From Algoriphagus sp. (GTDB taxonomy: Bacteria; Bacteroidota; Bacteroidia; Cytophagales; Cyclobacteriaceae), in contig NZ_JAUXYL010000038.1 in the NCBI RefSeq assembly GCF_030694375.1, positions 372,001-436,000 on the forward strand: DNA of 64,000 nucleotides. Reading direction: 5' to 3'. The position numbers and the translations under genes are program-made. Every line of letters begins with the position of its first letter. The first letter of the stretch is position 1. Below the pieces are notes generated by a model. That model was not told where the DNA came from. It saw only the letters and a program-made list of their open reading frames with translations, and made no database searches. Below, piece by piece: positions 1 to 64,000 of the stretch.

Positions 1-1
1 G

Positions 2-466
2 GTCAAAAACTTGGCAACGGCTGAAATGGCTCGCATTTCAGGAGCTTTTTCAGCGACAGATCCTCTTTATCAATTCTACTATAAGCGAGAGCTCAGGCCT
101 CTGGAAAATCCTGAAGCCACTGCTTTTCAGGGTGTTCCTGCGGAAGTAATCCATTACATGACTGATCATGGGGCTTACCAATGGTACTTAAACAACATGG
201 CTTCGCTTTCGGAGCGATATGAATTTGCAAAGAGCCTGGATATGGAAAGAGGACAACGGATTCTGATGTATCACAGAATCATGCTTGAAATGAGAGATAT
301 CCTTAAAAAGTGGCAATACAAGCTGGACATGTCTTCCAATATGCTTGCCTTCCGAAAGCTGAACCAGCGGAAAATCAGCGGAGAGATTACCCTTTCAAAT
401 CCAAAAAGCGAGGAGGATAGAGCCAAGAAAATTGCTAACCAAACCCAAGTCCTAAAATGCCCATGA
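2..466 (+). CDS. Conjugation protein, C-terminal part (TraI/VirB5 position)
   Basis: The frame is open from the window edge, so the 5' end is missing; about 154 residues remain. It sits directly upstream of traJ, where Bacteroidetes conjugative transposons carry traI, a periplasmic VirB5-like mating-pore protein. The visible part is hydrophilic and helical, with no membrane segment, and ends in a Lys-rich tail. Its sequence does not look like the TraI (DUF4141) proteins I know, so the assignment comes from position only. A TTG at 11 could start a shorter product, but the open frame upstream argues for truncation by the window. Confidence 0.6.
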   Translation, partial: VKNLATAEMARISGAFSATDPLYQFYYKRELRPLENPEATAFQGVPAEVIHYMTDHGAYQWYLNNMASLSERYEFAKSLDMERGQRILMYHRIMLEMRDILKKWQYKLDMSSNMLAFRKLNQRKISGEITLSNPKSEEDRAKKIANQTQVLKCP

Positions 467-544
467 GAAAGGCTCATCACGCATGGTTATGGCTATCTAG
501 GGCATTCCATGTGGCCATTGAAAATCAATTAATAATCACATGAA

Positions 545-1699
545 ATGAAGAAGCTGATCACAGGACTATCTATTCTCCTTGGCTTGTCAATCCCCGGATT
601 TGCTCAATCGGCCAACCATGACCAGTACAAGGAGACCATAAGCTATTTGCAGGGAAACAGCATTTACGACAGGGGAGTGATGACCTTCTTTGAAGAAATG
701 AGGGATTATGGCTTTGCTCATTCCGACCCTTTCATGAGAGATGCTCAGACCTTGGCCTGTATTTTCATGCTGATTTTTTTTAGTCTCAAATGCTACGAAA
801 TGATGGCAGGGGATAAGAAGCTTGAAATTATGCCCCTGCTAAGACCATTTGCTTTGGTGATTCTTTTGATGTGGTGGCCAATTTTCTGCCAGATCATAGC
901 TTTTCCTACCGATTTGATCGCTGCCAAAACAGAAGCGCTTTTCGGGATCCAAAATGACACCAATAATGCTTTGCGACTTGACCGGGCGGCCTACATGATC
1001 GAGATGGCCGATCAGCTGGTGGAATATCAGGCAGTGACCGAGATGGCATCGGAACAGGCGCAAGAATCCGATAAAGATTTGGGGATGGTGATTGTGGATG
1101 GGGTAAAAGGATTTTTCTCCGATCAGATTCTAGCTCCTATTGTCCAAATGAGGATTAGGATGCAAACCAGCCTTCAACTGCTCGCTACCCAAATCATCGA
1201 ATTGGTGGCCATATGGATTCTAAGGGTGTGTGTCTATATCATTTTCATGTTGCAGATCATCTATTCGACGGTGTTGGTGATACTTGGGCCATTTTCAGTG
1301 GTGGTGAGTATTTTTCCAGCCTTTCGGGATGCGTTCACTACCTGGATAGCAAGGTTTGTCTCCGTCAACCTTTATGTAGGAGTGGCATATTTGATTCTCT
1401 ACATAACAGGAAGGCTCCAACAATATGCTTTGGAGGTAGAGATTGACAAGTACGAGTATTTGCTTTCAACCGGTGGTGGAGCAGATCGGCTTGAAAAAAT
1501 GGCTTGGCTGGCATCCAATGGCTTTTTGAGTTTCGGGCTGGTGATTGTAGCATTTTTTGTCAGCGCAATTGCCATCACTACCGTGCCCTCGATTTCCACT
1601 TGGATCATTTCCACTTCAGGAATTTCCTCAGCAGCAACCACCGCCGGAAGGATGGGATCTTCCGCTTCAAAATCAATTTCAAGAGCTAAACTAATCTAA
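545..1699 (+). CDS. traJ: Conjugative transposon protein TraJ (VirB6-like membrane protein)
   Basis: A 384-residue polytopic inner-membrane protein. A signal peptide (residues 1-20, ending GFAQ) precedes a soluble stretch, then hydrophobic segments near residues 75-90, 103-122, 210-260, 278-295 and 320-355. Length, topology and position before traK match TraJ of Bacteroidetes conjugative transposons, the VirB6-type channel component of the mating-pair apparatus. The ATG at 545 directly precedes the signal peptide. traK starts 2 bp after the stop, so the two are co-transcribed. The family assignment is by pattern and gene order. Confidence 0.82.
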   Translation: MKKLITGLSILLGLSIPGFAQSANHDQYKETISYLQGNSIYDRGVMTFFEEMRDYGFAHSDPFMRDAQTLACIFMLIFFSLKCYEMMAGDKKLEIMPLLRPFALVILLMWWPIFCQIIAFPTDLIAAKTEALFGIQNDTNNALRLDRAAYMIEMADQLVEYQAVTEMASEQAQESDKDLGMVIVDGVKGFFSDQILAPIVQMRIRMQTSLQLLATQIIELVAIWILRVCVYIIFMLQIIYSTVLVILGPFSVVVSIFPAFRDAFTTWIARFVSVNLYVGVAYLILYITGRLQQYALEVEIDKYEYLLSTGGGADRLEKMAWLASNGFLSFGLVIVAFFVSAIAITTVPSISTWIISTSGISSAATTAGRMGSSASKSISRAKLI

Positions 1700-1701
1700 C
1701 C

Positions 1702-2310
1702 ATGATCATCCAAAACATTGAATCGAAAATCAGATTGGCAACGGTTCTTTCCCTTGGGAGCCTGATTACCTCAATCATTATCTGCGGCTTTGTTTCGGTT
1801 TACGCCTATAAACAGGTAGCCAACGCAAGGCAGTCCATTTATATCCTGGACAATGATATACCCATTTTGGCCAAGCAGGCCAATATGCAAATGAATAGGC
1901 CCGCTGAGTACAAAGCAGCCGTGGACTTATTTCATAGCCTTTTTTTCAACCTGACTCCCGACGATAAGCACATCGAATACCAAATGAGTCGGGCTATGTA
2001 CTTCGTGGATGAGACAGGAGTCGGTCAATACAATAACCTGAAAGAAAAGGGCTACTTCAATTCCATTCTCTCCTCAAGTTCTGTGCTTTCTATCCAGACG
2101 GATTCGATTATCCTTGTTCAGAACAGGTTCCGGTATTACGGCAAGCAAAAGATAGATCGAAGAAGTGCCACGATCACCCGATCGATTATCACCGAAGGTG
2201 AATTAATAGATATCCCGAGAAGTGAGAATAACAGCCATGGGGTATTGATCACGAATTGGAAAACCATCGAAAATAAAGACCTGAGCAATGTTTCGAAAAA
2301 CACCTTCTAA
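1702..2310 (+). CDS. traK: Conjugative transposon protein TraK (VirB8-like)
   Basis: A 202-residue protein with a short cytoplasmic N-terminus, one membrane helix at about residues 15-37, and a periplasmic domain. This is the topology of TraK, the VirB8-like scaffold that links inner-membrane parts of the conjugation channel. It begins 2 bp after traJ and overlaps the next gene by 23 bp, so the tra genes form one tightly packed transcript. Length and N-terminal pattern (MIIQNIESKI, then the helix) agree with the family. Confidence 0.85.
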   Translation: MIIQNIESKIRLATVLSLGSLITSIIICGFVSVYAYKQVANARQSIYILDNDIPILAKQANMQMNRPAEYKAAVDLFHSLFFNLTPDDKHIEYQMSRAMYFVDETGVGQYNNLKEKGYFNSILSSSSVLSIQTDSIILVQNRFRYYGKQKIDRRSATITRSIITEGELIDIPRSENNSHGVLITNWKTIENKDLSNVSKNTF

Positions 2311-2719
2311 GGATCGGGAAACCACCATTTTCCAAGAACTTAAAAATGAGCTTTTTCCTCACATGGCAGGGGTTAATGGCCATTTGAAGGGGTTGATGGA
2401 TCGTCATGCCAAAATCATTTTTTGTGTCATGCTTCTTCTCATCGTAGCCTCTTTCATACTGACCTTTTTTGTGCTGAATCCTAACCCGGAGAATCAGGCT
2501 GAACATATCAAAAAAGAACTGAAGGCCATTCCGGGAGAACTGTCAGGGGAATTTTCAGCATTACAGGATTTGACCCTGAGAGCTGCGAAAATGGCGGAGT
2601 TAAAGTCTGAGATAGAACGGATTATCGACAAGGATTCCATTTCAAAGTCGGATTCCGCATACCTGGAAAAAGCAATTGAGAAACTGCAATATTTTAACAA
2701 CCACTCCCATGAAAATTGA
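2288..2719 (+). CDS. TraL-like small conjugation membrane protein
   Basis: A 143-residue protein lying exactly between traK and traM, the place of traL. It has a cytoplasmic N-terminus of about 38 residues, one membrane helix at about residues 40-60, and a helical, probably coiled-coil, C-terminal part (residues 68-140). It overlaps traK by 23 bp and traM by 11 bp, which implies translational coupling. TraL proteins diverge strongly and I rely on position and topology, so no symbol is given. Confidence 0.65.
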   Translation: MFRKTPSKDRETTIFQELKNELFPHMAGVNGHLKGLMDRHAKIIFCVMLLLIVASFILTFFVLNPNPENQAEHIKKELKAIPGELSGEFSALQDLTLRAAKMAELKSEIERIIDKDSISKSDSAYLEKAIEKLQYFNNHSHEN

Positions 2720-3932
2720 CTTCAAACAACCCAAATACATTCTGCCGATTATCATGCTCCCGTTTTTGTGTTTGCTGTTTTACGGGTATAAATCCTTCAG
2801 CAAAGACGGTCCGGCTGAGCCTGTTCAGGGGCTCAGTGGAATCCAATCCGAGATCGGCAAAGTATCGGAACAGATCCAGAAAAAACCGATTGATTCCAAA
2901 CTGGATGCTTCGAGAGAAACCTATAAAAGAGCAAATGATGGATACACGGCTATCAAAGGCTTGGAACTGGAGGTTGAAGAATCCAGCCAAATCAAAACGC
3001 TGTATAACGAGGAGGAAAAACGGCTGCTGGATTCTATCGACAACGCTTTAAAAAGCGCAGGTCTTTACTCCGGAAAACCCGAAACAGGCAATTCGATCCC
3101 ATCTGTTTTGCCACAACTTTCCAGACAGCAAAGCTTTTCTAAGGAAGATGAAGAATTACTGAATGCCATCAATCAGCTGGAAGGGAAAAAGACCCAAGTT
3201 CCCGCTAACAAATACGAAGATCCCATGGAGCTATTCAAAGCGCAGATGGCTGTGATAGACTCCATTTCCAAGGCGAATGATCCGGCTTATCAAGAGCTAC
3301 AGCTAAAAGAAAAGGAGAACCAGCCAGTAGCCAAAGAGACCGAAAACGCAGTTTATCGGGTTCAGAAGTCAGAAGGGTCCGCTACCTTATTCAATACCGT
3401 CACCAGAGAAAAAAAGGGGAAGTTCATCGAAGCAATCATTGACCAGGATATCAAGAGCGGTACTCTTGGAGCCAGATTGAGAATCCGACTTTTAGATGAT
3501 ATTCTGATTGGAAATGCAATCGTGGGCAGAGGAACTTATCTCTATGCATTGATTTCCGGATATGAAGCTCAGCGAGTGAAGCTGACCATCTCTTCGGTCA
3601 TGATCAATGACCGAATCTTCCCGATTAAACTCTCCATCTATGACGTGGATGGGATGGAAGGCCTGTATGTTCCGGCCAGTGCCTTCAGGGAATTTTCCAA
3701 AGAACTCGGAGGAAACACTACCGGAGGAATGAATCTGACTATGCAGCCAAACTCAGACGAATTGAGCCAACTGTATATGTCTGCCCTCCAACGAATGTTT
3801 ACCTCAACTTCCCAAGCCGTTTCCAAATCCATCAAAAAGAACAAGGCCAATATCAAGTATGGGACTTCTGTCTATCTGATCGATACCAACGAATTGCAGG
3901 AAAACGGAAAAATGATCCAAAACCAAAACTGA
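2709..3932 (+). CDS. traM: Conjugative transposon protein TraM (VirB10-like)
   Basis: The product has 407 residues if started at the ATG at 2709; an in-frame upstream ATG at 2676 lies deep in the preceding gene. An N-terminal membrane anchor (about residues 9-27) is followed by a long low-complexity linker rich in Glu, Lys and Ser (35-220). The conserved C-terminal domain (about 230-400) resembles the VirB10/TraM beta-barrel fold. In the family this protein spans the periplasm and connects inner and outer membrane parts of the channel. traN follows 6 bp after the stop. Confidence 0.85.
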   Translation: MKIDFKQPKYILPIIMLPFLCLLFYGYKSFSKDGPAEPVQGLSGIQSEIGKVSEQIQKKPIDSKLDASRETYKRANDGYTAIKGLELEVEESSQIKTLYNEEEKRLLDSIDNALKSAGLYSGKPETGNSIPSVLPQLSRQQSFSKEDEELLNAINQLEGKKTQVPANKYEDPMELFKAQMAVIDSISKANDPAYQELQLKEKENQPVAKETENAVYRVQKSEGSATLFNTVTREKKGKFIEAIIDQDIKSGTLGARLRIRLLDDILIGNAIVGRGTYLYALISGYEAQRVKLTISSVMINDRIFPIKLSIYDVDGMEGLYVPASAFREFSKELGGNTTGGMNLTMQPNSDELSQLYMSALQRMFTSTSQAVSKSIKKNKANIKYGTSVYLIDTNELQENGKMIQNQN

Positions 3933-3938
3933 CCTACC

Positions 3939-4775
3939 ATGAGACAAAAGATTATAACCCTTATCCTTTGGGCGATATCCATTTCGGGCTTTGCCCAGCA
4001 AAACGGAACGCTGCTGAAAAGCCAACTTCCCAAGATCTATATCGACGAGGAAATCTCGCTACACTTTCTTTCCCCCGAGCCCATCCAATACGTGGATATC
4101 TCGACCGACAATATGATCGGGGATATTCCATTGGAGAATGTATTTCGGGTGAAAGCAATACGGGACAGTGTTTCCAACCTCAATGGATACAATAAGTCTT
4201 TGGGAGTGGTTACCATTATCGGGCAGAAGTATATCGCGCAATACGATTTATGGTATGCGCATGATGAGCGTCAGCTGAAGACTCAAATCGAAATTCTTCC
4301 TATCAATACCAGTCCCTTGGAGGTCGGTAAAATCCCCATGAGCGACCAAGAGCTTCGGTATTTTTCAATAGAGGTATTCAAGGAGAAAAAGAAGGATAAC
4401 ATCACCAAAAACAGCCAGTATGGGGTTTCCGGTCAGGTGAATAGTATCTACACTGTGGACGATTACATCTTTTTGGACATCTCCTTTATCAACAAGACCA
4501 ATCTCAAATTTGATCTGGACCAACTGAGGTTTAAGATCGAGGACAAGCGAATCACCAAAGCAACCAATGTCCAATCCATTGAGATGGAGCCGGAATACCA
4601 GCTTTTCACCCCGGAGAGCTTTGAGAAGAAATACCGCAATATCTACGTGTTTAAAAAATTCACCTTCCCCAATTCCAAGGTGTTCACCATCGAGCTTTCC
4701 GAATCCCAAATCAGTGGAAGAACGCTCTCTTTGGAGATCAAGTACGCAGACCTTTTAGCAGCAGACACACTTTAA
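3939..4775 (+). CDS. traN: Conjugative transposon protein TraN (VirB9-like)
   Basis: A 278-residue exported protein. The signal peptide covers residues 1-20 (cleavage after GFAQ). The mature part is beta-rich, as in TraN/VirB9 proteins that form the outer-membrane core of the conjugation channel with TraM. It follows traM by 6 bp. traO, traP and traQ, which usually follow traN in Bacteroides elements, are not found; a coupling-protein gene comes next instead, so this element has a rearranged or different tra operon. Confidence 0.82.
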   Translation: MRQKIITLILWAISISGFAQQNGTLLKSQLPKIYIDEEISLHFLSPEPIQYVDISTDNMIGDIPLENVFRVKAIRDSVSNLNGYNKSLGVVTIIGQKYIAQYDLWYAHDERQLKTQIEILPINTSPLEVGKIPMSDQELRYFSIEVFKEKKKDNITKNSQYGVSGQVNSIYTVDDYIFLDISFINKTNLKFDLDQLRFKIEDKRITKATNVQSIEMEPEYQLFTPESFEKKYRNIYVFKKFTFPNSKVFTIELSESQISGRTLSLEIKYADLLAADTL

Positions 4776-4807
4776 AAATGATTTTTCCCTTCAACTGAGC
4801 CTTTGCC

Positions 4808-6799
4808 ATGAATGAGAAAAGAGAATTAAAAAGCCTTCATGCGACGTTTCAATTCATTGTTTACCTGATGGTGTCTTTGGACATTCTGATGTTTGTCTAT
4901 GCCCCACAGTTGTTGGCCATGGATGGGATGGAAAGGTTTCTTTCTCCCCTTTTCGAAAAGCTCCAAAACCTGAAGATTTACAGCAATGTGCTTCTTGGAA
5001 AAGTTGCCATTTTGATAGCGATTTGCCTTTCAGCCATTGGTACAGTTGCCAGAAAGAACCTGGATTTAAACCCGAGAAATCAGATCATTTTTCCTTTGGC
5101 CATCGGGTTGATTCTGTTCTTTGGTTCGATCTACCTCTATACCCTGGAAGATTCATTTTTGGTGATGGATCTCACTTCCATTCAAGACCTCGGATATTGC
5201 CTTTCTTTATTTATAGGGGCTGTTTTGATCCATACCTCCTTGGACAATGTATCTAAATTGATCAAATCGGGCCTGGGAAAGGATGAATGGAATATCGAAG
5301 GGGAATCCTTCATGCAAGACACCAAAAAAATCGAAAATCCCTATTCCGTCAACATTCCCATGAAGTTCTATTTCAAGGGAAAAGTCCGAAAAGGATGGAT
5401 CAACTTGGTCAATCCATTTAGGGGAACTTTTGTGATCGGAACCCCAGGTTCAGGGAAGTCATTTGGTGTGATCAATCCGTTTATCCGACAGATGATTGGG
5501 AAGGGATTTACCATGTGTCTATATGATTTTAAGTTTCCCGACTTGGCTCAGATTGCCTACTTCCACTATCTGAAAGCTCAGGACAAAAAGAAAAACCTAA
5601 ATTTCAAATTCCATGTCATCAATCTGGACGAGGTAGAATATTCCAGGAGGATTAATCCGATCAACAGAAGGTATTTGAAGACGGTGGCCAATGCTTCGGA
5701 AACAGCAGAAGCTATTTTTCAATCCCTTCAAAAATCTGATTCGTCCGGAGGAGCAGACAAGTTTTTCGAGCAATCCGCCATCAACTTTCTCTCCGCCTGT
5801 ATCTTTTTTGTGTCTCGCTACGAGGAGGGCAAATATTCCACCTTCGCACATGTGCTGGATTTTCTCAACAGGGACTACGAGGATATTTTTAACTGTTTGA
5901 CCAAATATCCTGAACTCAGATCTATGGTGTCTCCTTTTCGAAGTGCCTTTGAAAAGAAAGTTTACAAACAGCTGGAAGGGCAGGTCGGTACCTTGAAGAT
6001 TTTCCTTTCCAGACTGAATACCAAGGAAACAGCTTGGGTTTTCAGTGGGGATGATTTCGATCTCAAAATTTCGGACCCAAATACTCCATCCATTCTTGTC
6101 CTTGCCAACAGTACCGAAACGCAGAGTATTACTGGCACCTGCTATTCGGTGATCATCAACCGGCTAACCCGATTGATCAATACCAAAGGAAACCTGCCCA
6201 CAGCTTTAATAGCCGATGAAGCGCCGACTTTTTACATCCATAAAATCGAAAACCTGATTTCTACTGCCCGGAGCAATAAAGTAGCGGTTTTGCTCGGTCT
6301 GCAGGAATTGCCTCAGTTAAATCAGCTTCAGGGAAAGGATACGGCTTCGACCATGACCTCGGTGATCGGAAATGTCCTTTGTGGCTCAGTCCGCCATAAG
6401 GATACGCTTTCTTGGTTGGAAATGATGTTTGGTAAGCGAAAGCAATTGGGGCAGAGTGTATCCATTGATCGGGACAAAACCTCGATTTCGTATAGCGAGC
6501 GATATGATCCACTGATTCCTGCAGGAAAAATTGCCTCCATGCATACCGGGGAAATTGCTGGAATTATCGCTACAGAAGGGACTCAGTTTGACGGGAAATA
6601 CAAAACCTCAAATGTTCATTGCCGGGTCAATCTCGATATGAAGGAGATCAGGCAGGAGGAAAACTCCTACCGAGCCACACCAAAATTCTATGATTTCAAA
6701 GGCAAGAAAGAAGAGATCCTTACCAAGCACTTTGAGAAAATTCACCGTCAGGTTACCGAAATCATTGAAAAGCACCGGGAAATGGCAATCCTAGATTAA
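4808..6799 (+). CDS. Type IV coupling protein (TraG/VirD4 family, MobC-like)
   Basis: A 663-residue inner-membrane ATPase that brings the relaxase-DNA complex to the mating channel. The N-terminal 140 residues hold about four hydrophobic helices (near 14-38, 58-78, 93-114, 127-145). A P-loop GTPGSGKS lies at about residues 211-218 and a Walker B-like stretch ending IADEAP at about 467-472. This is the layout of Bacteroidetes MobC/TraG coupling proteins. In many such elements this gene lies beside the relaxase genes; here it directly follows traN, and no relaxase gene is visible. The M23 peptidase gene starts 12 bp downstream. Confidence 0.88.
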   Translation: MNEKRELKSLHATFQFIVYLMVSLDILMFVYAPQLLAMDGMERFLSPLFEKLQNLKIYSNVLLGKVAILIAICLSAIGTVARKNLDLNPRNQIIFPLAIGLILFFGSIYLYTLEDSFLVMDLTSIQDLGYCLSLFIGAVLIHTSLDNVSKLIKSGLGKDEWNIEGESFMQDTKKIENPYSVNIPMKFYFKGKVRKGWINLVNPFRGTFVIGTPGSGKSFGVINPFIRQMIGKGFTMCLYDFKFPDLAQIAYFHYLKAQDKKKNLNFKFHVINLDEVEYSRRINPINRRYLKTVANASETAEAIFQSLQKSDSSGGADKFFEQSAINFLSACIFFVSRYEEGKYSTFAHVLDFLNRDYEDIFNCLTKYPELRSMVSPFRSAFEKKVYKQLEGQVGTLKIFLSRLNTKETAWVFSGDDFDLKISDPNTPSILVLANSTETQSITGTCYSVIINRLTRLINTKGNLPTALIADEAPTFYIHKIENLISTARSNKVAVLLGLQELPQLNQLQGKDTASTMTSVIGNVLCGSVRHKDTLSWLEMMFGKRKQLGQSVSIDRDKTSISYSERYDPLIPAGKIASMHTGEIAGIIATEGTQFDGKYKTSNVHCRVNLDMKEIRQEENSYRATPKFYDFKGKKEEILTKHFEKIHRQVTEIIEKHREMAILD

Positions 6800-6811
6800 G
6801 TCATTGGAATC

Positions 6812-7444
6812 ATGCAAAGGAACCTATCGATCATACTTCTTCTTTTTGTCGCTCATCAGGCATTTCCCCAATTCAATTCCATTGAATTTCGAAAGGAACT
6901 GGCTTCCGTTAACGTGATCAAGTCCACTGAATTCAAGCAGGAGGCAAAGAGATCCGATATTCAGCCTTTGTCCAAACGTGAACTAACCTTGGAAAAGAAG
7001 GAAGAGCTTGTGTTGGCTTCCCTCCCCTTGGAGGATTTTTCCCTGACTTCTGAGTTTGGTTACCGCTCCGATCCATTTTCCGGAGAAACGATATTTCATC
7101 GGGGAATCGATCTTAAAACCAAGCGTTCAAAAGTGCTTTCCATTCTTCATGGAACTGTTGTGTCGGTGGGTAATGATCCGCTTTTGGGAATTTTTGTCAA
7201 AGTCCAACACGGCATGTATGAATCGATTTACGGTCACCTTTCTCAGTCCCTTGTAGCAAAGGGAGAGCATGTTTTACCGGGTATGATCCTGGGGATTTCC
7301 GGAAGTACGGGAAGAGCTACGGGGGATCATCTGCACCTGACCATCAAAAAGGGAAAGGAATATATCAATCCAGTCTTATTCATTCAATTGATCTCAAGTC
7401 TATCGACCAAAGAAGAGGCAATCACTTATTTATCAAAACCATAA
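6812..7444 (+). CDS. M23-family peptidoglycan endopeptidase of the conjugation system
   Basis: A 210-residue exported LytM-type metallopeptidase. A signal peptide covers about residues 1-19 (ends AFPQ). The zinc ligands are visible: HxxxD at H96-D100 (in HRGID) and HxH at about residues 173-175 (in DHLHL), with the glycine-rich strands between them that are usual for M23. It lies within the tra operon, so its likely role is to cut peptide cross-links locally so the mating channel can cross the cell wall. It is short, with only about 75 residues before the catalytic domain. Confidence 0.88.
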   Translation: MQRNLSIILLLFVAHQAFPQFNSIEFRKELASVNVIKSTEFKQEAKRSDIQPLSKRELTLEKKEELVLASLPLEDFSLTSEFGYRSDPFSGETIFHRGIDLKTKRSKVLSILHGTVVSVGNDPLLGIFVKVQHGMYESIYGHLSQSLVAKGEHVLPGMILGISGSTGRATGDHLHLTIKKGKEYINPVLFIQLISSLSTKEEAITYLSKP

Positions 7445-7454
7445 AGCAAACAAT

Positions 7455-8381
7455 ATGAAAAGCCAAAATGGATTACCGATGAAGGATCTGGAGATTTTTG
7501 GAGTCATCAAAAACGGAAAATTCACCATCCCGGAAAAGGAAGTTAACGCCCTGAAGAATGGCGGAATGACCGATATCGTGGAATTAACCGACCTGAAAGG
7601 GAAAGATATTTACATCGATAAATTGCCGGCAAGACTTTCCATAGTAAGGGGAGAAGATGGGAATCCCGCCTTGCAGATTGATCCGGTTTATAGGGAACCT
7701 AACCGACATCCCAATTTGAATGACGCTGAGCAGAATCAGTTGGTCCGGAAAGAATTGGCCAACATCAAAAAAAGCTATGTGGACAAAGAAGGGAACATTC
7801 AGACCGAAATCATCGAGTACGATCAGCGAACCAAACAATTTCTTTCTTACAATCCCCGAGACATCAAAGCCCCTCAATCCGTCAATGGGCAAGAACTCGA
7901 TCCACAGCAAAAGAAGAAATACAAGGAAGGGGAAACGGTGCTGTTGGCAGATGGAACAGCGTTTCAACTTTCACCGGCTGCCCCAAAAGGCATCAGATCA
8001 AATAAATCCGGATTAGTCCTTTCGGTTTTGCTGGATGGAGGCTTGTCCTACCTATTGATCACCGGTGTTCAGAAATTGCTCGGAAAGGAAAGCCAAGAGG
8101 ATAAGGCGTATAGCGAAGGATACCTTCAAGCTATCAAGGAGGTTCAAAAGCAAGTAGAGCGAAGGATTTCCCGAAATCCGAAGGACAAAGATGCTGTCCT
8201 GGATTTGAACAACATCAAAGAAGAATATTCTAAAATTTCTGCTGATTCCTCACTCCCAAAATCGGTTAGGGATGACTTTGATATCAATGCGATCAAGCGG
8301 CTAAACAGCATCGATACGGAGGAAGGGAAGAACCCAAGAAAACGTTCCGAACAAGACAATGGCTTTGACAGAGACCTTTGA
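7455..8381 (+). CDS. Bacteroidetes mobilome protein (DUF4099/DUF3945-like)
   Basis: A 308-residue cytoplasmic protein that starts 10 bp after the M23 gene and overlaps the next gene by 23 bp. The middle part (about residues 95-170) resembles DUF3945/DUF4099 repeats found in conjugative transposons and plasmids of Bacteroidetes. A short hydrophobic stretch (about 190-210) could be a re-entrant or membrane segment, and the C-terminus is charged and helical. The function of these families is unknown. The operon position suggests a role in DNA processing or establishment. The domain call is from memory of the sequence pattern and is only moderately sure. Confidence 0.6.
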   Translation: MKSQNGLPMKDLEIFGVIKNGKFTIPEKEVNALKNGGMTDIVELTDLKGKDIYIDKLPARLSIVRGEDGNPALQIDPVYREPNRHPNLNDAEQNQLVRKELANIKKSYVDKEGNIQTEIIEYDQRTKQFLSYNPRDIKAPQSVNGQELDPQQKKKYKEGETVLLADGTAFQLSPAAPKGIRSNKSGLVLSVLLDGGLSYLLITGVQKLLGKESQEDKAYSEGYLQAIKEVQKQVERRISRNPKDKDAVLDLNNIKEEYSKISADSSLPKSVRDDFDINAIKRLNSIDTEEGKNPRKRSEQDNGFDRDL

Positions 8382-9024
8382 TATTTTGAGCTACAAAGGT
8401 GTGGATAAGGCTATCCAAGGTCTGTTTTCCAAGTTTGCCCATCAGGATCAAACGGGCCAGATTGTTTTTGACTTCTTTGATGAGCAAGGCAGGAAAGTGG
8501 ATGCTGAAATCCTGAGCCTTTACCGGAATAAACAGGCTTCAAGAGGGATTTCTACACTCAACCTTTCAGAAGATTCTCGGGCAATTTTTGTCTCAGACTC
8601 CTATGCTTCCCTGATCTGCTTTGTCAATCAATTCAAAGCCAGGATCTCCTTTGATGAAGCTGGCTTTTTGATCATTGGGGCTGAGTTTGACTTGAGCTTG
8701 TTGAATCAAGCTTTCAAGAAGATTTCAAAAAAGGCCAAGATCAATACCGTTTTCAGCTCCTCGATTTTGGGTCGGGTGATGGATTGTAAAATCCAGGATT
8801 TAATTCACGATCATGACTGTACTTATTATCTGTATAGCGATTTGGTTCACCTTAAAAATTCCAAAAAAGCCAAGAGTTCGGTTGAATCGATATTCACCTT
8901 TTCCCTGCGAACCTATTGCATCTCCCTTGGGGTGAAGCAAACTATCCGAACTTTTAAACCTAAGCAAAAGGGAGTAAAGTCCTTTTATCAGCTTAATCAG
9001 ATGAGTTGGGAAAATTTCAATTAA
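8359..9024 (+). CDS. Uncharacterised ICE protein, possibly a degenerate Toprim-like fold
   Basis: A 221-residue cytoplasmic protein that overlaps its upstream neighbour by 23 bp. I do not recognise the family. The middle (about residues 74-140) alternates hydrophobic strands and helices (FVSDSYASLICF, then GFLIIGAEFD), faintly like a Toprim or nucleotidyl-transfer core, but the acidic DxD signature is not evident. The C-terminus is basic (Lys-rich, about 195-215) and may bind nucleic acid. Its location among mobilome genes implies a role in transfer or maintenance, which is inference. Confidence 0.55.
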   Translation: MALTETFDILSYKGVDKAIQGLFSKFAHQDQTGQIVFDFFDEQGRKVDAEILSLYRNKQASRGISTLNLSEDSRAIFVSDSYASLICFVNQFKARISFDEAGFLIIGAEFDLSLLNQAFKKISKKAKINTVFSSSILGRVMDCKIQDLIHDHDCTYYLYSDLVHLKNSKKAKSSVESIFTFSLRTYCISLGVKQTIRTFKPKQKGVKSFYQLNQMSWENFN

Positions 9025-9063
9025 TACGGTTTTGCTATATTTAAACGCTGGCCACTCTAAATT

Positions 9064-10185
9064 ATGGAGAATAATAATCTTGAATTCCTTAAAAAGAACC
9101 TGAAATTCCTTGGCTTTGGCACTTCGTTAAATGCCGCCCTGGAAGCTAAAGTTTCTGAGCGACAGGAGTTATTTAAAATCGGAGTTTCAGCCGATTTTAG
9201 TGCTAGGCAAAAGGATGGCAGCCTGGGAAAAGACAAGGTTAATTATGAGCTGAATTTCTTGAGATCTTCGAAGCCCTACCATTATTTTCTGGATAGCGTA
9301 AAAGTCACTCTTAACGATCAGATCCAGAATACATTTTCGTATGGAAAGGGGAATGACGTGACGGCAAAGGAAGCCTATAATTTGCTCAGAGGAGCTTCTG
9401 TTTTGAAGAAGGCCATCCTAATCGACAAGTTTACTTTGAGCTTTATTGACGATGCGGGAATAAGAGGGAAGGAAATGATAGTATCCAGCACTGAAGAGGC
9501 TTCCAAGATCATCGCCGAAAATGTGAAGAATAAGATCAATGTTCACGGTTCATACGATCTCTATGCAAAGGGCTACCTGTTGAGATCCTATGATGGAGCA
9601 ACCGGCAAAGACTTTTCATCCATGCCTGAAGGCAAAGTATTTCTTTCCTATTCCTACTTTGATAGATCAACCAATCAGCATGAAACATCCCATCATCTTT
9701 ATGACAACTTAAACCTGGCCTTGGATGCAAAGGAGGCCCTTCTAAAAAATGCTAATCCTGAGCAGGATATCAAAGGCTTCAAGATTCTGCATGAGTCTAA
9801 GTCCCATAAAATTTTTGAGTTTGATCGAGAGGGCAATGAAGTGTCGGTCGAAGCTCCGAAGCGAAATGAGAACATTTGGATCAAATTGGATTTTGATCAA
9901 AAGACCGAGGATGGAAATTATGGCTTCAAGAAATTCTATCAGAACTATGGCTTCAACCTGGAATCTGAACTTGGCAGATTCCCGATCAATGAGCTGGTAA
10001 CTCCTCAGGAAAAGGAAATGCTTATTTCAAGTTTAGGTCGTGGAAATATCCAAATGGCTACTTTGGAGACCGGGCAGCCGGTATTGATTGAGGCCGATCC
10101 TCAGTTTAAGAAAATCCAGTTTTATGACATGGATTTCAAGAAATTGAACGTTTTACCTATTCAGACCCAAGAAAAGGGGAGGTGA
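9064..10185 (+). CDS. Conserved mobilome protein with the 'KxLGFG' N-terminus
   Basis: A 373-residue cytoplasmic protein. Its opening (LKFLGFGTSLNAAL) and C-terminal block (FHQNYG-like FYQNYGFNLE, then EADPQFK about 20 residues from the end) match a widespread Bacteroidetes plasmid/ICE family of unknown function. The stretch GNDVTAKEAYNLLRG near residues 97-111 matches another conserved block of that family. The middle part (about 150-260) appears to be an insertion relative to shorter members. It ends the backbone segment; the next gene is a lipoprotein marking the start of cargo. Confidence 0.68.
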   Translation: MENNNLEFLKKNLKFLGFGTSLNAALEAKVSERQELFKIGVSADFSARQKDGSLGKDKVNYELNFLRSSKPYHYFLDSVKVTLNDQIQNTFSYGKGNDVTAKEAYNLLRGASVLKKAILIDKFTLSFIDDAGIRGKEMIVSSTEEASKIIAENVKNKINVHGSYDLYAKGYLLRSYDGATGKDFSSMPEGKVFLSYSYFDRSTNQHETSHHLYDNLNLALDAKEALLKNANPEQDIKGFKILHESKSHKIFEFDREGNEVSVEAPKRNENIWIKLDFDQKTEDGNYGFKKFYQNYGFNLESELGRFPINELVTPQEKEMLISSLGRGNIQMATLETGQPVLIEADPQFKKIQFYDMDFKKLNVLPIQTQEKGR

Positions 10186-10270
10186 GAGATCCAATAAACC
10201 CCATTGATTTTCAAATAATAATCTTTTGACTTTATAAATTCCTAAACTTTAAACTAAACCATTTTACGCC

Positions 10271-10765
10271 ATGAGAAATTTGAATTACCTCATTGTACTC
10301 GCTGTAGTTGTTTTTTCTTTTAGCTGTTCCTCAGAGGATGAGACTCCAAAACTTGTTGAAAAATCTGTGACCATCGAAGTTGAAATGGATGGGAATTACG
10401 ATGAATATCTGGTGACCTTTTCAGTTCACAGTATGGTGAGCGGTACCTCTACTTTTGTCTCTCCGGTATTGGATCAGCCGAATGGGCTTAATTGGACCCA
10501 AGTGATTGAACAAGGCAATACCTACACGCTTTCTTTTGAGCCAGAAGTCCCAACTATTTCAGCCACTTCTTCAGCCCCAATCAATAGCTTAGGCCTAGTT
10601 TTCAATGCCGTTCACTTGGGAGGAGAAACCGATGATTCTTTCCAGCCAATTTCAGCGACCGTCAATGTTTTGGCTGATGGGGAAGTCTATCAACAATTTG
10701 AATATGAGGCTTTATCTCCCGGAGAGGTTTCTGTACCACTTGCTGAGGAAATTAATTTTCAATAG
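10271..10765 (+). CDS. Predicted lipoprotein with beta-sandwich-like body
   Basis: A 164-residue exported protein. Residues 1-18 form a lipoprotein signal (lipobox SFSC, Cys19). The mature part is acidic and rich in short beta strands, with no catalytic motif. I do not recognise a function. Its last 25 codons recur at 22501-22575 as an isolated fragment coding for almost the same peptide, so a homologous gene end lies on the other side of the copper cargo. This makes the gene a marker of an insertion or recombination boundary. Confidence 0.7.
   Translation: MRNLNYLIVLAVVVFSFSCSSEDETPKLVEKSVTIEVEMDGNYDEYLVTFSVHSMVSGTSTFVSPVLDQPNGLNWTQVIEQGNTYTLSFEPEVPTISATSSAPINSLGLVFNAVHLGGETDDSFQPISATVNVLADGEVYQQFEYEALSPGEVSVPLAEEINFQ
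10691..10765 (+). repeat. Left copy of the lipoprotein gene 3'-end repeat
   Basis: The last 25 codons of the lipoprotein gene at 10271-10765. They align without gaps to 22501-22575. Most differences are at third codon positions and the peptide is nearly unchanged (ending PLAEEINFQ here, PLAEEITLN there). The pair brackets the copper-resistance genes in direct orientation. Confidence 0.8.
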
Positions 10766-10778
10766 TTTGGTAAAGGAT

Positions 10779-11114
10779 ATGTTGGTCTGTAAAAATTTAG
10801 GGTCCAACAACATTTCAATTACCTACGACTATCAATTTGATGCCGTCATAGTTTGTAAGGATTGTGAACTTTGGAGTCGGATAAAAATTGATGAATGTTG
10901 CAAGAATCCTTACGAGATATTTGTTTTTCAGTATGTCGATGGAAAACCTACATTTCTTCGGGAACAATGTTTGAATTGCGACGGCTGTTCCAATATGAAC
11001 AAACTGTTGAATTTTAAAAAATACTCGGAAATGGTCGATGAAAGGTTTTCTTTTTCGAACATTAGACCTGAGGAATACAAATCTGAACTGAAGCCAAGAT
11101 TTCAGAGCGGTTAG
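10779..11114 (+). CDS. Small Cys-rich protein, unrecognised
   Basis: A 111-residue predicted cytoplasmic protein starting 13 bp after the lipoprotein stop. It contains CxxC (VCKDC), a CC pair (DECC) and CxxCxxC (QCLNCDGC), a pattern that suggests a bound zinc or other soft metal. It has no signal peptide or membrane helix. The reading frame is open well upstream, and 10779 is chosen as the first ATG outside the lipoprotein gene; no good ribosome-binding site is seen. It is the first gene of the copper island, so metal sensing or storage is possible, but no family is recognised. Confidence 0.5.
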   Translation: MLVCKNLGSNNISITYDYQFDAVIVCKDCELWSRIKIDECCKNPYEIFVFQYVDGKPTFLREQCLNCDGCSNMNKLLNFKKYSEMVDERFSFSNIRPEEYKSELKPRFQSG

Positions 11115-11193
11115 CCCAATTCATTCTGGGAGTGTCGGCTGATATTGGCGCCATAAAAAGACAACAAAAATCGTGTATCTTCGTCTCCTAGAT

Positions 11194-11562
11194 ATGCAAA
11201 AGTTTGCACTCATGGCGTTTTTAATTTCTCTTGGATTCTTTTTGAACCCATCAGATACCTATGCTTGCGGTAAGTCGAGCGAAAAAGCTGAGAGTCCCAA
11301 GACTGAGACGTGTGACAGCGAATATGATTCTGAAACCAAGAAATGCTGCGCAAATGGTCATTCTGAAAAAGATTCAGAAGGATGTAACGGACAGTGTTCG
11401 GATCACGCTTGCCATTGCCCATCCAATAGTCCTATTCCGCTATTGCTTACCAATGCCCAATTTTCAGGTGGTTTGAAATGGAGCGAATCTATCTTTTACT
11501 ATCAGAGAACCAATTATTCATCAGGTTTTTTATCAGTTTGGCTACCGCCTAAAATAGGCTGA
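11194..11562 (+). CDS. Exported Cys-rich small protein (HYC_CC_PP-like) of the copper island
   Basis: A 122-residue protein from the ATG at 11194; a GTG at 11173 would add seven residues before the signal peptide and is disfavoured. The signal peptide (about residues 1-24, ending DTYA) precedes a Cys-rich region with CC and several spaced Cys plus His (HACHC). The C-terminus ends WLPPKIG. Small exported proteins with CC and a terminal PP motif recur beside metal-resistance genes in Bacteroidetes; the gene at 40040 has the same layout. Soft-metal binding in the periplasm is inferred. Confidence 0.65.
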   Translation: MQKFALMAFLISLGFFLNPSDTYACGKSSEKAESPKTETCDSEYDSETKKCCANGHSEKDSEGCNGQCSDHACHCPSNSPIPLLLTNAQFSGGLKWSESIFYYQRTNYSSGFLSVWLPPKIG

Positions 11563-11651
11563 TTTTTTTCCATTACAGCCACAGAACTGTCTAATTGAAA
11601 GCAATTACCGGCTTTCTTAATAATTTCTTTCCCTCATTAAAATTTAAAAAA

Positions 11652-12569
11652 ATGAAATCAATAAAAATATTGATGGCAATCATGGCATTGCTATCGTCTA
11701 CAGCTATAAATGCTCAAATCAAAAACACTAAAACCGAGAGTGTAAAAATTTATGGGAACTGCCAAATGTGCGAAGCAACCATTGAAAGAGCGGGTAATGT
11801 AAAAAATGCAGCGGAGGTAGATTGGAATAAAGATACCAAAATGGCTACAATCACCTTTGATGAAAAATTGACCAATTCTGATGAGATCTTGAAGCGCATT
11901 GCATTGGCAGGTTACGATAGCGACCAGTTTCTTGCGCCAGATAAAGCGTATGCAATACTTTCTGAATGTTGTCAATACGAAAGAATAAATAAAAAAGAAA
12001 CCATCATGCCAAACTCGAGTATGAAAATGGAAAAACATTCCGAACAGCCCGTAAAAATGGGAAGCCATGCCAACCACGGCGCGGAAATGGGGATGAAAAA
12101 TGGGGAAAAACCCTCAGAAAACATTCAGATGCAAAATGCCGGTGAGCTTCAGCCTGTTTTCGACCGATACTTTGATTTAAAAGATGCCTTGGTGCAATCA
12201 GATGGGAAGTCAGCATCCACTGCAGCAAAGGCTCTCGTAACTGCAATCCGCAAAGTGAAAATGGGCGAACTGGAACCAAAAACCCATGAAGCGTGGATGG
12301 TGAAAATGAAAGCATTAAGCGAAAATGCAGAAAAAATCAGCGAGTCCACCGATGCTGATGATCAACGCGTTTATTTTTCAGGTCTTTCACAGCCTATGTA
12401 TGAGTTGATGAAGCTTTCTACAGCCGGACCAACCGTTTATTACCAAAAATGTCCCATGTACAACAATGGGAAAGGAGCAAACTGGCTTAGTAAAGAAAGC
12501 TCTATCAAGAATCCATATTATGGGTCAATGATGATGACTTGCGGAAGTACCGTTGAAAAAATTAATTAA
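11652..12569 (+). CDS. Exported HMA + DUF3347 copper-handling protein
   Basis: A 305-residue exported protein; the ATG at 11652 is chosen because the signal peptide (ending INAQ) follows it. Residues about 25-90 form a heavy-metal-associated-like domain with the sequence NCQMCEATIE, keeping the CxxC metal site in the form CQMC. A Met/His-rich linker follows (about 115-160). The C-terminal DUF3347 domain (about 165-300) carries CPMYNNGKGA and a terminal MTCGS. DUF3347 proteins occur with CusA/CopA-type copper systems. The protein likely delivers copper to the oxidase encoded 18 bp downstream, which is inference. Confidence 0.8.
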   Translation: MKSIKILMAIMALLSSTAINAQIKNTKTESVKIYGNCQMCEATIERAGNVKNAAEVDWNKDTKMATITFDEKLTNSDEILKRIALAGYDSDQFLAPDKAYAILSECCQYERINKKETIMPNSSMKMEKHSEQPVKMGSHANHGAEMGMKNGEKPSENIQMQNAGELQPVFDRYFDLKDALVQSDGKSASTAAKALVTAIRKVKMGELEPKTHEAWMVKMKALSENAEKISESTDADDQRVYFSGLSQPMYELMKLSTAGPTVYYQKCPMYNNGKGANWLSKESSIKNPYYGSMMMTCGSTVEKIN

Positions 12570-12587
12570 TCCCAATGTTGTAGCTGA

Positions 12588-14036
12588 ATGAACAGAAGTG
12601 AATTTTTAAAGAGAATGGGATTGGGTACAGTTGCCATTGCGGCAGGACCAAGTCTTTTGACTTCATGCATGGATCATGGCATGGGAGGAGAAGCTCCAAA
12701 TGTTGTGGACGGTGTATTTAATAATCCATTGAAGGTCCCTGAAACAATCAATGGTACTTCAGCTCTGAGTGCTCAAGGTGGTATGGAAACCTTGGGAAAT
12801 GGCGGGGAAGTATCGGTATTGGGATACGGAGTTGGACTGTTGGGCCCCACGATTAGAGTCCAAAAAGATCAGAATGTAAACCTTAATTTTACAAATAAAC
12901 TGTCAGAACATACCAATATTCATTGGCATGGTTTAGTGATCCCAGCCGCAATGGACGGCCACCCAGATCACATGATCATGCCCAATGAATCTTTTAACTT
13001 TCAATTTCCAGTCATCCAACAAGCTGGGACAAACTGGTACCATCCTCACCTGCATGGCCTCACTGGCAAGCAGGTTACCAAAGGATTGGCAGGAATGTTT
13101 ATTGTGGAAAGCGAAGAAGAAAAAGCACTCAATCTCCCTAGTGGTGCTTATGAAGTTCCGTTAATAATTCAGGATAAGCGCCTCAATTCCGGCGGTGGCA
13201 TTACATACAACCCAACTATGGGGGAGGTAATGACAGGTTTCTTGGGCGAAACTATTTTAGTGAACGGAACCAACAAGCCTTTTCTTGAAGTCGAATCTCG
13301 TTTTTATCGTTTTCGAATTCTCAATTGTTCCACCGCTAGGATCTACAACCTAGCATTGAGCGATGGTGGGGATTTCTATGTGATCGGTTCAGACGGTGGG
13401 CTGCTGCCAAAGCCAGAAATCGTAAAAAACTTGTTGCTAAGCTCCGGAGAAAGAGCAGATATCCTCATTGATTTTTCAAATGTTAAAGAGGGTAAAATGC
13501 TTTACCTTATGAATGAGAAGTTTTCCGGTATGGGATCCGCTCAAGGAGACCAAAGCTTCAACATCATAAGATTCAATGTTAGGAATAGCGAAAATGCCGA
13601 ATTCATTTTACCAACTTCGCTGATACCGTTAACCAATCTTTCAGGTGCCAGTAAGACAAGACCCTTCAAGCTTACCATGAATATGGGCCAAAATATGAGT
13701 GGCATGCAACAAATCAATGGAAAAGTATTTGAATCTGATCGGATTGATGAGACGGTGGAACTGAGATCTACAGAGATTTGGGAATTTGATAACACTAGTG
13801 GTGATGAAGCCCATCCTATGCATGTGCATGGTGTCCACTTTCAAATTGTAGCACGGACCGGAGGCCGAAATACGATAGTACCCCATGAAAGAGGTTGGAA
13901 AGATACTGTGTTAGTTGCTCCTAGGGAAAAGGTTCAGGTAATCATGAAATTTGAACAACTAGGCAAATTCGTAGTCCATTGTCATAATTTGGAACATGAG
14001 GACGACGGGATGATGTTGAACTTTAAAGTCCTATAA
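12588..14036 (+). CDS. Multicopper oxidase (CueO/SufI-type), predicted lipoprotein
   Basis: A 482-residue exported oxidase. All four copper motifs are present: HWHG near 113, HPHLHG near 152, HPMHVHG near 409 and HCHNLEH near 464. Such enzymes oxidise Cu(I) to less toxic Cu(II) in the periplasm. The N-terminus (NRSEFLKRMGLG) looks like a Tat signal that has lost its adjacent arginine pair, and LLTSC is a good lipobox, so folding and export may differ from CueO. There is no Met-rich insert like that of E. coli CueO. The gene sits between two DUF3347 genes, which suggests a copper relay. Confidence 0.92.
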   Translation: MNRSEFLKRMGLGTVAIAAGPSLLTSCMDHGMGGEAPNVVDGVFNNPLKVPETINGTSALSAQGGMETLGNGGEVSVLGYGVGLLGPTIRVQKDQNVNLNFTNKLSEHTNIHWHGLVIPAAMDGHPDHMIMPNESFNFQFPVIQQAGTNWYHPHLHGLTGKQVTKGLAGMFIVESEEEKALNLPSGAYEVPLIIQDKRLNSGGGITYNPTMGEVMTGFLGETILVNGTNKPFLEVESRFYRFRILNCSTARIYNLALSDGGDFYVIGSDGGLLPKPEIVKNLLLSSGERADILIDFSNVKEGKMLYLMNEKFSGMGSAQGDQSFNIIRFNVRNSENAEFILPTSLIPLTNLSGASKTRPFKLTMNMGQNMSGMQQINGKVFESDRIDETVELRSTEIWEFDNTSGDEAHPMHVHGVHFQIVARTGGRNTIVPHERGWKDTVLVAPREKVQVIMKFEQLGKFVVHCHNLEHEDDGMMLNFKVL

Positions 14037-14080
14037 AACATATTAATTAAATTAGTTAATAGAAATTAAAATCTAACAAA

Positions 14081-14671
14081 ATGAATAAGATACTATTTAT
14101 AACATTAATAATTTCTTTGGGAGCATGTCAATCCAAAGAAACAAAAGAAGCAGAATCAAACGAACAGCATCATGATGCCTCGGCAACAAATTCCGAGACT
14201 ATGGATGTAAAGGCTGAAACAAAAGCTGGCAATACGCAGGAAGATGCTATGGATAATCTAATTACCGAGTATCTGAATCTGAAAAATGCCTTAACAGCAG
14301 ATAATGCTAAAGATGCGGCAAGATTTGGCGAAAAGGTAGTATCGGAGATTTCTGAGTTTGATGTTGATTCTTTTACTTCCGAGCAGAAAAAGATCTATGA
14401 CGAAGTGATGGATGATGCTCTGGAGCAGGCAGAGCATATTGCCGACAATGCCAATAATATAGCTCATCAAAGAGAGCATTTTGCCATGTTGAGTAGGGAT
14501 GTCGATGATCTCCTTGGTGTTTTTGGAACTTCCAAAGTACTCTACCAAGATTTTTGCCCGATGTATGAAGATGGCAAAGGGGCTGTTTGGATCAGTGAAT
14601 ACAAGGAAATAAAGAATCCTTATCTTGGCACCAAAATGTTGACCTGCGGCTCCATAAAAAAGGAACTGTAA
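14081..14671 (+). CDS. DUF3347 lipoprotein
   Basis: A 196-residue lipoprotein (signal about 1-15, lipobox LGAC). A low-complexity Glu/Ser/Thr linker leads to a DUF3347 domain (about residues 60-195). Its C-terminal block CPMYEDGKGA, then a terminal LTCGS, matches the end of the protein encoded at 11652-12569, so the two are paralogs. Both Cys of the block are conserved and could bind Cu(I). The stop is followed directly by the ATG of the haem-binding gene, so they are translated together. Confidence 0.85.
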   Translation: MNKILFITLIISLGACQSKETKEAESNEQHHDASATNSETMDVKAETKAGNTQEDAMDNLITEYLNLKNALTADNAKDAARFGEKVVSEISEFDVDSFTSEQKKIYDEVMDDALEQAEHIADNANNIAHQREHFAMLSRDVDDLLGVFGTSKVLYQDFCPMYEDGKGAVWISEYKEIKNPYLGTKMLTCGSIKKEL

Positions 14672-15136
14672 ATGTTAAGATTGAGATACTTTAAAATATT
14701 TTTCCTGATCGGGTTTGGTGTTTTGGTATTGATACAATTTTACCAGCCTGCCCGCAATATGGATGAGGGTCAGGTTACACCTTTACACATTACAGAAGTA
14801 TTAGATATACCCGTTAACGTAAGACAAATCCTCCAAACCTCCTGTTATGACTGCCACAGCAACAACACGAATTACCCTTGGTATTCATACATACAACCTG
14901 GGAGGATTTTAATGGAATACCATATAAAAGAAGGAAAAGAAAATCTGAATTTTAGTGAATTTGGTAGCTATTCTAAGCGTAAACAAGAAAACAAATTAGA
15001 TAGAATTTCAAAACAAATAAAAGCAAATGATATGCCTCTTAGGTCCTATACCTTTATTCATAGAGATTCAAAATTATCAGAGTCAGACAAAATTGAAATA
15101 GTAAATTGGGTAAATAGAGAACTGAAACAAAAGTAA
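14672..15136 (+). CDS. Haem-binding domain protein (Haem_bd, c-type haem)
   Basis: A 154-residue protein anchored by an N-terminal membrane helix (about residues 5-24). One CxxCH motif (CYDCHSNNT) lies near residues 58-62 and is followed by YPWYSY, the signature of the Bacteroidetes Haem_bd family. A c-type haem in the periplasm is therefore likely. It starts with no gap after the DUF3347 lipoprotein. It could pass electrons from copper oxidation to the respiratory chain, or sense redox state; both are inference. Confidence 0.85.
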   Translation: MLRLRYFKIFFLIGFGVLVLIQFYQPARNMDEGQVTPLHITEVLDIPVNVRQILQTSCYDCHSNNTNYPWYSYIQPGRILMEYHIKEGKENLNFSEFGSYSKRKQENKLDRISKQIKANDMPLRSYTFIHRDSKLSESDKIEIVNWVNRELKQK

Positions 15137-15223
15137 TGGAGTAGGTTAACTTGCTTCCCATTAAATTGAAAAAAAATCATTATCCTCACTATTAGTTTAA
15201 CATATAAATTTTACCAAAAACTT

Positions 15224-15781
15224 ATGAAAAAATTAATTATAATACTACTATTTGGTTTGTCACCTATTATTACTTTCGCTCAACACGAACATCATCAGAC
15301 AGAGAAAGATACTACTGTAAAATCCAAAAGTCCCCGTACATCCGCTATGGCAATGATTGGAGACAACCATATACATATTGATTATGGCTCCCCAAGCGTA
15401 AGGGGACGTAACATTTGGAATGGTCTGGTCGCTTATGGACAAGTTTGGGCGACTGGTGCGCACAAAGCTACGTGGATTGAATTTTCGGAGGATGTAACAA
15501 TCAACAATCAACTAATTGCTAAAGGAAAGTATGGGTTTTTTACCATTCCAAATGAGGGGGAGTGGATACTTATACTTAGTAAAGATTGGGATATGCATTT
15601 GGCGGATGATTACAATTCGGAAAACGATCTGATCAGGATAAAAGTTAAACCAAAAAAGAATGATGATCTCATTGAATCCTTACAATATCAGGTAGTTAAA
15701 ACAGATGAAAACCAAGGCAAAATAGAGATAAGTTGGGAGTTTGTGAGCGTTTCGTTTGATTTCAAAAACGCTGAAAAGTGA
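15224..15781 (+). CDS. Exported DUF2911 protein
   Basis: A 185-residue protein with a signal peptide (about residues 1-19, ending TFAQ) followed by a His-rich stretch (HEHHQ). The body carries the DUF2911 pattern, including DYGSPSVRGRNIW and GAHKATWIEF. The family is common in Bacteroidetes and has no established function. The His-rich N-terminus after the signal is unusual and fits metal binding. The gene overlaps the GTG start of the P-type ATPase by 4 bp, which indicates coupled translation and a role in copper handling. Confidence 0.82.
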   Translation: MKKLIIILLFGLSPIITFAQHEHHQTEKDTTVKSKSPRTSAMAMIGDNHIHIDYGSPSVRGRNIWNGLVAYGQVWATGAHKATWIEFSEDVTINNQLIAKGKYGFFTIPNEGEWILILSKDWDMHLADDYNSENDLIRIKVKPKKNDDLIESLQYQVVKTDENQGKIEISWEFVSVSFDFKNAEK

Positions 15782-17895
15782 GAAAATATACGTGTCCGAT
15801 GCACCTTCAGGTGCTCAAAGACGAACCGGGAAAATGTCCTATTTGTGGGATGGACTTGGTGCCTTTTGGAGAAAAGGCCAAACATTCTCACCATTCCAAA
15901 TCTTCAAAGCACCCGGCGGAACATTCAAAAGCTGATTTTGACAAACACGAAGGTCATCATACCAGTGACTTCATCCAGAGGTTTTGGGTAAGTTTAATTC
16001 TTACGGTTCCCATTTTGCTGCTATCTCATATGATACAGCAATGGTTAGGATTCAGCATTTCCTTCCCTGGAGACAGATACGTTTTAATGGCATTGGGAAC
16101 AGCCATTTATATTTATGGGGGGATGCCATTTCTGAAGGGAATGGTTGGCGAAATAAAATCCAAAGCCATTGGTATGATGACTTTGGTCGCATTGGCTATA
16201 TCAGTGGCCTACTTCTACAGTATGGCTGTAGCTCTTGGATTTCCAGGAATGGATTTCTTTTGGGAGCTTGCCACCTTGATTGTAATTATGCTATTAGGGC
16301 ATTGGCTGGAGATGCGTTCTCAAATGGCTGCTTCAAAGGCATTACAGTCTTTGGTGGCTTTACTGCCCAATGAAGTAACTATTGAACGCAATGGTGAAGC
16401 AGTTAAAATAAAGTTGGAAGAGCTTATGAATGACGATACTGTCATCATTAAGCCAGGAGAGAAAATTGCCGCTGATGGATTGGTATTGGAAGGTTCTTCT
16501 TCTGTCAATGAAAGTATGCTTACGGGCGAAAGTGTACCTGTGAAAAAGCAGGTAGATGCAAAAGTCATTGCAGGCTCGATAAATGGGGATGGGGTTTTAA
16601 AGATTAAGGCTACTGGAGTAGGCAAAGACAGCTACCTCAATAAGGTAATCAATCTGGTGCAGGATGCACAGGCAGCAAAATCCAACACCCAAAACCTTGC
16701 AGATAGGGTTGCCAAATGGCTCACCTTCATTGCTATCGCTGTTGGCGTGGGAACTTTTATTTTTTGGTACAGCAATAGCGGAGATTTATCCTTTGCATTA
16801 GAACGAATGGTAACGGTAATGGTCACGGCGTGCCCACACGCTTTGGGTGTTGCCATCCCTTTAGTGGTTGCAATCTCTACAACCCTTTCTGCTACAAATG
16901 GCCTCTTAATCAGGAATAGGACTGCTTTTGAGACCACAAGGAAATTATCGGTAATCATTTTTGACAAAACCGGAACACTTACTGAAGGATCTCACAGGGT
17001 TCAGAAAACTATTTCGTTAACAGATAAATATACTGCTGATGATATCATTCAATATGCAGCAGCAGTCCAGCAAAATTCAGAACACCATATTGCAAAAGGT
17101 GTACTCCAAACTCTAAAAGACAAAAATCTCGAGTTGTGGAAATCAGAGAACTTTCAGTTGATGCAGGGAATCGGTGTGTCGGGAACCGTTAAAGGTAAGT
17201 CTGTGGCAGCAGCCGGGCCGAATTATTTCAATGATAAAACTTTAGCCATACCTGACCTTCCTAAGGACATCAATCAAGATGCTGAAACCGTGAATTTTTT
17301 GCTGATTGACGATGAAGTAGTGGGTATAATTACGTTGGCAGATACCATTCGGGAAGGTTCGCAGCAGGCAATTAATGATTTGAAGGATATGAACATCAAA
17401 TCATACTTACTTACCGGCGATAATGAAAAAATTGCTGCAGCAGTGAGCAATGAGTTGAAAATGGACGGTTTTTTTGCCAACGTGCTCCCGCACAACAAGC
17501 AAGAGAAAATTAAAGAATTCCAAGCCAAAGGCGAAATTGTAGCGATGACAGGGGATGGGGTCAATGATGCACCTGCGTTGGCACAGGCAGATGTGGGGAT
17601 AGCTGTGGGTTCAGGAACCGATGTGGCCGCCGAAACCGCTGATATCATTCTGGTAAATAGCGACCCAAGAGATGTAGCCAAAATGATCGATTTCGGAAAA
17701 CGAACCTACCAGAAAATGATACAAAACCTTATTTGGGCAGTAGGTTATAATATTATCGCTATTCCCCTTGCCGCAGGTGTGCTCTATCCAAACTTTGTAC
17801 TAAGCCCTGCTATGGGTGCAGTGTTAATGAGTGTCAGTACCATAGTAGTTGCTATAAATGCAAGCTTATTAAAACTAAATAATTCAAATTCCTAA
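15778..17895 (+). CDS. CopB-type P1B ATPase (CPH motif), copper efflux
   Basis: A 705-residue metal-transporting ATPase starting at GTG within the end of the DUF2911 gene. Residues 4-30 form the short heavy-metal-binding module (YTCPMH, then CPICGMDLVP), and residues about 35-62 are very His-rich. The transport-site motif is CPH at 352-354, typical of CopB-type P1B-3 pumps, which export copper or silver ions. The phosphorylation site DKTGTLTE starts at D396 and the GDGVNDAP hinge at about 592-599. About eight membrane helices are visible. The multicopper oxidase gene starts 1 bp after the stop. Confidence 0.93.
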   Translation: MRKYTCPMHLQVLKDEPGKCPICGMDLVPFGEKAKHSHHSKSSKHPAEHSKADFDKHEGHHTSDFIQRFWVSLILTVPILLLSHMIQQWLGFSISFPGDRYVLMALGTAIYIYGGMPFLKGMVGEIKSKAIGMMTLVALAISVAYFYSMAVALGFPGMDFFWELATLIVIMLLGHWLEMRSQMAASKALQSLVALLPNEVTIERNGEAVKIKLEELMNDDTVIIKPGEKIAADGLVLEGSSSVNESMLTGESVPVKKQVDAKVIAGSINGDGVLKIKATGVGKDSYLNKVINLVQDAQAAKSNTQNLADRVAKWLTFIAIAVGVGTFIFWYSNSGDLSFALERMVTVMVTACPHALGVAIPLVVAISTTLSATNGLLIRNRTAFETTRKLSVIIFDKTGTLTEGSHRVQKTISLTDKYTADDIIQYAAAVQQNSEHHIAKGVLQTLKDKNLELWKSENFQLMQGIGVSGTVKGKSVAAAGPNYFNDKTLAIPDLPKDINQDAETVNFLLIDDEVVGIITLADTIREGSQQAINDLKDMNIKSYLLTGDNEKIAAAVSNELKMDGFFANVLPHNKQEKIKEFQAKGEIVAMTGDGVNDAPALAQADVGIAVGSGTDVAAETADIILVNSDPRDVAKMIDFGKRTYQKMIQNLIWAVGYNIIAIPLAAGVLYPNFVLSPAMGAVLMSVSTIVVAINASLLKLNNSNS

Positions 17896-17896
17896 A

Positions 17897-20152
17897 ATGA
17901 TAAAAAGTAATATTTATAAGAAGTTGTTGCTAATAGGTGTTGTGCTATTGGTAACCAACTCGCTTTTCGCACAAAAAGTAGTGCGATACGACTTGTATGT
18001 AAAGGATACCCTTGTCAATTTTTCAGGCAAAGAAAAATGGGCCATTGCCGTAAACGGGCAAATTCCGATGCCAACACTGACCTTTACCGAAGGTGATATA
18101 GCAGAAATATACGTGCACAACCAACTCGAAGAAAGCACCTCTTTACATTGGCATGGCTTGTTTTTACCCAATAAGGAAGATGGTGTTCCCTTTCTAACGC
18201 AAATGCCGATAGAACCCGGCACGACACACAAATACACATTTCCAATAATCCAACATGGCACACATTGGTATCATAGCCATAGCGGACTGCAAGAGCAAAT
18301 AGGAATGTATGGCTCCATGATACTAAAAAAGCGGGAGGATGACCCAGGATTAAGGGCAGGGATTGACGATATTCCGACTGTCCCTATTATTCTAAGTGAG
18401 TGGACAGACTACAAACCTGAAAATGTGCATCGGATGTTGCACAATGCTTCTGATTGGTTCGCTATTAAAAAAGGAACCACTCAAAGTTATGCAGAGGCTA
18501 TAAGGGAAGGTCATTTTAAAACCAAAGTTGCCAACGAATGGAAACGAATGTTGGCAATGGACGTGAGTGATATTTATTATGATAGATTTCTAATTAACGG
18601 CAAAAATGAAAGCCAATTATCCCAATTCAAAGCAGGTGATAGAGTACGATTGCAAATCTCAAACGGCGGTGCTTCCTCCTACTTTTGGCTCACCTATGCA
18701 GCCGGCAAAATGACCGTTGTAGCCAATGACGGCAACGATGTAGATCCTGTGGAAGTCGACAGGTTGATTATTGGTGTGTCGGAAACTTATGATGTAATCG
18801 TGACCATTCCTGCTGAAAATACTGCCTATGAGTTTCTTGCTACAGCGGAGGACCGCACCAAATCAGCTTCCATTTACATCGGTTCGGGCATCAAACAATT
18901 GGTCAGTCCATTGCCCAAATTGAAATATTTTGAAGGCATGAAGATGATGAACGATATGATGAAAATGAACGGCGACATGAACGATATGGGGATGAATATG
19001 AGCCTGCAACAAATGGATATGAACACAGTCATGTATCCTGAAATTTCCGGCGAAAAGAAACCGATGAAAATGGATGAAAAGCCTGGAATGGATATGAAAA
19101 ACATGGATCATTCGAGTCACGGTTCTAGCAATACGGACATTGTAACCCTCAATTATGCAATGCTCAAATCTCCAACTAAAACCACATTACCTGCTAGTGC
19201 ACCCGTTAGGGAAATGCGCTTTGAACTGACAGGCAATATGAACCGCTATGTGTGGAGTATGGATAATAAGGTGCTTTCAGAATCCGATAAAATATTGATA
19301 AAAAAAGGGGAAATCGTGCGAATTACCCTTTTCAATAATTCGATGATGCGCCACCCAATGCATTTGCATGGACATGATTTTAGGGTGATCAACGGACAAG
19401 GGGAGTACGCTCCGCTCAAAAACGTAATGGATATTATGCCAATGGAAACCAACGTAATTGAGTTCGAAGCTAATGTAGAGGGAGATTGGTTTTTCCACTG
19501 CCACATTCTCTATCATATGATGGCAGGCATGAACCGGGTGTTCAGTTATGAAAAACAAGAGCCAAATCCCCTGTTGCCGGACAAAAATTGGGCCTACAAA
19601 AAATTGCAAAAAGAGAGCAACCAATTACACCTTATGGCTCAAAATGACTTTGCCACCAATGGAAATGACGGAATGGCAATGTTGCAAAATACGCGTTGGA
19701 GTTTTGGCTCTGAATGGCGACTAGGGTACAATGATGAGCACGGTTATGAAAGTGAAACGCACGTAGGCAGATATCTTGGAAGAATGCAATGGTTAATGCC
19801 TTTTGTTGGTTTTGATTGGCGCTACAGGAAACTAGGACATGGCGAAGTGGAGCAAAACATCTTTGGACAGAAAAGCACGAAAGACAACCGCGCTCAATTC
19901 AGTGTAGGAGTTGCCTATACCTTACCTCTGCTTTTTATTTTACAAACCGAAGTTTACCAAGATGGCAACGTAAGGGTCCAATTAAGACGAGAGGATATAC
20001 CTGTATCAAAAAGATTCAGAGCAAACATTATGGTTAATACTGACAAAGAATACATGGTCGGATTGAACTATATAGCAGGTAAAAACATCGGATTCAGAAC
20101 TCATTACGATAGTGATATGGGATTTGGAGTGGGATTGATGTTGAATTATTGA
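17897..20152 (+). CDS. CopA-type multicopper oxidase fused to a CopB-like outer-membrane domain
   Basis: A 751-residue protein. After a signal peptide (about residues 1-25, ending LFAQ) come cupredoxin domains with copper motifs HWHG near 84, HWYHSHSG near 123, HPMHLHGHDF near 486 and HCHILYH near 534. A Met/Asp-rich stretch at about 350-410 resembles the Cu(I)-recruiting loop of PcoA/CopA. The last ~160 residues (about 590-751) alternate aromatic strands, end in a C-terminal aromatic residue, and resemble the PcoB/CopB outer-membrane barrel. The fusion would join oxidation and outer-membrane sequestration in one chain. A terminator is found 300 bp downstream. Confidence 0.9.
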   Translation: MIKSNIYKKLLLIGVVLLVTNSLFAQKVVRYDLYVKDTLVNFSGKEKWAIAVNGQIPMPTLTFTEGDIAEIYVHNQLEESTSLHWHGLFLPNKEDGVPFLTQMPIEPGTTHKYTFPIIQHGTHWYHSHSGLQEQIGMYGSMILKKREDDPGLRAGIDDIPTVPIILSEWTDYKPENVHRMLHNASDWFAIKKGTTQSYAEAIREGHFKTKVANEWKRMLAMDVSDIYYDRFLINGKNESQLSQFKAGDRVRLQISNGGASSYFWLTYAAGKMTVVANDGNDVDPVEVDRLIIGVSETYDVIVTIPAENTAYEFLATAEDRTKSASIYIGSGIKQLVSPLPKLKYFEGMKMMNDMMKMNGDMNDMGMNMSLQQMDMNTVMYPEISGEKKPMKMDEKPGMDMKNMDHSSHGSSNTDIVTLNYAMLKSPTKTTLPASAPVREMRFELTGNMNRYVWSMDNKVLSESDKILIKKGEIVRITLFNNSMMRHPMHLHGHDFRVINGQGEYAPLKNVMDIMPMETNVIEFEANVEGDWFFHCHILYHMMAGMNRVFSYEKQEPNPLLPDKNWAYKKLQKESNQLHLMAQNDFATNGNDGMAMLQNTRWSFGSEWRLGYNDEHGYESETHVGRYLGRMQWLMPFVGFDWRYRKLGHGEVEQNIFGQKSTKDNRAQFSVGVAYTLPLLFILQTEVYQDGNVRVQLRREDIPVSKRFRANIMVNTDKEYMVGLNYIAGKNIGFRTHYDSDMGFGVGLMLNY

Positions 20153-20673
20153 GTACTGATGTTCAATTAATAAGATTAAACTATATTGATATAGATAGCT
20201 TGACTAAACTGCCTCAATTATATGATCGGTTTTGTGGAAGTTATCTTTAGATCTATAATAAAGTAAGTAGCAAGTTATAGTACGATTTTAACTACAAGAC
20301 TCCATTCCTTATTTCTGTAATAATTTGGTTCCTGTAGTCAAAAAATTTGAGAGAAACACTCGGCTAAACCCTATAATACTTGGTGAAAAGTTTAAAAACT
20401 GAGATTTGCAGTAGGTTAACAGACACTAGACCTTTTGATAACGACACTAAAGCCTCCTGCATGAACTGTAGGAGGCTTTATGTTTAGAGTAGTTTGGTCG
20501 CTCTCGGTTCTGCAAAAATTAATTCATTTTGGCCTATTTGGTACGGTAGATGCATTCTACAATTTCAATAACAAACACTTGGCACCTTGATGTTTGATTA
20601 TCTGGATATCGGGCGACAGCGATACTGAAGGCCGGGTAACAGCGGACCTGAAGAAAATTTAAATTAACTAGTT
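20153..20673 (+). other. 521-bp noncoding gap with one terminator
   Basis: No gene-like frame is seen. The gap holds the hairpin at 20448-20480 and, after it, an AT-rich leader to the Cys-rich protein gene, with a GC-richer patch at about 20600-20650. No tRNA or clear operator is visible. Confidence 0.6.
20448..20480 (+). terminator. Rho-independent terminator-like hairpin
   Basis: An 11-bp perfect stem (TAAAGCCTCCT with AGGAGGCTTTA) and an 11-nt loop, with A/T at the stem base on both sides. It lies about 300 bp past the multicopper oxidase stop and may end the copper operon. The downstream T run is weak. Confidence 0.65.
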
Positions 20674-21018
20674 ATGATTCACGAAACATTTAAAAATTGT
20701 ATCGATGCCTGTTATGACTGTGCAAGTGAATGCGACCACTGTGCTACAGCCTGTCTTCAAGAGGATGATGTTAAAGCAAAGGCAAAATGTATCCAGTTGG
20801 ATAGATATTGTGCTGATATCTGTCGTATGGCTGCCAGCTTTATGGCCCGAGCCGATGGCTTTATGAGTGAAAATTATGCCCGCCAATTATGTGGTCTTTG
20901 CGCCACGATTTGTGAAGAATGTGGAGCAGAATGCGACAGTCATCAATCAGAGCACTGTAAAAATTGTGCAGAAGCTTGTAAAAGATGCGCTGGAGAATGC
21001 AGAAAGATGGCCGCTTGA
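20674..21018 (+). CDS. Four-helix-bundle copper-binding protein (Csp-like, DUF326)
   Basis: A 114-residue protein with 19 cysteines, mostly spaced as CxxxC and CxxC along predicted helices (CIDACYDC, CGLCATICEEC, CKNCAEACKRC). This is the pattern of Csp-type copper storage proteins, in which cysteines line the core of a four-helix bundle and bind many Cu(I) ions. No signal peptide is present, so it should act in the cytoplasm like Csp3. It has its own leader after the terminator at 20448-20480 and is likely transcribed separately from the upstream operon. Confidence 0.9.
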   Translation: MIHETFKNCIDACYDCASECDHCATACLQEDDVKAKAKCIQLDRYCADICRMAASFMARADGFMSENYARQLCGLCATICEECGAECDSHQSEHCKNCAEACKRCAGECRKMAA

Positions 21019-21186
21019 GAGAGTTGCTGCAGTCCAAGAGGATATACTTTTTGAAGTACATCCTTTTGGAAATAGTTTTTACAGAATACGTCCATGATGA
21101 ATACTTGTCAATCGACTATGCTGAAATTTTGTTAGACATGAAACGTGTATTGATAAAACAATGAGTTTTACATAAAAATAATCAAA

Positions 21187-21837
21187 ATGAAAATCTTTGA
21201 AAATACGTACTATATAAAATCGCGGTTAGCAATAATGCCGCTTGCATTCATGTGTTTACTCTCTTGTGATAAAGACGATGAATTCTTGAAATTACAAAGC
21301 CATGATGACAATGAGTTTATGACAATTATGCATAATATGAATTCGCAGATGGATGCCATGCAAATGACTGGCGATGCAGATCATGATTTTGCCAGTATGA
21401 TGGTCATCCACCATCAGGGTGCTATAGATATGGCCAATAAAGAACTTATGAACGGGAATGATCCTACAATAAGAGCAATGGCACAGCAAATCATTGATAT
21501 GCAGACAGCAGAAAAAACTGAGCTAACAACTTGGCTTGAAAACCATACTCCGGATTCCAACACAGAAGGTCAGGCATTTGCCAATGAAATTATGAACGTG
21601 ATGGAGAAGATGAAAAACTGGAAAGACATCCAGCTTTTGACAGGTGACGCGGATAATGATTTTGCACAACTTATGATTGTTCACCATCAAAACGCCTTCG
21701 ATAACGCTCAATCAATCTTACATCATGGCCACCACGATGAGATAAAAGAAATGGCTAACAAAATGATCGAGGATCAAAATCAAGAAATAACCGATTTAGC
21801 TGCTTGGTTGAAGATTAACGGACCTTATAGACAATAA
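21187..21837 (+). CDS. DUF305 lipoprotein with two tandem domains
   Basis: A 216-residue exported protein with a lipobox (CLLSC) near residue 27. It contains two DUF305 (ferritin-like) repeats: GDADHDFASMMVIHHQGAID near 62-81 and GDADNDFAQLMIVHHQNAFD near 153-172. Each repeat has the HH pair that is the likely metal site. DUF305 proteins are frequent in copper-resistance loci. An internal ATG at 21235 would shorten the signal; 21187 is kept because of the long hydrophobic run. A strong terminator lies at 22006-22038. Confidence 0.85.
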   Translation: MKIFENTYYIKSRLAIMPLAFMCLLSCDKDDEFLKLQSHDDNEFMTIMHNMNSQMDAMQMTGDADHDFASMMVIHHQGAIDMANKELMNGNDPTIRAMAQQIIDMQTAEKTELTTWLENHTPDSNTEGQAFANEIMNVMEKMKNWKDIQLLTGDADNDFAQLMIVHHQNAFDNAQSILHHGHHDEIKEMANKMIEDQNQEITDLAAWLKINGPYRQ

Positions 21838-22005
21838 TCTAAAATCAAACTATGAAAATAGCAGGAGACGAAATTGTTAGCCTGTAGTTCTACATTTTAT
21901 AAATTATAATTATCTGAGGTCCAAAAAATCCAGAACTCAGATTTTAGTGTTATTTGAATCCCAAAACGATGACATAGGTCATTTTAACCCAAATCCGTCT
22001 ATAGG

Positions 22006-22038
22006 AAAAACCTCTAATGACATTCATTAGAGGTTTTT
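22006..22038 (+). terminator. Strong bidirectional terminator
   Basis: A perfect 15-bp stem (AAAAACCTCTAATGA paired with TCATTAGAGGTTTTT) and a 3-nt CAT loop, flanked by A and T tracts that serve both strands. It closes the copper island on the plus strand and could also end the minus-strand gene at 22253-22483. The rest of the 21838-22252 gap is AT-rich with no gene; an 11-codon ATG frame near 21852 may be the stub of a lost gene. Confidence 0.85.
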
Positions 22039-22252
22039 GCATGTAAACAATTAAAAATGTTGATTTTGAAAACTTTTTTGAGATGCTTTTTGATTCTTTT
22101 CCCTTAAGATTTTTTTATCCTATGAAGCCTTTAAAAATTGAATTTACAGAAAGGAAATTACTCCTTGGGGTGGTATGCTCTTTTCTCTAAGATGCTCCAG
22201 ACCATAGGTTATGATTCAATAGTTAGCAAACTGGATCTGCCTCAGCCGGGGT

Positions 22253-22483
22253 CTAACTGCGGTATTCTCCGCGGCAATTAGTGATCAGTTTTCTGGCCAG
22301 TGTGTGGTGCGGTCCAATTGTTTTGAACATCTGTAAGTGACCCGAAGCGATCAGGTGATCCGGGAAAGAATGGATCTCGAAAGACCAATCCGGATTGATC
22401 GGGTCTTGATTTTTCAATTTTTCCAGATAGGATTTGATGGTCTCCTTCTGTTTCTTACTGATGGCTGTTTGCTCAAAGAGCAT
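22253..22483 (-). CDS. Small hypothetical protein, possibly a truncated remnant
   Basis: A 76-residue hydrophilic protein with the conserved-looking stretch WSFEIHSFPDHLIASG near residues 33-48. I do not recognise the family. Its ATG lies only a few bases from the point where similarity to the lipoprotein gene begins (about 22489 on the other strand), so its true N-terminus may have been removed by the recombination that placed the copper cargo. The terminator at 22006-22038 could serve it. It may be backbone sequence interrupted by the cargo. Confidence 0.45.
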   Translation of the reverse strand: MLFEQTAISKKQKETIKSYLEKLKNQDPINPDWSFEIHSFPDHLIASGHLQMFKTIGPHHTLARKLITNCRGEYRS

Positions 22484-22500
22484 GGAGTAGGGGAGTTTAT

Positions 22501-22575
22501 CGACAATTTGAATTTGAAGCTATGCCTCCTGGAGAAGTTTCTGTGCCACTTGCTGAGGAGATTACCCTTAATTGA
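22501..22575 (+). pseudogene. Isolated 3' end of a second lipoprotein gene (right copy)
   Basis: Twenty-five codons that encode nearly the same C-terminus as the lipoprotein gene at 10271-10765 (shared core GEVSVPLAEEI) and stop at TGA. Weaker similarity runs a few codons upstream to about 22489 and then ends abruptly. Nucleotide differences are mainly synonymous, so this fragment comes from a diverged but once functional homolog, not from a fresh duplication. With the left copy it brackets the copper island. Confidence 0.75.
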
Positions 22576-22712
22576 GTTTGGCCAGTTCGGTCTTTTCATC
22601 TTGCCTTTTCCCGAAGTATTTACAAGCCCTATTCAGGTTTTATCCAATTGTATGCACAAAGGTCGGATGGCCTGTCAGTTTCAAAAAATTGAGGCTTTTA
22701 GCAGAATTTCCT

Positions 22713-22749
22713 AAAAACAGGGTTTCCTACGGACTGCCTCCCGTTTTTT
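22713..22749 (+). terminator. Backbone hairpin, copy 1
   Basis: AAAAAC, a bulged A, then GGG pairs with CCC followed by GTTTTTT, around a loop containing TCCTACGGACTGCCT. The loop is identical to that of a second copy at 50203-50241, although the copies lie 27 kb apart on either side of the defence and metal islands. It may terminate transcription before the small gene at 22823, or mark a conserved junction of the element. Confidence 0.6.
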
Positions 22750-22822
22750 AAATTCTAATTTTTCCTCACTTTCCCGGCCATCCTAAATGACCTGCATAAA
22801 TTTTAACTAAAACCAAAATACT

Positions 22823-23044
22823 ATGGCATTCTCAAAAAAGTACATCGGAAAAGGAAAGCAAGTCGAAAATAGAAACATTGTGGAAGTGAGCCTGAATATG
22901 ACTGAGCTTCAAAACCACACCTTCGAGTATGAAGGAGAAACCTTCGTCAAGTTCAATGTCGCCAAGCTAAAAGAACCTGATCAGTACGGAAAAACCCACA
23001 CGGTTTACGTTTCCGTTAAAGAACCGGATTCGGAAGAATCTTGA
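22823..23044 (+). CDS. Small conserved mobilome protein, function unknown
   Basis: A 73-residue soluble protein starting MAFSKKYIGKGKQ, with a compact alternating pattern (VEVSLNM, FEYEGETFVKFNVAKL, THTVYVSV) that suggests a small beta-sheet domain. Short proteins of this kind are common in Bacteroidetes conjugative elements. The function is unknown; single-stranded DNA binding or a structural role is only a guess. A hairpin terminator follows 3 bp after the stop. It is the only intact gene in this short piece of backbone between the copper and defence islands. Confidence 0.7.
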   Translation: MAFSKKYIGKGKQVENRNIVEVSLNMTELQNHTFEYEGETFVKFNVAKLKEPDQYGKTHTVYVSVKEPDSEES

Positions 23045-23046
23045 GA

Positions 23047-23064
23047 AAAGCCCGAAAGGGCTTT
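23047..23064 (+). terminator. Rho-independent terminator
   Basis: A 7-bp stem AAAGCCC/GGGCTTT closed by a GAAA tetraloop and followed by a T run. It begins 2 bp after the stop of the small mobilome gene and clearly ends that transcript. Confidence 0.88.
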
Positions 23065-23132
23065 TTTTGAATTAATCTACCTGTGAGAAACTCACTTTGA
23101 TATTGTAGTTCTAAAGAGGAGTTCCAAAATTC

Positions 23133-23211
23133 AACCCCACCGCTGGTTTGTACCAACCAAATCCTTAATTTGGATTAACTGGCAAGAACTTAACTTCAAA
23201 TCAGCGGGGTT
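23133..23211. other. Multi-stem structured noncoding element
   Basis: An outer pairing joins AACCCC..CGCTG (23133-23145) to CAGCGGGGTT (23202-23211). Inside it lie a hairpin GGTTTGTACCAACC (23145-23158) and a stem CCAAAT/ATTTGG (23157-23162 with 23068+105 = 23168-23173). Together they could fold into a branched structure of about 80 nt. It lies between the mobilome terminator and the STAND-like gene. It could be an RNA leader, an attachment site or a decayed element; the sequence does not decide. Confidence 0.45.
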
Positions 23212-23305
23212 TTCCAGTTTTGTCCCTTATTTTATTCCATCAGATCCACTAATCGCATAGATTGTTAGGGTTTAGGAACTTGAGATAATCTTGAATAATT
23301 TGAAT

Positions 23306-26300
23306 ATGACAGGAAGACTTCAACTCATCGAGCAAAAATTAATTGCAATAGACCCTGCAGGATTTCAAAACCTTTGCGACGCATATTTAATGATGAGGGA
23401 GGAAGGAGTCCGAAGTTTCAATAGAACTGGAAGCCAGCTCGGTAAGCAAAAAACAAAAATAGGTACACCTGATAGTTTTGTGAGACTTGATGATAATAAA
23501 CTAGCCTGCATTGAGTACACAACGCAAGCAGAATCGAAAGTTTTAAAAATCAAGGGAGATATCGATAAATGCCTAGATGCGGAAAAAACAGGAGTCGCAG
23601 CTGAAAAATTAGATCAAATTATCGTCTGCTTCAATTCTCGATTGACTATGGAGGAAGAAGCAGAAATCCAAGATTATGCTCAACAATTAGGGAAGAGGGT
23701 TGATCTCATAGGGATAGACACTTTATCTATTGAAATTCAATCAAAATATCTTCTATTGTCTAGAGATTTTTTGGGTATTCCGATTGAAACGGGTCAAATT
23801 TTACCATTTGATAAGTTTATTTCTGAATATAATAACAAGGCTCATCAATTGTCTACTCCTTTGGATAATGAGTTCCTTCATCGAGATAAGGAACTTCAAG
23901 AGCAGCTTGGGTTTTTGGAGAGAACTGATTTACTAATAATATCAGGAGCTCCGGGAATTGGGAAAACCAAAATTGGAATAAAAGTAATTCAGGAGTTCAT
24001 AGAGCTTAATCCTTCCTATTTGTCTTTTGCGATTGCTAAAAAAGGAGTTGACATTTTTGAGGATTTAAGAATTCAGCTCCAAGTTGATAGGGATTATATT
24101 TTACTTATTGATGATGCAAATAGACAGCTTTCGAATTTAATTCAAATTTTGGGAGTATTTAAAGAAGAAAGGAAAGGAAAAATAAAAATCCTTATCACAG
24201 TTAGAAATTATGCACTCGATGACATTAAAAATTTGACCTCTTATATTGAAAAGGAGGTGATTGATTTAAAGAAATTTTCTGATGAAGAGATTGTTCAGAT
24301 TATTTCAAGTGACTCATTTAAAATTCTTAATCCTGAATACCAAAAGAGGATAGTCACAATTAGCGATGGTAATGTCCGCTTGGCTGTAATGGCCTCTAGA
24401 CTTGCAAATAAGAAACAAGAGGATTTTTTGATCGGCGATGTTTCGGATTTATTTGACTTATACTTCGGAACTTTCATGTCTGATTTTGACCTGTTTAATG
24501 ATAAAAATGTTTTGAAGGTTTTAGGGATAATTTCTTTTTTCTTTTCAATTAGCCGGAATGATAGGAGTCTTTTAGAGTCATTATCCAGGCTTTTCGATAT
24601 TGATTACTACGATTTCAATGAGGCGATTGAAGAATTGCATAAACGAGAGTTAATTGAGGTTCAGTTCAATCGGGTTCGCATTTCAGAACAAGTAATGGCA
24701 ACCTATTTTTTTTATAAGGTTTTTATTAAGGATCAGATTTTATCATTTGATATCCTGATAAATAATTTTTTTCCTCTTATGAAATCCAGATTCAAGGATT
24801 CAATCATTCCGGCGAATAATTCATTTGGTTATGAGAATGTTTTCAAAAAAATACATCAAGATTTAAATAATTATCTTCAGCAAAAATCAGGAGATGAAGA
24901 TGCAGCTCTCGATTTTCTCGACTTGTTTTGGTTTTATTTACCAGAAGATACATTGACTTATTTTCACACTAAAATCACAGAATTACCAGAACCTGATTCT
25001 TCGGTTTATAGGACCAAATATGAGATTAATGATTTTGTTTTTGAAAAAGAGAAGACATTAGATTTTATTTCGAGATTCTTCCGTCATATTACCAGCTGGT
25101 TTGATACCGCTGTTCTTTTAGGTTTTGAATATATTAGAAAGAAGCCTCAGCATCTTCCAGAATATATTCGGCGCATTAAAGAAACCTTAAATTTCGCACA
25201 TAGTGACGAAAAGTATGGTTTTAAACGTCAGGTTGACTTTATTCAAATTCTTATAGATAATGCTCATAGTGGGAATCCCCATTATTTGGCGGCGTTTTTT
25301 GAACTTTCAAAATTCTTTTTGCAACAGTCTTTTCAAGTATCCGAAGGAGGAAGAAATCACTCAATTTCATTTTATGAATACCCGCTTCCGTTGTATAGTG
25401 TGACTAAGGAATTGAGAGCTTCAATTTGGGAAAAGCTCTTCGGATGCTTTGAAAATTATCCTAAAGAAGTTTATGAGGTTATAGCGAATTTTCGACCTAG
25501 TTATCACGAATTAAACCCAGAAGTCTTAGACTTTGATTTAGGTTTGTTAGTTCCGTTTTTTTCTGAAAACTTTTCGCCAAAGACTTTCAAATATGCGCAT
25601 TGTGTGCAAGAGATGATATATCGCTTTGATAGGGAGGAAAGGATTATCAACAGATCGTATAGGGAACTAAAAGAAAAATTCCTAACAGAGGATTATTTGG
25701 CCTATCGAAAGTTAGATTGGAATAAACTTCGGGACAAAGAAGAATTTGAGTTCGATAACTGGGAAGAATACGAGGCTCTAAAATCTGAGGAATTTAAGAA
25801 TTATTTCTTGTTTGATGATGAGTCTGAATTCCCTAAACTTTTTACTGCCATAGAAAATATTCAAACTGTTAAGGAGAGGGATTACTTTCCCGCTGGACAA
25901 TCAATAAACATTATTATTGAAGAGAATTTTAAGAAAAATAATGAATTGGGGTTTCAAATATTTCGGAGAATTTTAGAAGAATTCCCTAAAGGGCTTCAGT
26001 TTCCGCATAGAGCAATAGGTGTGATTGTTAGGAGCTCGCCTGGTTGGTGTCTGAAGATTTGGACTGAGCTTGAGCAATGGGAAAATGAGGATAGTAATTT
26101 TTGGAAGATTAGTTTTTTTAGACATCTTCCAACTGATTTTCTTGATAAGTTTTATTGTGATTGTTTGCTTCAATTGATTGATAGTATCGATAGATATATC
26201 TATTTGTATGTCGAGGACTTTTCTCGATTCAATTTGATTGATAAGGATTTTTCAAAAACAGCTTTGTTGAAAATATCTAAGAAGAATGATGAATTAGGTC

Positions 26301-27058
26301 TAGTAATTGCCTTTGAAGATGATGTTTTTGAAAAAAACCTAGATTTATTTGAGTCGGATTATGGTTTGATAAGTAAGTCTTATTTTCAACAGTTTCGAAT
26401 AAACCATTCACAAATATTTGACTATAAGGGTAAGGGGATTGAGGTAATTTTTAAATCCTATCCCGGATTTCTTATGGATTTTGTCCGTCAGTTAGAAGAG
26501 ATTGAAAGAAATGGGAGAGGTGGAAAGGATATTTGCTTTGGGTTTGTCTGGAAATATGAAGGAGTTGAAAATTTGATTACTGAGGTGAGCGATTTTTTGG
26601 TTGAAAATGACCGGTACTTCGGTTATAGTTATCACGCACATTCTATTCTGTTTAAGGATTTGAATCAAGAATCAATCGAGAAGGCATATGACTTTGTCCA
26701 AAATGAAATTCGAAGGAACAGTAAGAATTCGAAGAAAATCCAAGTCTATTTTCAAACAATTAGGAGTTGTTTTAAAGACAAGTTTGAAATCGCATTTTTA
26801 GATTTTCTATCAATCAATTCTGATTTGGAGATATTTAAATCAATTGATTGGGTCGGGAATGTCGGGGTTGTCATGGGGGACGTTAATTTTGGCGAGCTTA
26901 ATGCCAAGCGATGGGGGAATATTTTGGATTTGGTTAATAAGTCTGATCCTACTTTAGCAATGATTCCAATTAAAGGTTTTTTGAAGAAAAGGATCGAAGC
27001 AGAATATAGATACGCTGAATATGAAAGAGAAAGGAAATTTTCAACTCCAGATTGGTAG
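23306..27058 (+). CDS. Large PD-(D/E)XK-like / STAND-like NTPase protein, candidate defence effector
   Basis: A 1250-residue cytoplasmic protein; the ATG at 23306 is preferred over an upstream TTG at 23291. Residues about 1-160 resemble a Mrr/PD-(D/E)XK domain with GTPD at 53-56 and IEYTTQ near 69-74, where the usual ExK is ExT. An NTPase domain follows with Walker A GAPGIGKT at 214-221 and Walker B LLIDDAN near 266-272, then a winged-helix-like region. About 800 C-terminal residues are alpha-helical with no recognised family. This nuclease, NTPase, long sensor layout matches Avs-type and other STAND anti-phage proteins. The gene is AT-rich, stands alone, and lies beside a type III R-M operon. 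Confidence 0.75.
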   Translation: MTGRLQLIEQKLIAIDPAGFQNLCDAYLMMREEGVRSFNRTGSQLGKQKTKIGTPDSFVRLDDNKLACIEYTTQAESKVLKIKGDIDKCLDAEKTGVAAEKLDQIIVCFNSRLTMEEEAEIQDYAQQLGKRVDLIGIDTLSIEIQSKYLLLSRDFLGIPIETGQILPFDKFISEYNNKAHQLSTPLDNEFLHRDKELQEQLGFLERTDLLIISGAPGIGKTKIGIKVIQEFIELNPSYLSFAIAKKGVDIFEDLRIQLQVDRDYILLIDDANRQLSNLIQILGVFKEERKGKIKILITVRNYALDDIKNLTSYIEKEVIDLKKFSDEEIVQIISSDSFKILNPEYQKRIVTISDGNVRLAVMASRLANKKQEDFLIGDVSDLFDLYFGTFMSDFDLFNDKNVLKVLGIISFFFSISRNDRSLLESLSRLFDIDYYDFNEAIEELHKRELIEVQFNRVRISEQVMATYFFYKVFIKDQILSFDILINNFFPLMKSRFKDSIIPANNSFGYENVFKKIHQDLNNYLQQKSGDEDAALDFLDLFWFYLPEDTLTYFHTKITELPEPDSSVYRTKYEINDFVFEKEKTLDFISRFFRHITSWFDTAVLLGFEYIRKKPQHLPEYIRRIKETLNFAHSDEKYGFKRQVDFIQILIDNAHSGNPHYLAAFFELSKFFLQQSFQVSEGGRNHSISFYEYPLPLYSVTKELRASIWEKLFGCFENYPKEVYEVIANFRPSYHELNPEVLDFDLGLLVPFFSENFSPKTFKYAHCVQEMIYRFDREERIINRSYRELKEKFLTEDYLAYRKLDWNKLRDKEEFEFDNWEEYEALKSEEFKNYFLFDDESEFPKLFTAIENIQTVKERDYFPAGQSINIIIEENFKKNNELGFQIFRRILEEFPKGLQFPHRAIGVIVRSSPGWCLKIWTELEQWENEDSNFWKISFFRHLPTDFLDKFYCDCLLQLIDSIDRYIYLYVEDFSRFNLIDKDFSKTALLKISKKNDELGLVIAFEDDVFEKNLDLFESDYGLISKSYFQQFRINHSQIFDYKGKGIEVIFKSYPGFLMDFVRQLEEIERNGRGGKDICFGFVWKYEGVENLITEVSDFLVENDRYFGYSYHAHSILFKDLNQESIEKAYDFVQNEIRRNSKNSKKIQVYFQTIRSCFKDKFEIAFLDFLSINSDLEIFKSIDWVGNVGVVMGDVNFGELNAKRWGNILDLVNKSDPTLAMIPIKGFLKKRIEAEYRYAEYERERKFSTPDW

Positions 27059-27195
27059 TGGTTAGTTCTCTTTTGAAGTAATGGGCAATTCCTTTTTTCA
27101 CCCTTTAAAAACGTTCTTGTTCTTGCCCTTTGTAAGTTGTTTCGTGAGAGAATTGTGCCTACTAGATATTTGAAAGTTTTTTAGTTCTCTTTCTA

Positions 27196-27227
27196 TCTCA
27201 AAAAACGAGATAATCCCGAGAATTCTC
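27196..27227 (+). promoter_or_regulatory. Candidate operators of the XRE regulator
   Basis: Two dyads built from the same half-site precede the XRE gene: TCTC-N7-GAGA at 27196-27210 and the perfect palindrome GAGAATTCTC at 27218-27227. A TATTTTTAG stretch right after them could be the -7 region. The 65-residue regulator encoded 29 bp downstream is the obvious candidate ligand, acting on its own operon like the C proteins of other R-M systems. Confidence 0.55.
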
Positions 27228-27255
27228 TATTTTTAGTCTCTGACGAATTTCAGGA

Positions 27256-27453
27256 ATGAACCGGATCAAAGAAGTGCTTGAGGAAAAAGGGATTACCCAA
27301 ACTTGGCTTGCCGAGCAACTCGGCAAAAGCTACAATATGGTCAATGGCTATGTCCAAAATCGGCACCAACCACGATTGGAGGTTCTATTTGAGATTGCCA
27401 GAATATTGGGAGTGGACCCGAAGGAACTCATCAAGTCTAGCCAAAATTTTTAA
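27256..27453 (+). CDS. XRE-family HTH regulator of the type III R-M operon
   Basis: A 65-residue protein made almost entirely of a Cro/CI-type helix-turn-helix: KGITQTWLAEQLGKS, then YNMVNGYVQNRHQP, then LFEIARILGVDPKELI. The size and position, 22 bp before mod, resemble controller proteins that time methylase and nuclease expression. Repeated TCTC/GAGA dyads lie just upstream of its start. It probably regulates the four-gene operon that follows. Similar short XRE genes are often found before type III mod genes in Bacteroidetes. Confidence 0.85.
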   Translation: MNRIKEVLEEKGITQTWLAEQLGKSYNMVNGYVQNRHQPRLEVLFEIARILGVDPKELIKSSQNF

Positions 27454-27474
27454 ACCCAGCTTTAATTAAAACCA

Positions 27475-29076
27475 ATGCCTACACTACACTGGATAGGAAA
27501 GGAAAAAGTAATCAATCACCACATGGACGTACCTTTTAAGGTACTAGAGCATAGCTATGGATTTGATAACGGAACACAGACCAGCACCGAAACGCAAAGC
27601 GGGAATAAGATAATCCATGGGGACAACCTGGAAGCCCTCAAAGCACTGCTGCCTGAGTATGAAGGTAGGATAGACTGTATTTACATTGATCCCCCATATA
27701 ACACAGGAGAAGAGAGTTGGATTTACAATGATAACGTCAGTCATCCCAAATTAGCTAAATGGATTGGGCAGGTAGTTGGAAAGGAAAGCGAAGACTTAGG
27801 AAGGCATGATAAATGGCTATGTATGATATACCCGCGTCTCCAATTGCTTTCAAAATTGCTCAAGGATTCAGGTGTAATTTTTATTTCAATTGATGACAAT
27901 GAATTATTTAACTTGAAAATATTACTTGACGAAATATTTGGCCGAAACGCATTTGTCACAAATTTCATCTGGGAGAAAAGAACAAATCGTGAAAATAGAA
28001 AAGTGATATCGTCCCGGCATGAATATATTTTATGCTATTCTAAGAACAACAGTGATCATAGTCAAAGTATTAACCAACTCTCTATGACACAAGAAGCTTT
28101 AGATAGATATAAAAATCCAGATAACGATAAAAACGGGCCTTGGAAATCTGATCCCGCAACCGCACAGGCTGGACACGCGACAAAAAGTCAATTTTATGAA
28201 TTGCTAGCACCAAACGGTAAAAAGCATTCGCCTCCTAGTGGTCGCTGTTGGTTGTTTACAGTGGATGTTATGCAAGAAAAAATAAGCAAAAATGAGATTT
28301 GGTTCGGAGAACATGGGAATAACGTACCACGAGTTAAGACTTATTTAAATGCGAAAGAAAGAGGATTAACCCCTGAATCAATAATTTTTGCTGAGACAGG
28401 TTCGACAAATGAAGGAGCTAAAAAAGAAATAAAATCTATTTTTAATGGAAAGGCTTCTTTTGTAACACCTAAACCCAAAGATTTAATAAGTCATCTATTA
28501 ACGATTGGGACTTCAAAAAATTCGATTATCCTCGACTCTTTCGCAGGCTCAGGCACCACAGCACATGCTGTACTCAATCTCAACAAACAAGATGGAGGTA
28601 ATCGTAAGTTTATCTGCATAGAAATGGAAGAATATGCCGAGACGATTACCGCAGAGCGGGTGAAGCGGGTAATTAGTGGCTACGGCGAAGACAAAAAAGC
28701 GGTAGAAGGAACAGAAGGAAGTTTTGATTTCTACGAATTAGGCCAGTCACTATTTGATGAGAATGGAAATCTCAATGAATCTGTTGGGCTGCCGAAAATC
28801 CGAAACTATGTATGGTACACTGAAACCAAAACTCCCTTGAAGGGTGAGAAGCATGAGGACAATGCCCATTTTCTTGGGAAGCATAACGATACCTCCTACT
28901 ATTTCTACTACGAATCAGAGGCCATTACTACACTGGATCATAGCTTCCTGGCAAGCGTCAAGACCAAAGCTGAGCAATATGTGGTCTACGCCGATAATTG
29001 TCTGCTCACTAAAGAGTTTATGGTGAAGCACCATATCATTTTTAAGAAGATACCTAGAGATATTACGAGATTCTGA
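27475..29076 (+). CDS. mod: Type III R-M DNA methyltransferase (Mod, N6-adenine)
   Basis: A 533-residue N6-adenine methyltransferase. The catalytic motif IV DPPYNT lies at residues 72-77 and the SAM-binding motif I FAGSGTT near 355-361; this order defines the beta class used by type III Mod. The region between (about 130-330) is the probable target-recognition domain and is more AT-rich than the flanks. The C-terminal part (about 420-533) should contact Res. Mod alone methylates one strand of an asymmetric site; with Res it allows cleavage. It is somewhat shorter than many Mod proteins. RhuM starts 2 bp downstream. Confidence 0.93.
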   Translation: MPTLHWIGKEKVINHHMDVPFKVLEHSYGFDNGTQTSTETQSGNKIIHGDNLEALKALLPEYEGRIDCIYIDPPYNTGEESWIYNDNVSHPKLAKWIGQVVGKESEDLGRHDKWLCMIYPRLQLLSKLLKDSGVIFISIDDNELFNLKILLDEIFGRNAFVTNFIWEKRTNRENRKVISSRHEYILCYSKNNSDHSQSINQLSMTQEALDRYKNPDNDKNGPWKSDPATAQAGHATKSQFYELLAPNGKKHSPPSGRCWLFTVDVMQEKISKNEIWFGEHGNNVPRVKTYLNAKERGLTPESIIFAETGSTNEGAKKEIKSIFNGKASFVTPKPKDLISHLLTIGTSKNSIILDSFAGSGTTAHAVLNLNKQDGGNRKFICIEMEEYAETITAERVKRVISGYGEDKKAVEGTEGSFDFYELGQSLFDENGNLNESVGLPKIRNYVWYTETKTPLKGEKHEDNAHFLGKHNDTSYYFYYESEAITTLDHSFLASVKTKAEQYVVYADNCLLTKEFMVKHHIIFKKIPRDITRF

Positions 29077-29078
29077 CC

Positions 29079-30071
29079 ATGAGTGAACAACAAAATAATT
29101 TCCTGCTCTATACCGCTCCTTCTGGGGAGGTGCGAGTGCAGGTTTACCTTCAGGATGAAAGTGTTTGGTTGACACAAAAGGCAATGAGTGAGCTTTTTGG
29201 AGTCAATGTGCCAGCAATTAGTAAGCACCTGACCAATATTTTTGAAGAGGGTGAGCTTCAGGAAAATTCAGTTATTTCCATTTTGGAAACAACTGCTTCG
29301 GACGGGAAAAACTACAAAACTAATTTTTATAACCTGGACGCTATTATTTCAGTCGGGTACCGCGTCAATTCATCCAAAGCAACTCAGTTCAGGATTTGGG
29401 CGACCCAAACCTTAAAAGAATTTATCATCAAAGGGTTTGTGTTGGATGATGAGCGATTAAAGCAAGGAACTACCGCTTTTGGTAAGGACTATTTTAAGGA
29501 GTTGCTCCGAAGGGTTCGTTCTATCCGTGCAAGTGAGCGGAGGATATACCAGCAGGTGACAGACATTTTTGCAGAATGCAGCATCGATTATGATCCTAAG
29601 TCGGAGATCACCAAGAATTTTTATGCGATGGTTCAGAATAAATTTCATTTTGCCATCACGGGTAAGACGGCCGCTGAAATTATTCATCTCTCAGCTGACG
29701 CCAAAAAAGAAAACATGGGCCTGACCACTTGGAAAAATAGCCCCGATGGCCGAGTGTTAAAGTCGGATGTGATCATCGCCAAGAATTACCTTCAGGAAAA
29801 AGAGATCCAACAATTGGAAAGAACCGTGACAGGATATTTCGATTACATCGAAGGGCTGATTGAGCGAGAGAATACCTTTACCATGGAAGGCTTGGCGGAA
29901 AGCGTCAACAAGTTTTTGACTTTTAATGAATATAGAGTCCTTTCCGGAAAAGGCCGGATTTCTAAACTTCAGGCAGACAAAAAAGCGGTAAAGGAATATG
30001 ATGAGTTTAACAAAACGCAAAAAATCATCTCTGACTTTGACAAAGAAGTGAAAAAATTGAAGAAGAAGTAA
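29079..30071 (+). CDS. RhuM-family protein embedded in the type III R-M operon
   Basis: A 330-residue cytoplasmic protein matching the RhuM (virulence-associated) family. The N-terminal part includes WLTQKAMSELFGVNVPAISK, a helix-turn-helix-like DNA-binding region near residues 28-47, followed by NFYNLDAIISVGYRVNS, a family signature. The C-terminal half is helical and Lys-rich. It lies between mod and res, starting 2 bp after one and overlapping the ATG of the other by 1 bp, so all three are made together. RhuM proteins are repeatedly found in R-M loci, but their role is unsettled. Confidence 0.88.
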   Translation: MSEQQNNFLLYTAPSGEVRVQVYLQDESVWLTQKAMSELFGVNVPAISKHLTNIFEEGELQENSVISILETTASDGKNYKTNFYNLDAIISVGYRVNSSKATQFRIWATQTLKEFIIKGFVLDDERLKQGTTAFGKDYFKELLRRVRSIRASERRIYQQVTDIFAECSIDYDPKSEITKNFYAMVQNKFHFAITGKTAAEIIHLSADAKKENMGLTTWKNSPDGRVLKSDVIIAKNYLQEKEIQQLERTVTGYFDYIEGLIERENTFTMEGLAESVNKFLTFNEYRVLSGKGRISKLQADKKAVKEYDEFNKTQKIISDFDKEVKKLKKK

Positions 30072-32680
30072 TGGAACTGAAGCCCTATCAACAAGAAGTC
30101 ATCAATGATTTGTCTCTATTCTTGGAGAGCGTGCAAGAAACCAAGGACACCGCCTTGGCATTTCATAATTTTTGGTCAGCTCATCCAAAAACGCCATTGA
30201 TGCCTTTTCCTGGAACAGCCATTGAACCTTACAAAAACAATGTGCCTCGGGTACCTCATATTTGTCTGAAAGTACCCACCGCAGGAGGGAAGACTTTTAT
30301 TGCCTGCAATGCCATCAAGACTATTTTTGATGCATTTAACTATGACAAGCCAAAAGCTGTGGTGTGGCTGGTTCCCTCCATTACCATTTTGGAACAGACC
30401 ATCAAAAATCTTAAAGATCCATCTCACCCCTATAGACAAAAAATCAATTCTCACTTTGGAAACAAAGTTGAGGTTTTTGATAAATCAACCCTGCTTCAGG
30501 GTAGCGGATTCAATGCAACCTCGGTGAAGGAGCAATTGAACATAATGGTGTTTAGCTTCGATAGTTTAAAGGCCAAAAACAAAGAAGACAGAAAGGTTTT
30601 TCAGGAAAATGGAAACCTCCAATCTTTTGAGAGCTTCCTGGAAAAGAATGATGAGATCACGCTGGGGGCGGTTATAAAATACCTTAATCCGGTGGTTGTG
30701 GTAGATGAAAGTCACAACGCAGAAAGTGATCTGAGTGTGGATATGCTTAAGGAAATCAATCCTTGCTTTATCCTGGACCTAACTGCTACACCTCGCAAAA
30801 ACAGCAACATCATTAGCTTCATAGATGCACTGGATCTGAAGAAGGAGAATATGGTGAAGCTTCCGGTGATTGTGTATAATCATCAGGATAAGACTGAAGT
30901 GATCAACTCTTCCCTGCAGCTTCAGAGGCGACTTGAGAAACAGGCACTGGATGAAGAGAAAAACGGAGGGAAATACATTCGACCGATTGTGCTTTTTCAA
31001 GCCCAACCGCGAAATGCTGATGATAACACAACTTTCGAAAAACTGAAAGAGAAGCTTATCGAGTTGAAAATTCCAGAAGAGCAAATCAAAATCAAGACGG
31101 CCAATCTAAATGAATTAAAGAATATCGACTTGATGAGTCGAGACTGTGAAGTACGATTCATCATTACGGTAAATGCACTTAAAGAAGGCTGGGACTGTCC
31201 CTTTGCCTATATTTTGGCTTCTTTGGCAGACAAGAGTTCGGCGGTGGACGTGGAGCAGATTTTGGGGCGAGTTTTGAGACAGCCCTATGTAATGAAGCAC
31301 AAATTCCCCTTGCTTAATGTGAGTTATGTTTTGACCGCATCTTCCAGATTTTTAGAGACACTAGACAACATTGTAAAGGGGCTGAACAAGGCGGGATTTA
31401 GTGATAAAGATTATAAGTTGGCTGATTCCACTGCCGTGGAACCTGCTAGACCGGCAGATCCTTTACAACAGCTTACCTTAATTCCATCTCTTGGTGTGAC
31501 TCAAAATCAGCCGGAATCAGATGAGGATATCACTTCAGATATTGATGTGTCAAGAATTTCAGTTTCTGACGATTATCCAGAAGTGGAATCGGTATCTGAA
31601 ATAGAAAACACGGCGATTGAACAAAATGAAGCTTTTGAAAAAGCAGTCTCTGAAATGGAATCCAGTGGTATTCCAGTATTGCCCAACGAAATCCAAAAAT
31701 TGGTGAAAAGATATACGATAAAAGAGGTTTTTAAAGATGAGGTGGAGAAAGTAAACCTCCCTCAGTTCTATCTCAAGGTGCCTTCCAACGATTTATTCAG
31801 TTCAGGCTTAGAAGAGCTTCCATTAGAAAAGGAAAACTTATTGGAAGGCTTTGCTTTGAGTAAAGCAGATACCAACATCGCTTTTGACACCATCACTTCA
31901 GAGCTTTACAAGGTAGATTTGGATGAGACTAAAAAGGAACATACACCAACTTTTGTTCGCTTGGATGGAATAGTCAAAGAAAGTGTCATGACCTTTCTAC
32001 TTGATCCAGCTAGAAAAGAGAGTAGGATTAAGAATTTTACAAGGAGGATCATGGATTTGATTGGGAACATGTATCCTATTGCTGACAAGGAAATAGAGAA
32101 ATATATCAACCGGATCTTAGAGGACTTTACTGATGAGCAGTTTTCTGCTTTCGCGAACAACGAATACACCTATAAGGATAAAATAAAGCAAAAAATTACC
32201 GCGCTTTCTGAATCCTACGCTGAACAAAAATTCAAGGACTTTTTGGATACGGATAAGGTCTTCATCAAATCATCCTACTCACTGCCCAAAAGCATATCGC
32301 CTGGGGATACGGCCAAGGATATCACCAAATCTCTGTATGAGAAAGAAGGAAAGATGAATGGTTTTGAAGAGCAGGTAATCAATGAAATCGGAAACATGAG
32401 CAATATCGCATTTTGGTCACGCAATATTGACAGAAAAGGCTTCCGGATTAATGGCTTTATAAACCACTATCCTGATTTTATCATCCAAACGAAAAGCGGT
32501 AAGACTGTCCTATTGGAGACAAAAGGAGACCATTTGGATGCTGAACAAAAAATCCGATTAGGCGCGTTTTGGGCAAGTAAAGCGGGAAATAATTTCCGGT
32601 ATTTTATGGTCTATGAAAGACGTACGGTAGATGGGGCTTACAAGCTTGAGGACTTTCTGAAAATAATTAAGGATATCTAG
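30071..32680 (+). CDS. res: Type III R-M restriction subunit (Res)
   Basis: An 869-residue superfamily 2 helicase-nuclease. Motif I is TAGGKT near residues 70-75, motif II DESH near 212-215, and motif VI is QILGRVLRQP near 396-405. The C-terminal endonuclease has PDF near 801 and ETKGD near 816, the PD-(D/E)XK pattern of Res proteins. Res uses ATP to move between two inversely oriented sites and cuts DNA when partnered with Mod. It starts on the last base of the rhuM stop codon. No frameshift or lost motif is seen, so the system looks functional. Confidence 0.93.
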   Translation: MELKPYQQEVINDLSLFLESVQETKDTALAFHNFWSAHPKTPLMPFPGTAIEPYKNNVPRVPHICLKVPTAGGKTFIACNAIKTIFDAFNYDKPKAVVWLVPSITILEQTIKNLKDPSHPYRQKINSHFGNKVEVFDKSTLLQGSGFNATSVKEQLNIMVFSFDSLKAKNKEDRKVFQENGNLQSFESFLEKNDEITLGAVIKYLNPVVVVDESHNAESDLSVDMLKEINPCFILDLTATPRKNSNIISFIDALDLKKENMVKLPVIVYNHQDKTEVINSSLQLQRRLEKQALDEEKNGGKYIRPIVLFQAQPRNADDNTTFEKLKEKLIELKIPEEQIKIKTANLNELKNIDLMSRDCEVRFIITVNALKEGWDCPFAYILASLADKSSAVDVEQILGRVLRQPYVMKHKFPLLNVSYVLTASSRFLETLDNIVKGLNKAGFSDKDYKLADSTAVEPARPADPLQQLTLIPSLGVTQNQPESDEDITSDIDVSRISVSDDYPEVESVSEIENTAIEQNEAFEKAVSEMESSGIPVLPNEIQKLVKRYTIKEVFKDEVEKVNLPQFYLKVPSNDLFSSGLEELPLEKENLLEGFALSKADTNIAFDTITSELYKVDLDETKKEHTPTFVRLDGIVKESVMTFLLDPARKESRIKNFTRRIMDLIGNMYPIADKEIEKYINRILEDFTDEQFSAFANNEYTYKDKIKQKITALSESYAEQKFKDFLDTDKVFIKSSYSLPKSISPGDTAKDITKSLYEKEGKMNGFEEQVINEIGNMSNIAFWSRNIDRKGFRINGFINHYPDFIIQTKSGKTVLLETKGDHLDAEQKIRLGAFWASKAGNNFRYFMVYERRTVDGAYKLEDFLKIIKDI

Positions 32681-32845
32681 GCAAAGTCCCTAAAAGCCGA
32701 GTCCTAGACTTCGAGGACAAAATCCAATACCGGCAATTTTCTAAGTATTGGTCGGACGGTTAAGTTGATGAAGGAGATTGATGTGGCGGGTAACGATTTG
32801 GTATAAAGTAGGAATGAATAAATAAGTAAGCAATTATAAATAAAT
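32681..32845 (+). other. Short gap with a decayed coding tail
   Basis: Between res and the next gene an open stretch of about 30 codons ends at a TAA near 32806. It encodes a plausible protein C-terminus containing KLMKEID, but it has no start. A similar tail containing TLKEIDG ends just at the next-but-one gene start (about 33497). Both look like remnants of lost genes. Confidence 0.4.
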
Positions 32846-33361
32846 ATGAAAAAGCTCATTTTCTTTTGGCTGACATTATCATGTCTTTCAGCTCATGCCC
32901 AAGAAAGATTTTCAAACGTACAGTTTCAAGGCGCGAGGAAGCAGATTTTAGAAGCTTTTGAAAAAAATGTTTATGTCTCTGGGAAACTAACTTCTGGAGA
33001 AACAATAAAATCTTCCTGTTCTGGTGGATCATGTTCTATTGTAATCGAATATAATGGTAGATCCGTTGAACAACCTATTGGGGATGATATTTCCCATTTA
33101 ACAATCTATGAGTATGACTTTTCGGGTGATGGGGATTCTGAGATTGTTGTGGTTAACGATTTTATGGACACTTCTTTCCTTTTTGTATTTAGTTATTCAA
33201 AGGGGTTGATTCAGAAAATATTTCAATATGAAGTTTCATATTATAAAACGGAGATAATGAAGGATTATATTATCTATTACTTGCCAAGTGGACCTGAAAA
33301 CATTTGGCATTATTATCAAGGAGGTTTCTGGGAATTGAATCCAATGGAAATTGAGTGGTAG
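32846..33361 (+). CDS. Exported hypothetical protein
   Basis: A 171-residue protein with a signal peptide (about residues 1-18, ending AHAQ). The mature part is beta-rich and contains a Cys pair region (SSCSGGSCSI, near 52-61) and DFSGDGDSEIVVVNDF near 91-106, reminiscent of an FG-GAP/EF-hand-like calcium-binding loop (DxDxD). No family is recognised with confidence. It is AT-rich like its neighbours and stands alone after the R-M operon. It may be a passenger gene or part of a defence cassette. Confidence 0.6.
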   Translation: MKKLIFFWLTLSCLSAHAQERFSNVQFQGARKQILEAFEKNVYVSGKLTSGETIKSSCSGGSCSIVIEYNGRSVEQPIGDDISHLTIYEYDFSGDGDSEIVVVNDFMDTSFLFVFSYSKGLIQKIFQYEVSYYKTEIMKDYIIYYLPSGPENIWHYYQGGFWELNPMEIEW

Positions 33362-33496
33362 CCTTTCAAGGTAATTAAGGCCCAAAGTCCGATGCCTCGA
33401 TTTCAAAAACATCATTCATTATTAAATAATTATCAAAGCCATTACCGAGATGGATAGTACGTTGAAGGAAATTGATGGAGTTAAAAATTTACCAAT

Positions 33497-34678
33497 ATGA
33501 ATAGAAATCAAATTCAAAGAATTTTAAAGAAAAATGGCCTTCAAGGAGATTCTTTGGTTGATGTTTGGTACTCAGATCATTCGAAAGCAAGAGATCTTTT
33601 GGATAGAATAATTCCTGGATATGGCCAAAAAATCGAGAAGCAGATTAGATGGGAGACTGAACCCGGGATAAAGGCGCTAGAAATAATCAAATCAAAAATT
33701 AATATTCTTCAAAAAGAAACAGCTGCTCAAAATTCTGAAAGAGTTCGAAGTGGAGATTATCAAATAGAAAAAACTATAATCGATTTTAATCAAATTTTAA
33801 TTGATGGAATTTCCATAAGTCAATTTATGTATACCAACATTCCTCATACCTACAGTACTGGAGGTTGGATGGATTTATTAGGTATACCATTGAAATGGAT
33901 TCGATTGCAAAATTGCATAATACGGAATGCTCAACTTTCTTGTGGGATATTTGATAATTCTGAATTTTATAATGTCGAGTTTCTGAACTGTAATCTTAAT
34001 GATTGCTCATTTAAAAACTGTAGAATTGGCTTCATTAGATTTGGAGATCAATCTGGCTCTTTCACAAATGCTGATTTGAATAATGCTTTTGTAAATGCTA
34101 TAGATTTTTCATCTAAGATGTGGGGAGGGGCAAAAATTAATGAGATCTCGTATTTTGGTTTATTGAAAATCTCAATTTTCGGAGAAAATAGTTTTAGTAA
34201 ATACAATAACTATACTTCATTTTCTGCCTGTAATGTGTCAGTAGATAGCGAGCAAGAACCATATAAGGAATTATCCGAATATGTTATATGGTTTCAAAAT
34301 ACAATTAGTAAATTTTCAAAAATCTCAAGTGAACCTAGAATTTTTCCTCGGGAATTACACAGAATGAAAAATGTTTTACTGGCATTTTCAACAAAAAATT
34401 GGAGTTCTATTTCTGCTATTTTCTTTTCTGCTGCATTGATAGTTTTAACTTTTTCTTTTTCATTTCTTTTTTTGAAAGAAAATTTCTTGAATATTTCTAG
34501 TTTTGGCGATTCAATTAATTTTAGTGTCCAAATTTTTACTGGTCTAGGTTATGCTGATATTAAGCCTGATCTAACAAAAGGTTCCTTAGGGAACACAATT
34601 GTTTCAATAGAAAATATAGTTGGATATATTTGGATTTCACTTACTCTTGTGGTTATCGGAAGGAAGATTTTAAAATAG
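33497..34678 (+). CDS. Pentapeptide-repeat protein fused to a two-helix ion channel
   Basis: A 393-residue protein. Residues about 140-205 show pentapeptide-type repeats (A/C-N-L/F-x-x pattern, for example FLNCNLNDCSFKNC). Two membrane helices (about 300-325 and 370-390) bracket a pore loop with TGLGYADI near 347-354, similar to the TVGYGD filter of potassium channels. Thus an N-terminal soluble and pentapeptide part appears to control a small cation channel. The filter deviates from the canonical GYGD, so ion choice is unclear. Location next to R-M and STAND-like genes suggests a membrane effector, which is inference. Confidence 0.7.
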   Translation: MNRNQIQRILKKNGLQGDSLVDVWYSDHSKARDLLDRIIPGYGQKIEKQIRWETEPGIKALEIIKSKINILQKETAAQNSERVRSGDYQIEKTIIDFNQILIDGISISQFMYTNIPHTYSTGGWMDLLGIPLKWIRLQNCIIRNAQLSCGIFDNSEFYNVEFLNCNLNDCSFKNCRIGFIRFGDQSGSFTNADLNNAFVNAIDFSSKMWGGAKINEISYFGLLKISIFGENSFSKYNNYTSFSACNVSVDSEQEPYKELSEYVIWFQNTISKFSKISSEPRIFPRELHRMKNVLLAFSTKNWSSISAIFFSAALIVLTFSFSFLFLKENFLNISSFGDSINFSVQIFTGLGYADIKPDLTKGSLGNTIVSIENIVGYIWISLTLVVIGRKILK

Positions 34679-34739
34679 AGAGCTATATTAATAAGAAAAA
34701 TTAAGATTGGATTTGGGATTTAATTTGGGAATCTTGAAG

Positions 34740-34772
34740 AAATGAAACTCTTTTTGGAAATCAGTTTCATTT
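34740..34772. terminator. Bidirectional terminator between convergent genes
   Basis: A 10-bp perfect stem (AAATGAAACT with AGTTTCATTT) and a 13-nt loop with T-rich flanks. It lies between the channel gene and the convergent minus-strand membrane protein gene and overlaps the stop codon of the latter. It likely ends both transcripts. Confidence 0.75.
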
Positions 34773-35132
34773 TTCTTTCATTCTTAATTGAATCCCCTCC
34801 ATTTGAAAGTATTTCGTTAGTCCGATACCTAGACCAATCCCGCCTAGAACCCCTAAAAATGTAAGACCTTTATTTAGAATATTATCTTCTTCAAGATTCA
34901 TTTTTTCCTGAATCATTATTATAAGGCTGATTGAGAAAACAAAAATTGATATTCCAAAAAGCCATTTTGTCCAGAAAATTAGTGGTTGTATTCTCGAATT
35001 GAATATATTGTTCTCAGCAAGAGTTTTTGATTCATCATCAATATATTTTTTAGTGGTATCATATTTTAGATTGACTTTTCTCCAAAGAAAAGAAAATATA
35101 AGCGTACATAGAAACGATATTAAATAGCCCAT
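34767..35132 (-). CDS. Small hypothetical membrane protein
   Basis: A 121-residue protein with about three hydrophobic helices (near residues 2-14, 50-70 and 88-106) and charged loops. I recognise no family. The C-terminus is basic and ends in the shared terminator. It is convergent with the pentapeptide/channel gene and AT-rich like the rest of the defence region. It could be a membrane partner of the channel or an unrelated passenger; nothing in the sequence settles this. Confidence 0.55.
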   Translation of the reverse strand: MGYLISFLCTLIFSFLWRKVNLKYDTTKKYIDDESKTLAENNIFNSRIQPLIFWTKWLFGISIFVFSISLIIMIQEKMNLEEDNILNKGLTFLGVLGGIGLGIGLTKYFQMEGIQLRMKEK

Positions 35133-35466
35133 TTTGAGAATATTATTTAGTAATGTAATTTCGATTAGTGGTTTTTGACCTATTATTAAATTAATAATAC
35201 CCCTTTATCTTTTAAAATGCAATTCCTTATTCTTCCTTTTGCTTACGATTTCGAGGATGAAATCAACTTTGGATTAAATTCTTTTCTATTTCTGAAAAAA
35301 GAAGAAAAGTTTCAAAGTACTCGGTAATCTCTGTGAAGGGAGGCATTTGCTTTTGAATTTTTTCAAGAATTGTGCCTGAAATCCACCGTATCATTCTATT
35401 GCTAAATCTACAATTATTTCCAAGAAGAGAATTTACATTGCTTAAAAGCAGTCTAGGATAGCTCAA

Positions 35467-35675
35467 TTCCCCCCGTTTCGCCCACTCCTTTCGTTCCGAT
35501 TCATTCGTGCCATTTTCCAAATGACAGCTCTTTTCTCTCCACTCTAGGAAAGGGCTTTCACTCCCCACGGCTACCGCTTCATTCCACTTACCCTTCTCCC
35601 GAGTCCCGGCAAGCCTGGGACTCGGGAAGGCCGTTTTGTGAAGCCGTAGCATGAGCCTCCTCCCCAAGTGCAAGC
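35467..35675 (+). repeat. Left ~205-bp direct repeat flanking the Zn/Cd/Hg island
   Basis: Aligns in direct orientation with 49828-50032, with only scattered substitutions and a few short indels. Shared landmarks in order are CCCCGTTTCGCCCACTCC, GGGCTTTCACTCCCCACGG, a strong hairpin (35600-35624) and GAAGCCGTAGC. The repeats enclose the complete second metal island. An open minus-strand frame crosses this copy but differs from the other copy, so the unit is unlikely to be coding. Confidence 0.85.
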
Positions 35676-35801
35676 GATTAACCAATAAAGCCGTCAAGTT
35701 ATCGGACAGATAACTGCGCACCATCAAAACAACTGACTGTCACACAAGAACCTGGGAAAAATTCTACTCAGAAAATAAAGTTTTTATCATAAAAGATATA
35801 T

Positions 35802-35817
35802 GTTAGATCAGTCTAAC
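35802..35817 (+). promoter_or_regulatory. Candidate operator (DtxR/IdeR-like dyad) before the di-heme operon
   Basis: The dyad GTTAGA-TCAG-TCTAAC sits immediately upstream of the -7-like box TACTTTTA at 35822-35829 and about 31 bp before the GTG start of the di-heme oxidoreductase gene. The core TTAG-N6-CTAA resembles binding sites of DtxR/IdeR iron-dependent repressors. No DtxR gene is in the window, so the regulator would be encoded by the host or be a different family. Confidence 0.5.
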
Positions 35818-35848
35818 TTATTACTTTTACCATTCTAATAATAAGAAT

Positions 35849-37033
35849 GTGAAGAAGCTGATTCTGATACTACTAGGCTGTCTGGCCTTCGCCTGTGAAA
35901 ATATCATTCCCGAGCCACCGGCAGTGGATGAAATTCTAGACGGCCCAATTGATGGGCTAAACTCAAGCGAGCAAGCCCGATTTCTGGCCGGGGATTTTGC
36001 CTTCAATGATGAGGTATTTTCCTCCGGAACAGGTCTGGGGCCTACATTTGTGGCTACTTCCTGTGGTAGTTGCCATGCTGGTGATGGAAAAGGCCATCCG
36101 TTTACTACACTGACACGCTTTGGTCAGACGGCTCCAAATACGCCTCCCAACCTGCTTATCGGAGGTCCTCAACTCCAAAATAGAGCTATACCAGGATACA
36201 CACCGGAAATACTTCCGGAAGGAACACCATTTATGAAGCTAACCCCACCTGCCGTCACGGGCTTGGGTTTGCTGTCAGCCCTTACAGATGAGCAGATCCT
36301 GACTAATGCAGACCCTTATGATCTTGATGGAGACGGAATTTCCGGGGTGCCCAACTATGTAAATCCTCCCGCTTATTTTGTTCCTAAGTGGTTTCATCAA
36401 GATGCAAATGGGCGCTATATGGGGCGCTTTGGCAAAAAGGCAGCTACCATCGATCTGCTCCAGCAGACCGTATCAGCGTACAACCAGGACATGGGCATCA
36501 CTTCTACATTTGAACCAGTTGACCCTTTTTCAGGATTGGAAGTGGATCCGGAAGTGAGCGACCAGACCGTCAGGGATGTGGTTTTTTACCTCCGTACACT
36601 AAAAGCACCTATCCAGCGCTCACAAAATGACCAACAAATAATTCAGGGTAAGACTTTGTTTTCCCAAATCCAATGTGGGGATTGCCACACCCCAGAATGG
36701 ACCACCCCAACCTCTGATATTGTAGCTTTGTCCAATAAAACCTTTTTTCCCTATACAGACCTGTTGTTGCATGATATGGGGCCGGGATTGGATGACGGTG
36801 TAACCGAAGGCTCTGCTGAAACTTTCGAATGGCGGACACCTCCCCTTTGGGGTTTGGGTCTTTCTCCAAATTCCCAAGGAGGCAGCTACTTTCTCATGCA
36901 CGATGGCCGGGCCAGCAGCATTGAGGAGGCAATTTTACTGCACGGAGGTGAGGCAAATAGCAGCCGTACCAAGTTTGAGTCGCTATCTGCCGAAGATAGA
37001 ACTGCTTTGATCCGTTTTCTTGAATCCTTATAA
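35849..37033 (+). CDS. Di-heme oxidoreductase (DUF1111-like) lipoprotein
   Basis: A 394-residue exported protein starting at GTG; the overlapping ATG is followed directly by a stop. The lipobox FAC lies at residue 16. Two c-type haem motifs are seen, CGSCH at 72-76 and CGDCH at 276-280, the arrangement of the di-heme DUF1111/'thiol oxidoreductase' family related to MauG and cytochrome c peroxidases. Relatives often lie near imelysin-type iron-uptake genes, but here the partners are a Rieske protein and a porin. It likely transfers electrons in the periplasm to or from a metal or peroxide substrate; the substrate is unknown. Confidence 0.88.
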   Translation: MKKLILILLGCLAFACENIIPEPPAVDEILDGPIDGLNSSEQARFLAGDFAFNDEVFSSGTGLGPTFVATSCGSCHAGDGKGHPFTTLTRFGQTAPNTPPNLLIGGPQLQNRAIPGYTPEILPEGTPFMKLTPPAVTGLGLLSALTDEQILTNADPYDLDGDGISGVPNYVNPPAYFVPKWFHQDANGRYMGRFGKKAATIDLLQQTVSAYNQDMGITSTFEPVDPFSGLEVDPEVSDQTVRDVVFYLRTLKAPIQRSQNDQQIIQGKTLFSQIQCGDCHTPEWTTPTSDIVALSNKTFFPYTDLLLHDMGPGLDDGVTEGSAETFEWRTPPLWGLGLSPNSQGGSYFLMHDGRASSIEEAILLHGGEANSSRTKFESLSAEDRTALIRFLESL

Positions 37034-37045
37034 TCTTCCAAATCC

Positions 37046-37486
37046 ATGAATAGAAATGAGTTTATCAAAACCTGTGGATGGGGGTGCTTTGGCATCATGA
37101 CGGGAATTTCCGGCTTAACATCCTGTGCGGGCACCAGGTATTTTCAGGCTAGCCTTGAAGGGGATTATATGATTGTTCCGCTGGATGCATTCGTGAATTC
37201 GAAGGATGATCAATCCAGCTTCCGGCCAAGTGTGATAGCGCATCACGAATCACTTCAATATCCGATTGCGGTTTTCCGGCTGTCTGAAACAGAATACCAA
37301 GCCTTATGGATGCGGTGCACCCATCAAGGCACAGAACTTCAGGTTTTTGGCGACAGGCTCCAATGCCCGGCCCATGGTAGTGAATTCACCAATACCGGTA
37401 TGGTGCAAAACGGCCCGGCAGACGACCCCTTGCGAACCTTTCCGGTTCGGATTGAAGCAAACACCTTGAAGATCGACTTGAAATGA
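37046..37486 (+). CDS. Rieske [2Fe-2S] protein
   Basis: A 146-residue exported protein. The cluster ligands are visible: CTH at C91 and H93, CPAH at C107 and H110, followed by GSEF. The N-terminus carries a hydrophobic signal with LTSC as a lipobox, so it is probably membrane-tethered in the periplasm. It follows the di-heme gene by 12 bp and overlaps the porin gene by 4 bp. A Rieske centre next to a di-heme protein suggests a short periplasmic electron chain. Stand-alone Rieske lipoproteins of this type have no assigned partner. Confidence 0.9.
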   Translation: MNRNEFIKTCGWGCFGIMTGISGLTSCAGTRYFQASLEGDYMIVPLDAFVNSKDDQSSFRPSVIAHHESLQYPIAVFRLSETEYQALWMRCTHQGTELQVFGDRLQCPAHGSEFTNTGMVQNGPADDPLRTFPVRIEANTLKIDLK

Positions 37487-38709
37487 AAAAATATTTATTC
37501 CTTCCAGTCTTCTTGTTTGCCTTGGTTGCAAATGCCCAGATTGACAGTACGCTGTTAAAAAGAGTACCAGTCGATACTTCATATACCAGAGCCATGAACA
37601 TGGATGCAGTGTACAACCGTCCTTTTCTTCAGATAGGGAATTTACCGGCTTCCATTGGCGGGTACGTAGAGGCCGATTATCAATACATGGGCCAAGATGG
37701 GATCACTGAGGGCCACAGTTTTCGTATCCCCCGCTTTACGCTCTTTGTCGCCTCTTCGATTCACAGGAAAATCAAGTTCCTCTCTGAGATTGAGTTGGAG
37801 GAAGGTGGAAAACAAATATCCATCGAATTTGCTGCATTGGATTTAACTTTTCATCCACTACTAAACCTCCGAGGTGGAGTGGTAATGAATCCCATCGGGG
37901 CATTCAACCAAAATCATGACGGTCCAAAATGGGAATTTGTGGATCGGCCAATTGCCATGACAGAAATGCTGCCAGCCACCTGGAGCAATGTCGGATTTGG
38001 TCTGTATGGTAAATATTATTCAAAGGCCTGGGCTTTTGGGTATGAAGCTTACCTGACCAATGGCTTCGACAACAGTATCATCAGCAATAATCAAAACAAA
38101 ACTTTCCTCCCGGCAGCAAAAGAAAATGCCCTGCGCTTTGAGGAAAGCAGTAATGGGCAACCCTTGTTTACGGGCAAAATAGCAGTCAGAAACAACAAGG
38201 TGGGAGAAATAGGACTTTCCTACATGGGGGGGATTTATAACCGATTTGAGGAAGATGGTCTCGTTTTGGATGCCAAAAGACGCCTGGACGTATTAGCGGT
38301 GGATTTCAATACTACCATTTCGGCAACAAAGACTTATTTGGTTGGCGAATGGGCCTGGGTACTGGTTGATGTACCGGAGACTTATAGTCAGCAATATGGT
38401 GAACGGCAAAAGGGAGGGTTCGTAGACATTGTACAACCTATCCTGAGAGGAAAACTGGCAGGTTTTGATAAAGCAGTGTTCAGTCTGGCCTGCCGACTGG
38501 AATATGTGGACTGGAACGTGGGAAGTTTCGAGGAAACCGGAGGAAATATTTCTGATGATTTGTGGGCAGTAGTTCCGGCAATCAGTTTCAGGCCGGTATC
38601 ACAAACCGTCATCCGACTTAACTACCGGTACATGCAACAACAGGATATCTTGGGAAATCCACCGGCTAAAATCGGGGGAGTGCAATTTGGGTTATCAAGC
38701 TACTTTTAA
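37483..38709 (+). CDS. Outer-membrane porin-like beta-barrel protein
   Basis: A 408-residue exported protein with a signal peptide (about residues 1-18, ending ANAQ). The mature part alternates amphipathic strands with many aromatic residues and ends in SSYF, the aromatic C-terminus of outer-membrane barrels. It resembles phosphate-selective-porin-like (OprP/OprO-type) proteins of Bacteroidetes. It is translationally coupled to the Rieske gene (4-bp overlap). Together with the di-heme protein it may import or display a metal or anion substrate for redox conversion. Confidence 0.8.
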   Translation: MKKYLFLPVFLFALVANAQIDSTLLKRVPVDTSYTRAMNMDAVYNRPFLQIGNLPASIGGYVEADYQYMGQDGITEGHSFRIPRFTLFVASSIHRKIKFLSEIELEEGGKQISIEFAALDLTFHPLLNLRGGVVMNPIGAFNQNHDGPKWEFVDRPIAMTEMLPATWSNVGFGLYGKYYSKAWAFGYEAYLTNGFDNSIISNNQNKTFLPAAKENALRFEESSNGQPLFTGKIAVRNNKVGEIGLSYMGGIYNRFEEDGLVLDAKRRLDVLAVDFNTTISATKTYLVGEWAWVLVDVPETYSQQYGERQKGGFVDIVQPILRGKLAGFDKAVFSLACRLEYVDWNVGSFEETGGNISDDLWAVVPAISFRPVSQTVIRLNYRYMQQQDILGNPPAKIGGVQFGLSSYF

Positions 38710-38740
38710 CTGCATTGTATTCCAAAGGGGTAATTTCAGT

Positions 38741-38797
38741 ATTTAAGGCTTTGCTTAAATAAGTTCCACTCCATACCTTTGTTAAGCAAATGCTTAA
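38741..38797 (+). promoter_or_regulatory. ArsR promoter with two operators
   Basis: A complete Bacteroidetes promoter is visible: -33 TTTG at 38750-38753, a 20-bp spacer, and -7 TACCTTTG at 38774-38781. Operator A, ATTTAAG-N6-CTTAAAT (38741-38760), covers the -33 box. Operator B, TTAAGCA-AA-TGCTTAA (38782-38797), starts at the base after the -7 box. Both resemble SmtB/ArsR operators, so the repressor encoded at 38808 should block its own promoter until metal binds. Confidence 0.8.
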
Positions 38798-38807
38798 ATA
38801 CAAAGTT

Positions 38808-39176
38808 ATGAATACATGCATCCGTGTCTTTGCCGATAGCGACCAGATCAATAGGTGCAGGGAAGACTTGAAAAGCAAGGGGGAAGGTTTTTTAGAACTG
38901 GCAGATGTACTGAATCTTGCCGGTAATGCGGTTCGCCTCAAAATCCTGTACCTCCTGAATCAGGAAAATGAACTTTGTCCGTGCGACTTATCAGACATTT
39001 TGGGTATGACAGTTCCGGCCGTCTCCCAACATTTGAAAAAGCTGAAGGATGCAGGAGTCGTGACTACTAAAAAATCGGGGCAAACCATTTTTTATTCAGT
39101 AGAAGCGCAAAGTCAGCGAATCATTTCGTCAGTGCTCGATTTGTTTAACCTCCCAAATTCAATTGCTACGTTATGA
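38808..39176 (+). CDS. ArsR/SmtB-family metal-responsive repressor
   Basis: A 122-residue winged-helix repressor. ATG 38808 is chosen because an upstream in-frame start (38790) lies inside an operator. Residues C57 and C59 in ELCPCDL on the alpha-3 helix are metal-sensing cysteines like those of CadC/ArsR/CmtR. The recognition helix is around VPAVSQHLKKL (68-78). Two matching palindromes flank its promoter. It overlaps merTP by 4 bp, so it heads the mercury/metal operon. Sensing of Hg, Cd or Pb is likelier than Zn because of the Cys ligands; this is inference. Confidence 0.9.
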   Translation: MNTCIRVFADSDQINRCREDLKSKGEGFLELADVLNLAGNAVRLKILYLLNQENELCPCDLSDILGMTVPAVSQHLKKLKDAGVVTTKKSGQTIFYSVEAQSQRIISSVLDLFNLPNSIATL

Positions 39177-39772
39177 AAAAATCCCTTTTAACCAGCGGCC
39201 TTATAGCCGCTTTAGTGAGTTCCCTTTGCTGTATCACCCCGGTGCTTGCTCTAGTGGCCGGTGCGAGCGGGATCGCGTCCACTTTCTCCTGGCTGGATCC
39301 AGCACGGCCTTTTTTTGTAAGTATCACCGTGATTGTGTTGGGATTTGCCTGGTACCAGAAGCTTAAAGCCAGGAAAGCAGAAGACATCGAATGTGCATGT
39401 GAAGATGATGAGAAACCAAGCTTTTGGCAGACAAAAAAGTTCTTATCAATAATCACGGTTTTTGCAGCCCTGATGTTAACATTTCCGCTCTATGCTCACA
39501 TTTTCTACCCCAAAGCCGACAAGCAACTGGTCATCGTAGAGAAGTCCGATATACAGACCGTAAATTTTGAAATCAAAGGAATGACATGTCAGGGCTGTGC
39601 AACTCATGTCGAGCACGAAGTAAATAAGCTCGATGGTATACTAAGAGTAGCTGCTTCTTATGAATTGGGCAATGCCGTTGTAGAATTTGACAATACAAAA
39701 ACAGGTATTCAGGAAATACAACAAGCCATCAACTCAACGGGATATTCCGTGACCAATAAAACAGAGAAATAA
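39173..39772 (+). CDS. merTP: MerTP-like mercuric ion transport protein (fused MerT and MerP)
   Basis: A 199-residue inner-membrane protein. The first half has three membrane helices, with a vicinal Cys pair C19-C20 in helix 1 (SLCCITP) and a second Cys pair in the cytoplasmic loop (ECACEDD), as in MerT. The C-terminal part (about 130-199) is a MerP/HMA domain with GMTCQGC (C139, C142). In the family this chain takes up Hg(II) for reduction. No mercuric reductase (MerA) gene is present in the window, so uptake would need MerA elsewhere or another role. It overlaps the ArsR gene by 4 bp. Confidence 0.85.
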   Translation: MKKSLLTSGLIAALVSSLCCITPVLALVAGASGIASTFSWLDPARPFFVSITVIVLGFAWYQKLKARKAEDIECACEDDEKPSFWQTKKFLSIITVFAALMLTFPLYAHIFYPKADKQLVIVEKSDIQTVNFEIKGMTCQGCATHVEHEVNKLDGILRVAASYELGNAVVEFDNTKTGIQEIQQAINSTGYSVTNKTEK

Positions 39773-39982
39773 ATGGAAATCATATTAGAATCAACCATCA
39801 CCTGCCCTAATTGTGGCCATCAGAAGGAAGAAACCATGCCCACTGACGCCTGTCAGTATTTCTATGAATGTGAAAACTGCCACAAGGTGCTAAAACCAAA
39901 AGAAGGAGATTGTTGCGTGTATTGCAGTTATGGAACGGTCAAATGTCCGCCAATACAGGAAAATGGCGGTAGCTGTTGCTAA
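39773..39982 (+). CDS. GDCCVxC-family Cys-rich small protein
   Basis: A 69-residue protein whose ATG immediately follows the merTP stop. It carries CPNCG near the N-terminus, CENC in the middle, the signature GDCCVYCSYG, and ends GGSCC. This is the GDCCVxC family found next to merT-type genes, in which some members have selenocysteine at one Cys. No signal peptide is present, so it should be cytoplasmic. It probably binds mercury or a related soft metal handed over by MerTP, which is inference from context. Confidence 0.88.
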   Translation: MEIILESTITCPNCGHQKEETMPTDACQYFYECENCHKVLKPKEGDCCVYCSYGTVKCPPIQENGGSCC

Positions 39983-40039
39983 AATCTTGTTCGATTTGCA
40001 ATACCCTTGCGTCCTATTATTGTGTTCCTTTGCAGGCAA

Positions 40040-40438
40040 ATGAAATTCATTCTTTCCATATCGTTAGGTTTTCTGTTCCTGATCCAGGCATTGGGGCCTA
40101 CTATGGATTTATGCTGTGAATTGCCAAAGCTTCCAGTACTTTTTGAACACTACGAGGAGCAGTCTGAACACGACGGAACTTCATTTCTGGAATTTCTTGA
40201 TTTCCATTATGGAGACGGTCAAAATGAAGAAGACCACCACCATGATGACGAGCATGACAAGAACTTACCCTTCCATGACCAGCATCAGTGTTCCCATGGC
40301 TCCATTTTTATTACCCCTTTAATGGAAAAAGTGGAAATACCCACCCAATCCTTTTTCACACTTACTCAGACAGGTTTTTACAGCTTCTCACTCTGCTCTG
40401 AACACCCCGAATCCCCATTCCAGCCGCCCAAGGCCTGA
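40040..40438 (+). CDS. Exported His/Cys small protein (HYC_CC_PP-like)
   Basis: A 132-residue protein from the ATG at 40040; a frame extension upstream to 40007 lacks a better start. The signal-like helix (about residues 1-20) is followed by a CC pair (LCCEL), a strongly His/Asp-rich stretch near 69-92, HQCSHG, and a terminal PPKA. The layout matches the small protein at 11194-11562 in the copper island. Small exported proteins of this type accompany heavy-metal efflux genes in Bacteroidetes, where they may act as periplasmic metal buffers for the pump encoded next. Confidence 0.7.
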   Translation: MKFILSISLGFLFLIQALGPTMDLCCELPKLPVLFEHYEEQSEHDGTSFLEFLDFHYGDGQNEEDHHHDDEHDKNLPFHDQHQCSHGSIFITPLMEKVEIPTQSFFTLTQTGFYSFSLCSEHPESPFQPPKA

Positions 40439-40586
40439 TTTTCCGGACATTTAAATTGAAGTAGTTATTACTTCCAAGCTGTTGCATGGAGGTGATCCTG
40501 CATTTTCAATTTACTCCCCCAGCTCAAAATTCAAGGGCTTTTTCTGCCCTGTCTATCCAAAAAATCAGATTCATAAATGCTAAAAA

Positions 40587-43500
40587 ATGCTGGATAAAAT
40601 CATTCAATTTTCAGTCAAAAACAAACTGATCATAGGCCTGCTCACGCTTGGTTTGATCATTTGGGGAGGCTACTCCCTTTCGAGACTTCCCATTGATGCC
40701 GTACCGGATATTACTAACAATCAGGTTCAGGTCATCACCTCCTCCCCATCTCTGGCAGCTGAGGAGGTAGAACGTTTAATTACATTCCCCATCGAAATTA
40801 CCATGGCAACCATCCCGGAGTTGGAGGAGATTCGTTCCTTTTCCCGCTTTGGTTTGTCTGTGGTGACCATCGTGTTTAAAGAAGATGTGGATGTGTATTG
40901 GGCTCGTCAGCAGGTAAGTGAAAGGCTGACCGATGTACAAGCACAAATCCCTCCGGGTGTAGGTCAGCCGGGCATGGCTCCCATCACTACCGGACTCGGA
41001 GAAATCTATCAATATGTGGTGGGAACCGAGAAGGGTTATGAAGATCAATACGATGCCCGTGAACTTCGTACGATTCAGGACTGGATTGTCCGAAGGCAAT
41101 TACTCGGTACTCCAGGGGTTGCGGATGTGAGCAGCTTTGGCGGTTACCTTAAACAATATGAAATCGCCATAGACCCGGATAGACTAAAGGCCATGAACGT
41201 TTCCATTGCCGATATTTTCCAGGCACTGGAAGAAAACAACGAGAATACCGGAGGGGCTTACATTGAAAAAAACCTCAGCGCCTATTTTATCCGAAGTGAA
41301 GGCCTGGTGAGCGACATGGACGACATCCGAAACATGCTCATCAAAAATAATCCGGATGGAATTCCGGTTCTCATAAAGGATGTGGCTGAGGTAAAGCTTG
41401 GTAATTCAGTGCGGTATGGAGCCACTACCCGAGACGGTGAGGGTGAGGTGGTGAGTGCCATTGTGATGATGCTAAAGGGAGAAAACTCCGCGGAAGTAAT
41501 TGAGAATGTAAAGAGTCGAATTGCTGAGATACAAAAAACATTGCCGGAGGGAGTAACCATCGAGCCCTTCCTGGACCGAACAAAATTGGTAAACACTGCC
41601 ATTGGTACGGTGAGCAAAAACCTGGCTGAAGGTGCCTTGATCGTGATCTTTGTTTTGTTGCTGCTCTTGGGAAATCTCCGTGCAGGTTTGATTGTAGCCT
41701 CGGTCATTCCCCTTGCGCTCCTTTTTGCTTTTGGAATGATGAACTTCTTTGGCGTGTCGGGTAACCTGATGAGCTTGGGCGCTATTGATTTTGGGTTGAT
41801 CGTGGATGGGGCGGTCATCATTGTAGAGGCCACGTTGCATCATTTGGGCTTGTTGAAACTGGGAAGAAAGCTGACCCAGAATGAAATGGACGAGGAAGTG
41901 TACCAGTCGGCCAGCAAAATCCGGAATTCCGCCGCATTCGGAGAAATCATCATTTTAATCGTGTACCTCCCCATTCTTGCTTTAGTGGGGATTGAGGGAA
42001 AAATGTTTGGCCCTATGGCACAGACGGTGAGTTTTGCCATTCTGGGAGCATTTATCCTTTCGCTAACCTATGTGCCGATGATGTCAGCACTGGTTCTGAG
42101 CAAGAACACTGATTACAAGCCCAATATTTCGGACAAGCTCATGGCTTTTTTCCACAGATTGTACGATCCGGCTATCCGTTGGTCAATGCACAAAAGGCCG
42201 CTGATCTTAATCCTGACTGCGGGCTTGTTTCTGGCTTCCTTTTGGGTCTTTTCCAATATGGGTGGGGAATTTATTCCAACCCTAGAGGAAGGAGACTTTG
42301 CTGTAGAAACGAGGGTGATGACTGGCAGCTCGCTTGAAAACACCATCCAGGCAACGACTCAGGCAGAAAAAATTCTACTAGAACAGTTCCCGGAAGTAAA
42401 GCAGGTAGTATCTAAAATTGGTGCAGGAGAAATCCCAACTGATCCCATGCCGGTAGAAGCTGCTGACATGATGGTGATTCTGGAAAACAAAGATGAATGG
42501 GTCTCTGCCTCTAACAGGGAAGAATTAGCCAACAAAATGGCCGAAGCTCTGGAGGTCATTCCGGGAGTTACTTTCGGATTTCAGCAACCCATCCAGATGC
42601 GCTTTAACGAACTCATGACTGGGGTTCGGCAGGATGTAGCGGTTAAGATATACGGAGAGGATCTCAATGAGCTTTCGGAATATGCCGAACAGATAGGACG
42701 GCTGGCTTCCGGTGTGGAAGGTGCTCAAGATTTGTATATAGAAGAGGTAACCGGTGTTCCGCAGATTGTCATTAATTACAAACGGGATCAATTGGCCAAA
42801 TACGGCCTGAGCATCCGGGATGTAAACCGCTCGGTCCAGGCTGCCTTTGCCGGAGCGTCTGCAGGGCTGGTTTACGAAAACGAAAGACGCTTTGACCTGG
42901 TGGTCCGATTGGATAAGACCAATCGGGAGGATGTAGAGTCCGTTCAGAACCTTTACATCGCTAGGAAGGATGGACACCAAATACCGCTCTATCAGGTGGC
43001 CGAAGTGGAAATCCAGGAAGGTCCTTACCAAATCCAACGAGACGACACCCGCAGACGGATCATTGTAGCATTCAATGTACGTAACCGGGATGTGGAAAGC
43101 ATAGTAACAGAGCTTCAGCAGAAAATTGAAGAGACGGTCGTATTTGCACCCGGCTACACCGTGTCTTACGGTGGGCAGTTTGAAAACCTGGTTGAAGCCC
43201 GTGAACGACTCTCCTTAGCTGTGCCTCTAGCCCTGCTATTGATATTTGTGTTACTCTATTTCACTTTCGGTTCCATTAAGCAGGGCATCCTCATTTTCAC
43301 AGCCATCCCACTTTCTGCCATTGGGGGAATCTTCGCTTTATGGCTCAGGGATATGCCATTCAGTATTTCTGCAGGCGTTGGTTTCATTGCTTTATTTGGG
43401 GTAGCAGTGCTGAATGGCATTGTCCTCATTGGTGAATTCAATCACCTGAAAAAAGAAGGTGTATCTGATATTTTCGAACGGATTTACAAAGGCACGAGTG

Positions 43501-44963
43501 TACGTCTGCGACCGGTAATCATGACGGCTGCCGTGGCTTCCATGGGCTTTCTGCCGATGGCTCTGTCCCAGTCCGGTGGTGCAGAAGTCCAGCGTCCACT
43601 GGCCACTGTAGTGATTGGCGGTTTGATCACGGCTACCTTTCTGACATTGGTTGTGCTGCCTATCCTGTACTATTATTTTGAAAGAGGGATAAAGATGAAA
43701 CCAGGGGCAATTGTTCCACTTTTGGCTATCGGCTTGCTTTGTGTTCAGATGCCTAAAGCCAAGGCGCAGGATTCTCTGGTCAGCTATCAGTCATTGGATG
43801 AAGCCATTCAAGTTGCGATCCAAAACAATCCAACCCTGAAAGCAGCAGACTTGCAAACCCAGCAGGAAAGGGAGCTGAAAGGGACCAGCTGGAATATGGC
43901 TAAAACCAATTTTAGCCTCACTCACGGACAGTACAACAGCATTTACAACAATGACAATCAGTTCAACATCTCCCAATCCATGGAATTTCCCACGGTTTAT
44001 GCCAATCAAAAGAAATTGGCCAAAGCACGGATTGAAGCGAGTGAATGGATGCATTCGGCTACCCAAAACGAACTGGTTCAGCAAGTAAAGGTTTCCTGGT
44101 ATTTGTTGTGGCTGGAAAAAAGCAAACAACAATTACTGCAGGAGCAAGATGAAATTTACGAGAGATTTGTCCAAGTGGCCAGTCTCCGCTATCAAACCGG
44201 GGAAACCAATTTGCTTGAAAAAGCAACTGCGGAGTCCCAAGTAGCAGAACTCAAGGCCATGCTTCAGCAAAACCAGTCGGATATCGAAATCCACAGGACA
44301 CAGCTGCAAACCTTGCTTAATCTGGATAGTATTGGGGATATCGCCATGGGCTATCTGGAAGCAAGGGAGAGCAATGTACTTCTCGATACGCAAGGAATTG
44401 CCAACAATCCTACACTTGCCTGGTTTCGCCAACAAATGGAAGTAGCCGAAAAAGAGAAATCGGTGGAGAAGGCAAAGTTCTTACCCGACCTTTCGGCAGG
44501 GTATTTCAACCAGTCCCTCAATGGACCTAATCAGGATTTGGATGGTAACCCCGTCACTTTTACCTCCAGCGACCGGTTCACCGGATTTCAAGTGGGAATG
44601 GCCATCCCCATTTTTGGGGCGAAGTCCCAAGCATCGGCCATCAAAGCGGCCGAATTGAAAAAGCAGGAAAGCGAAGCACGGCTGCAAGCGGTGACAAACC
44701 AACTGCAAGGCAGGCTAAACTCACTCATTCAGCAGTACCAAAAATTTCAGACCAGCCTTGAGTATTATGAGCAAAACGCACTGCCTCAGGCAGAGCTAAT
44801 TCTTAAACAGGCTCAAAAAGGATTTGAAAGCGGGGAAATCGGCTACGTGGAATACATTCAGGGACTTAACCGGGCATTGGCTGTCCGGTTTAATTACCTG
44901 GACATTCTCAACCAGTACAATCAGACTGTTATCCAGATCGAGTTCATTTCAGGCGTTCAATAA
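40587..44963 (+). CDS. czcA: CzcA-family heavy-metal RND pump fused to a CzcC/TolC-like outer-membrane domain
   Basis: A 1458-residue fusion. Residues 1-1036 form a heavy-metal RND transporter with 12 membrane helices. The intramembrane motif DFG-LIV-DGA near 401-409 is the type linked to divalent cations (Zn, Co, Cd), unlike the monovalent CusA motif. At 1037 a second Met opens a signal-peptide-like helix ending KAKAQ, followed by an outer-membrane efflux (TolC/CzcC-type) domain of about 400 residues with long coiled coils. The fusion is known in Bacteroidetes. How the outer-membrane half is positioned is unclear. czcB follows 14 bp downstream. Confidence 0.93.
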   Translation: MLDKIIQFSVKNKLIIGLLTLGLIIWGGYSLSRLPIDAVPDITNNQVQVITSSPSLAAEEVERLITFPIEITMATIPELEEIRSFSRFGLSVVTIVFKEDVDVYWARQQVSERLTDVQAQIPPGVGQPGMAPITTGLGEIYQYVVGTEKGYEDQYDARELRTIQDWIVRRQLLGTPGVADVSSFGGYLKQYEIAIDPDRLKAMNVSIADIFQALEENNENTGGAYIEKNLSAYFIRSEGLVSDMDDIRNMLIKNNPDGIPVLIKDVAEVKLGNSVRYGATTRDGEGEVVSAIVMMLKGENSAEVIENVKSRIAEIQKTLPEGVTIEPFLDRTKLVNTAIGTVSKNLAEGALIVIFVLLLLLGNLRAGLIVASVIPLALLFAFGMMNFFGVSGNLMSLGAIDFGLIVDGAVIIVEATLHHLGLLKLGRKLTQNEMDEEVYQSASKIRNSAAFGEIIILIVYLPILALVGIEGKMFGPMAQTVSFAILGAFILSLTYVPMMSALVLSKNTDYKPNISDKLMAFFHRLYDPAIRWSMHKRPLILILTAGLFLASFWVFSNMGGEFIPTLEEGDFAVETRVMTGSSLENTIQATTQAEKILLEQFPEVKQVVSKIGAGEIPTDPMPVEAADMMVILENKDEWVSASNREELANKMAEALEVIPGVTFGFQQPIQMRFNELMTGVRQDVAVKIYGEDLNELSEYAEQIGRLASGVEGAQDLYIEEVTGVPQIVINYKRDQLAKYGLSIRDVNRSVQAAFAGASAGLVYENERRFDLVVRLDKTNREDVESVQNLYIARKDGHQIPLYQVAEVEIQEGPYQIQRDDTRRRIIVAFNVRNRDVESIVTELQQKIEETVVFAPGYTVSYGGQFENLVEARERLSLAVPLALLLIFVLLYFTFGSIKQGILIFTAIPLSAIGGIFALWLRDMPFSISAGVGFIALFGVAVLNGIVLIGEFNHLKKEGVSDIFERIYKGTSVRLRPVIMTAAVASMGFLPMALSQSGGAEVQRPLATVVIGGLITATFLTLVVLPILYYYFERGIKMKPGAIVPLLAIGLLCVQMPKAKAQDSLVSYQSLDEAIQVAIQNNPTLKAADLQTQQERELKGTSWNMAKTNFSLTHGQYNSIYNNDNQFNISQSMEFPTVYANQKKLAKARIEASEWMHSATQNELVQQVKVSWYLLWLEKSKQQLLQEQDEIYERFVQVASLRYQTGETNLLEKATAESQVAELKAMLQQNQSDIEIHRTQLQTLLNLDSIGDIAMGYLEARESNVLLDTQGIANNPTLAWFRQQMEVAEKEKSVEKAKFLPDLSAGYFNQSLNGPNQDLDGNPVTFTSSDRFTGFQVGMAIPIFGAKSQASAIKAAELKKQESEARLQAVTNQLQGRLNSLIQQYQKFQTSLEYYEQNALPQAELILKQAQKGFESGEIGYVEYIQGLNRALAVRFNYLDILNQYNQTVIQIEFISGVQ

Positions 44964-44977
44964 AAAGACATTCAACA

Positions 44978-46180
44978 ATGAAAAATATATTCAAATACAT
45001 CAGCAAAACTTCAATGGCTCTTCTCCTGGGGTTGACCATTTCCTCCTGCGGACCACAAGATGAGGAAGTCATTGAGGTGAATCATACAGAAAGTGAGAAT
45101 ACAGTGGAACTTACCAAAGCGCAGTTTGAGCAGGCAGGCATCAAATTCGGAAGCCTTGAGAAGCGGGTTATTGGTTCGGAACTCCGGGTCAACGGGGTGA
45201 TTGACGTGCCCCCGCAAAGCAATATTTCCATCCATATGCCCTATGGAGGCTTTGTGAAATACACTGAAATGCTGCCTGGCACAAAGGTTAAAAAAGGTCA
45301 GTTATTGGTGGTAATTGAAAATCCGGAGTTCATCCAGTTTCAACAAGAATACCTGGAGAGTCTGGCCAAACAGGAATTTCTGAAAGCCGAATTTGACCGT
45401 CAGAAGGAGCTGTTTGATGAAAAAGTAGCTTCTGGTAAAACATTTCAGCAAGCCAAAAGTGACTTTCTGGCTAATGAAGCCCGGATTAAAACTATGGAAG
45501 AACGATTGAAGCTCATTGGCTTCAATCCGGCAAAAATCCGCGAAGGAAATATCTCGGCTTCTGTAAATATTTTCGCTCCGGTTAACGGTGCCGTTCGGGA
45601 GATTTATACCAATGTGGGCAAATACATCAACCCGCAAGATGTGATCATGGACATTACCAATGCCGAAGACCTGCATGTGGAACTTACCGTGTATGAAAAC
45701 GACATCCCCAGAGTGCAGGAAGGACAACGGATCCGCTTTGCATTGGCGAATTCTCCTGAAGAATGGCGGGAAGCAGAAGTATTTCTGATAGGTAGCGGAG
45801 TGCGGGAAGACCGGTCGGTGACTGTACATGGCCACTTAGAAAAGATGCACGAAGATTTGAAGCCGGGAATGTATATAGCTGCAAGGATCGAAACCGACAG
45901 CAACGAAGTGTTGGCTATCCAAGAGGAAGGAATCGTTCGGTTTGGTGGAAAACAATATGTCTTTGCCTATACAGGAGAAAAAACAGAAAACGGTGCAACC
46001 GTTCATGATTTTGAAATGATGGAAGTCATCAAAGGATATACCGAAGATGGCTATACCCAGATTTCTTTGGCCGATTCAGAAAAGGACCTAAGTGCCCTTC
46101 AAGTGGTCACCAAAGGTGCTTTCACCTTGTTGGCTAAAGCCAAAAATACCGAAGAAGAAGGAGAAGGACACGCACATTAA
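44978..46180 (+). CDS. czcB: CzcB-type periplasmic adaptor of the RND pump
   Basis: A 400-residue membrane-fusion protein. The lipobox SSC near residue 24 anchors it to the inner membrane. It has the usual order: a beta-barrel/lipoyl half, a helical hairpin (about 110-170, Glu/Lys-rich), the second lipoyl half (INIFAPVNGAV near 195), and a membrane-proximal domain. The C-terminus ends GEGHAH, a small metal-binding tail. It bridges the RND pump and its outer-membrane channel. It is 14 bp downstream of czcA, in one operon. Confidence 0.92.
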   Translation: MKNIFKYISKTSMALLLGLTISSCGPQDEEVIEVNHTESENTVELTKAQFEQAGIKFGSLEKRVIGSELRVNGVIDVPPQSNISIHMPYGGFVKYTEMLPGTKVKKGQLLVVIENPEFIQFQQEYLESLAKQEFLKAEFDRQKELFDEKVASGKTFQQAKSDFLANEARIKTMEERLKLIGFNPAKIREGNISASVNIFAPVNGAVREIYTNVGKYINPQDVIMDITNAEDLHVELTVYENDIPRVQEGQRIRFALANSPEEWREAEVFLIGSGVREDRSVTVHGHLEKMHEDLKPGMYIAARIETDSNEVLAIQEEGIVRFGGKQYVFAYTGEKTENGATVHDFEMMEVIKGYTEDGYTQISLADSEKDLSALQVVTKGAFTLLAKAKNTEEEGEGHAH

Positions 46181-46194
46181 AATGAATCATCCTT

Positions 46195-46611
46195 ATGATC
46201 AAAGAACTCGAAGATAAACTCAAGCAGAAAGACATCCGACCAACAGCCATGAGGCTGTTGGTGTTGGAAGCACTGGCAGGTCAAGAGACGGCCATCAGCC
46301 TTTCCGACTTGGAAAAGGCCTTTGAAAAGTCAGACCGGGTGACACTATTCCGCACCCTGAAAACCTTTCAGGAAAATGGACTGGTGCACAGTATCGATGA
46401 CGGTACCGGAGCGCCTAAATACGCCCTATGCGAAGAGGGATGCGAGTGTAATATCGAAAGGGACCTGCATGTGCATTTTCATTGTCGGGTGTGTAGCGAA
46501 ACCTTCTGTTTGCCCAAGTATAAAATCCCGGAAATTGAACTGCCAAGCATGTTCAAAGGGGAAGAAGCCAACTTGGTAGTAAAGGGGATTTGCGGGAAAT
46601 GTGCAGGATGA
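46195..46611 (+). CDS. Fur-family metal-responsive regulator
   Basis: A 138-residue protein with the Fur fold: a winged helix at about residues 1-80 (DIRPTAMRLLVLEAL, then DRVTLFRTLKTFQENGL) and a metal-binding C-terminal part with HVHFHCRVCSETFCLP near 91-106 and CGKC near the end. The CxxC pairs form the structural zinc site. Lying 14 bp after czcB, it probably senses zinc (Zur-like) and controls the efflux genes, although Fur/Zur usually repress uptake. Its operator was not identified with confidence. Confidence 0.88.
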   Translation: MIKELEDKLKQKDIRPTAMRLLVLEALAGQETAISLSDLEKAFEKSDRVTLFRTLKTFQENGLVHSIDDGTGAPKYALCEEGCECNIERDLHVHFHCRVCSETFCLPKYKIPEIELPSMFKGEEANLVVKGICGKCAG

Positions 46612-46720
46612 ATATTGCAAGTACTATGCATTGGGTTTACTAGTAATTTTAAGTCAAACATCCAATGAAATGAAACCATGCATCATGGAAAACCTCACAA
46701 CTTAGGATGATTAGGAGCAT

Positions 46721-47089
46721 ATGAAATTTAATACCACCATGCCGAAAGGCTTAAAGCCACATTATCAAAAAGAACTGGATGCATATCGGGATAAACTGGG
46801 GAAGTGGTTTTTACGGGAAGCTTGGCAGCATCTGGAAAGGGCCCACATCCTTGGTCAGCCCTATCCTTACCAGCACTCTGAAGTGCATTGGCTCATGCTT
46901 CGGTTTGGTTTTAAAATCAAAGACTGGAAGGAAATACGGGGTCAGATTCTCAGGCTCTTTGTAGGTGGAGTAAAATCCTTTGTAGGGAAAATACCTGTAG
47001 GTAATACTGGAGGCGCCAATGTTCCGCCTCTCTTGCCTATGGAAATACCAGCAGATCTGAAGGCAATAATAAATCAGTTCAAAAAATAA
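46721..47089 (+). CDS. DUF3703 protein
   Basis: A 122-residue soluble protein with a good Shine-Dalgarno-like TAGGAG just upstream. It carries the DUF3703 pattern (W-x-x-LERAHILGQP, then H-x-x-VHWLML, and GNTGGANV near the C-terminus). The family is found almost only beside heavy-metal efflux genes and has no known biochemistry. Conserved His and Trp residues suggest a metal or cofactor pocket. The next gene starts 14 bp downstream, so DUF3703, the membrane protein and cadA form one unit. Confidence 0.85.
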   Translation: MKFNTTMPKGLKPHYQKELDAYRDKLGKWFLREAWQHLERAHILGQPYPYQHSEVHWLMLRFGFKIKDWKEIRGQILRLFVGGVKSFVGKIPVGNTGGANVPPLLPMEIPADLKAIINQFKK

Positions 47090-47103
47090 AATAGTCCTAA
47101 AGA

Positions 47104-47721
47104 ATGACCGCTCTACTCACCGGTACCATTATGCTCAGTCTCCTTCATGGACTGATTCCCAGCCATTGGCTGCCGGTGCTGGCCCTGAAAGAAAAGTTTG
47201 GATGGGAGGGAATCAAGACGGTTCGCATTGCAGCGATGGCAGCTTTGGCTCACTCGCTGAGCACCTTTTTGTTAGGAGTGTTTTTGGGTTTGTTCAGCTT
47301 GTCACTTTCTGAAAACCTACACACTTACACCCGTTGGGTCATTCCTGGATTGCTTATAGCCATCGGCTTTTATTTTGTCATTCAACACCACCGTCACCAC
47401 CACTTTCACATTGCTGAAAAACAAAAGCTGGAAAAAGCAGGAGCAGCGCAGGTTGTGACTTTGCTGGTATTTACCATGTTTCTTTCGCCCTGCCTGGAAA
47501 TTGAAGCCTACTTCCTTATGGCAGGAACTCATGGCTTTCCAATGATCCTAGCTGTGGGACTACTCTACACCATTGTTTCTGTGTTCGGGATTACTTTTTG
47601 GGTTTACCTGGCCCAAAAAGGGCTGCACCGATTCAACTGGCACAAATTGGAACATAATGCAGGACTGATTTCCGGTGGCATACTTATTCTCACTGGCATC
47701 ATTTCCTTTTTCACAGATTAA
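47104..47721 (+). CDS. Polytopic membrane protein with a His-rich loop, putative metal transporter
   Basis: A 205-residue protein with about six hydrophobic helices. A cytoplasmic or periplasmic loop near residues 98-108 is very His-rich (HHRHHHFH). The helix patterns resemble the NiCoT/UreH/TauE-type group of small metal or anion exporters. It lies between DUF3703 and the CadA-type pump, 13 bp before the latter, so it probably moves or senses the same divalent metals. The exact family is not certain. Confidence 0.7.
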   Translation: MTALLTGTIMLSLLHGLIPSHWLPVLALKEKFGWEGIKTVRIAAMAALAHSLSTFLLGVFLGLFSLSLSENLHTYTRWVIPGLLIAIGFYFVIQHHRHHHFHIAEKQKLEKAGAAQVVTLLVFTMFLSPCLEIEAYFLMAGTHGFPMILAVGLLYTIVSVFGITFWVYLAQKGLHRFNWHKLEHNAGLISGGILILTGIISFFTD

Positions 47722-47734
47722 AACAGATTAGACG

Positions 47735-49687
47735 ATGACAAATACAAATCACTTAGACGATAAAGCCTGCTGCAGCACTGACCAGCATCCAGGCAAACCA
47801 AAAAAGGAAGAGGAAAAAACCTCTCCAACTTTTCTGCAAACTTGGGGAAGTGGTATGGTGAGCTTTGTCATGCTACTTGCTGGAATTGCCGCTGACCAGT
47901 TGGGACAGCCTGCAATTTTCCAGGGATGGATTCGCATTGGCTGGTATGTGCTGGCCTATTTGCCCGTGGGATGGCCGGTGTTGGTCAAAGGCTGGAAGTC
48001 CATCTTAAAAGGTGATGTGTTCACTGAATTTTTCCTCATGGGCATAGCCACATTGGGGGCTTTTGCCATAGGGGAATATCCAGAGGCGGTTGCGGTGATG
48101 CTTTTCTATGCCATCGGTGAGTTGTTTCAGGATGCGGCCGTGAACCGGGCCAAGCGAAACATCAAAGCCCTGTTGGACATCCGCCCCGATTCGGCTTCGG
48201 TTTATAGAGGTGGGCAAACGGTGTCCGTACACCCCGAGGAAGTACAAATTGGGGAAACCATCCAGGTTAAACCCGGAGAAAAAGTACCCCTCGATGGGGA
48301 AATGATCAGTGAAAAAGGCAGCTTTAATACCTCGGCCCTAACTGGCGAAAGCAAACCTGCGACCTACAACAAAGGAGAAAATGTGCTTGCTGGGATGGTG
48401 AACCTCGATAGGCTGATTGAATTGAAAGTTATCAGACGGTTCAATGAAAGTTCAATTGCCCGCATCCTTGAGCTAGTCCAGAATGCCACCTCACGCAAGG
48501 CAAAAACTGAACAGTTCATCCGTAAGTTTGCACGGGTCTATACACCCATTGTCACCTTTCTGGCCATCGGCCTGGCCTTCTTGCCTTATTTCTTTTTGGA
48601 AGACTATATGTTTGAAGCATGGCTTTATCGGGCCTTGATCTTTTTGGTGATCTCATGCCCCTGTGCGTTGGTTGTTTCTATCCCACTTGGTTATTTCGGA
48701 GGGATTGGTGCAGCCTCCCGAAAAGGCATACTGTTTAAAGGTTCCAACTTTCTTGACCTCATGACCAGCGTTACTACCCTGGTGATGGACAAAACAGGCA
48801 CACTTACAAAGGGAGTGTTTGAAGTTCAGAAAGCCGTGACCATGGAGGGAATTACACTTGATTGGCTTAGTCTGACAGCAGCAATGGAAAGCAAATCCAC
48901 CCATCCCATCGCAAAAGCCATTACAGAGTATGCTAAAAAGCAAGGAAGAGAAATTTCAGAACCCGAACAACAGGAGGAAATTGCCGGGCACGGACTGAAA
49001 GGAATTGTAAATGGCAAGCATGTGCTGGTAGGCAATCAAAAACTGCTGGATAAGGAAGGGATTGTTACCCATACTGATGCAGCCAGGGAGGTCAATACCG
49101 TTATCCATGTAGCAGTAGACCAAAAATATGCGGGATATCTAGTGATCGCGGATGAACTGAAAGAAGATGCTGTTCAGTCCATCAATGAACTACACAAATT
49201 AGGAGTTCGGGAACTGATCATGCTGTCAGGAGATAAGAATGCAGTGACCCAACAGGTGGCAAAATCACTCGGAATAGATAAAGCCTTTGGTGATCTGCTG
49301 CCTGAGCAAAAGGTGGAAAAGGTAGAAGAACTGAAAAAAGATGCCAGCCGGGTCATTGCTTTTGTGGGGGACGGTATCAATGATGCTCCTGTCCTTGCTC
49401 TGGCCGATGTGGGAATTGCAATGGGTGGTTTGGGTAGTGATGCAGCCATTGAGACAGCTGATGTTGTGATTCAGACTGACCAGCCCTCAAAAATTGCTAC
49501 TGCTATTCAGTTAGGCAAGCAGACAAAACGGATCGTATGGCAAAATATCAGCTTGGCTTTTGGAGTGAAGGTTATTGTACTGGCACTTGGAGCCGGAGGT
49601 ATAGCCACCATGTGGGAAGCAGTCTTTGCCGACGTTGGAGTGGCATTGCTGGCAATTTTGAACGCTGTAAGAATACAGCGCTCTTAA
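47735..49687 (+). CDS. cadA: CadA/ZntA-type Zn/Cd/Pb P1B ATPase
   Basis: A 650-residue metal pump. The transport motif CPC is at 308-310, the phosphorylation site DKTGT at D352, and GDGIND near 545. The CPC motif together with the czc/mer context argues for Zn(II), Cd(II) and Pb(II) export. The N-terminus has only a short Cys/His stretch (ACCSTDQH) and no full HMA domain, a compact form common in Bacteroidetes. It ends the island; the next 140 bp lead to the right direct repeat. Confidence 0.93.
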   Translation: MTNTNHLDDKACCSTDQHPGKPKKEEEKTSPTFLQTWGSGMVSFVMLLAGIAADQLGQPAIFQGWIRIGWYVLAYLPVGWPVLVKGWKSILKGDVFTEFFLMGIATLGAFAIGEYPEAVAVMLFYAIGELFQDAAVNRAKRNIKALLDIRPDSASVYRGGQTVSVHPEEVQIGETIQVKPGEKVPLDGEMISEKGSFNTSALTGESKPATYNKGENVLAGMVNLDRLIELKVIRRFNESSIARILELVQNATSRKAKTEQFIRKFARVYTPIVTFLAIGLAFLPYFFLEDYMFEAWLYRALIFLVISCPCALVVSIPLGYFGGIGAASRKGILFKGSNFLDLMTSVTTLVMDKTGTLTKGVFEVQKAVTMEGITLDWLSLTAAMESKSTHPIAKAITEYAKKQGREISEPEQQEEIAGHGLKGIVNGKHVLVGNQKLLDKEGIVTHTDAAREVNTVIHVAVDQKYAGYLVIADELKEDAVQSINELHKLGVRELIMLSGDKNAVTQQVAKSLGIDKAFGDLLPEQKVEKVEELKKDASRVIAFVGDGINDAPVLALADVGIAMGGLGSDAAIETADVVIQTDQPSKIATAIQLGKQTKRIVWQNISLAFGVKVIVLALGAGGIATMWEAVFADVGVALLAILNAVRIQRS

Positions 49688-49827
49688 CCCAAAGTTCAAT
49701 CAGGTGTACTTGCAATCCTCTTTTTCTTTAGCTGAAGGTTGGCATTCCTAAGGTTGGGTTACTTTTTCAACCGGTTGAAGTTAAAGACTCGTTTTCAAAT
49801 GGATTTTCAATTCCATCCCTAAGTCAT

Positions 49828-50032
49828 TTCCCCCGTTTCGCCCACTCCTTTCGTTTCGATTCATTCGCGCCATTTTCAAATGACAGCTCCTTGCTCTTCA
49901 CTCAAGGAAAGGGCTTTCACTCCCCACGGCTACCGCTTCATTACACTTACCCTTCTTCTAAGTCCCGGCAAGCCTGGGACTTGGGAAGGCCGTTTCGTGA
50001 AGCCGTAGCCCGAGCCTTCTTTGGGGGGCAAG
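49828..50032 (+). repeat. Right ~205-bp direct repeat flanking the Zn/Cd/Hg island
   Basis: Same orientation and landmarks as 35467-35675. Its hairpin (49959-49983) has AAGTCCC/GGGACTT where the left copy has GAGTCCC/GGGACTC, so both sides of the stem changed together. This supports a selected structure. The pair could have mediated capture or loss of the enclosed 14-kb island by homologous recombination. Confidence 0.85.
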
Positions 50033-50202
50033 CCTTTTTCCGATTTTTCTTCCAAGTACATCGAGATTTTTATCCGTTTCGGTCGGTCAGCGCTCCGTTC
50101 CATTTTTTTCTTCTCAATCCCCCGGTCTTCGGTGAATGACACGACGATGCAAAGGTTGAGTGCGAACCTGCAACAGTCAAAAGTGCGCTCCGCCCTGATC
50201 TA

Positions 50203-50241
50203 AAAAAACAGGGTCTCCTACGGACTGCCTCCCAGTTTTTT
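50203..50241 (+). terminator. Backbone hairpin, copy 2
   Basis: AAAAAAC, A, GGG pairs with CCC, A, GTTTTTT (10 bp with one A-A mismatch). The loop shares TCCTACGGACTGCCT with the copy at 22713-22749. T-rich 3' side; plausible terminator for a transcript entering from the repeat region. Confidence 0.6.
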
Positions 50242-50512
50242 ATCCCAGGCTTTTGCCTTATGCAGAACCACACTCTATGGGTTGCATGTCGGTCAGAACC
50301 TCAATACCAGTGGATAAAAAAATGTCACTTCACGCCCACATATCGCCCTTCACTTCCAAAAATTTACCCCTTGTACTCGGGAAAAATCTTGGATTAAGTG
50401 TCGGGTCGATCTTCCTAATATCCTTGGATATAACTGGGCTTTATGTGGCTGATAAACAAATCAATAATCGCTTTATCGATCCTTTTTTGTCACACTTTAA
50501 AACTCTACAACC

Positions 50513-51418
50513 ATGAATGCTTGGGAAAATTTTAACCAATTAGCGGAAACCGTCACCAACGAAATCATCAAAGGTATCCAAAATGAAAACCTTACTTGGG
50601 AACAAGTTTGGAGTCCTAAAAACTCTCCGAAGAATTATGCTTCCAACCGTCCTTATTTGGGATTCAATGCACTTTGGCTAGCCTGGGTGACCATATCCAA
50701 GAAATTCAAAAGTCCCTATTTCCTTACTTATAATCAGGCAAAGCACCTTGGTGGAAATGTCAAGAAGGATGAAAAAGGTTCTAAAGTCGTATTCTGGAAG
50801 ATTTCCAAGTTTGTAAAAGGAAAGGCTACCAATGAAGAAGGGGAAAGCGAGGATCTTTTTGGGAGGAAGTTTACTCCTTTTATCTGGACGGTTTTCAATA
50901 TCGATCAAATAGAAGGTATCAATTTTCCCATTGAAGGTGCCGAGGAAAGGGTTTTTTCCCCAATCGAAACTTGTGAATCCATCATTGCAGGCTACACCAC
51001 TTGTCCGAATATTATTCATGAAGGAGACGAGGCATTTTACAGCCCTTCCAGAGATTTTATCAATATGCCGGAAAAGGAATCCTTCAATGGAGACGAGCAA
51101 TATTATTCAGTTCTCTTTCATGAAATGATCCACTCGACAGGCCATTCAAGCAGATTAGGAAGATTTGCAGAAAGACCGGCTTTGGTTGGTTTTGGTTCGG
51201 TGGAATATTCAAAAGAGGAATTGATTGCCGAAATGGGAGCCAGTTTTTTGAATGCTCTTGCCGGAATCAAGGATGCTAATTTCAAAAACTCCTTAGCTTA
51301 TCTGAAAGGATGGTTTAAGCCACTACAGGAAGATCCAAAAATGCTGATCTATGCAGCTCAAAAGGCACATCAAGCAGCGAATTATATTCTTGGAATTGAC
51401 CAGGAGGGGGAGGAATAA
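50513..51418 (+). CDS. ArdC-like anti-restriction protein (ssDNA-binding plus zincin metallopeptidase)
   Basis: A 301-residue cytoplasmic protein. The N-terminal part (about 1-130) matches the ArdC/DUF1738 ssDNA-binding domain (NRPYLGFNALWL, then KKDEKGSKVVFWK). The C-terminal part is a zincin-like metallopeptidase with HEMIH at 203-207 followed by STGH. ArdC-type proteins protect incoming single-stranded plasmid DNA from host restriction during conjugation. It follows noncoding backbone sequence and probably has its own promoter. It shares the element with a complete type III R-M system. Confidence 0.88.
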   Translation: MNAWENFNQLAETVTNEIIKGIQNENLTWEQVWSPKNSPKNYASNRPYLGFNALWLAWVTISKKFKSPYFLTYNQAKHLGGNVKKDEKGSKVVFWKISKFVKGKATNEEGESEDLFGRKFTPFIWTVFNIDQIEGINFPIEGAEERVFSPIETCESIIAGYTTCPNIIHEGDEAFYSPSRDFINMPEKESFNGDEQYYSVLFHEMIHSTGHSSRLGRFAERPALVGFGSVEYSKEELIAEMGASFLNALAGIKDANFKNSLAYLKGWFKPLQEDPKMLIYAAQKAHQAANYILGIDQEGEE

Positions 51419-51653
51419 TCCCCCTTACTTTACTTGAGCACTGCTTAGTTCAAGATTTTGGTTCTAACTCATAACTTTCAAAAGGTAGTTTTATTTATGA
51501 TTCAGTTCCTTTAATTAGTTGATAATTCTCATTATTGACTTTTAGATTTTGCCTTTGGCTTTTTGTCTTAAAAAAAGACCCAACTACGGATCTACTGGTG
51601 AAAAATGGGCCAATTCTTTCCGGAAGTTTAATGCTTCACCAAATCAAAAGACT

Positions 51654-51869
51654 ATGATTTGTAAAGCAAGAAATTGGGAAAATTTATGGTTTGAGATGCC
51701 TACTAGGAATGAAGTAAAAAGGTACTTCATCACAAATAGGTTTGATAAAGAAGAAGGAGAGGTTTTTTATTATTGCTTGCAAATAAAAAGTTGGCGTTGG
51801 GAATCAGGAGAACATATCGGTGATTGGAAAGCTGCAGCCGATAGGTGGATGTGGAATCTGGAAAACTAA
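51654..51869 (+). CDS. Small hypothetical protein
   Basis: A 71-residue protein if started at the ATG at 51654; the frame is open back to a TTG at 51549, which would give 106 residues. It is rich in Trp and charged residues (KSWRWESGEHIGDWKAAADRWMWN). I recognise no family and see no signal peptide or membrane helix. The upstream region is T-rich and may contain a promoter near 51530-51550, which favours the internal ATG. Confidence 0.45.
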   Translation: MICKARNWENLWFEMPTRNEVKRYFITNRFDKEEGEVFYYCLQIKSWRWESGEHIGDWKAAADRWMWNLEN

Positions 51870-51986
51870 CAGACTTTCAGTATTGATAAGGAATCTCCAT
51901 TGATTCAACCTTGAAAATCTAGTCACTTTTAAAAAGTGAAGGGTAGGGGCCTTGCAATAGGGAAATTAAGTGTTTAAAATATTGAC

Positions 51987-52238
51987 ATGAAATTGTCAAG
52001 AAAATCAACACTAGAAGAAGAGCGACTCAGGGAGGATTTGGTGACGTTGGAAGGGCGTATCCGTAGGAAGATTTGGAGAATTTGTGTCACTAATTTAAAG
52101 TTACCCTATGAAAGACTTGCAGCTGGACGCCGCCTAAAGGAATTGTGTTTGTTAGCGATATCATCACTTGACGATGGAGACGCAATCAAGCTAGCGGCGT
52201 ACTTGAGGGAATTAAGAGAGAGGGGGATGCCTATATAA
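51987..52238 (+). CDS. Small basic helical hypothetical protein
   Basis: An 83-residue, Arg/Lys/Glu-rich protein predicted to be entirely helical (EEERLREDLVTLEGRIRRKIW). It has no known family. Base composition is more GC-rich than its neighbours. It could bind nucleic acid; nothing else is visible. The convergent small gene at 52253-52453 begins 14 bp past its stop. Confidence 0.5.
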   Translation: MKLSRKSTLEEERLREDLVTLEGRIRRKIWRICVTNLKLPYERLAAGRRLKELCLLAISSLDDGDAIKLAAYLRELRERGMPI

Positions 52239-52252
52239 AATTTTTGCTGTTT

Positions 52253-52453
52253 TTAAAGCCTATCCAAAATTTCTCGGATTAGTCGTCCTCTGTTCAATTC
52301 CTTTTTTCTTTTTGTCCGTAGACTTACGATATAGAGTATCCAAATCCCCCAGGCAACCGCAAAAAGCGGAAAAGGATTTTCTGCTCCCAATGCTCCAATC
52401 ATTGCTATGAAGCTGATAAAAAGAGTTCCTAAAAATTTAATTGTATTCCACAT
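52253..52453 (-). CDS. Small hypothetical membrane protein
   Basis: A 66-residue protein with two hydrophobic helices (about residues 4-22 and 27-44) and a very basic C-terminal tail (RTKRKKELNRGR). The ATG at 52453 is preferred over a TTG two codons upstream. No family is recognised. Small two-helix proteins with basic tails often sit in the inner membrane with positive residues inside. Confidence 0.5.
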   Translation of the reverse strand: MWNTIKFLGTLFISFIAMIGALGAENPFPLFAVAWGIWILYIVSLRTKRKKELNRGRLIREILDRL

Positions 52454-52611
52454 AGTCAAGCAATTAAGGTTGCAGTATAAGAATTTACGATCCTAATTCA
52501 AAGTTGTTGCGCGTAAAAGTGTAAATGTGTAAAAATGTATTTATATAAAAGTATTAAGCTACTTTTCGATCACAAGGAATTTGGTCCGAAAAACATTAAA
52601 ATCAGATTATT

Positions 52612-53445
52612 ATGAAAAATTCAGCCAAATCAACATTTATCTTTTTGCTTTTGCTAAGTTTCAATTCAGCCTTTGCAATCAATCCTGACAGGGAATACAT
52701 CCGTACCCCGGATTCAGTCAAGTGGGCATACCAACAATTGGAAATCCACACAGCAGATGGTTTTCGACTCAATACTTGGATTTATGAGGCCAAACCTGAA
52801 AAGGACAGAGATACAGTTTTGATTCTGGCGTATCCTGATGCTGGGAATATGTCCTATTTTGTTTACCATGCAGCCATTCTGGCAAATGCTGGCTATACGG
52901 TAGTCACGTTTGACTATAGAGGATTTGGAAAAAGCCAAGATTTTGAGATTCAAAAGGAATACCTCTACTACAAGGAGTTCGCTTGGGATCTTGAAGCAGT
53001 AGTTGAAACCATTTCAAAAAATATTCCAAACAAGAAAATGGGAATCTGGGCCATGTCAATGGGAACTACCATAGCATCAAGAGCCTATCCACAGATTAAA
53101 AATCAGATTGATTTTATTATTGGGGAAGGTTTTGTCACTGATCCTGATGGAATTGTGGAGTACTATAAAGAGCAGGGTAAAGAAATTCTCCTTCCGGAAG
53201 ACAGTAAGGACTTTGAAAAATCTATAGAATCTATCGATTGCCCACTTCTGATTTTAACTGCATCTAATGATAAAATTACCACCCACGCTTCGGCTATGAA
53301 ACTTCAGCAGAAACTTGGGACCAATTGTTCAATTATTCGATATGAAGGTGATCATCTAACTGGGTTTCAGGTGGACTACGACAATATGGGATTTGGTGGA
53401 TGGTTTTTAAATGAACTAGAGGAATTTTTGCTGTATAAGTCCTAA
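52612..53445 (+). CDS. Exported alpha/beta hydrolase
   Basis: A 277-residue protein with a signal peptide (about residues 1-22, ending AFA). The catalytic triad of the alpha/beta-hydrolase fold is visible: nucleophile S148 in AMSMGT, acid D220 in ASNDK, and His near 247 in EGDHL. The oxyanion-hole region is at DYRGFGKS near 103-110. It is probably a periplasmic serine esterase or peptidase; the substrate is unknown. It stands alone with a 150-bp upstream gap. Confidence 0.88.
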   Translation: MKNSAKSTFIFLLLLSFNSAFAINPDREYIRTPDSVKWAYQQLEIHTADGFRLNTWIYEAKPEKDRDTVLILAYPDAGNMSYFVYHAAILANAGYTVVTFDYRGFGKSQDFEIQKEYLYYKEFAWDLEAVVETISKNIPNKKMGIWAMSMGTTIASRAYPQIKNQIDFIIGEGFVTDPDGIVEYYKEQGKEILLPEDSKDFEKSIESIDCPLLILTASNDKITTHASAMKLQQKLGTNCSIIRYEGDHLTGFQVDYDNMGFGGWFLNELEEFLLYKS

Positions 53446-53665
53446 CGATCCATTATACTCTCTTCTTTTTCTTCTATGCTTCTTGGGAATCCATTTTTTC
53501 AATGTAGCTATCTAACCACCTAATCCGTTTAACAGATAGAATTTAAAACTGGGAAGAAATTCCAATTGGAGGGTAAGTTCCTTGGTTGAGAATGCAAATG
53601 GAATAGGAATCATCTAGATCCACATCAATTTGTGATGTCACATTAAAATACTAAAACCTGTTATA

Positions 53666-54016
53666 ATGAGATTAAGCCCTAAATATCTTTTGTTTTTTGC
53701 GGTTTTATCCACTTTTGGGTGCCAAGATGATTTGGTCCCAGGTGAAGAATTCTCTGTTAGAATTGAAAATACTTCTGATATTTCTTGTGGTCTTCCAGTG
53801 ATTCTTTTTTTGGAAAAAAGTGATCAAGTCAAGGAAAAAACAAATGAGGAATCCTTGGAATATAATGCTTACGGACTCGATGAATCACTTAATGTAATTG
53901 GCAATGAACTCTTAATTACTTTTGGCAAAGTTAAAGAGGAGGATTTTCGAGTTTGTAGAGCAATTGGCATTCCGTATCCAGCAGTTTCAATTCTTAGTGC
54001 TAGATTGAGAGATTAG
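53666..54016 (+). CDS. Small hypothetical lipoprotein
   Basis: A 116-residue exported protein with a lipobox (TFGC) near residue 19. The mature part is beta-rich and has two Cys (SCGLP, FRVCRA) that could form a disulfide. No family is recognised. Convergent with the Fic-like gene, 30 bp away. It has a separate 220-bp upstream gap without visible features. Confidence 0.6.
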   Translation: MRLSPKYLLFFAVLSTFGCQDDLVPGEEFSVRIENTSDISCGLPVILFLEKSDQVKEKTNEESLEYNAYGLDESLNVIGNELLITFGKVKEEDFRVCRAIGIPYPAVSILSARLRD

Positions 54017-54046
54017 AGGTTGAATCTCAAGGCTATTAATTTATTC

Positions 54047-55426
54047 TTAAGAATCCCATTTCATTTTCCAGGCAGTAAATTCGGAAGGTCTGATTCGGTA
54101 GCGGACAAAATTCCCTTCATGTAATCCCAACAGTTCTGTTTCTACTACTTCGGAGAGCCTGGATTGGTCTGGTTCTGGTAATTTTTTGACTTCGGATTTT
54201 ATTGCTTGGGATGCTGCTTCTTTATCCATTGCATTGGTCACGATGTGGCTGACGATCGCTCGTATTTCTTCTCGGTATTTTAAGCGGAAAGGATCCGGCT
54301 CGCCAAGAGATTGACGAATGGCCGCATACCTCAAAGCTGACCGCTCATAGGCCCACAAAAAAACATCCTTGAATAATTCGATCCGGTTTAATTCATAAAT
54401 GCCTAGCATTCCTTTGATATAGCTTTCTTCCGGTACGTCTATAAATGAAAGAGGAGCAAGGTTGTGTCGGTTCAAAGGAATATTGGCAGCCAATCTGGAT
54501 ACTCGCTTATTGACATCATCAAAGGGTTGGAGATAGGGAAGCTGAACCAATACAAAAAACGCCTGCTCAAATGGATTTTGGATTTGGCTTGCTTTTTCCA
54601 GAATCAGATCAAAGGATTCTTCGATGAGTTGAGGAATTCCCAACGGAGTAAATACCGAATTGGTGATTCCAACACCAAATGTTCTAAGCCTACCGGATGC
54701 AGCGGGATTTGGCAACAGGTTGTTTGAAAGTAGAGCATGTAGATTGAGAAAAGTATAGCGATTGAAGCCCACCTCTTCAGACGATTCTACCAAAAACTCA
54801 ATGGCTTCCTTGTGGTTGAGAATCATCTGCGTTTCCATGGGGGATTTGTTCGAGGGGGTTTTTCCGTTATGGATAAGCAACTCCGTATCCAAAAGGGAAT
54901 AGGTGTTGCCTTCCAGTCTACTTGAATTCCAAGAGAGGTCGATCAATAGGCGATTTAATATTTCTCTGGCATAGGTCCCAGCTGGCTGTTCTCCATTCTT
55001 AGTATTTCCCCATTCAGCCAGTTTTTGTTTTCCTTCTTTGCTGAGAAAGCTATCGATGTTGGGACGGTAATTTTCCAAGAAACTTCGTTCGTATCCGACA
55101 GGTTTTCGTTGTGCTACAGGACGTGAGACCAAGGCCCAAACGTCTTTGCCTTCTTGTGAAAGGGGAATGGTCGATTGTCGCTCCTCTTCTGATTTTATTC
55201 TTCCAGAATCCTGAGTTTGTTCAGGGACATTTGTATAATACTTTGTGGATCGAGCATCTCCTTTTATTAGGATCAGATTTTTTTCTCTGAGGCTTTTTAG
55301 TCGTCTTTGAAGCGCTCTCTTTTCAATATGAAATGGGAGCAATCGAAGCAGTTGTTCTATTCCTAAGCCATCAGAAGATGATGCAATTATTTCTTTAATC
55401 AGTTGTAGCTCATCTCGATTTTCCAT
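54047..55426 (-). CDS. Fic-like protein with N-terminal winged helix and divergent catalytic motif
   Basis: A 459-residue protein from the ATG at 55426; an upstream ATG at 55492 overlaps a putative operator. An N-terminal winged-helix domain (about 1-65) precedes a Fic-N region with the inhibitory motif SSRLEG (S168-G173) and a Fic core. The core motif reads LQPFDDVNKR with Gln at 300, where active Fic enzymes have HPFxxGNGR. The catalytic His is thus replaced, as in a known divergent subgroup. AMP transfer may be lost or altered, and DNA-binding autoregulation is likely. Two dyads lie just upstream. Confidence 0.85.
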   Translation of the reverse strand: MENRDELQLIKEIIASSSDGLGIEQLLRLLPFHIEKRALQRRLKSLREKNLILIKGDARSTKYYTNVPEQTQDSGRIKSEEERQSTIPLSQEGKDVWALVSRPVAQRKPVGYERSFLENYRPNIDSFLSKEGKQKLAEWGNTKNGEQPAGTYAREILNRLLIDLSWNSSRLEGNTYSLLDTELLIHNGKTPSNKSPMETQMILNHKEAIEFLVESSEEVGFNRYTFLNLHALLSNNLLPNPAASGRLRTFGVGITNSVFTPLGIPQLIEESFDLILEKASQIQNPFEQAFFVLVQLPYLQPFDDVNKRVSRLAANIPLNRHNLAPLSFIDVPEESYIKGMLGIYELNRIELFKDVFLWAYERSALRYAAIRQSLGEPDPFRLKYREEIRAIVSHIVTNAMDKEAASQAIKSEVKKLPEPDQSRLSEVVETELLGLHEGNFVRYRIRPSEFTAWKMKWDS

Positions 55427-55466
55427 TTTCAATCCCATTTGTATCGCGACAATAATAGCATAAAAA

Positions 55467-55522
55467 TGACGCAATAAAAAGAATTGTGTCATGATAATTG
55501 ACGCAATACTTAAATCGCGTCA
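55467..55522 (-). promoter_or_regulatory. Tandem dyads upstream of the Fic-like gene
   Basis: Four copies of one half-site form two inverted pairs: TGACGCAA (55467-55474) with TTGTGTCA (55484-55491), and TGACGCAA (55499-55506) with TCGCGTCA (55515-55522). They start 40 bp upstream of the ATG at 55426, across the expected promoter. The winged-helix domain of the Fic-like protein is a natural candidate to bind them. Confidence 0.65.
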
Positions 55523-55630
55523 TTCTTTGGGGAGAATGGCGATTCTCTATTTCTCCGCTTTTGTCGATTCGTTTTGAAGAATTGTCGCTGAGTTTAATCC
55601 CTAAGTTATAATATAAGAAGGTGGAATTGA

Positions 55631-57811
55631 TCAGATTCTAAAACCAAGGGAAATAACCAAACTTCTTCCATCAGACGACCATATGCCTGGTCCCGGATAC
55701 ATTTGAGGTCTTTTTGTGAAATAGGAGTTGTCGAAAATATTCTGAAAACTTGCCCGCAAAGTCAGGTTTTCATAGGTATAAATTCCCTGAAGATCCCAGA
55801 TGTGATAGGAAGGAACCAAACCCACTGCACCTGAAGGAGGTGGACTTTTTGTATTGAGTGCGTCGGAAAAAGATTCGCTTACAAACTGATGCTGTAGAGC
55901 CAATTGTAAAGAACCATAGGAAGCGGTTAGCCCGTTTCTGCTGATCCACTCGGGAACAGCCTCTACATAATTCCCTTCAATTTCCTCATTTCCTTCCGAT
56001 CCTGCCACTAAACCATTAAGATATCTAGCCCGCATCCAACTCGATGAGGTATAAAAGGAAAGAGCAAAGCGATTTTTCTTCAGGAATTCCCAGTCCCAGA
56101 GGAGTTCCACTCCGGCCGTTCCGCTGTCACCTATGTTGCTTTTTTGGATCAGAGAAGTTTCATCTTGTTCCACCAAAATATTACCAACACGGTTACCTAT
56201 AAATGTATAAAATAAAGTGGTGTTTAAATTCATCGCCTCCTTGGGGCTGAGTTCCCAGCCTATTTCCGAATTGTATCCAAAGCTGTGTTTGAGGTTTGGG
56301 TTGATTATAGTTAGGGGATTTCCGGGAATGATATCCTGAAACAGGACAGGTCTGTTGGCTTGGGAAATTCCTGCATAGAGGCGATTGGAAGTCGAAAAGT
56401 GATAATTGGCGTTGATTCCTAAAGCCACAAAATCATATTCAATTTCCTGAGGTACCTGCGCTGATTCCACAAAACTTATGGTCCCACTCATTACCGAATT
56501 TCCATTTTCAATCCGTATTCCCGGGGAAATTGAAAATCGGTCATTTAGGTGAAATTGGTTTTCCAGGGAAGCGGCAATGCTGTGACTCTTCAAATTGATA
56601 TCTCTAGGGAATTCACCAATGATAGTAAGGTCATAGTCTGTACCGGTTGTTCCCTTTCCACGCTGCCTCCGATCAAAAGAATTGTTGAAATATCGGACGG
56701 AAATAGAGAGATCATTTTTTACAGAACCCAAAGTATATCCGTGAAGAATTCTCGCCTCAACGGTCCGGGTATGGTAATTATCAATATCCACATTTCTAGC
56801 TGCGTACTCGGAGGTTGAGCTATTGATGGTGTCGGGCACATTGGCAAAGGCATCAAAAGTGACTGAGCTTCTCTGACCAAATACCCCGCTTCCCACCAAG
56901 CTGAAACTGGTGTTTGCAGCCAATTTGCCTTCCAGCGTCACTGCAGGAACCCATATTTCCGGACTGTAATAATTGCGTGTTCGGGTGGCTTGGGTCGGGT
57001 CTTGCTCAAATTGTGCGTCTGTAAGCGGACCTGGAATCTGGTACAAGAAGATACTTCTGCTCAGTTCTGCTTTGCCTTTTAGCCGATCATTAAACTGATA
57101 CGAAATTTCCACATGCTGAGCATCAGACTCTGATTTTCCGTTATCTCGGTATCCATTGGAATTCCGCTTTTGGTAGTACCCAAAATAGCTGAACTTCCCT
57201 ACCGTCCCTCCGATTGAGGTGCAGTTGGATAAGAGGCCAAAAGAACCTGCGGAACTGATGTTTTCAAGGCTAAACTTTCTGCTTGGATCGGGTTTTTTGA
57301 GCACGTAATTGAGCATGCCACCAAACTGCTGACCATACTGAAGTGCGGCGGTTCCACGAATCAATTCTATCTGCCCGACCGCTTCTATTGGCATGGAATA
57401 GTGACTGGCAGGATACCCATAGATATCGGTATTGATCATTACGCCGTTTTGCCGCACGTTGAATTCCCAACTGCGGTGGCCATCTAATCCCCTTACAGAG
57501 AGGTTGATTTGATTGCCGGTGCCATCCATGTCATAAATAAATGCAGAAGGGATCTTTGCAAAAAGACTACGGCCTGTCTTTTCTGCAAGATTAGTAGCCA
57601 GTCCGCTCAGGGAAATAACTTCGGATTTCCTTCCTCCGATTATCATCAATCCATTCGTTGAGGGGAGACTGGTGACCGGGTTTTGAAGTCGGAAATTCTG
57701 GATTTTAATCTCTTCGAGAGATAAGGTTTTAATAGTGTCTTGCTGTGCATATACTCTGCCTGAAAGGCAGCAATAGGCCATCAGCAAGTAGAAATAATAC
57801 TTGTAATTCAT
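55631..57811 (-). CDS. TonB-dependent outer-membrane receptor (FecA-like)
   Basis: A 726-residue outer-membrane transporter with a signal peptide (about residues 1-22, ending VYAQ). A plug domain (about 45-170) includes the motifs VRGLDGHRSW and IELIRGTAALQYG, followed by a large beta-barrel that ends SLGFRI. It lacks the N-terminal carboxypeptidase-like repeat of SusC-type receptors. This fits siderophore- or haem-type iron or metal-complex uptake (FecA/FepA group). The partner gene lies 55 bp upstream on the same strand. The substrate cannot be read from the sequence. Confidence 0.92.
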   Translation of the reverse strand: MNYKYYFYLLMAYCCLSGRVYAQQDTIKTLSLEEIKIQNFRLQNPVTSLPSTNGLMIIGGRKSEVISLSGLATNLAEKTGRSLFAKIPSAFIYDMDGTGNQINLSVRGLDGHRSWEFNVRQNGVMINTDIYGYPASHYSMPIEAVGQIELIRGTAALQYGQQFGGMLNYVLKKPDPSRKFSLENISSAGSFGLLSNCTSIGGTVGKFSYFGYYQKRNSNGYRDNGKSESDAQHVEISYQFNDRLKGKAELSRSIFLYQIPGPLTDAQFEQDPTQATRTRNYYSPEIWVPAVTLEGKLAANTSFSLVGSGVFGQRSSVTFDAFANVPDTINSSTSEYAARNVDIDNYHTRTVEARILHGYTLGSVKNDLSISVRYFNNSFDRRQRGKGTTGTDYDLTIIGEFPRDINLKSHSIAASLENQFHLNDRFSISPGIRIENGNSVMSGTISFVESAQVPQEIEYDFVALGINANYHFSTSNRLYAGISQANRPVLFQDIIPGNPLTIINPNLKHSFGYNSEIGWELSPKEAMNLNTTLFYTFIGNRVGNILVEQDETSLIQKSNIGDSGTAGVELLWDWEFLKKNRFALSFYTSSSWMRARYLNGLVAGSEGNEEIEGNYVEAVPEWISRNGLTASYGSLQLALQHQFVSESFSDALNTKSPPPSGAVGLVPSYHIWDLQGIYTYENLTLRASFQNIFDNSYFTKRPQMYPGPGIWSSDGRSLVISLGFRI

Positions 57812-57866
57812 AAGTAGAAGTCATAATTGATGGGAAAATTCAGGGATTATTTCCCTGAAAAAAGAT

Positions 57867-58430
57867 TCAAGAGAACTGGATTCCCTGGGGAGGAAGCAGT
57901 GGGATATCCTTGATTCCCTTCGGAATGCTGACTAAAAAAGGAGAAAAATGCCGGATTAATATTTCGGTAAGTTTTGGTGCAAGGGAGAAATCGTGTACGC
58001 GTGGGACAAAGTCTTTTGCGAAGGATTTTAAAAGTACTTTCTGTAAAGGCGGCCCCTCAAAATCTCCCTGATCAGATGCGAGAGAAACTATCCAGAGTTT
58101 CACTTGTTCATTAAGTTTCGTTTGGAGTTCATCCTTCACCACGACTACCTCCAGGTGATCTTCAAAATACCGTTGTTTTATTACGCGGTTCACTTTTCCC
58201 TCAATTTCCATCTGGAAATTCACCGTTTGAAAGTTTTCCTGATTCTGCCCATACGGCATGGCAAAAGGAATTCGGATCAGTTTTCCCTCAAGAAAGTCTT
58301 CGTCATTTTCCCAAATCTGATTTTCCCAATGTTGATGTATTGCCATAGGCATAAGGAACTGCACCGCAAAAAATCCGAGGTGATACAGTCCAAAGCACGT
58401 AAGGAGAAAAATGGCAGCTGATTTTCTCAT
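57867..58430 (-). CDS. Membrane-anchored hypothetical protein upstream of the TonB receptor
   Basis: A 187-residue protein with an N-terminal membrane helix (about residues 5-24) and a soluble, beta-rich domain. It contains no Cys motif but several His (AIHQHWENQIW). No family is recognised. It precedes the TonB receptor by 55 bp on the same strand, so the two are probably co-transcribed and it may assist substrate handling or energy transfer. Confidence 0.6.
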   Translation of the reverse strand: MRKSAAIFLLTCFGLYHLGFFAVQFLMPMAIHQHWENQIWENDEDFLEGKLIRIPFAMPYGQNQENFQTVNFQMEIEGKVNRVIKQRYFEDHLEVVVVKDELQTKLNEQVKLWIVSLASDQGDFEGPPLQKVLLKSFAKDFVPRVHDFSLAPKLTEILIRHFSPFLVSIPKGIKDIPLLPPQGIQFS

Positions 58431-59081
58431 GATTAAAGGCTAAAGTAAAGTTAAAAAAGAATGGAAATGAACTTAATATCCCAAGGATAAAAAATAATGA
58501 TTTAACGCCATTGGAATTGATGCGTGGAAAATTATGAGGTTGACATTAAATTGAGTTTAGTAGAATTGTCTTCTAAAAATTGAACAGTTTACATATTCCC
58601 TCTAATAGAGAAATCCTTTTTTGTTCTTTCTCCGTGGCATCGATCTAAATTAGCCAACTGGAAATGATTAATTTTTCCGGTTGGATTGGGCTATCGGATC
58701 AAATCATTTGAAAATTGAGTTTGACTTTTCAACTGAAACACTAAAAGACATAGATAAGTAACCCAATCGTGTCTTGGAAGGCCATCCACTGTTGATGCTC
58801 AGTAACGAATTATAAACTGATCTATTCCAAGATAGTAGAAGAAATAAAGATTTTGGATATTAAATTTAATTTAGAGGAACCTTTCTTGAAAAGGGAGAGC
58901 AGCCACTTTTCATAAAAATCCTGCTTCATAGCCTTTTCATGAATTATACCTCAATGGAAACTTTGGAATTTACTTTGTGAACACAGATTGTGCACAAAGT
59001 GATTGGTGAAGCGCAAAAACAATCAGTGGTGTTTTTGCCACAAAGAAAGATTCTCAAACAGCAAAAAGAAAAAAGGCTTAA

Positions 59082-59117
59082 TTCGTACGGTTCGTACACT
59101 TCGCACACCTCGTACAG
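59082..59117 (+). repeat. Four tandem 9-bp repeats within an inverted repeat
   Basis: TTCGTACGG, TTCGTACAC, TTCGCACAC, CTCGTACAG in a row. They are enclosed by the inverted arms AATTCGTAC (59080-59088) and GTACGAATT (59117-59125). Candidate protein-binding array, for example for integrase or excisionase. Confidence 0.7.
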
Positions 59118-59142
59118 TACGAATTATTCGAGGGCTGAAATT

Positions 59143-59345
59143 AAAATCAATTCAAATGAATTTAAATTTCGAATAAAAAATGAAGATTCGATTTCTGATT
59201 AGCCTAGCTGAAGCCTTGGACGTTTTTTGTTCTTAACATCAAAAAGAAAAAAATATCATTCAAAACTGAACCCCTCATACAGACCAAAAACCCAGATTTT
59301 GCAAAAAATCCGAGATTTAGACAAAAATCAATTCAAATGAATTTA
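59143..59345 (+). repeat. 22-bp exact direct repeat, two copies 181 bp apart
   Basis: Copies at 59143-59164 and 59324-59345 are identical. Each contains the dyad AATTCA-AA-TGAATT. The copies lie in an otherwise noncoding, AT-rich stretch just inside the candidate attachment site. Confidence 0.8.
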
Positions 59346-59425
59346 ATTTTTTTGGTACAAAATGAACCTGTCCCCCGATTTGTCCTCTTTAAGTCGTAAA
59401 CTATTAGTAAACAGTAATTTAAAAT

Positions 59426-59442
59426 AGTCCTGTTCCCGCTAC
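59426..59442 (+). other. Candidate attR: 17-bp tRNA 3'-end-like sequence
   Basis: AGTCCTGTTCCCGCTAC reads like the end of a T-arm and 3' acceptor strand of a tRNA (TTCCCGC is the usual acceptor end of glycine tRNAs starting GCGGGAA). No tRNA precedes it, yet a terminator follows within 5 bp. Integration into a plus-strand tRNA gene to the left would leave exactly this arrangement at the right end. Confidence 0.5.
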
Positions 59443-59446
59443 TTCG

Positions 59447-59474
59447 AAGGATACCAGTCGGTATCCTTTTTTTT
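59447..59474 (+). terminator. Rho-independent terminator after the candidate attachment site
   Basis: A perfect 9-bp stem AAGGATACC/GGTATCCTT with a 4-nt loop and a run of T. No gene ends just before it, so it most plausibly belonged to the interrupted tRNA gene. Confidence 0.85.
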
Positions 59475-59690
59475 ATTCTCAATTCCGGATTCAATTTGGT
59501 TCCGATTTTTCAAAAGGACGGATAAAAAGTTTCCCTTTAGGTTTTACAACTACGTCTGATATATCTTAATAAGTGGAGTTATAGGCTTAAATCACCAATG
59601 TTTATAAGTGGTTGTTAAAAATGCCTATGCTTGAAATTCCGGGTTGCCACCTTTTTTAAACCGCAAGATTCCTTAAAACCTTATTCACTT

Positions 59691-60026
59691 TTACTTCTTC
59701 TTCTCTTCTTTGGCATAAAATGCGGCCATTGCTTCCCAATCCTCATCCGAACATAGCGGGATGTAGTTTATCCTGAATTTCTGAAGTTTCTCCTGACGGT
59801 TTTTTAAAATTTGGTCGCGCTTAAATTGCGCTTTTTGGTGATTGAGTTTTACTAAAGCGGACTTTATCTTTGAGTTCAATCTCATTTTATTTCTATTAAA
59901 AAATAAGGTATTTGAATTGCTCTTAGAAATCTCTTTCAGATTTTTTTCGTCGGGTTTATTAGGTCCCGAAAATCTCATTGAGTTATTTTTTTCAACTTCA
60001 TTCATTTTTGATCCCTGCTGTCCCAT
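59691..60026 (-). CDS. Small basic hypothetical protein
   Basis: A 111-residue Lys/Asn/Gln-rich protein with no hydrophobic segment. A second ATG seven codons in (60005) is equally possible. The C-terminal part (YIPLCSDEDWEAMAAFYAKEEKKK) looks ordered, while the N-terminal half is low-complexity and basic. No family is recognised. It is the first gene to the right of the candidate attachment site, so it may be chromosomal. Confidence 0.5.
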   Translation of the reverse strand: MGQQGSKMNEVEKNNSMRFSGPNKPDEKNLKEISKSNSNTLFFNRNKMRLNSKIKSALVKLNHQKAQFKRDQILKNRQEKLQKFRINYIPLCSDEDWEAMAAFYAKEEKKK

Positions 60027-60079
60027 CCAATCTATTGCTACTTGAAATTTTATTGAGGCTAAGGTAGCTATCTAAGTTT

Positions 60080-60113
60080 TCTTAAAAATACCCAGTACTG
60101 GGTATTTTTAAGA
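60080..60113. repeat. 34-bp perfect palindrome
   Basis: The arms read TCTTAAAAATACCCAGT and its exact complement with no spacer. It lies between the DoxX gene stop and the small gene start (both minus strand). It could be a terminator for doxX, since a T5 run follows the GC core, or a binding site centred on ACCCAGTACTGGGT. Confidence 0.75.
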
Positions 60114-60162
60114 TTTCCCCACCTAACATAAACAGGTTTACGGAACTAATAAGAAACCGGAT

Positions 60163-60579
60163 TCAGAATAGTTTCTTCTTTTTCAAAAAACTATCAACAG
60201 CGAACTTTCCTGCCCCAAATGCTAATATTCCCAAGAAGACACATACATAAAGTAAGGGAAGTTCTTTCTTTCCAAATGGGTCATTCAAATGCGCATAAAA
60301 CGCAGCAGTCAACATTGTTAGGATTAATGGAATCGTAGCAAGGCGGGTCTTGAATCCAATCATCACCAAAACTGCGCAGATTACCTCCGCAAAAATCGCC
60401 ATTCCCAGGGAAATCTCTGGTCCTAAACCGAAGGGATCGGCGAATTTGACTGGTCCCTCACCAAAAAATCGTCCAATTTTCGGGATTCCGTGGGTGAGCA
60501 TCATGGCACCCGCGCCAATCCTAATACCCAACAATGCCAGATCTTTCAAAACTGCGTATTTCATGTTTTCAAGTTTCAT
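60163..60579 (-). CDS. DoxX-family membrane protein
   Basis: A 138-residue protein with four membrane helices (about 8-30, 57-75, 79-97, 107-127). The pattern RIGAGAMMLTHGIPKI near the N-terminus is the DoxX/SURF4-like signature common in Bacteroidetes. The function of these small proteins is poorly defined; some take part in quinone- or thiosulfate-linked redox. A second ATG five codons in is possible. It is followed by the palindrome at 60080-60113. Confidence 0.85.
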   Translation of the reverse strand: MKLENMKYAVLKDLALLGIRIGAGAMMLTHGIPKIGRFFGEGPVKFADPFGLGPEISLGMAIFAEVICAVLVMIGFKTRLATIPLILTMLTAAFYAHLNDPFGKKELPLLYVCVFLGILAFGAGKFAVDSFLKKKKLF

Positions 60580-60646
60580 TGCTACAAACCTAAGCTAAAT
60601 CAGAAATCAGTGAAAGCGCTTTTACAGAACAAATGAATACGAGTGA

Positions 60647-61489
60647 TTATTTGGAAATCTGGCCTGAAACTATTCTGTCTTTTCCATTTAGGTCCTGTAT
60701 TACTCTGACTTTATTATATCCCGATTCAGAAAGAAGGTCAGCGATATTACTTCCGTATCGCTCATTGATTTCAAAGTAGATTTTCCCGAATGGTTTGAGG
60801 AGTTTCATTCCTGTTTCAGCTATCTTTTTGTAAAAGATCAAAGGATCTCCATCTGAAACAAAAAGCGCGAGATGGGGCTCAAAATCAAGCACATTTTGAT
60901 GCATTAACTTTTTTTCTTCAATTGGGATATAGGGAGGATTACTAACCAAAATATCCAATCCGGTTAGTTTTGGGGTTTCTAGTAAAATATCACATTTGGA
61001 GAAGGTCACATCTGCTTTCAGTTTTTTCGCATTGAATGTGGCAATCTCCAAGGCCTCTTCTGAAATATCCACTCCAAAAACTTCCGGTTCCTGCATCTCC
61101 AAAGCCAATGTAATCGGAACACATCCTGTTCCGGTACCAATATCCAGGATTCGAAGTTTGGGTTGGGGGTTTTCTTTGATAATCAAGTGAACCAGCTCTT
61201 CGGTTTCGTTTCTTGGTATCAACGTAGCCGGACTGACTTTGAATTCTCGTCCGTAAAAGGGCCCATGTCCCAAAATATACTGAATCGGTTCGCCGGTTTT
61301 TAGCCGTTCAAAGTCTCTCTTTAGCGCCTCTGGTAAATCTTTTTCTTCCAAAAAATTCATCATGTCCACTCTTCTCATTCCCAGGTGATGCTCTAAGAGC
61401 CAATTCACTAAAGTTTCCGCTTCAATTGGATCATACTGATTTAATTGAGTTGACAGATTTTTGACAAGTTGTAGGTAGGAAAGTGGCAT
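60647..61489 (-). CDS. prmC: Release factor glutamine methyltransferase PrmC (HemK)
   Basis: A 280-residue enzyme that methylates the Gln of the GGQ motif in release factors RF1 and RF2. The catalytic NPPY lies near residues 184-187, and the SAM-binding loop DIGTGTGC near 117-124; an N-terminal helical PrmC_N domain precedes. The start at 61489 is preferred over a TTG at 61495 because a TACCTTTG -7 box (61493-61500, minus strand) ends about 4 bp before it; the mRNA may have almost no leader. It is divergent from the RNA methyltransferase gene. A housekeeping gene, so the chromosome has been reached. Confidence 0.95.
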   Translation of the reverse strand: MPLSYLQLVKNLSTQLNQYDPIEAETLVNWLLEHHLGMRRVDMMNFLEEKDLPEALKRDFERLKTGEPIQYILGHGPFYGREFKVSPATLIPRNETEELVHLIIKENPQPKLRILDIGTGTGCVPITLALEMQEPEVFGVDISEEALEIATFNAKKLKADVTFSKCDILLETPKLTGLDILVSNPPYIPIEEKKLMHQNVLDFEPHLALFVSDGDPLIFYKKIAETGMKLLKPFGKIYFEINERYGSNIADLLSESGYNKVRVIQDLNGKDRIVSGQISK

Positions 61490-61492
61490 TTT

Positions 61493-61500
61493 CAAAGGTA
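61493..61500 (-). promoter_or_regulatory. -7 box of prmC
   Basis: TACCTTTG on the minus strand, matching the Bacteroidetes TAnnTTTG -7 consensus. It ends about 4 bp before the prmC ATG at 61489, so transcription would start at or very near the start codon. No clear -33 TTTG is seen. Confidence 0.6.
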
Positions 61501-61570
61501 ATCAGGGGAATCGTTTTGTCTGAATTTTAGCTGACATTCTGATCGAAAACTATTCCTCGACATTTCCCCT

Positions 61571-61578
61571 TACCTTTG
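61571..61578 (+). promoter_or_regulatory. -7 box of the RsmB/NOP-family gene
   Basis: TACCTTTG on the plus strand, 18 bp before the ATG at 61597. It overlaps the earliest in-frame TTG (61576), which is why that start is rejected. Divergent to the prmC box 71 bp away. No clear -33 element. Confidence 0.6.
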
Positions 61579-61596
61579 TGGGGAGAATTTCCTTTC

Positions 61597-62796
61597 ATGA
61601 AGCTACATAACAACACCATCCGCGGCGTACATACCGCACTTCAAGCCATCTTCGAAGAAGGCCAATACGCTGATAAAGTCATCGAGCGAACCCTCAAATC
61701 CAATCCAAAATGGGGTGCCCGTGACAGATCCTTTATCGCCGAAACTACCTACGAAATGGTTCGCTGGTGGAGGCTGATTGGTCATTTGAGCCCTTCCAAA
61801 GATTATTGGGATCTGTTTGGCACGTATTGGCTGATGCAGGGAAATCAGCTTCCTGAATGGGAGGAATTTGCCAGAATCAACCCAGACAAGTTGAAGGGCA
61901 AATATGAGTCAATCGAAGACCCTGCCATGCTGGAGTCTATCCCGGAGTGGCTCCATAAGTTGGGGAAAAGTGAGCTTGGAGATAAATGGGAGTCTGAAAT
62001 CCATTCGCTTAATGAAGAAGCCGAAGTAGTGCTCCGTGTAAATACGCTGAAAACTACACGAGAGCGACTCAAAAATCAACTCGCCGCAGATGGCATTAAT
62101 ACTTACATCGTCAAAGGATATCCTGATGCGTTGGTTTTAGAGGAAAGAGAAAACGTATTTCGTCACCCCGCTTTCAAGGAAGGACTTTTTGAGGTTCAAG
62201 ACGCGAGTTCTCAATTGGTAGCTGCGGCATTGGCCGTAGAGCCGGGGATGAGGGTGATTGATGCCTGTGCAGGGGCCGGAGGGAAGGCACTTCATTTGGC
62301 GGCCTTGATGGAAAACAAAGGAAAAATCTTGGCCATGGATGTGGAAGATTGGAAGCTTCAGCAAACTAAACTTCGGGCACGAAGAGATGGGGTCTCGATC
62401 ATTGAACCCAAAGCTATCGAAGGTACAAAGACCATCAAGCGCCTAAAAGAATCAGCAGATAGACTGTTACTTGATGTTCCTTGCTCGGGGCTCGGAGTAC
62501 TCAGAAGGAATCCCGATACAAAGTGGAAACTAAGCCTAGATTCCATCCAAAAAGTGCGGGAAACGCAACAGGAGATTCTTCAAAGTTACCCGTCAATGCT
62601 CAAGCCCGGAGGTCAAATGGTTTATGCTACCTGTAGTATTCTCCCTTCGGAAAACGAACTTCAAGTCAAGAAATTCTTAGAAAGCGAAGCAGGAAAGAAC
62701 TTTGAATTGATCGAAGATCAAAAAGTATTGGCCCAGGAAAGCGGATTTGATGGATTTTACATTGCAAGGTTGCTGAAAAAACCCACTGCCGATTAA
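61597..62796 (+). CDS. RsmB/NOP-family RNA (cytosine-C5) methyltransferase
   Basis: A 399-residue rRNA m5C methyltransferase. The SAM-binding motif DACAGAGGKALHLA lies near residues 224-237. The two catalytic cysteines are in LLDVPCSG and YATCSILPSE, as in RsmB/RsmF/NSUN enzymes. The start ATG is 18 bp after a TAnnTTTG-type box. An N-terminal helical region (1-130) precedes the catalytic domain. It modifies rRNA, but whether position 967 (RsmB) or another site is used cannot be decided from the sequence. Confidence 0.92.
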   Translation: MKLHNNTIRGVHTALQAIFEEGQYADKVIERTLKSNPKWGARDRSFIAETTYEMVRWWRLIGHLSPSKDYWDLFGTYWLMQGNQLPEWEEFARINPDKLKGKYESIEDPAMLESIPEWLHKLGKSELGDKWESEIHSLNEEAEVVLRVNTLKTTRERLKNQLAADGINTYIVKGYPDALVLEERENVFRHPAFKEGLFEVQDASSQLVAAALAVEPGMRVIDACAGAGGKALHLAALMENKGKILAMDVEDWKLQQTKLRARRDGVSIIEPKAIEGTKTIKRLKESADRLLLDVPCSGLGVLRRNPDTKWKLSLDSIQKVRETQQEILQSYPSMLKPGGQMVYATCSILPSENELQVKKFLESEAGKNFELIEDQKVLAQESGFDGFYIARLLKKPTAD

Positions 62797-62859
62797 AGAT
62801 TATTTCCATAATGGTTTCAAAATCAGCTTCATGTTTTTAATTTCAGTAAAAAAACTGAA

Positions 62860-63297
62860 ATGAACCTTGAGCTGATTTTTTCAATTGTCAATACCACGGC
62901 ATTCATTTGCTGGATATTTCTGTTTGTGCTGTATCATAAGCGTTGGGTTTTCCGAACGCTATTTTCGTTTGTTTTTACGGCGATGGCCTTGGTATACCTT
63001 TTTTTTATTCTAAAAGGATTGTCGGGAGGTGGAGGGGGTGGATTTGATACGTTAGCAAATGTCAAGTTGCTATTTACTAAAGATGAGGCGGTTCTTGCAG
63101 GTTGGATTCATTACCTCGTTTTTGATCTTTTTGTGGGCATGTGGATTTGTCATGATGCAGATATCAGGGGGATCAACCGATGGATACTTTTGCCCTGCTT
63201 ACTGTTGACATTCATGCTTGGTCCCGTGGGTCTTCTGCTTTACATCCTAGTTCGAATGATTTATTTGAAAAAATTCCCTCAGGATCCCTATGCTTAA
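62860..63297 (+). CDS. DUF4281 (ABA4-like) membrane protein
   Basis: A 145-residue protein with four membrane helices. It carries the family stretch DEAVLAGWIHYLVFDLFVG and, near the C-terminus, LTFMLGPVGLLLY, as in ABA4-like/DUF4281 proteins, some of which act in carotenoid metabolism. A Gly-rich loop (GLSGGGGGG) lies near residues 54-62. It overlaps the next gene by 8 bp, so the two are co-transcribed. The role in this organism is unknown. Confidence 0.85.
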   Translation: MNLELIFSIVNTTAFICWIFLFVLYHKRWVFRTLFSFVFTAMALVYLFFILKGLSGGGGGGFDTLANVKLLFTKDEAVLAGWIHYLVFDLFVGMWICHDADIRGINRWILLPCLLLTFMLGPVGLLLYILVRMIYLKKFPQDPYA

Positions 63298-64000
63298 AGC
63301 CTTTTACCTTGAATTAAAACTAAGAAATGCCTTTTTAGCAAAATCCGGAATGTTTTGCTTTTTACTGGCGGCGATGCTGGTATTCTTTCCGTTAGTCGAT
63401 CCGAGAGTACTACAAGGTGTAAATGTCTGGATAAAGCCATTGAAGTTTTTCGTTTCTGTAGGTATCTTTTTTTGGACAATGGCATGGCTGATGGCTCATT
63501 TGAATGAACCAGAGAAAGTAAAAAAGATAAGTCTTTGGGTTTTTATTTTGATGGTCATCGAGTTGACTTTGATCACTTATCAGGCTGCACAGGGCAAACT
63601 TTCCCACTTCAACATCAGCTCATTTTGGGATATTATGATTTTTCAGACGATGGGTGTAGCGATTCTGTTGAATTCATTGGTAGTGCTTTGGTTTTTCATC
63701 CTTTTTAGAAAAGTGAGTCATTTACCTTCAGGCTATGCCTTGGCAATCCGAATTGGTCTCATTATATTTCTGATAGCAGGATTTGAAGGATTTGTGATGG
63801 CAGGAAGGCTGGGCCATACTGTTGGCGCCACTGACGGACAGGATGGTGTTTTTCTTTTGGGTTGGGCCAAAGCCTACGGAGATTTGCGTGTTTTTCATTT
63901 TCTGGGTTTACATGCCCTCCAAATTCTGCCGCTATTGGCTTGGTTTTTCTGGAAAGACAACGCTAAAATCTCTGGAATAGTAGGCTTCGTTTATTTTATA
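63290..64000 (+). CDS. Polytopic membrane protein, 3' part outside the window
   Basis: The ATG at 63290 lies in the last codons of the DUF4281 gene, and the frame stays open for 237 codons to the window edge. About seven hydrophobic helices are visible, with WIKPLKFFVSV near residue 47 and FEGFVMAGRLGHTVG near residues 164-178, a pattern I have seen in conserved membrane proteins of Bacteroidetes of unknown function. The coupling to DUF4281 suggests they work together. Confidence 0.75.
   Translation, partial: MLKAFYLELKLRNAFLAKSGMFCFLLAAMLVFFPLVDPRVLQGVNVWIKPLKFFVSVGIFFWTMAWLMAHLNEPEKVKKISLWVFILMVIELTLITYQAAQGKLSHFNISSFWDIMIFQTMGVAILLNSLVVLWFFILFRKVSHLPSGYALAIRIGLIIFLIAGFEGFVMAGRLGHTVGATDGQDGVFLLGWAKAYGDLRVFHFLGLHALQILPLLAWFFWKDNAKISGIVGFVYFI

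What the first reader, a model, noticed from the sequence alone, without database searches (positions are those of the whole stretch)
54047..55426. Fic-like protein with Gln in place of the catalytic His
The core reads LQPFDDVNKR (Q300) instead of HPFxxGNGR, while the inhibitory motif SSRLEG is intact. Keeping an inhibitor for a core without the catalytic His is puzzling. The protein may have other chemistry or act as a transcription factor through its winged helix.
Basis: partly seen in the sequence, partly recalled or inferred. Interest (0 to 1): 0.52.

Follow-up and report, generated by a model that had tools for sequence, protein, structure and literature searches.

The report
His-less Fic protein, probable self-repressor
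This gene encodes a Fic-family protein that lacks the histidine these enzymes normally need, and it probably switches its own gene off by binding repeated DNA signals just in front of it; the missing histidine was already catalogued, but the matching DNA signals appear not to have been described.

Summary
In detail: a 459-aa Fic protein on the minus strand (55426..54047) has Gln300 in place of the catalytic His and keeps the inhibitory motif SSRLEG. It is not a one-off. Gln is invariant in 52 of 52 aligned relatives, always with NK, the metal Asp, the second Arg and the inhibitory Glu, under strong purifying selection. Khater and Mohanty (2015) already described such a Gln clade, D2, without a function.

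New here: the protein has an N-terminal winged-helix-like domain, and just upstream of its gene lies an array of spaced half-sites (TGNCGC, 55522-55446). Over 50 promoters there are 135 sites against 13.5 expected. A sister Gln clade has TGAGC arrays, 53 against 3.7. His-type Fic genes show none by a motif-free score: 0 of 18. The half-site changes with the winged helix: relatives 95-99% identical in the Fic domain but 38-41% in the winged helix carry another half-site.

Best reading: a solitary, mobile, autorepressed DNA-binding protein whose His-less pocket binds a ligand or target instead of AMPylating. DNA binding, repression and ligand are inferred. Against it: the exact motif failed in most held-out plasmid genes, and 4 of 11 TGAGC arrays have no such gene nearby.

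The parts
54047..55426 (-). Coding sequence of the Gln-type Fic protein, 459 aa (stop codon included)
55229..55426 (-). N-terminal winged-helix-like domain, residues 1-66 (three helices, then a two-strand wing; putative recognition helix 36-48)
   Evidence: Predicted secondary structure in two models (the domain model is weak, pLDDT 62); Foldseek list headed by winged-helix chains such as SmtB and ArsR, best E 0.0057; HTH Pfam families in a few of 34 members
54905..54925 (-). Inhibitory motif SSRLEGN, residues 168-174, with invariant Glu172
54494..54529 (-). Altered Fic motif QPFDDVNKRVSR, residues 300-311
55446..55522 (.). Probable operator: array of TGNCGC half-sites between the preceding gene and the start codon
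55517..55522 (-). Half-site TGACGC
55499..55504 (+). Half-site TGACGC (read GCGTCA on the gene's strand)
55486..55491 (-). Imperfect half-site TGACAC
   Evidence: TGACGC at the same place in L034 and L037
55467..55472 (+). Half-site TGACGC (read GCGTCA on the gene's strand)
55446..55451 (-). Half-site TGTCGC

Best explanation
A solitary, horizontally moving, autoregulated Fic-fold protein. Its N-terminal winged helix binds the array of half-sites in front of its own gene, probably several molecules together, and represses the gene. The Fic pocket keeps the phosphate- and metal-binding residues and the inhibitory Glu but not the His, so it probably binds a nucleotide-like ligand or a target protein without AMPylating, and that binding decides whether the protein sits on DNA or acts elsewhere. 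Shown by computation: the conservation of the altered pocket, purifying selection, the arrays and their change with the winged helix. Inferred: DNA binding (about 0.85), repression as the sign of regulation (about 0.75), no AMPylation (about 0.75), ligand binding (about 0.5). What it does beyond its own promoter is not known.
For: Pocket residues invariant in 52 of 52 proteins; Fic-domain dN/dS 0.024-0.042 in eight comparisons. TGNCGC 135 sites against 13.5 in 50 promoters, first among all such 6-mers; regular spacing, 25 of 29 neighbouring + then - sites at 18 or 19 bp. TGAGC/GCTCA 53 against 3.7 in 16 genes of the sister clade; five of these were fetched after the motif was noted and have 24 sites against about 1.5. 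Motif-free repeat score: 35 of 75 Gln-type promoters at p<=0.05, against 0 of 18 His-type Fic promoters and 9 of 200 neighbouring genes. Natural exchange of winged helix and half-site on a near-constant Fic domain. A Fic protein with an HTH domain is known to repress its own promoter through palindromes (CccR, PMC9755527, passages). FICD needs the His for both AMPylation and deAMPylation (PMC8373988, passages).
Against: No binding or expression was measured. TGNCGC reached P<=0.05 in 38 of 50 promoters, not in the other 12, and in only 3 of 14 held-out plasmid genes, where other repeats stand instead. The window's own promoter does not pass the motif-free score alone (p=0.115); in a later set 3 of 11 passed, some with doubtful starts. 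Four of 11 TGAGC arrays found genome-wide have no Gln-Fic gene within about 1.5 kb. The winged-helix call rests on a weak model and sparse Pfam matches. Winged helix and array are adjacent, so one recombination could carry both without selection for a match. A protein that regulates only itself needs a further activity, which was not found.
Confidence: 0.6

Rival explanations
1. It is still an enzyme with altered chemistry: Gln300 positions a substrate, and Lys307, Glu172 or an activated water does the work (phosphotransfer as in Doc, hydrolysis, or another group transfer). The array only limits its dose.
For: Metal Asp, Asn, both Arg and Glu172 are conserved and the Fic domain is the most constrained part. 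Gln goes with Lys at position 8: no Gln+NGR match in 296 genomes looked like a Fic gene. In Doc, Lys at this position is said to invert ATP and give kinase activity (PMC4177925, passages). Khater and Mohanty argue that Gln-type proteins may not be dead.
Against: In FICD the His is needed for both reactions; Gln cannot act as general base or acid (established chemistry). Doc keeps the His.
Confidence: 0.25
2. The arrays are not operators but mobile palindromic repeats or insertion targets that travel with the gene.
For: Four solitary TGAGC arrays without a Gln-Fic gene; the one in L141 seems to lie inside an interrupted sensor-kinase gene. Nine of 14 plasmid copies stand near integrase, recombinase or transposition genes.
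Against: Arrays stand directly before the start codon and the half-site changes with the winged helix. In the +-5 kb scan, dense TGNCGC clusters lay only at the Fic promoters (L068, a broken gene, included by its N-terminal fragment; L020 belongs to the sister clade and was not resolved).
Confidence: 0.1
3. A decaying pseudoenzyme without function.
For: Loss of the catalytic His; degraded copies exist in some genomes.
Against: dN/dS 0.06-0.14 overall and 0.024-0.042 in the Fic domain; the same residues invariant from Bacteroidota to Proteobacteria.
Confidence: 0.02

Closest known systems
Fic/Doc clade D2 of Khater and Mohanty 2015 (PMC4454073, section 6 read)
   Same: Gln for the catalytic His; motif Qx[F|Y]x[D|E][G|V]NKR; function unknown
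   Different: The paper files D2 under Doc as usually single-domain. Here the family has an N-terminal winged-helix-like domain, an inhibitory motif and the second Arg, and matches FICD best by sequence and fold; promoter arrays are not mentioned in the section read.
CccR of Yersinia pseudotuberculosis (PMC9755527, passages)
   Same: Fic fold joined to an HTH domain; represses its own promoter by binding palindromes; keeps the inhibitory Ser/Glu
   Different: CccR has a C-terminal HTH and AMPylates FtsZ; here the domain is N-terminal and the His is missing.
FICD/HYPE and Fic-1 (class II Fic enzymes with an N-terminal inhibitory helix)
   Same: Best structural match, 4u0u chain A: Z 24.2, 2.5 A over 237 residues; inhibitory Glu, Asp, Asn and both Arg aligned
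   Different: His replaced by Gln, both glycines of GNGR replaced, winged helix in place of TPR.
Sofic anti-phage Fic proteins (PMC12249575, abstract) and PADLOC PDC-S04
   Same: Weak profile matches in all 34 members scanned; for the window 53.0 bits (PDC-S04) and 32.4 bits (SoFic)
   Different: Sofic acts by AMPylation and has an antitoxin gene downstream; no conserved partner was found here.
Doc toxins
   Same: Lys at motif position 8
   Different: Doc has the His and a Phd antitoxin and lacks the second Arg.

Membership tests
Fic/DOC superfamily (PF02661) | Profile score above the curated cut-off | tested here: met
   33.4 bits, cut-off 24; matched at E<=0.05 by 34 of 34 members
Fic/DOC superfamily (PF02661) | Fic fold | tested here: met
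   Z 24.2 to FICD 4u0u chain A
Class II Fic AMPylase | Catalytic motif HPFx[D/E]GN[G/K]R with His | tested here: not met
   Gln in 52 of 52
Class II Fic AMPylase | Inhibitory motif [S/T]xxxE[G/N] before the Fic core (definition recalled) | tested here: met
   S168-SRLEG; E172 52 of 52, G173 51 of 52
Class II Fic AMPylase | AMP transfer to protein | not testable with these tools
   Needs an assay
Doc kinase | HxFx(D/N)(A/G)NKR with His | tested here: not met
   Gln; definition from PMC4177925 passages
Doc kinase | Absent second Arg | tested here: not met
   R311 52 of 52; definition
Doc kinase | Phd-like antitoxin partner in the operon | tested here: not met
   No neighbour family of 80 aa or more in more than 8 of 39 loci, those 8 being Methylomonas-type; smaller genes not examined
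Clade D2 (Khater and Mohanty) | Motif Qx[F|Y]x[D|E][G|V]NKR | tested here: met
   QPFDDVNKR; definition. Identity with their 45 sequences was not checked
Clade D2 (Khater and Mohanty) | Usually single-domain | tested here: not met
   N-terminal winged-helix-like domain
CccR-type autorepressor | DNA-binding domain joined to a Fic domain | tested here: inconclusive
   Winged-helix-like by weak model and Foldseek E 0.0057 at best
CccR-type autorepressor | Binding to and repression of its own promoter | not testable with these tools
   Arrays found; binding not measured
CccR-type autorepressor | Active AMPylating Fic motif | tested here: not met
   Gln300
Sofic / PDC-S04 defence | Profile match | tested here: inconclusive
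   Partial matches; the library output gives no cut-off
Sofic / PDC-S04 defence | Protection against phage | not testable with these tools
   Needs an assay

The most novel reading that the evidence does not exclude
Gln-Fic genes are one-gene selfish or defence modules with 'immunity groups': a near-constant Fic effector is combined with exchangeable winged-helix-plus-operator cassettes, so that a resident copy silences an incoming copy of its own specificity while a copy of another specificity is expressed on entry. The His-less Fic pocket is the sensor or trigger rather than an AMPylase.
Probability: 0.18. Interest if true: 0.8.

Novelty: new variant of a known kind. Interest (0 to 1): 0.57.

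Why it matters
Fic proteins without the catalytic His were listed as functionally unknown in 2015. An array of half-sites that goes with the winged helix gives a concrete, cheap test of what such a protein does: bind its own promoter. It would explain why a Fic fold without the usual chemistry is kept under strong selection, would make the Fic pocket a candidate ligand sensor, and offers natural exchanges of winged helix and operator as ready-made specificity experiments.

Tried and rejected
Decay or artefact: rejected.

Partner gene: clustering of ORFs of 80 aa or more in 39 loci gave, apart from the Fic gene, no family in more than 8 loci; those 8 (L054-L058, L060, L068, L069) are Methylomonas-type and share context.

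Known effector or defence family: only weak partial PADLOC matches. NCBIfam gave XopAC/AvrAC at E 0.14 and 10.8 bits against a cut-off of 450 for the window, and one cas_HTH match among 34 members; both discounted.

Phage origin: 2 partial matches in 50,697 phage records.

Regulon in the own genome: TGACGCN10-16GCGTCA gave 3 places, control 0; TGWCGCN12GCGWCA 2 places, control 0; GCGTCAN5-36GCGTCA 5 matches, control 6; GCGTCAN5-26TGWCGC 2, control 7. The own promoter is in each list; the others lie in or near unrelated genes (L070 and L071 looked at). Single or mismatched sites were not scanned.

Promoter scan: one sigma-70-like match, inside the coding region and below the shuffle mean; Bacteroidota promoters are not covered.

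Substitute for the His: not resolved, as the model's coordinates are not given.

Rows dropped: L054, L056, L060 and L068 from the TGNCGC table (near copies, broken gene); L022 from the sister-clade test (its motif was not caught by the regular expression); one of 19 His-type genes (L106) from the promoter control for want of upstream DNA; 200 distinct of 241 collected neighbour promoters were scored. Related genes are not independent, so shuffle P values overstate certainty. The tree has very long branches and no outgroup.

Literature: 'Fic domain' with DVNKR gave 0 papers; listings for degenerate or Gln Fic, Fic with winged helix or autoregulation and Fic with operator or autorepression showed no paper on these arrays. 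Only open-licence PMC papers are held, and listings were capped.

Full report
WHAT IS THERE. The gene lies on the minus strand, 55426..54047, and encodes 459 aa. Pfam Fic scores 33.4 bits (cut-off 24). The own genome holds one copy and two HPFx-NGR-type motif matches elsewhere. The model (mean pLDDT 79.5) matches FICD best: 4u0u chain A, Z 24.2, 2.5 A over 237 residues. A profile search of solved structures puts Fic-1 and FICD first, with Gln300 aligned to the catalytic His, Glu172 to the inhibitory Glu, and both Arg kept.

THE GLN IS A CLADE CHARACTER. Relatives came from 196 genomes of the family (59 with a match at E<=0.001, weaker Fic hits included) and from genome contigs (39 loci in Bacteroidota and Proteobacteria). 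In 52 aligned non-identical proteins Q300, E172, D304, N306, K307 and R311 are invariant. A sister Gln clade of about 345 aa (QPFxDGNKR) was among the weaker hits. Of 51 plasmid records with a match I took 14; all 14 have Gln with NKR. Of 20 weaker-hit loci fetched, 19 carry HPFxDGNGR and one carries Gln with GNKR. In 296 Bacteroidota genomes the DNA patterns matched as follows: Gln+NKR in 16 genomes (17 matches), His+NKR in 54, His+NGR in 200, Gln+NGR in 4 (4 matches, against 5 for the reversed control). On reading the loci, 12 of the 17 Gln+NKR matches lie in ORFs with the inhibitory motif; the other five (L108, L109, L113, L118, L121) do not look like this family. Of the four Gln+NGR matches three have no ORF with the motif and the fourth (L138) does not look like a Fic gene. 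In a 67-row tree the 48 Gln rows form one side of a branch with support 100/99; rooting is unknown and some branches are very long. Khater and Mohanty already described a clade with the motif Qx[F|Y]x[D|E][G|V]NKR (45 sequences, D2), argued that it is not dead and gave no function (section 6 read).

SELECTION. dN/dS between the window gene and eight close relatives is 0.06-0.14 overall, 0.024-0.042 in the Fic part (residues 148-370), 0.07-0.28 in the winged helix and 0.10-0.19 in the C-terminal part. The His-less pocket is in use.

THE ARRAY. Repeated half-sites stand before the start codon of most relatives. Over 50 upstream regions of 160 bp TGNCGC occurs 135 times against 13.5 in dinucleotide shuffles; 38 of 50 reach P<=0.05, and the 12 that do not are L012-L017, L040, L046, L050, L053, L059 and L067. 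Among all 6-mers with one free position TGNCGC ranks first; the rest of the loci carry 0.27 per 160 bp. In the window the sites are at 55522-55517, 55504-55499, 55472-55467 and 55451-55446, with an imperfect one at 55491-55486. Neighbouring + then - sites are 18 or 19 bp apart in 25 of 29 cases; same-strand steps fall at 11, 20-21 or 31-32 bp in 24 of 36, near whole helical turns.

OTHER HALF-SITES. The 14 plasmid relatives were a held-out test of the exact motif, and it mostly failed: 18 sites against 8.4, P<=0.05 in 3 of 14. By eye other repeats stand there: TANGCGC types in L073-L076, and different ones in L082, L083 and L084. In the sister clade TGAGC/GCTCA occurs 53 times against 3.7 in 16 genes; 13 of 16 have three or more, often at 22-19-22 spacing; five of the 16 were fetched after the motif was noted and have 24 sites against about 1.5; L025, L029 and L030 instead have TCCTATCA-type repeats. 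A motif-free repeat score was therefore used. At p<=0.05: 35 of 75 Gln-type promoters, including 10 of the 14 plasmid ones, against 0 of 18 His-type Fic promoters and 9 of 200 neighbouring genes. The window's promoter alone does not reach it (p=0.115), and a later set gave 3 of 11, several with doubtful starts.

THE HALF-SITE GOES WITH THE WINGED HELIX. Within the Algoriphagus group seven relatives with RALQRR in the putative recognition helix have mainly TGACGC; six with RTLQRRLK (L038-L042, L047) have mainly TGTCGC. The latter are 95-99% identical to the window in the Fic part but only 38-41% in the winged helix. L004 (RTLQRR; winged helix 68%, Fic part 89%) has mainly TGTCGC. Proteobacterial RTLQRRLA and RTAQR types have mainly TGGCGC, and the four RTLQYR plasmid types have TANGCGC. 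In the Fic tree L040 lies among RALQRR-type rows, on branches of mixed support. Since domain and array are adjacent, one recombination could carry both.

IS IT A WINGED HELIX? Both models give three helices and a two-strand hairpin. The domain model is weak (pLDDT 62); its Foldseek list is rich in winged-helix proteins such as SmtB and ArsR, but the best E is 0.0057. HTH-type Pfam families match only a few of 34 members. Likely, not proven.

GENOME-WIDE. A strict TGAGC array pattern (one mismatch allowed) occurs at one place in each of 11 of 196 family genomes, with none for the reversed control: six before an intact Gln-Fic gene, one before a degraded one (L149), and four (L139, L140, L141, L146) without a detectable Gln-Fic gene in about 1.5 kb. 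These four are unexplained. In the own genome pair patterns return the own promoter plus a few scattered places.

CONTEXT. No neighbour family recurs beyond close kin. Nine of 14 plasmid copies have an integrase, recombinase or transposition gene within about 4 kb; all 14 are annotated Fic family protein. The gene is patchy: 2 of 5 genomes of the same genus in the family sample have it.

HOW IT PROBABLY WORKS. (1) The winged helix binds the array: inferred, well supported. (2) This represses the gene: inferred from position and from CccR (passages). (3) The pocket does not AMPylate: inferred from loss of the His that FICD needs for both reactions (passages). (4) The pocket binds something: inferred from conservation. 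(5) What the protein does beyond its promoter is unknown; a solitary, mobile, self-repressed gene fits a defence, competition or selfish module. The retained inhibitor is then less puzzling: in FICD the same Glu also holds the catalytic water beside AMP, and here it may shape the pocket or couple it to the DNA-binding part.

VERDICT. Observation confirmed; the Gln is already known; the arrays and the winged-helix exchange are the new part, seen in none of the listings named under Tried and rejected.

Noticed in passing
L139 1501-1568, L140 1501-1568, L141 1277-1344, L146 1501-1568: Four solitary TGAGC arrays of the sister-clade type without a Gln-Fic gene nearby; the one in L141 seems to interrupt a sensor-kinase gene.
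   Followed up: partly
L002 and L032 (Algoriphagus boritolerans and a same-genus genome): Pieces of a second, degraded Gln-Fic copy lie directly upstream of the intact one.
   Followed up: no
L068 (Methylomonas fluvii): A broken Gln-Fic gene: the winged-helix piece and the array lie more than 1 kb upstream of the Fic piece.
   Followed up: no
L018 and L149: Further degraded Gln-Fic copies, so the gene is lost often.
   Followed up: no
L053, upstream of the Fic gene: TTAGATA-type repeats in a Lysobacterales relative, another possible half-site type.
   Followed up: no
window 50513-51418 (+): ORF with an HEMIHSTGH metal-binding motif that recalls ArdC-like antirestriction proteins (name recalled, not searched).
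   Followed up: no
window 55631-57811 (-): Preceding gene on the same strand looks like a TonB-dependent receptor (by eye).
   Followed up: no
L125, L126, L128-L134: HPFxDGNKR ORFs with short open segments (104-144 aa) in other Bacteroidota, Doc-like by size.
   Followed up: no
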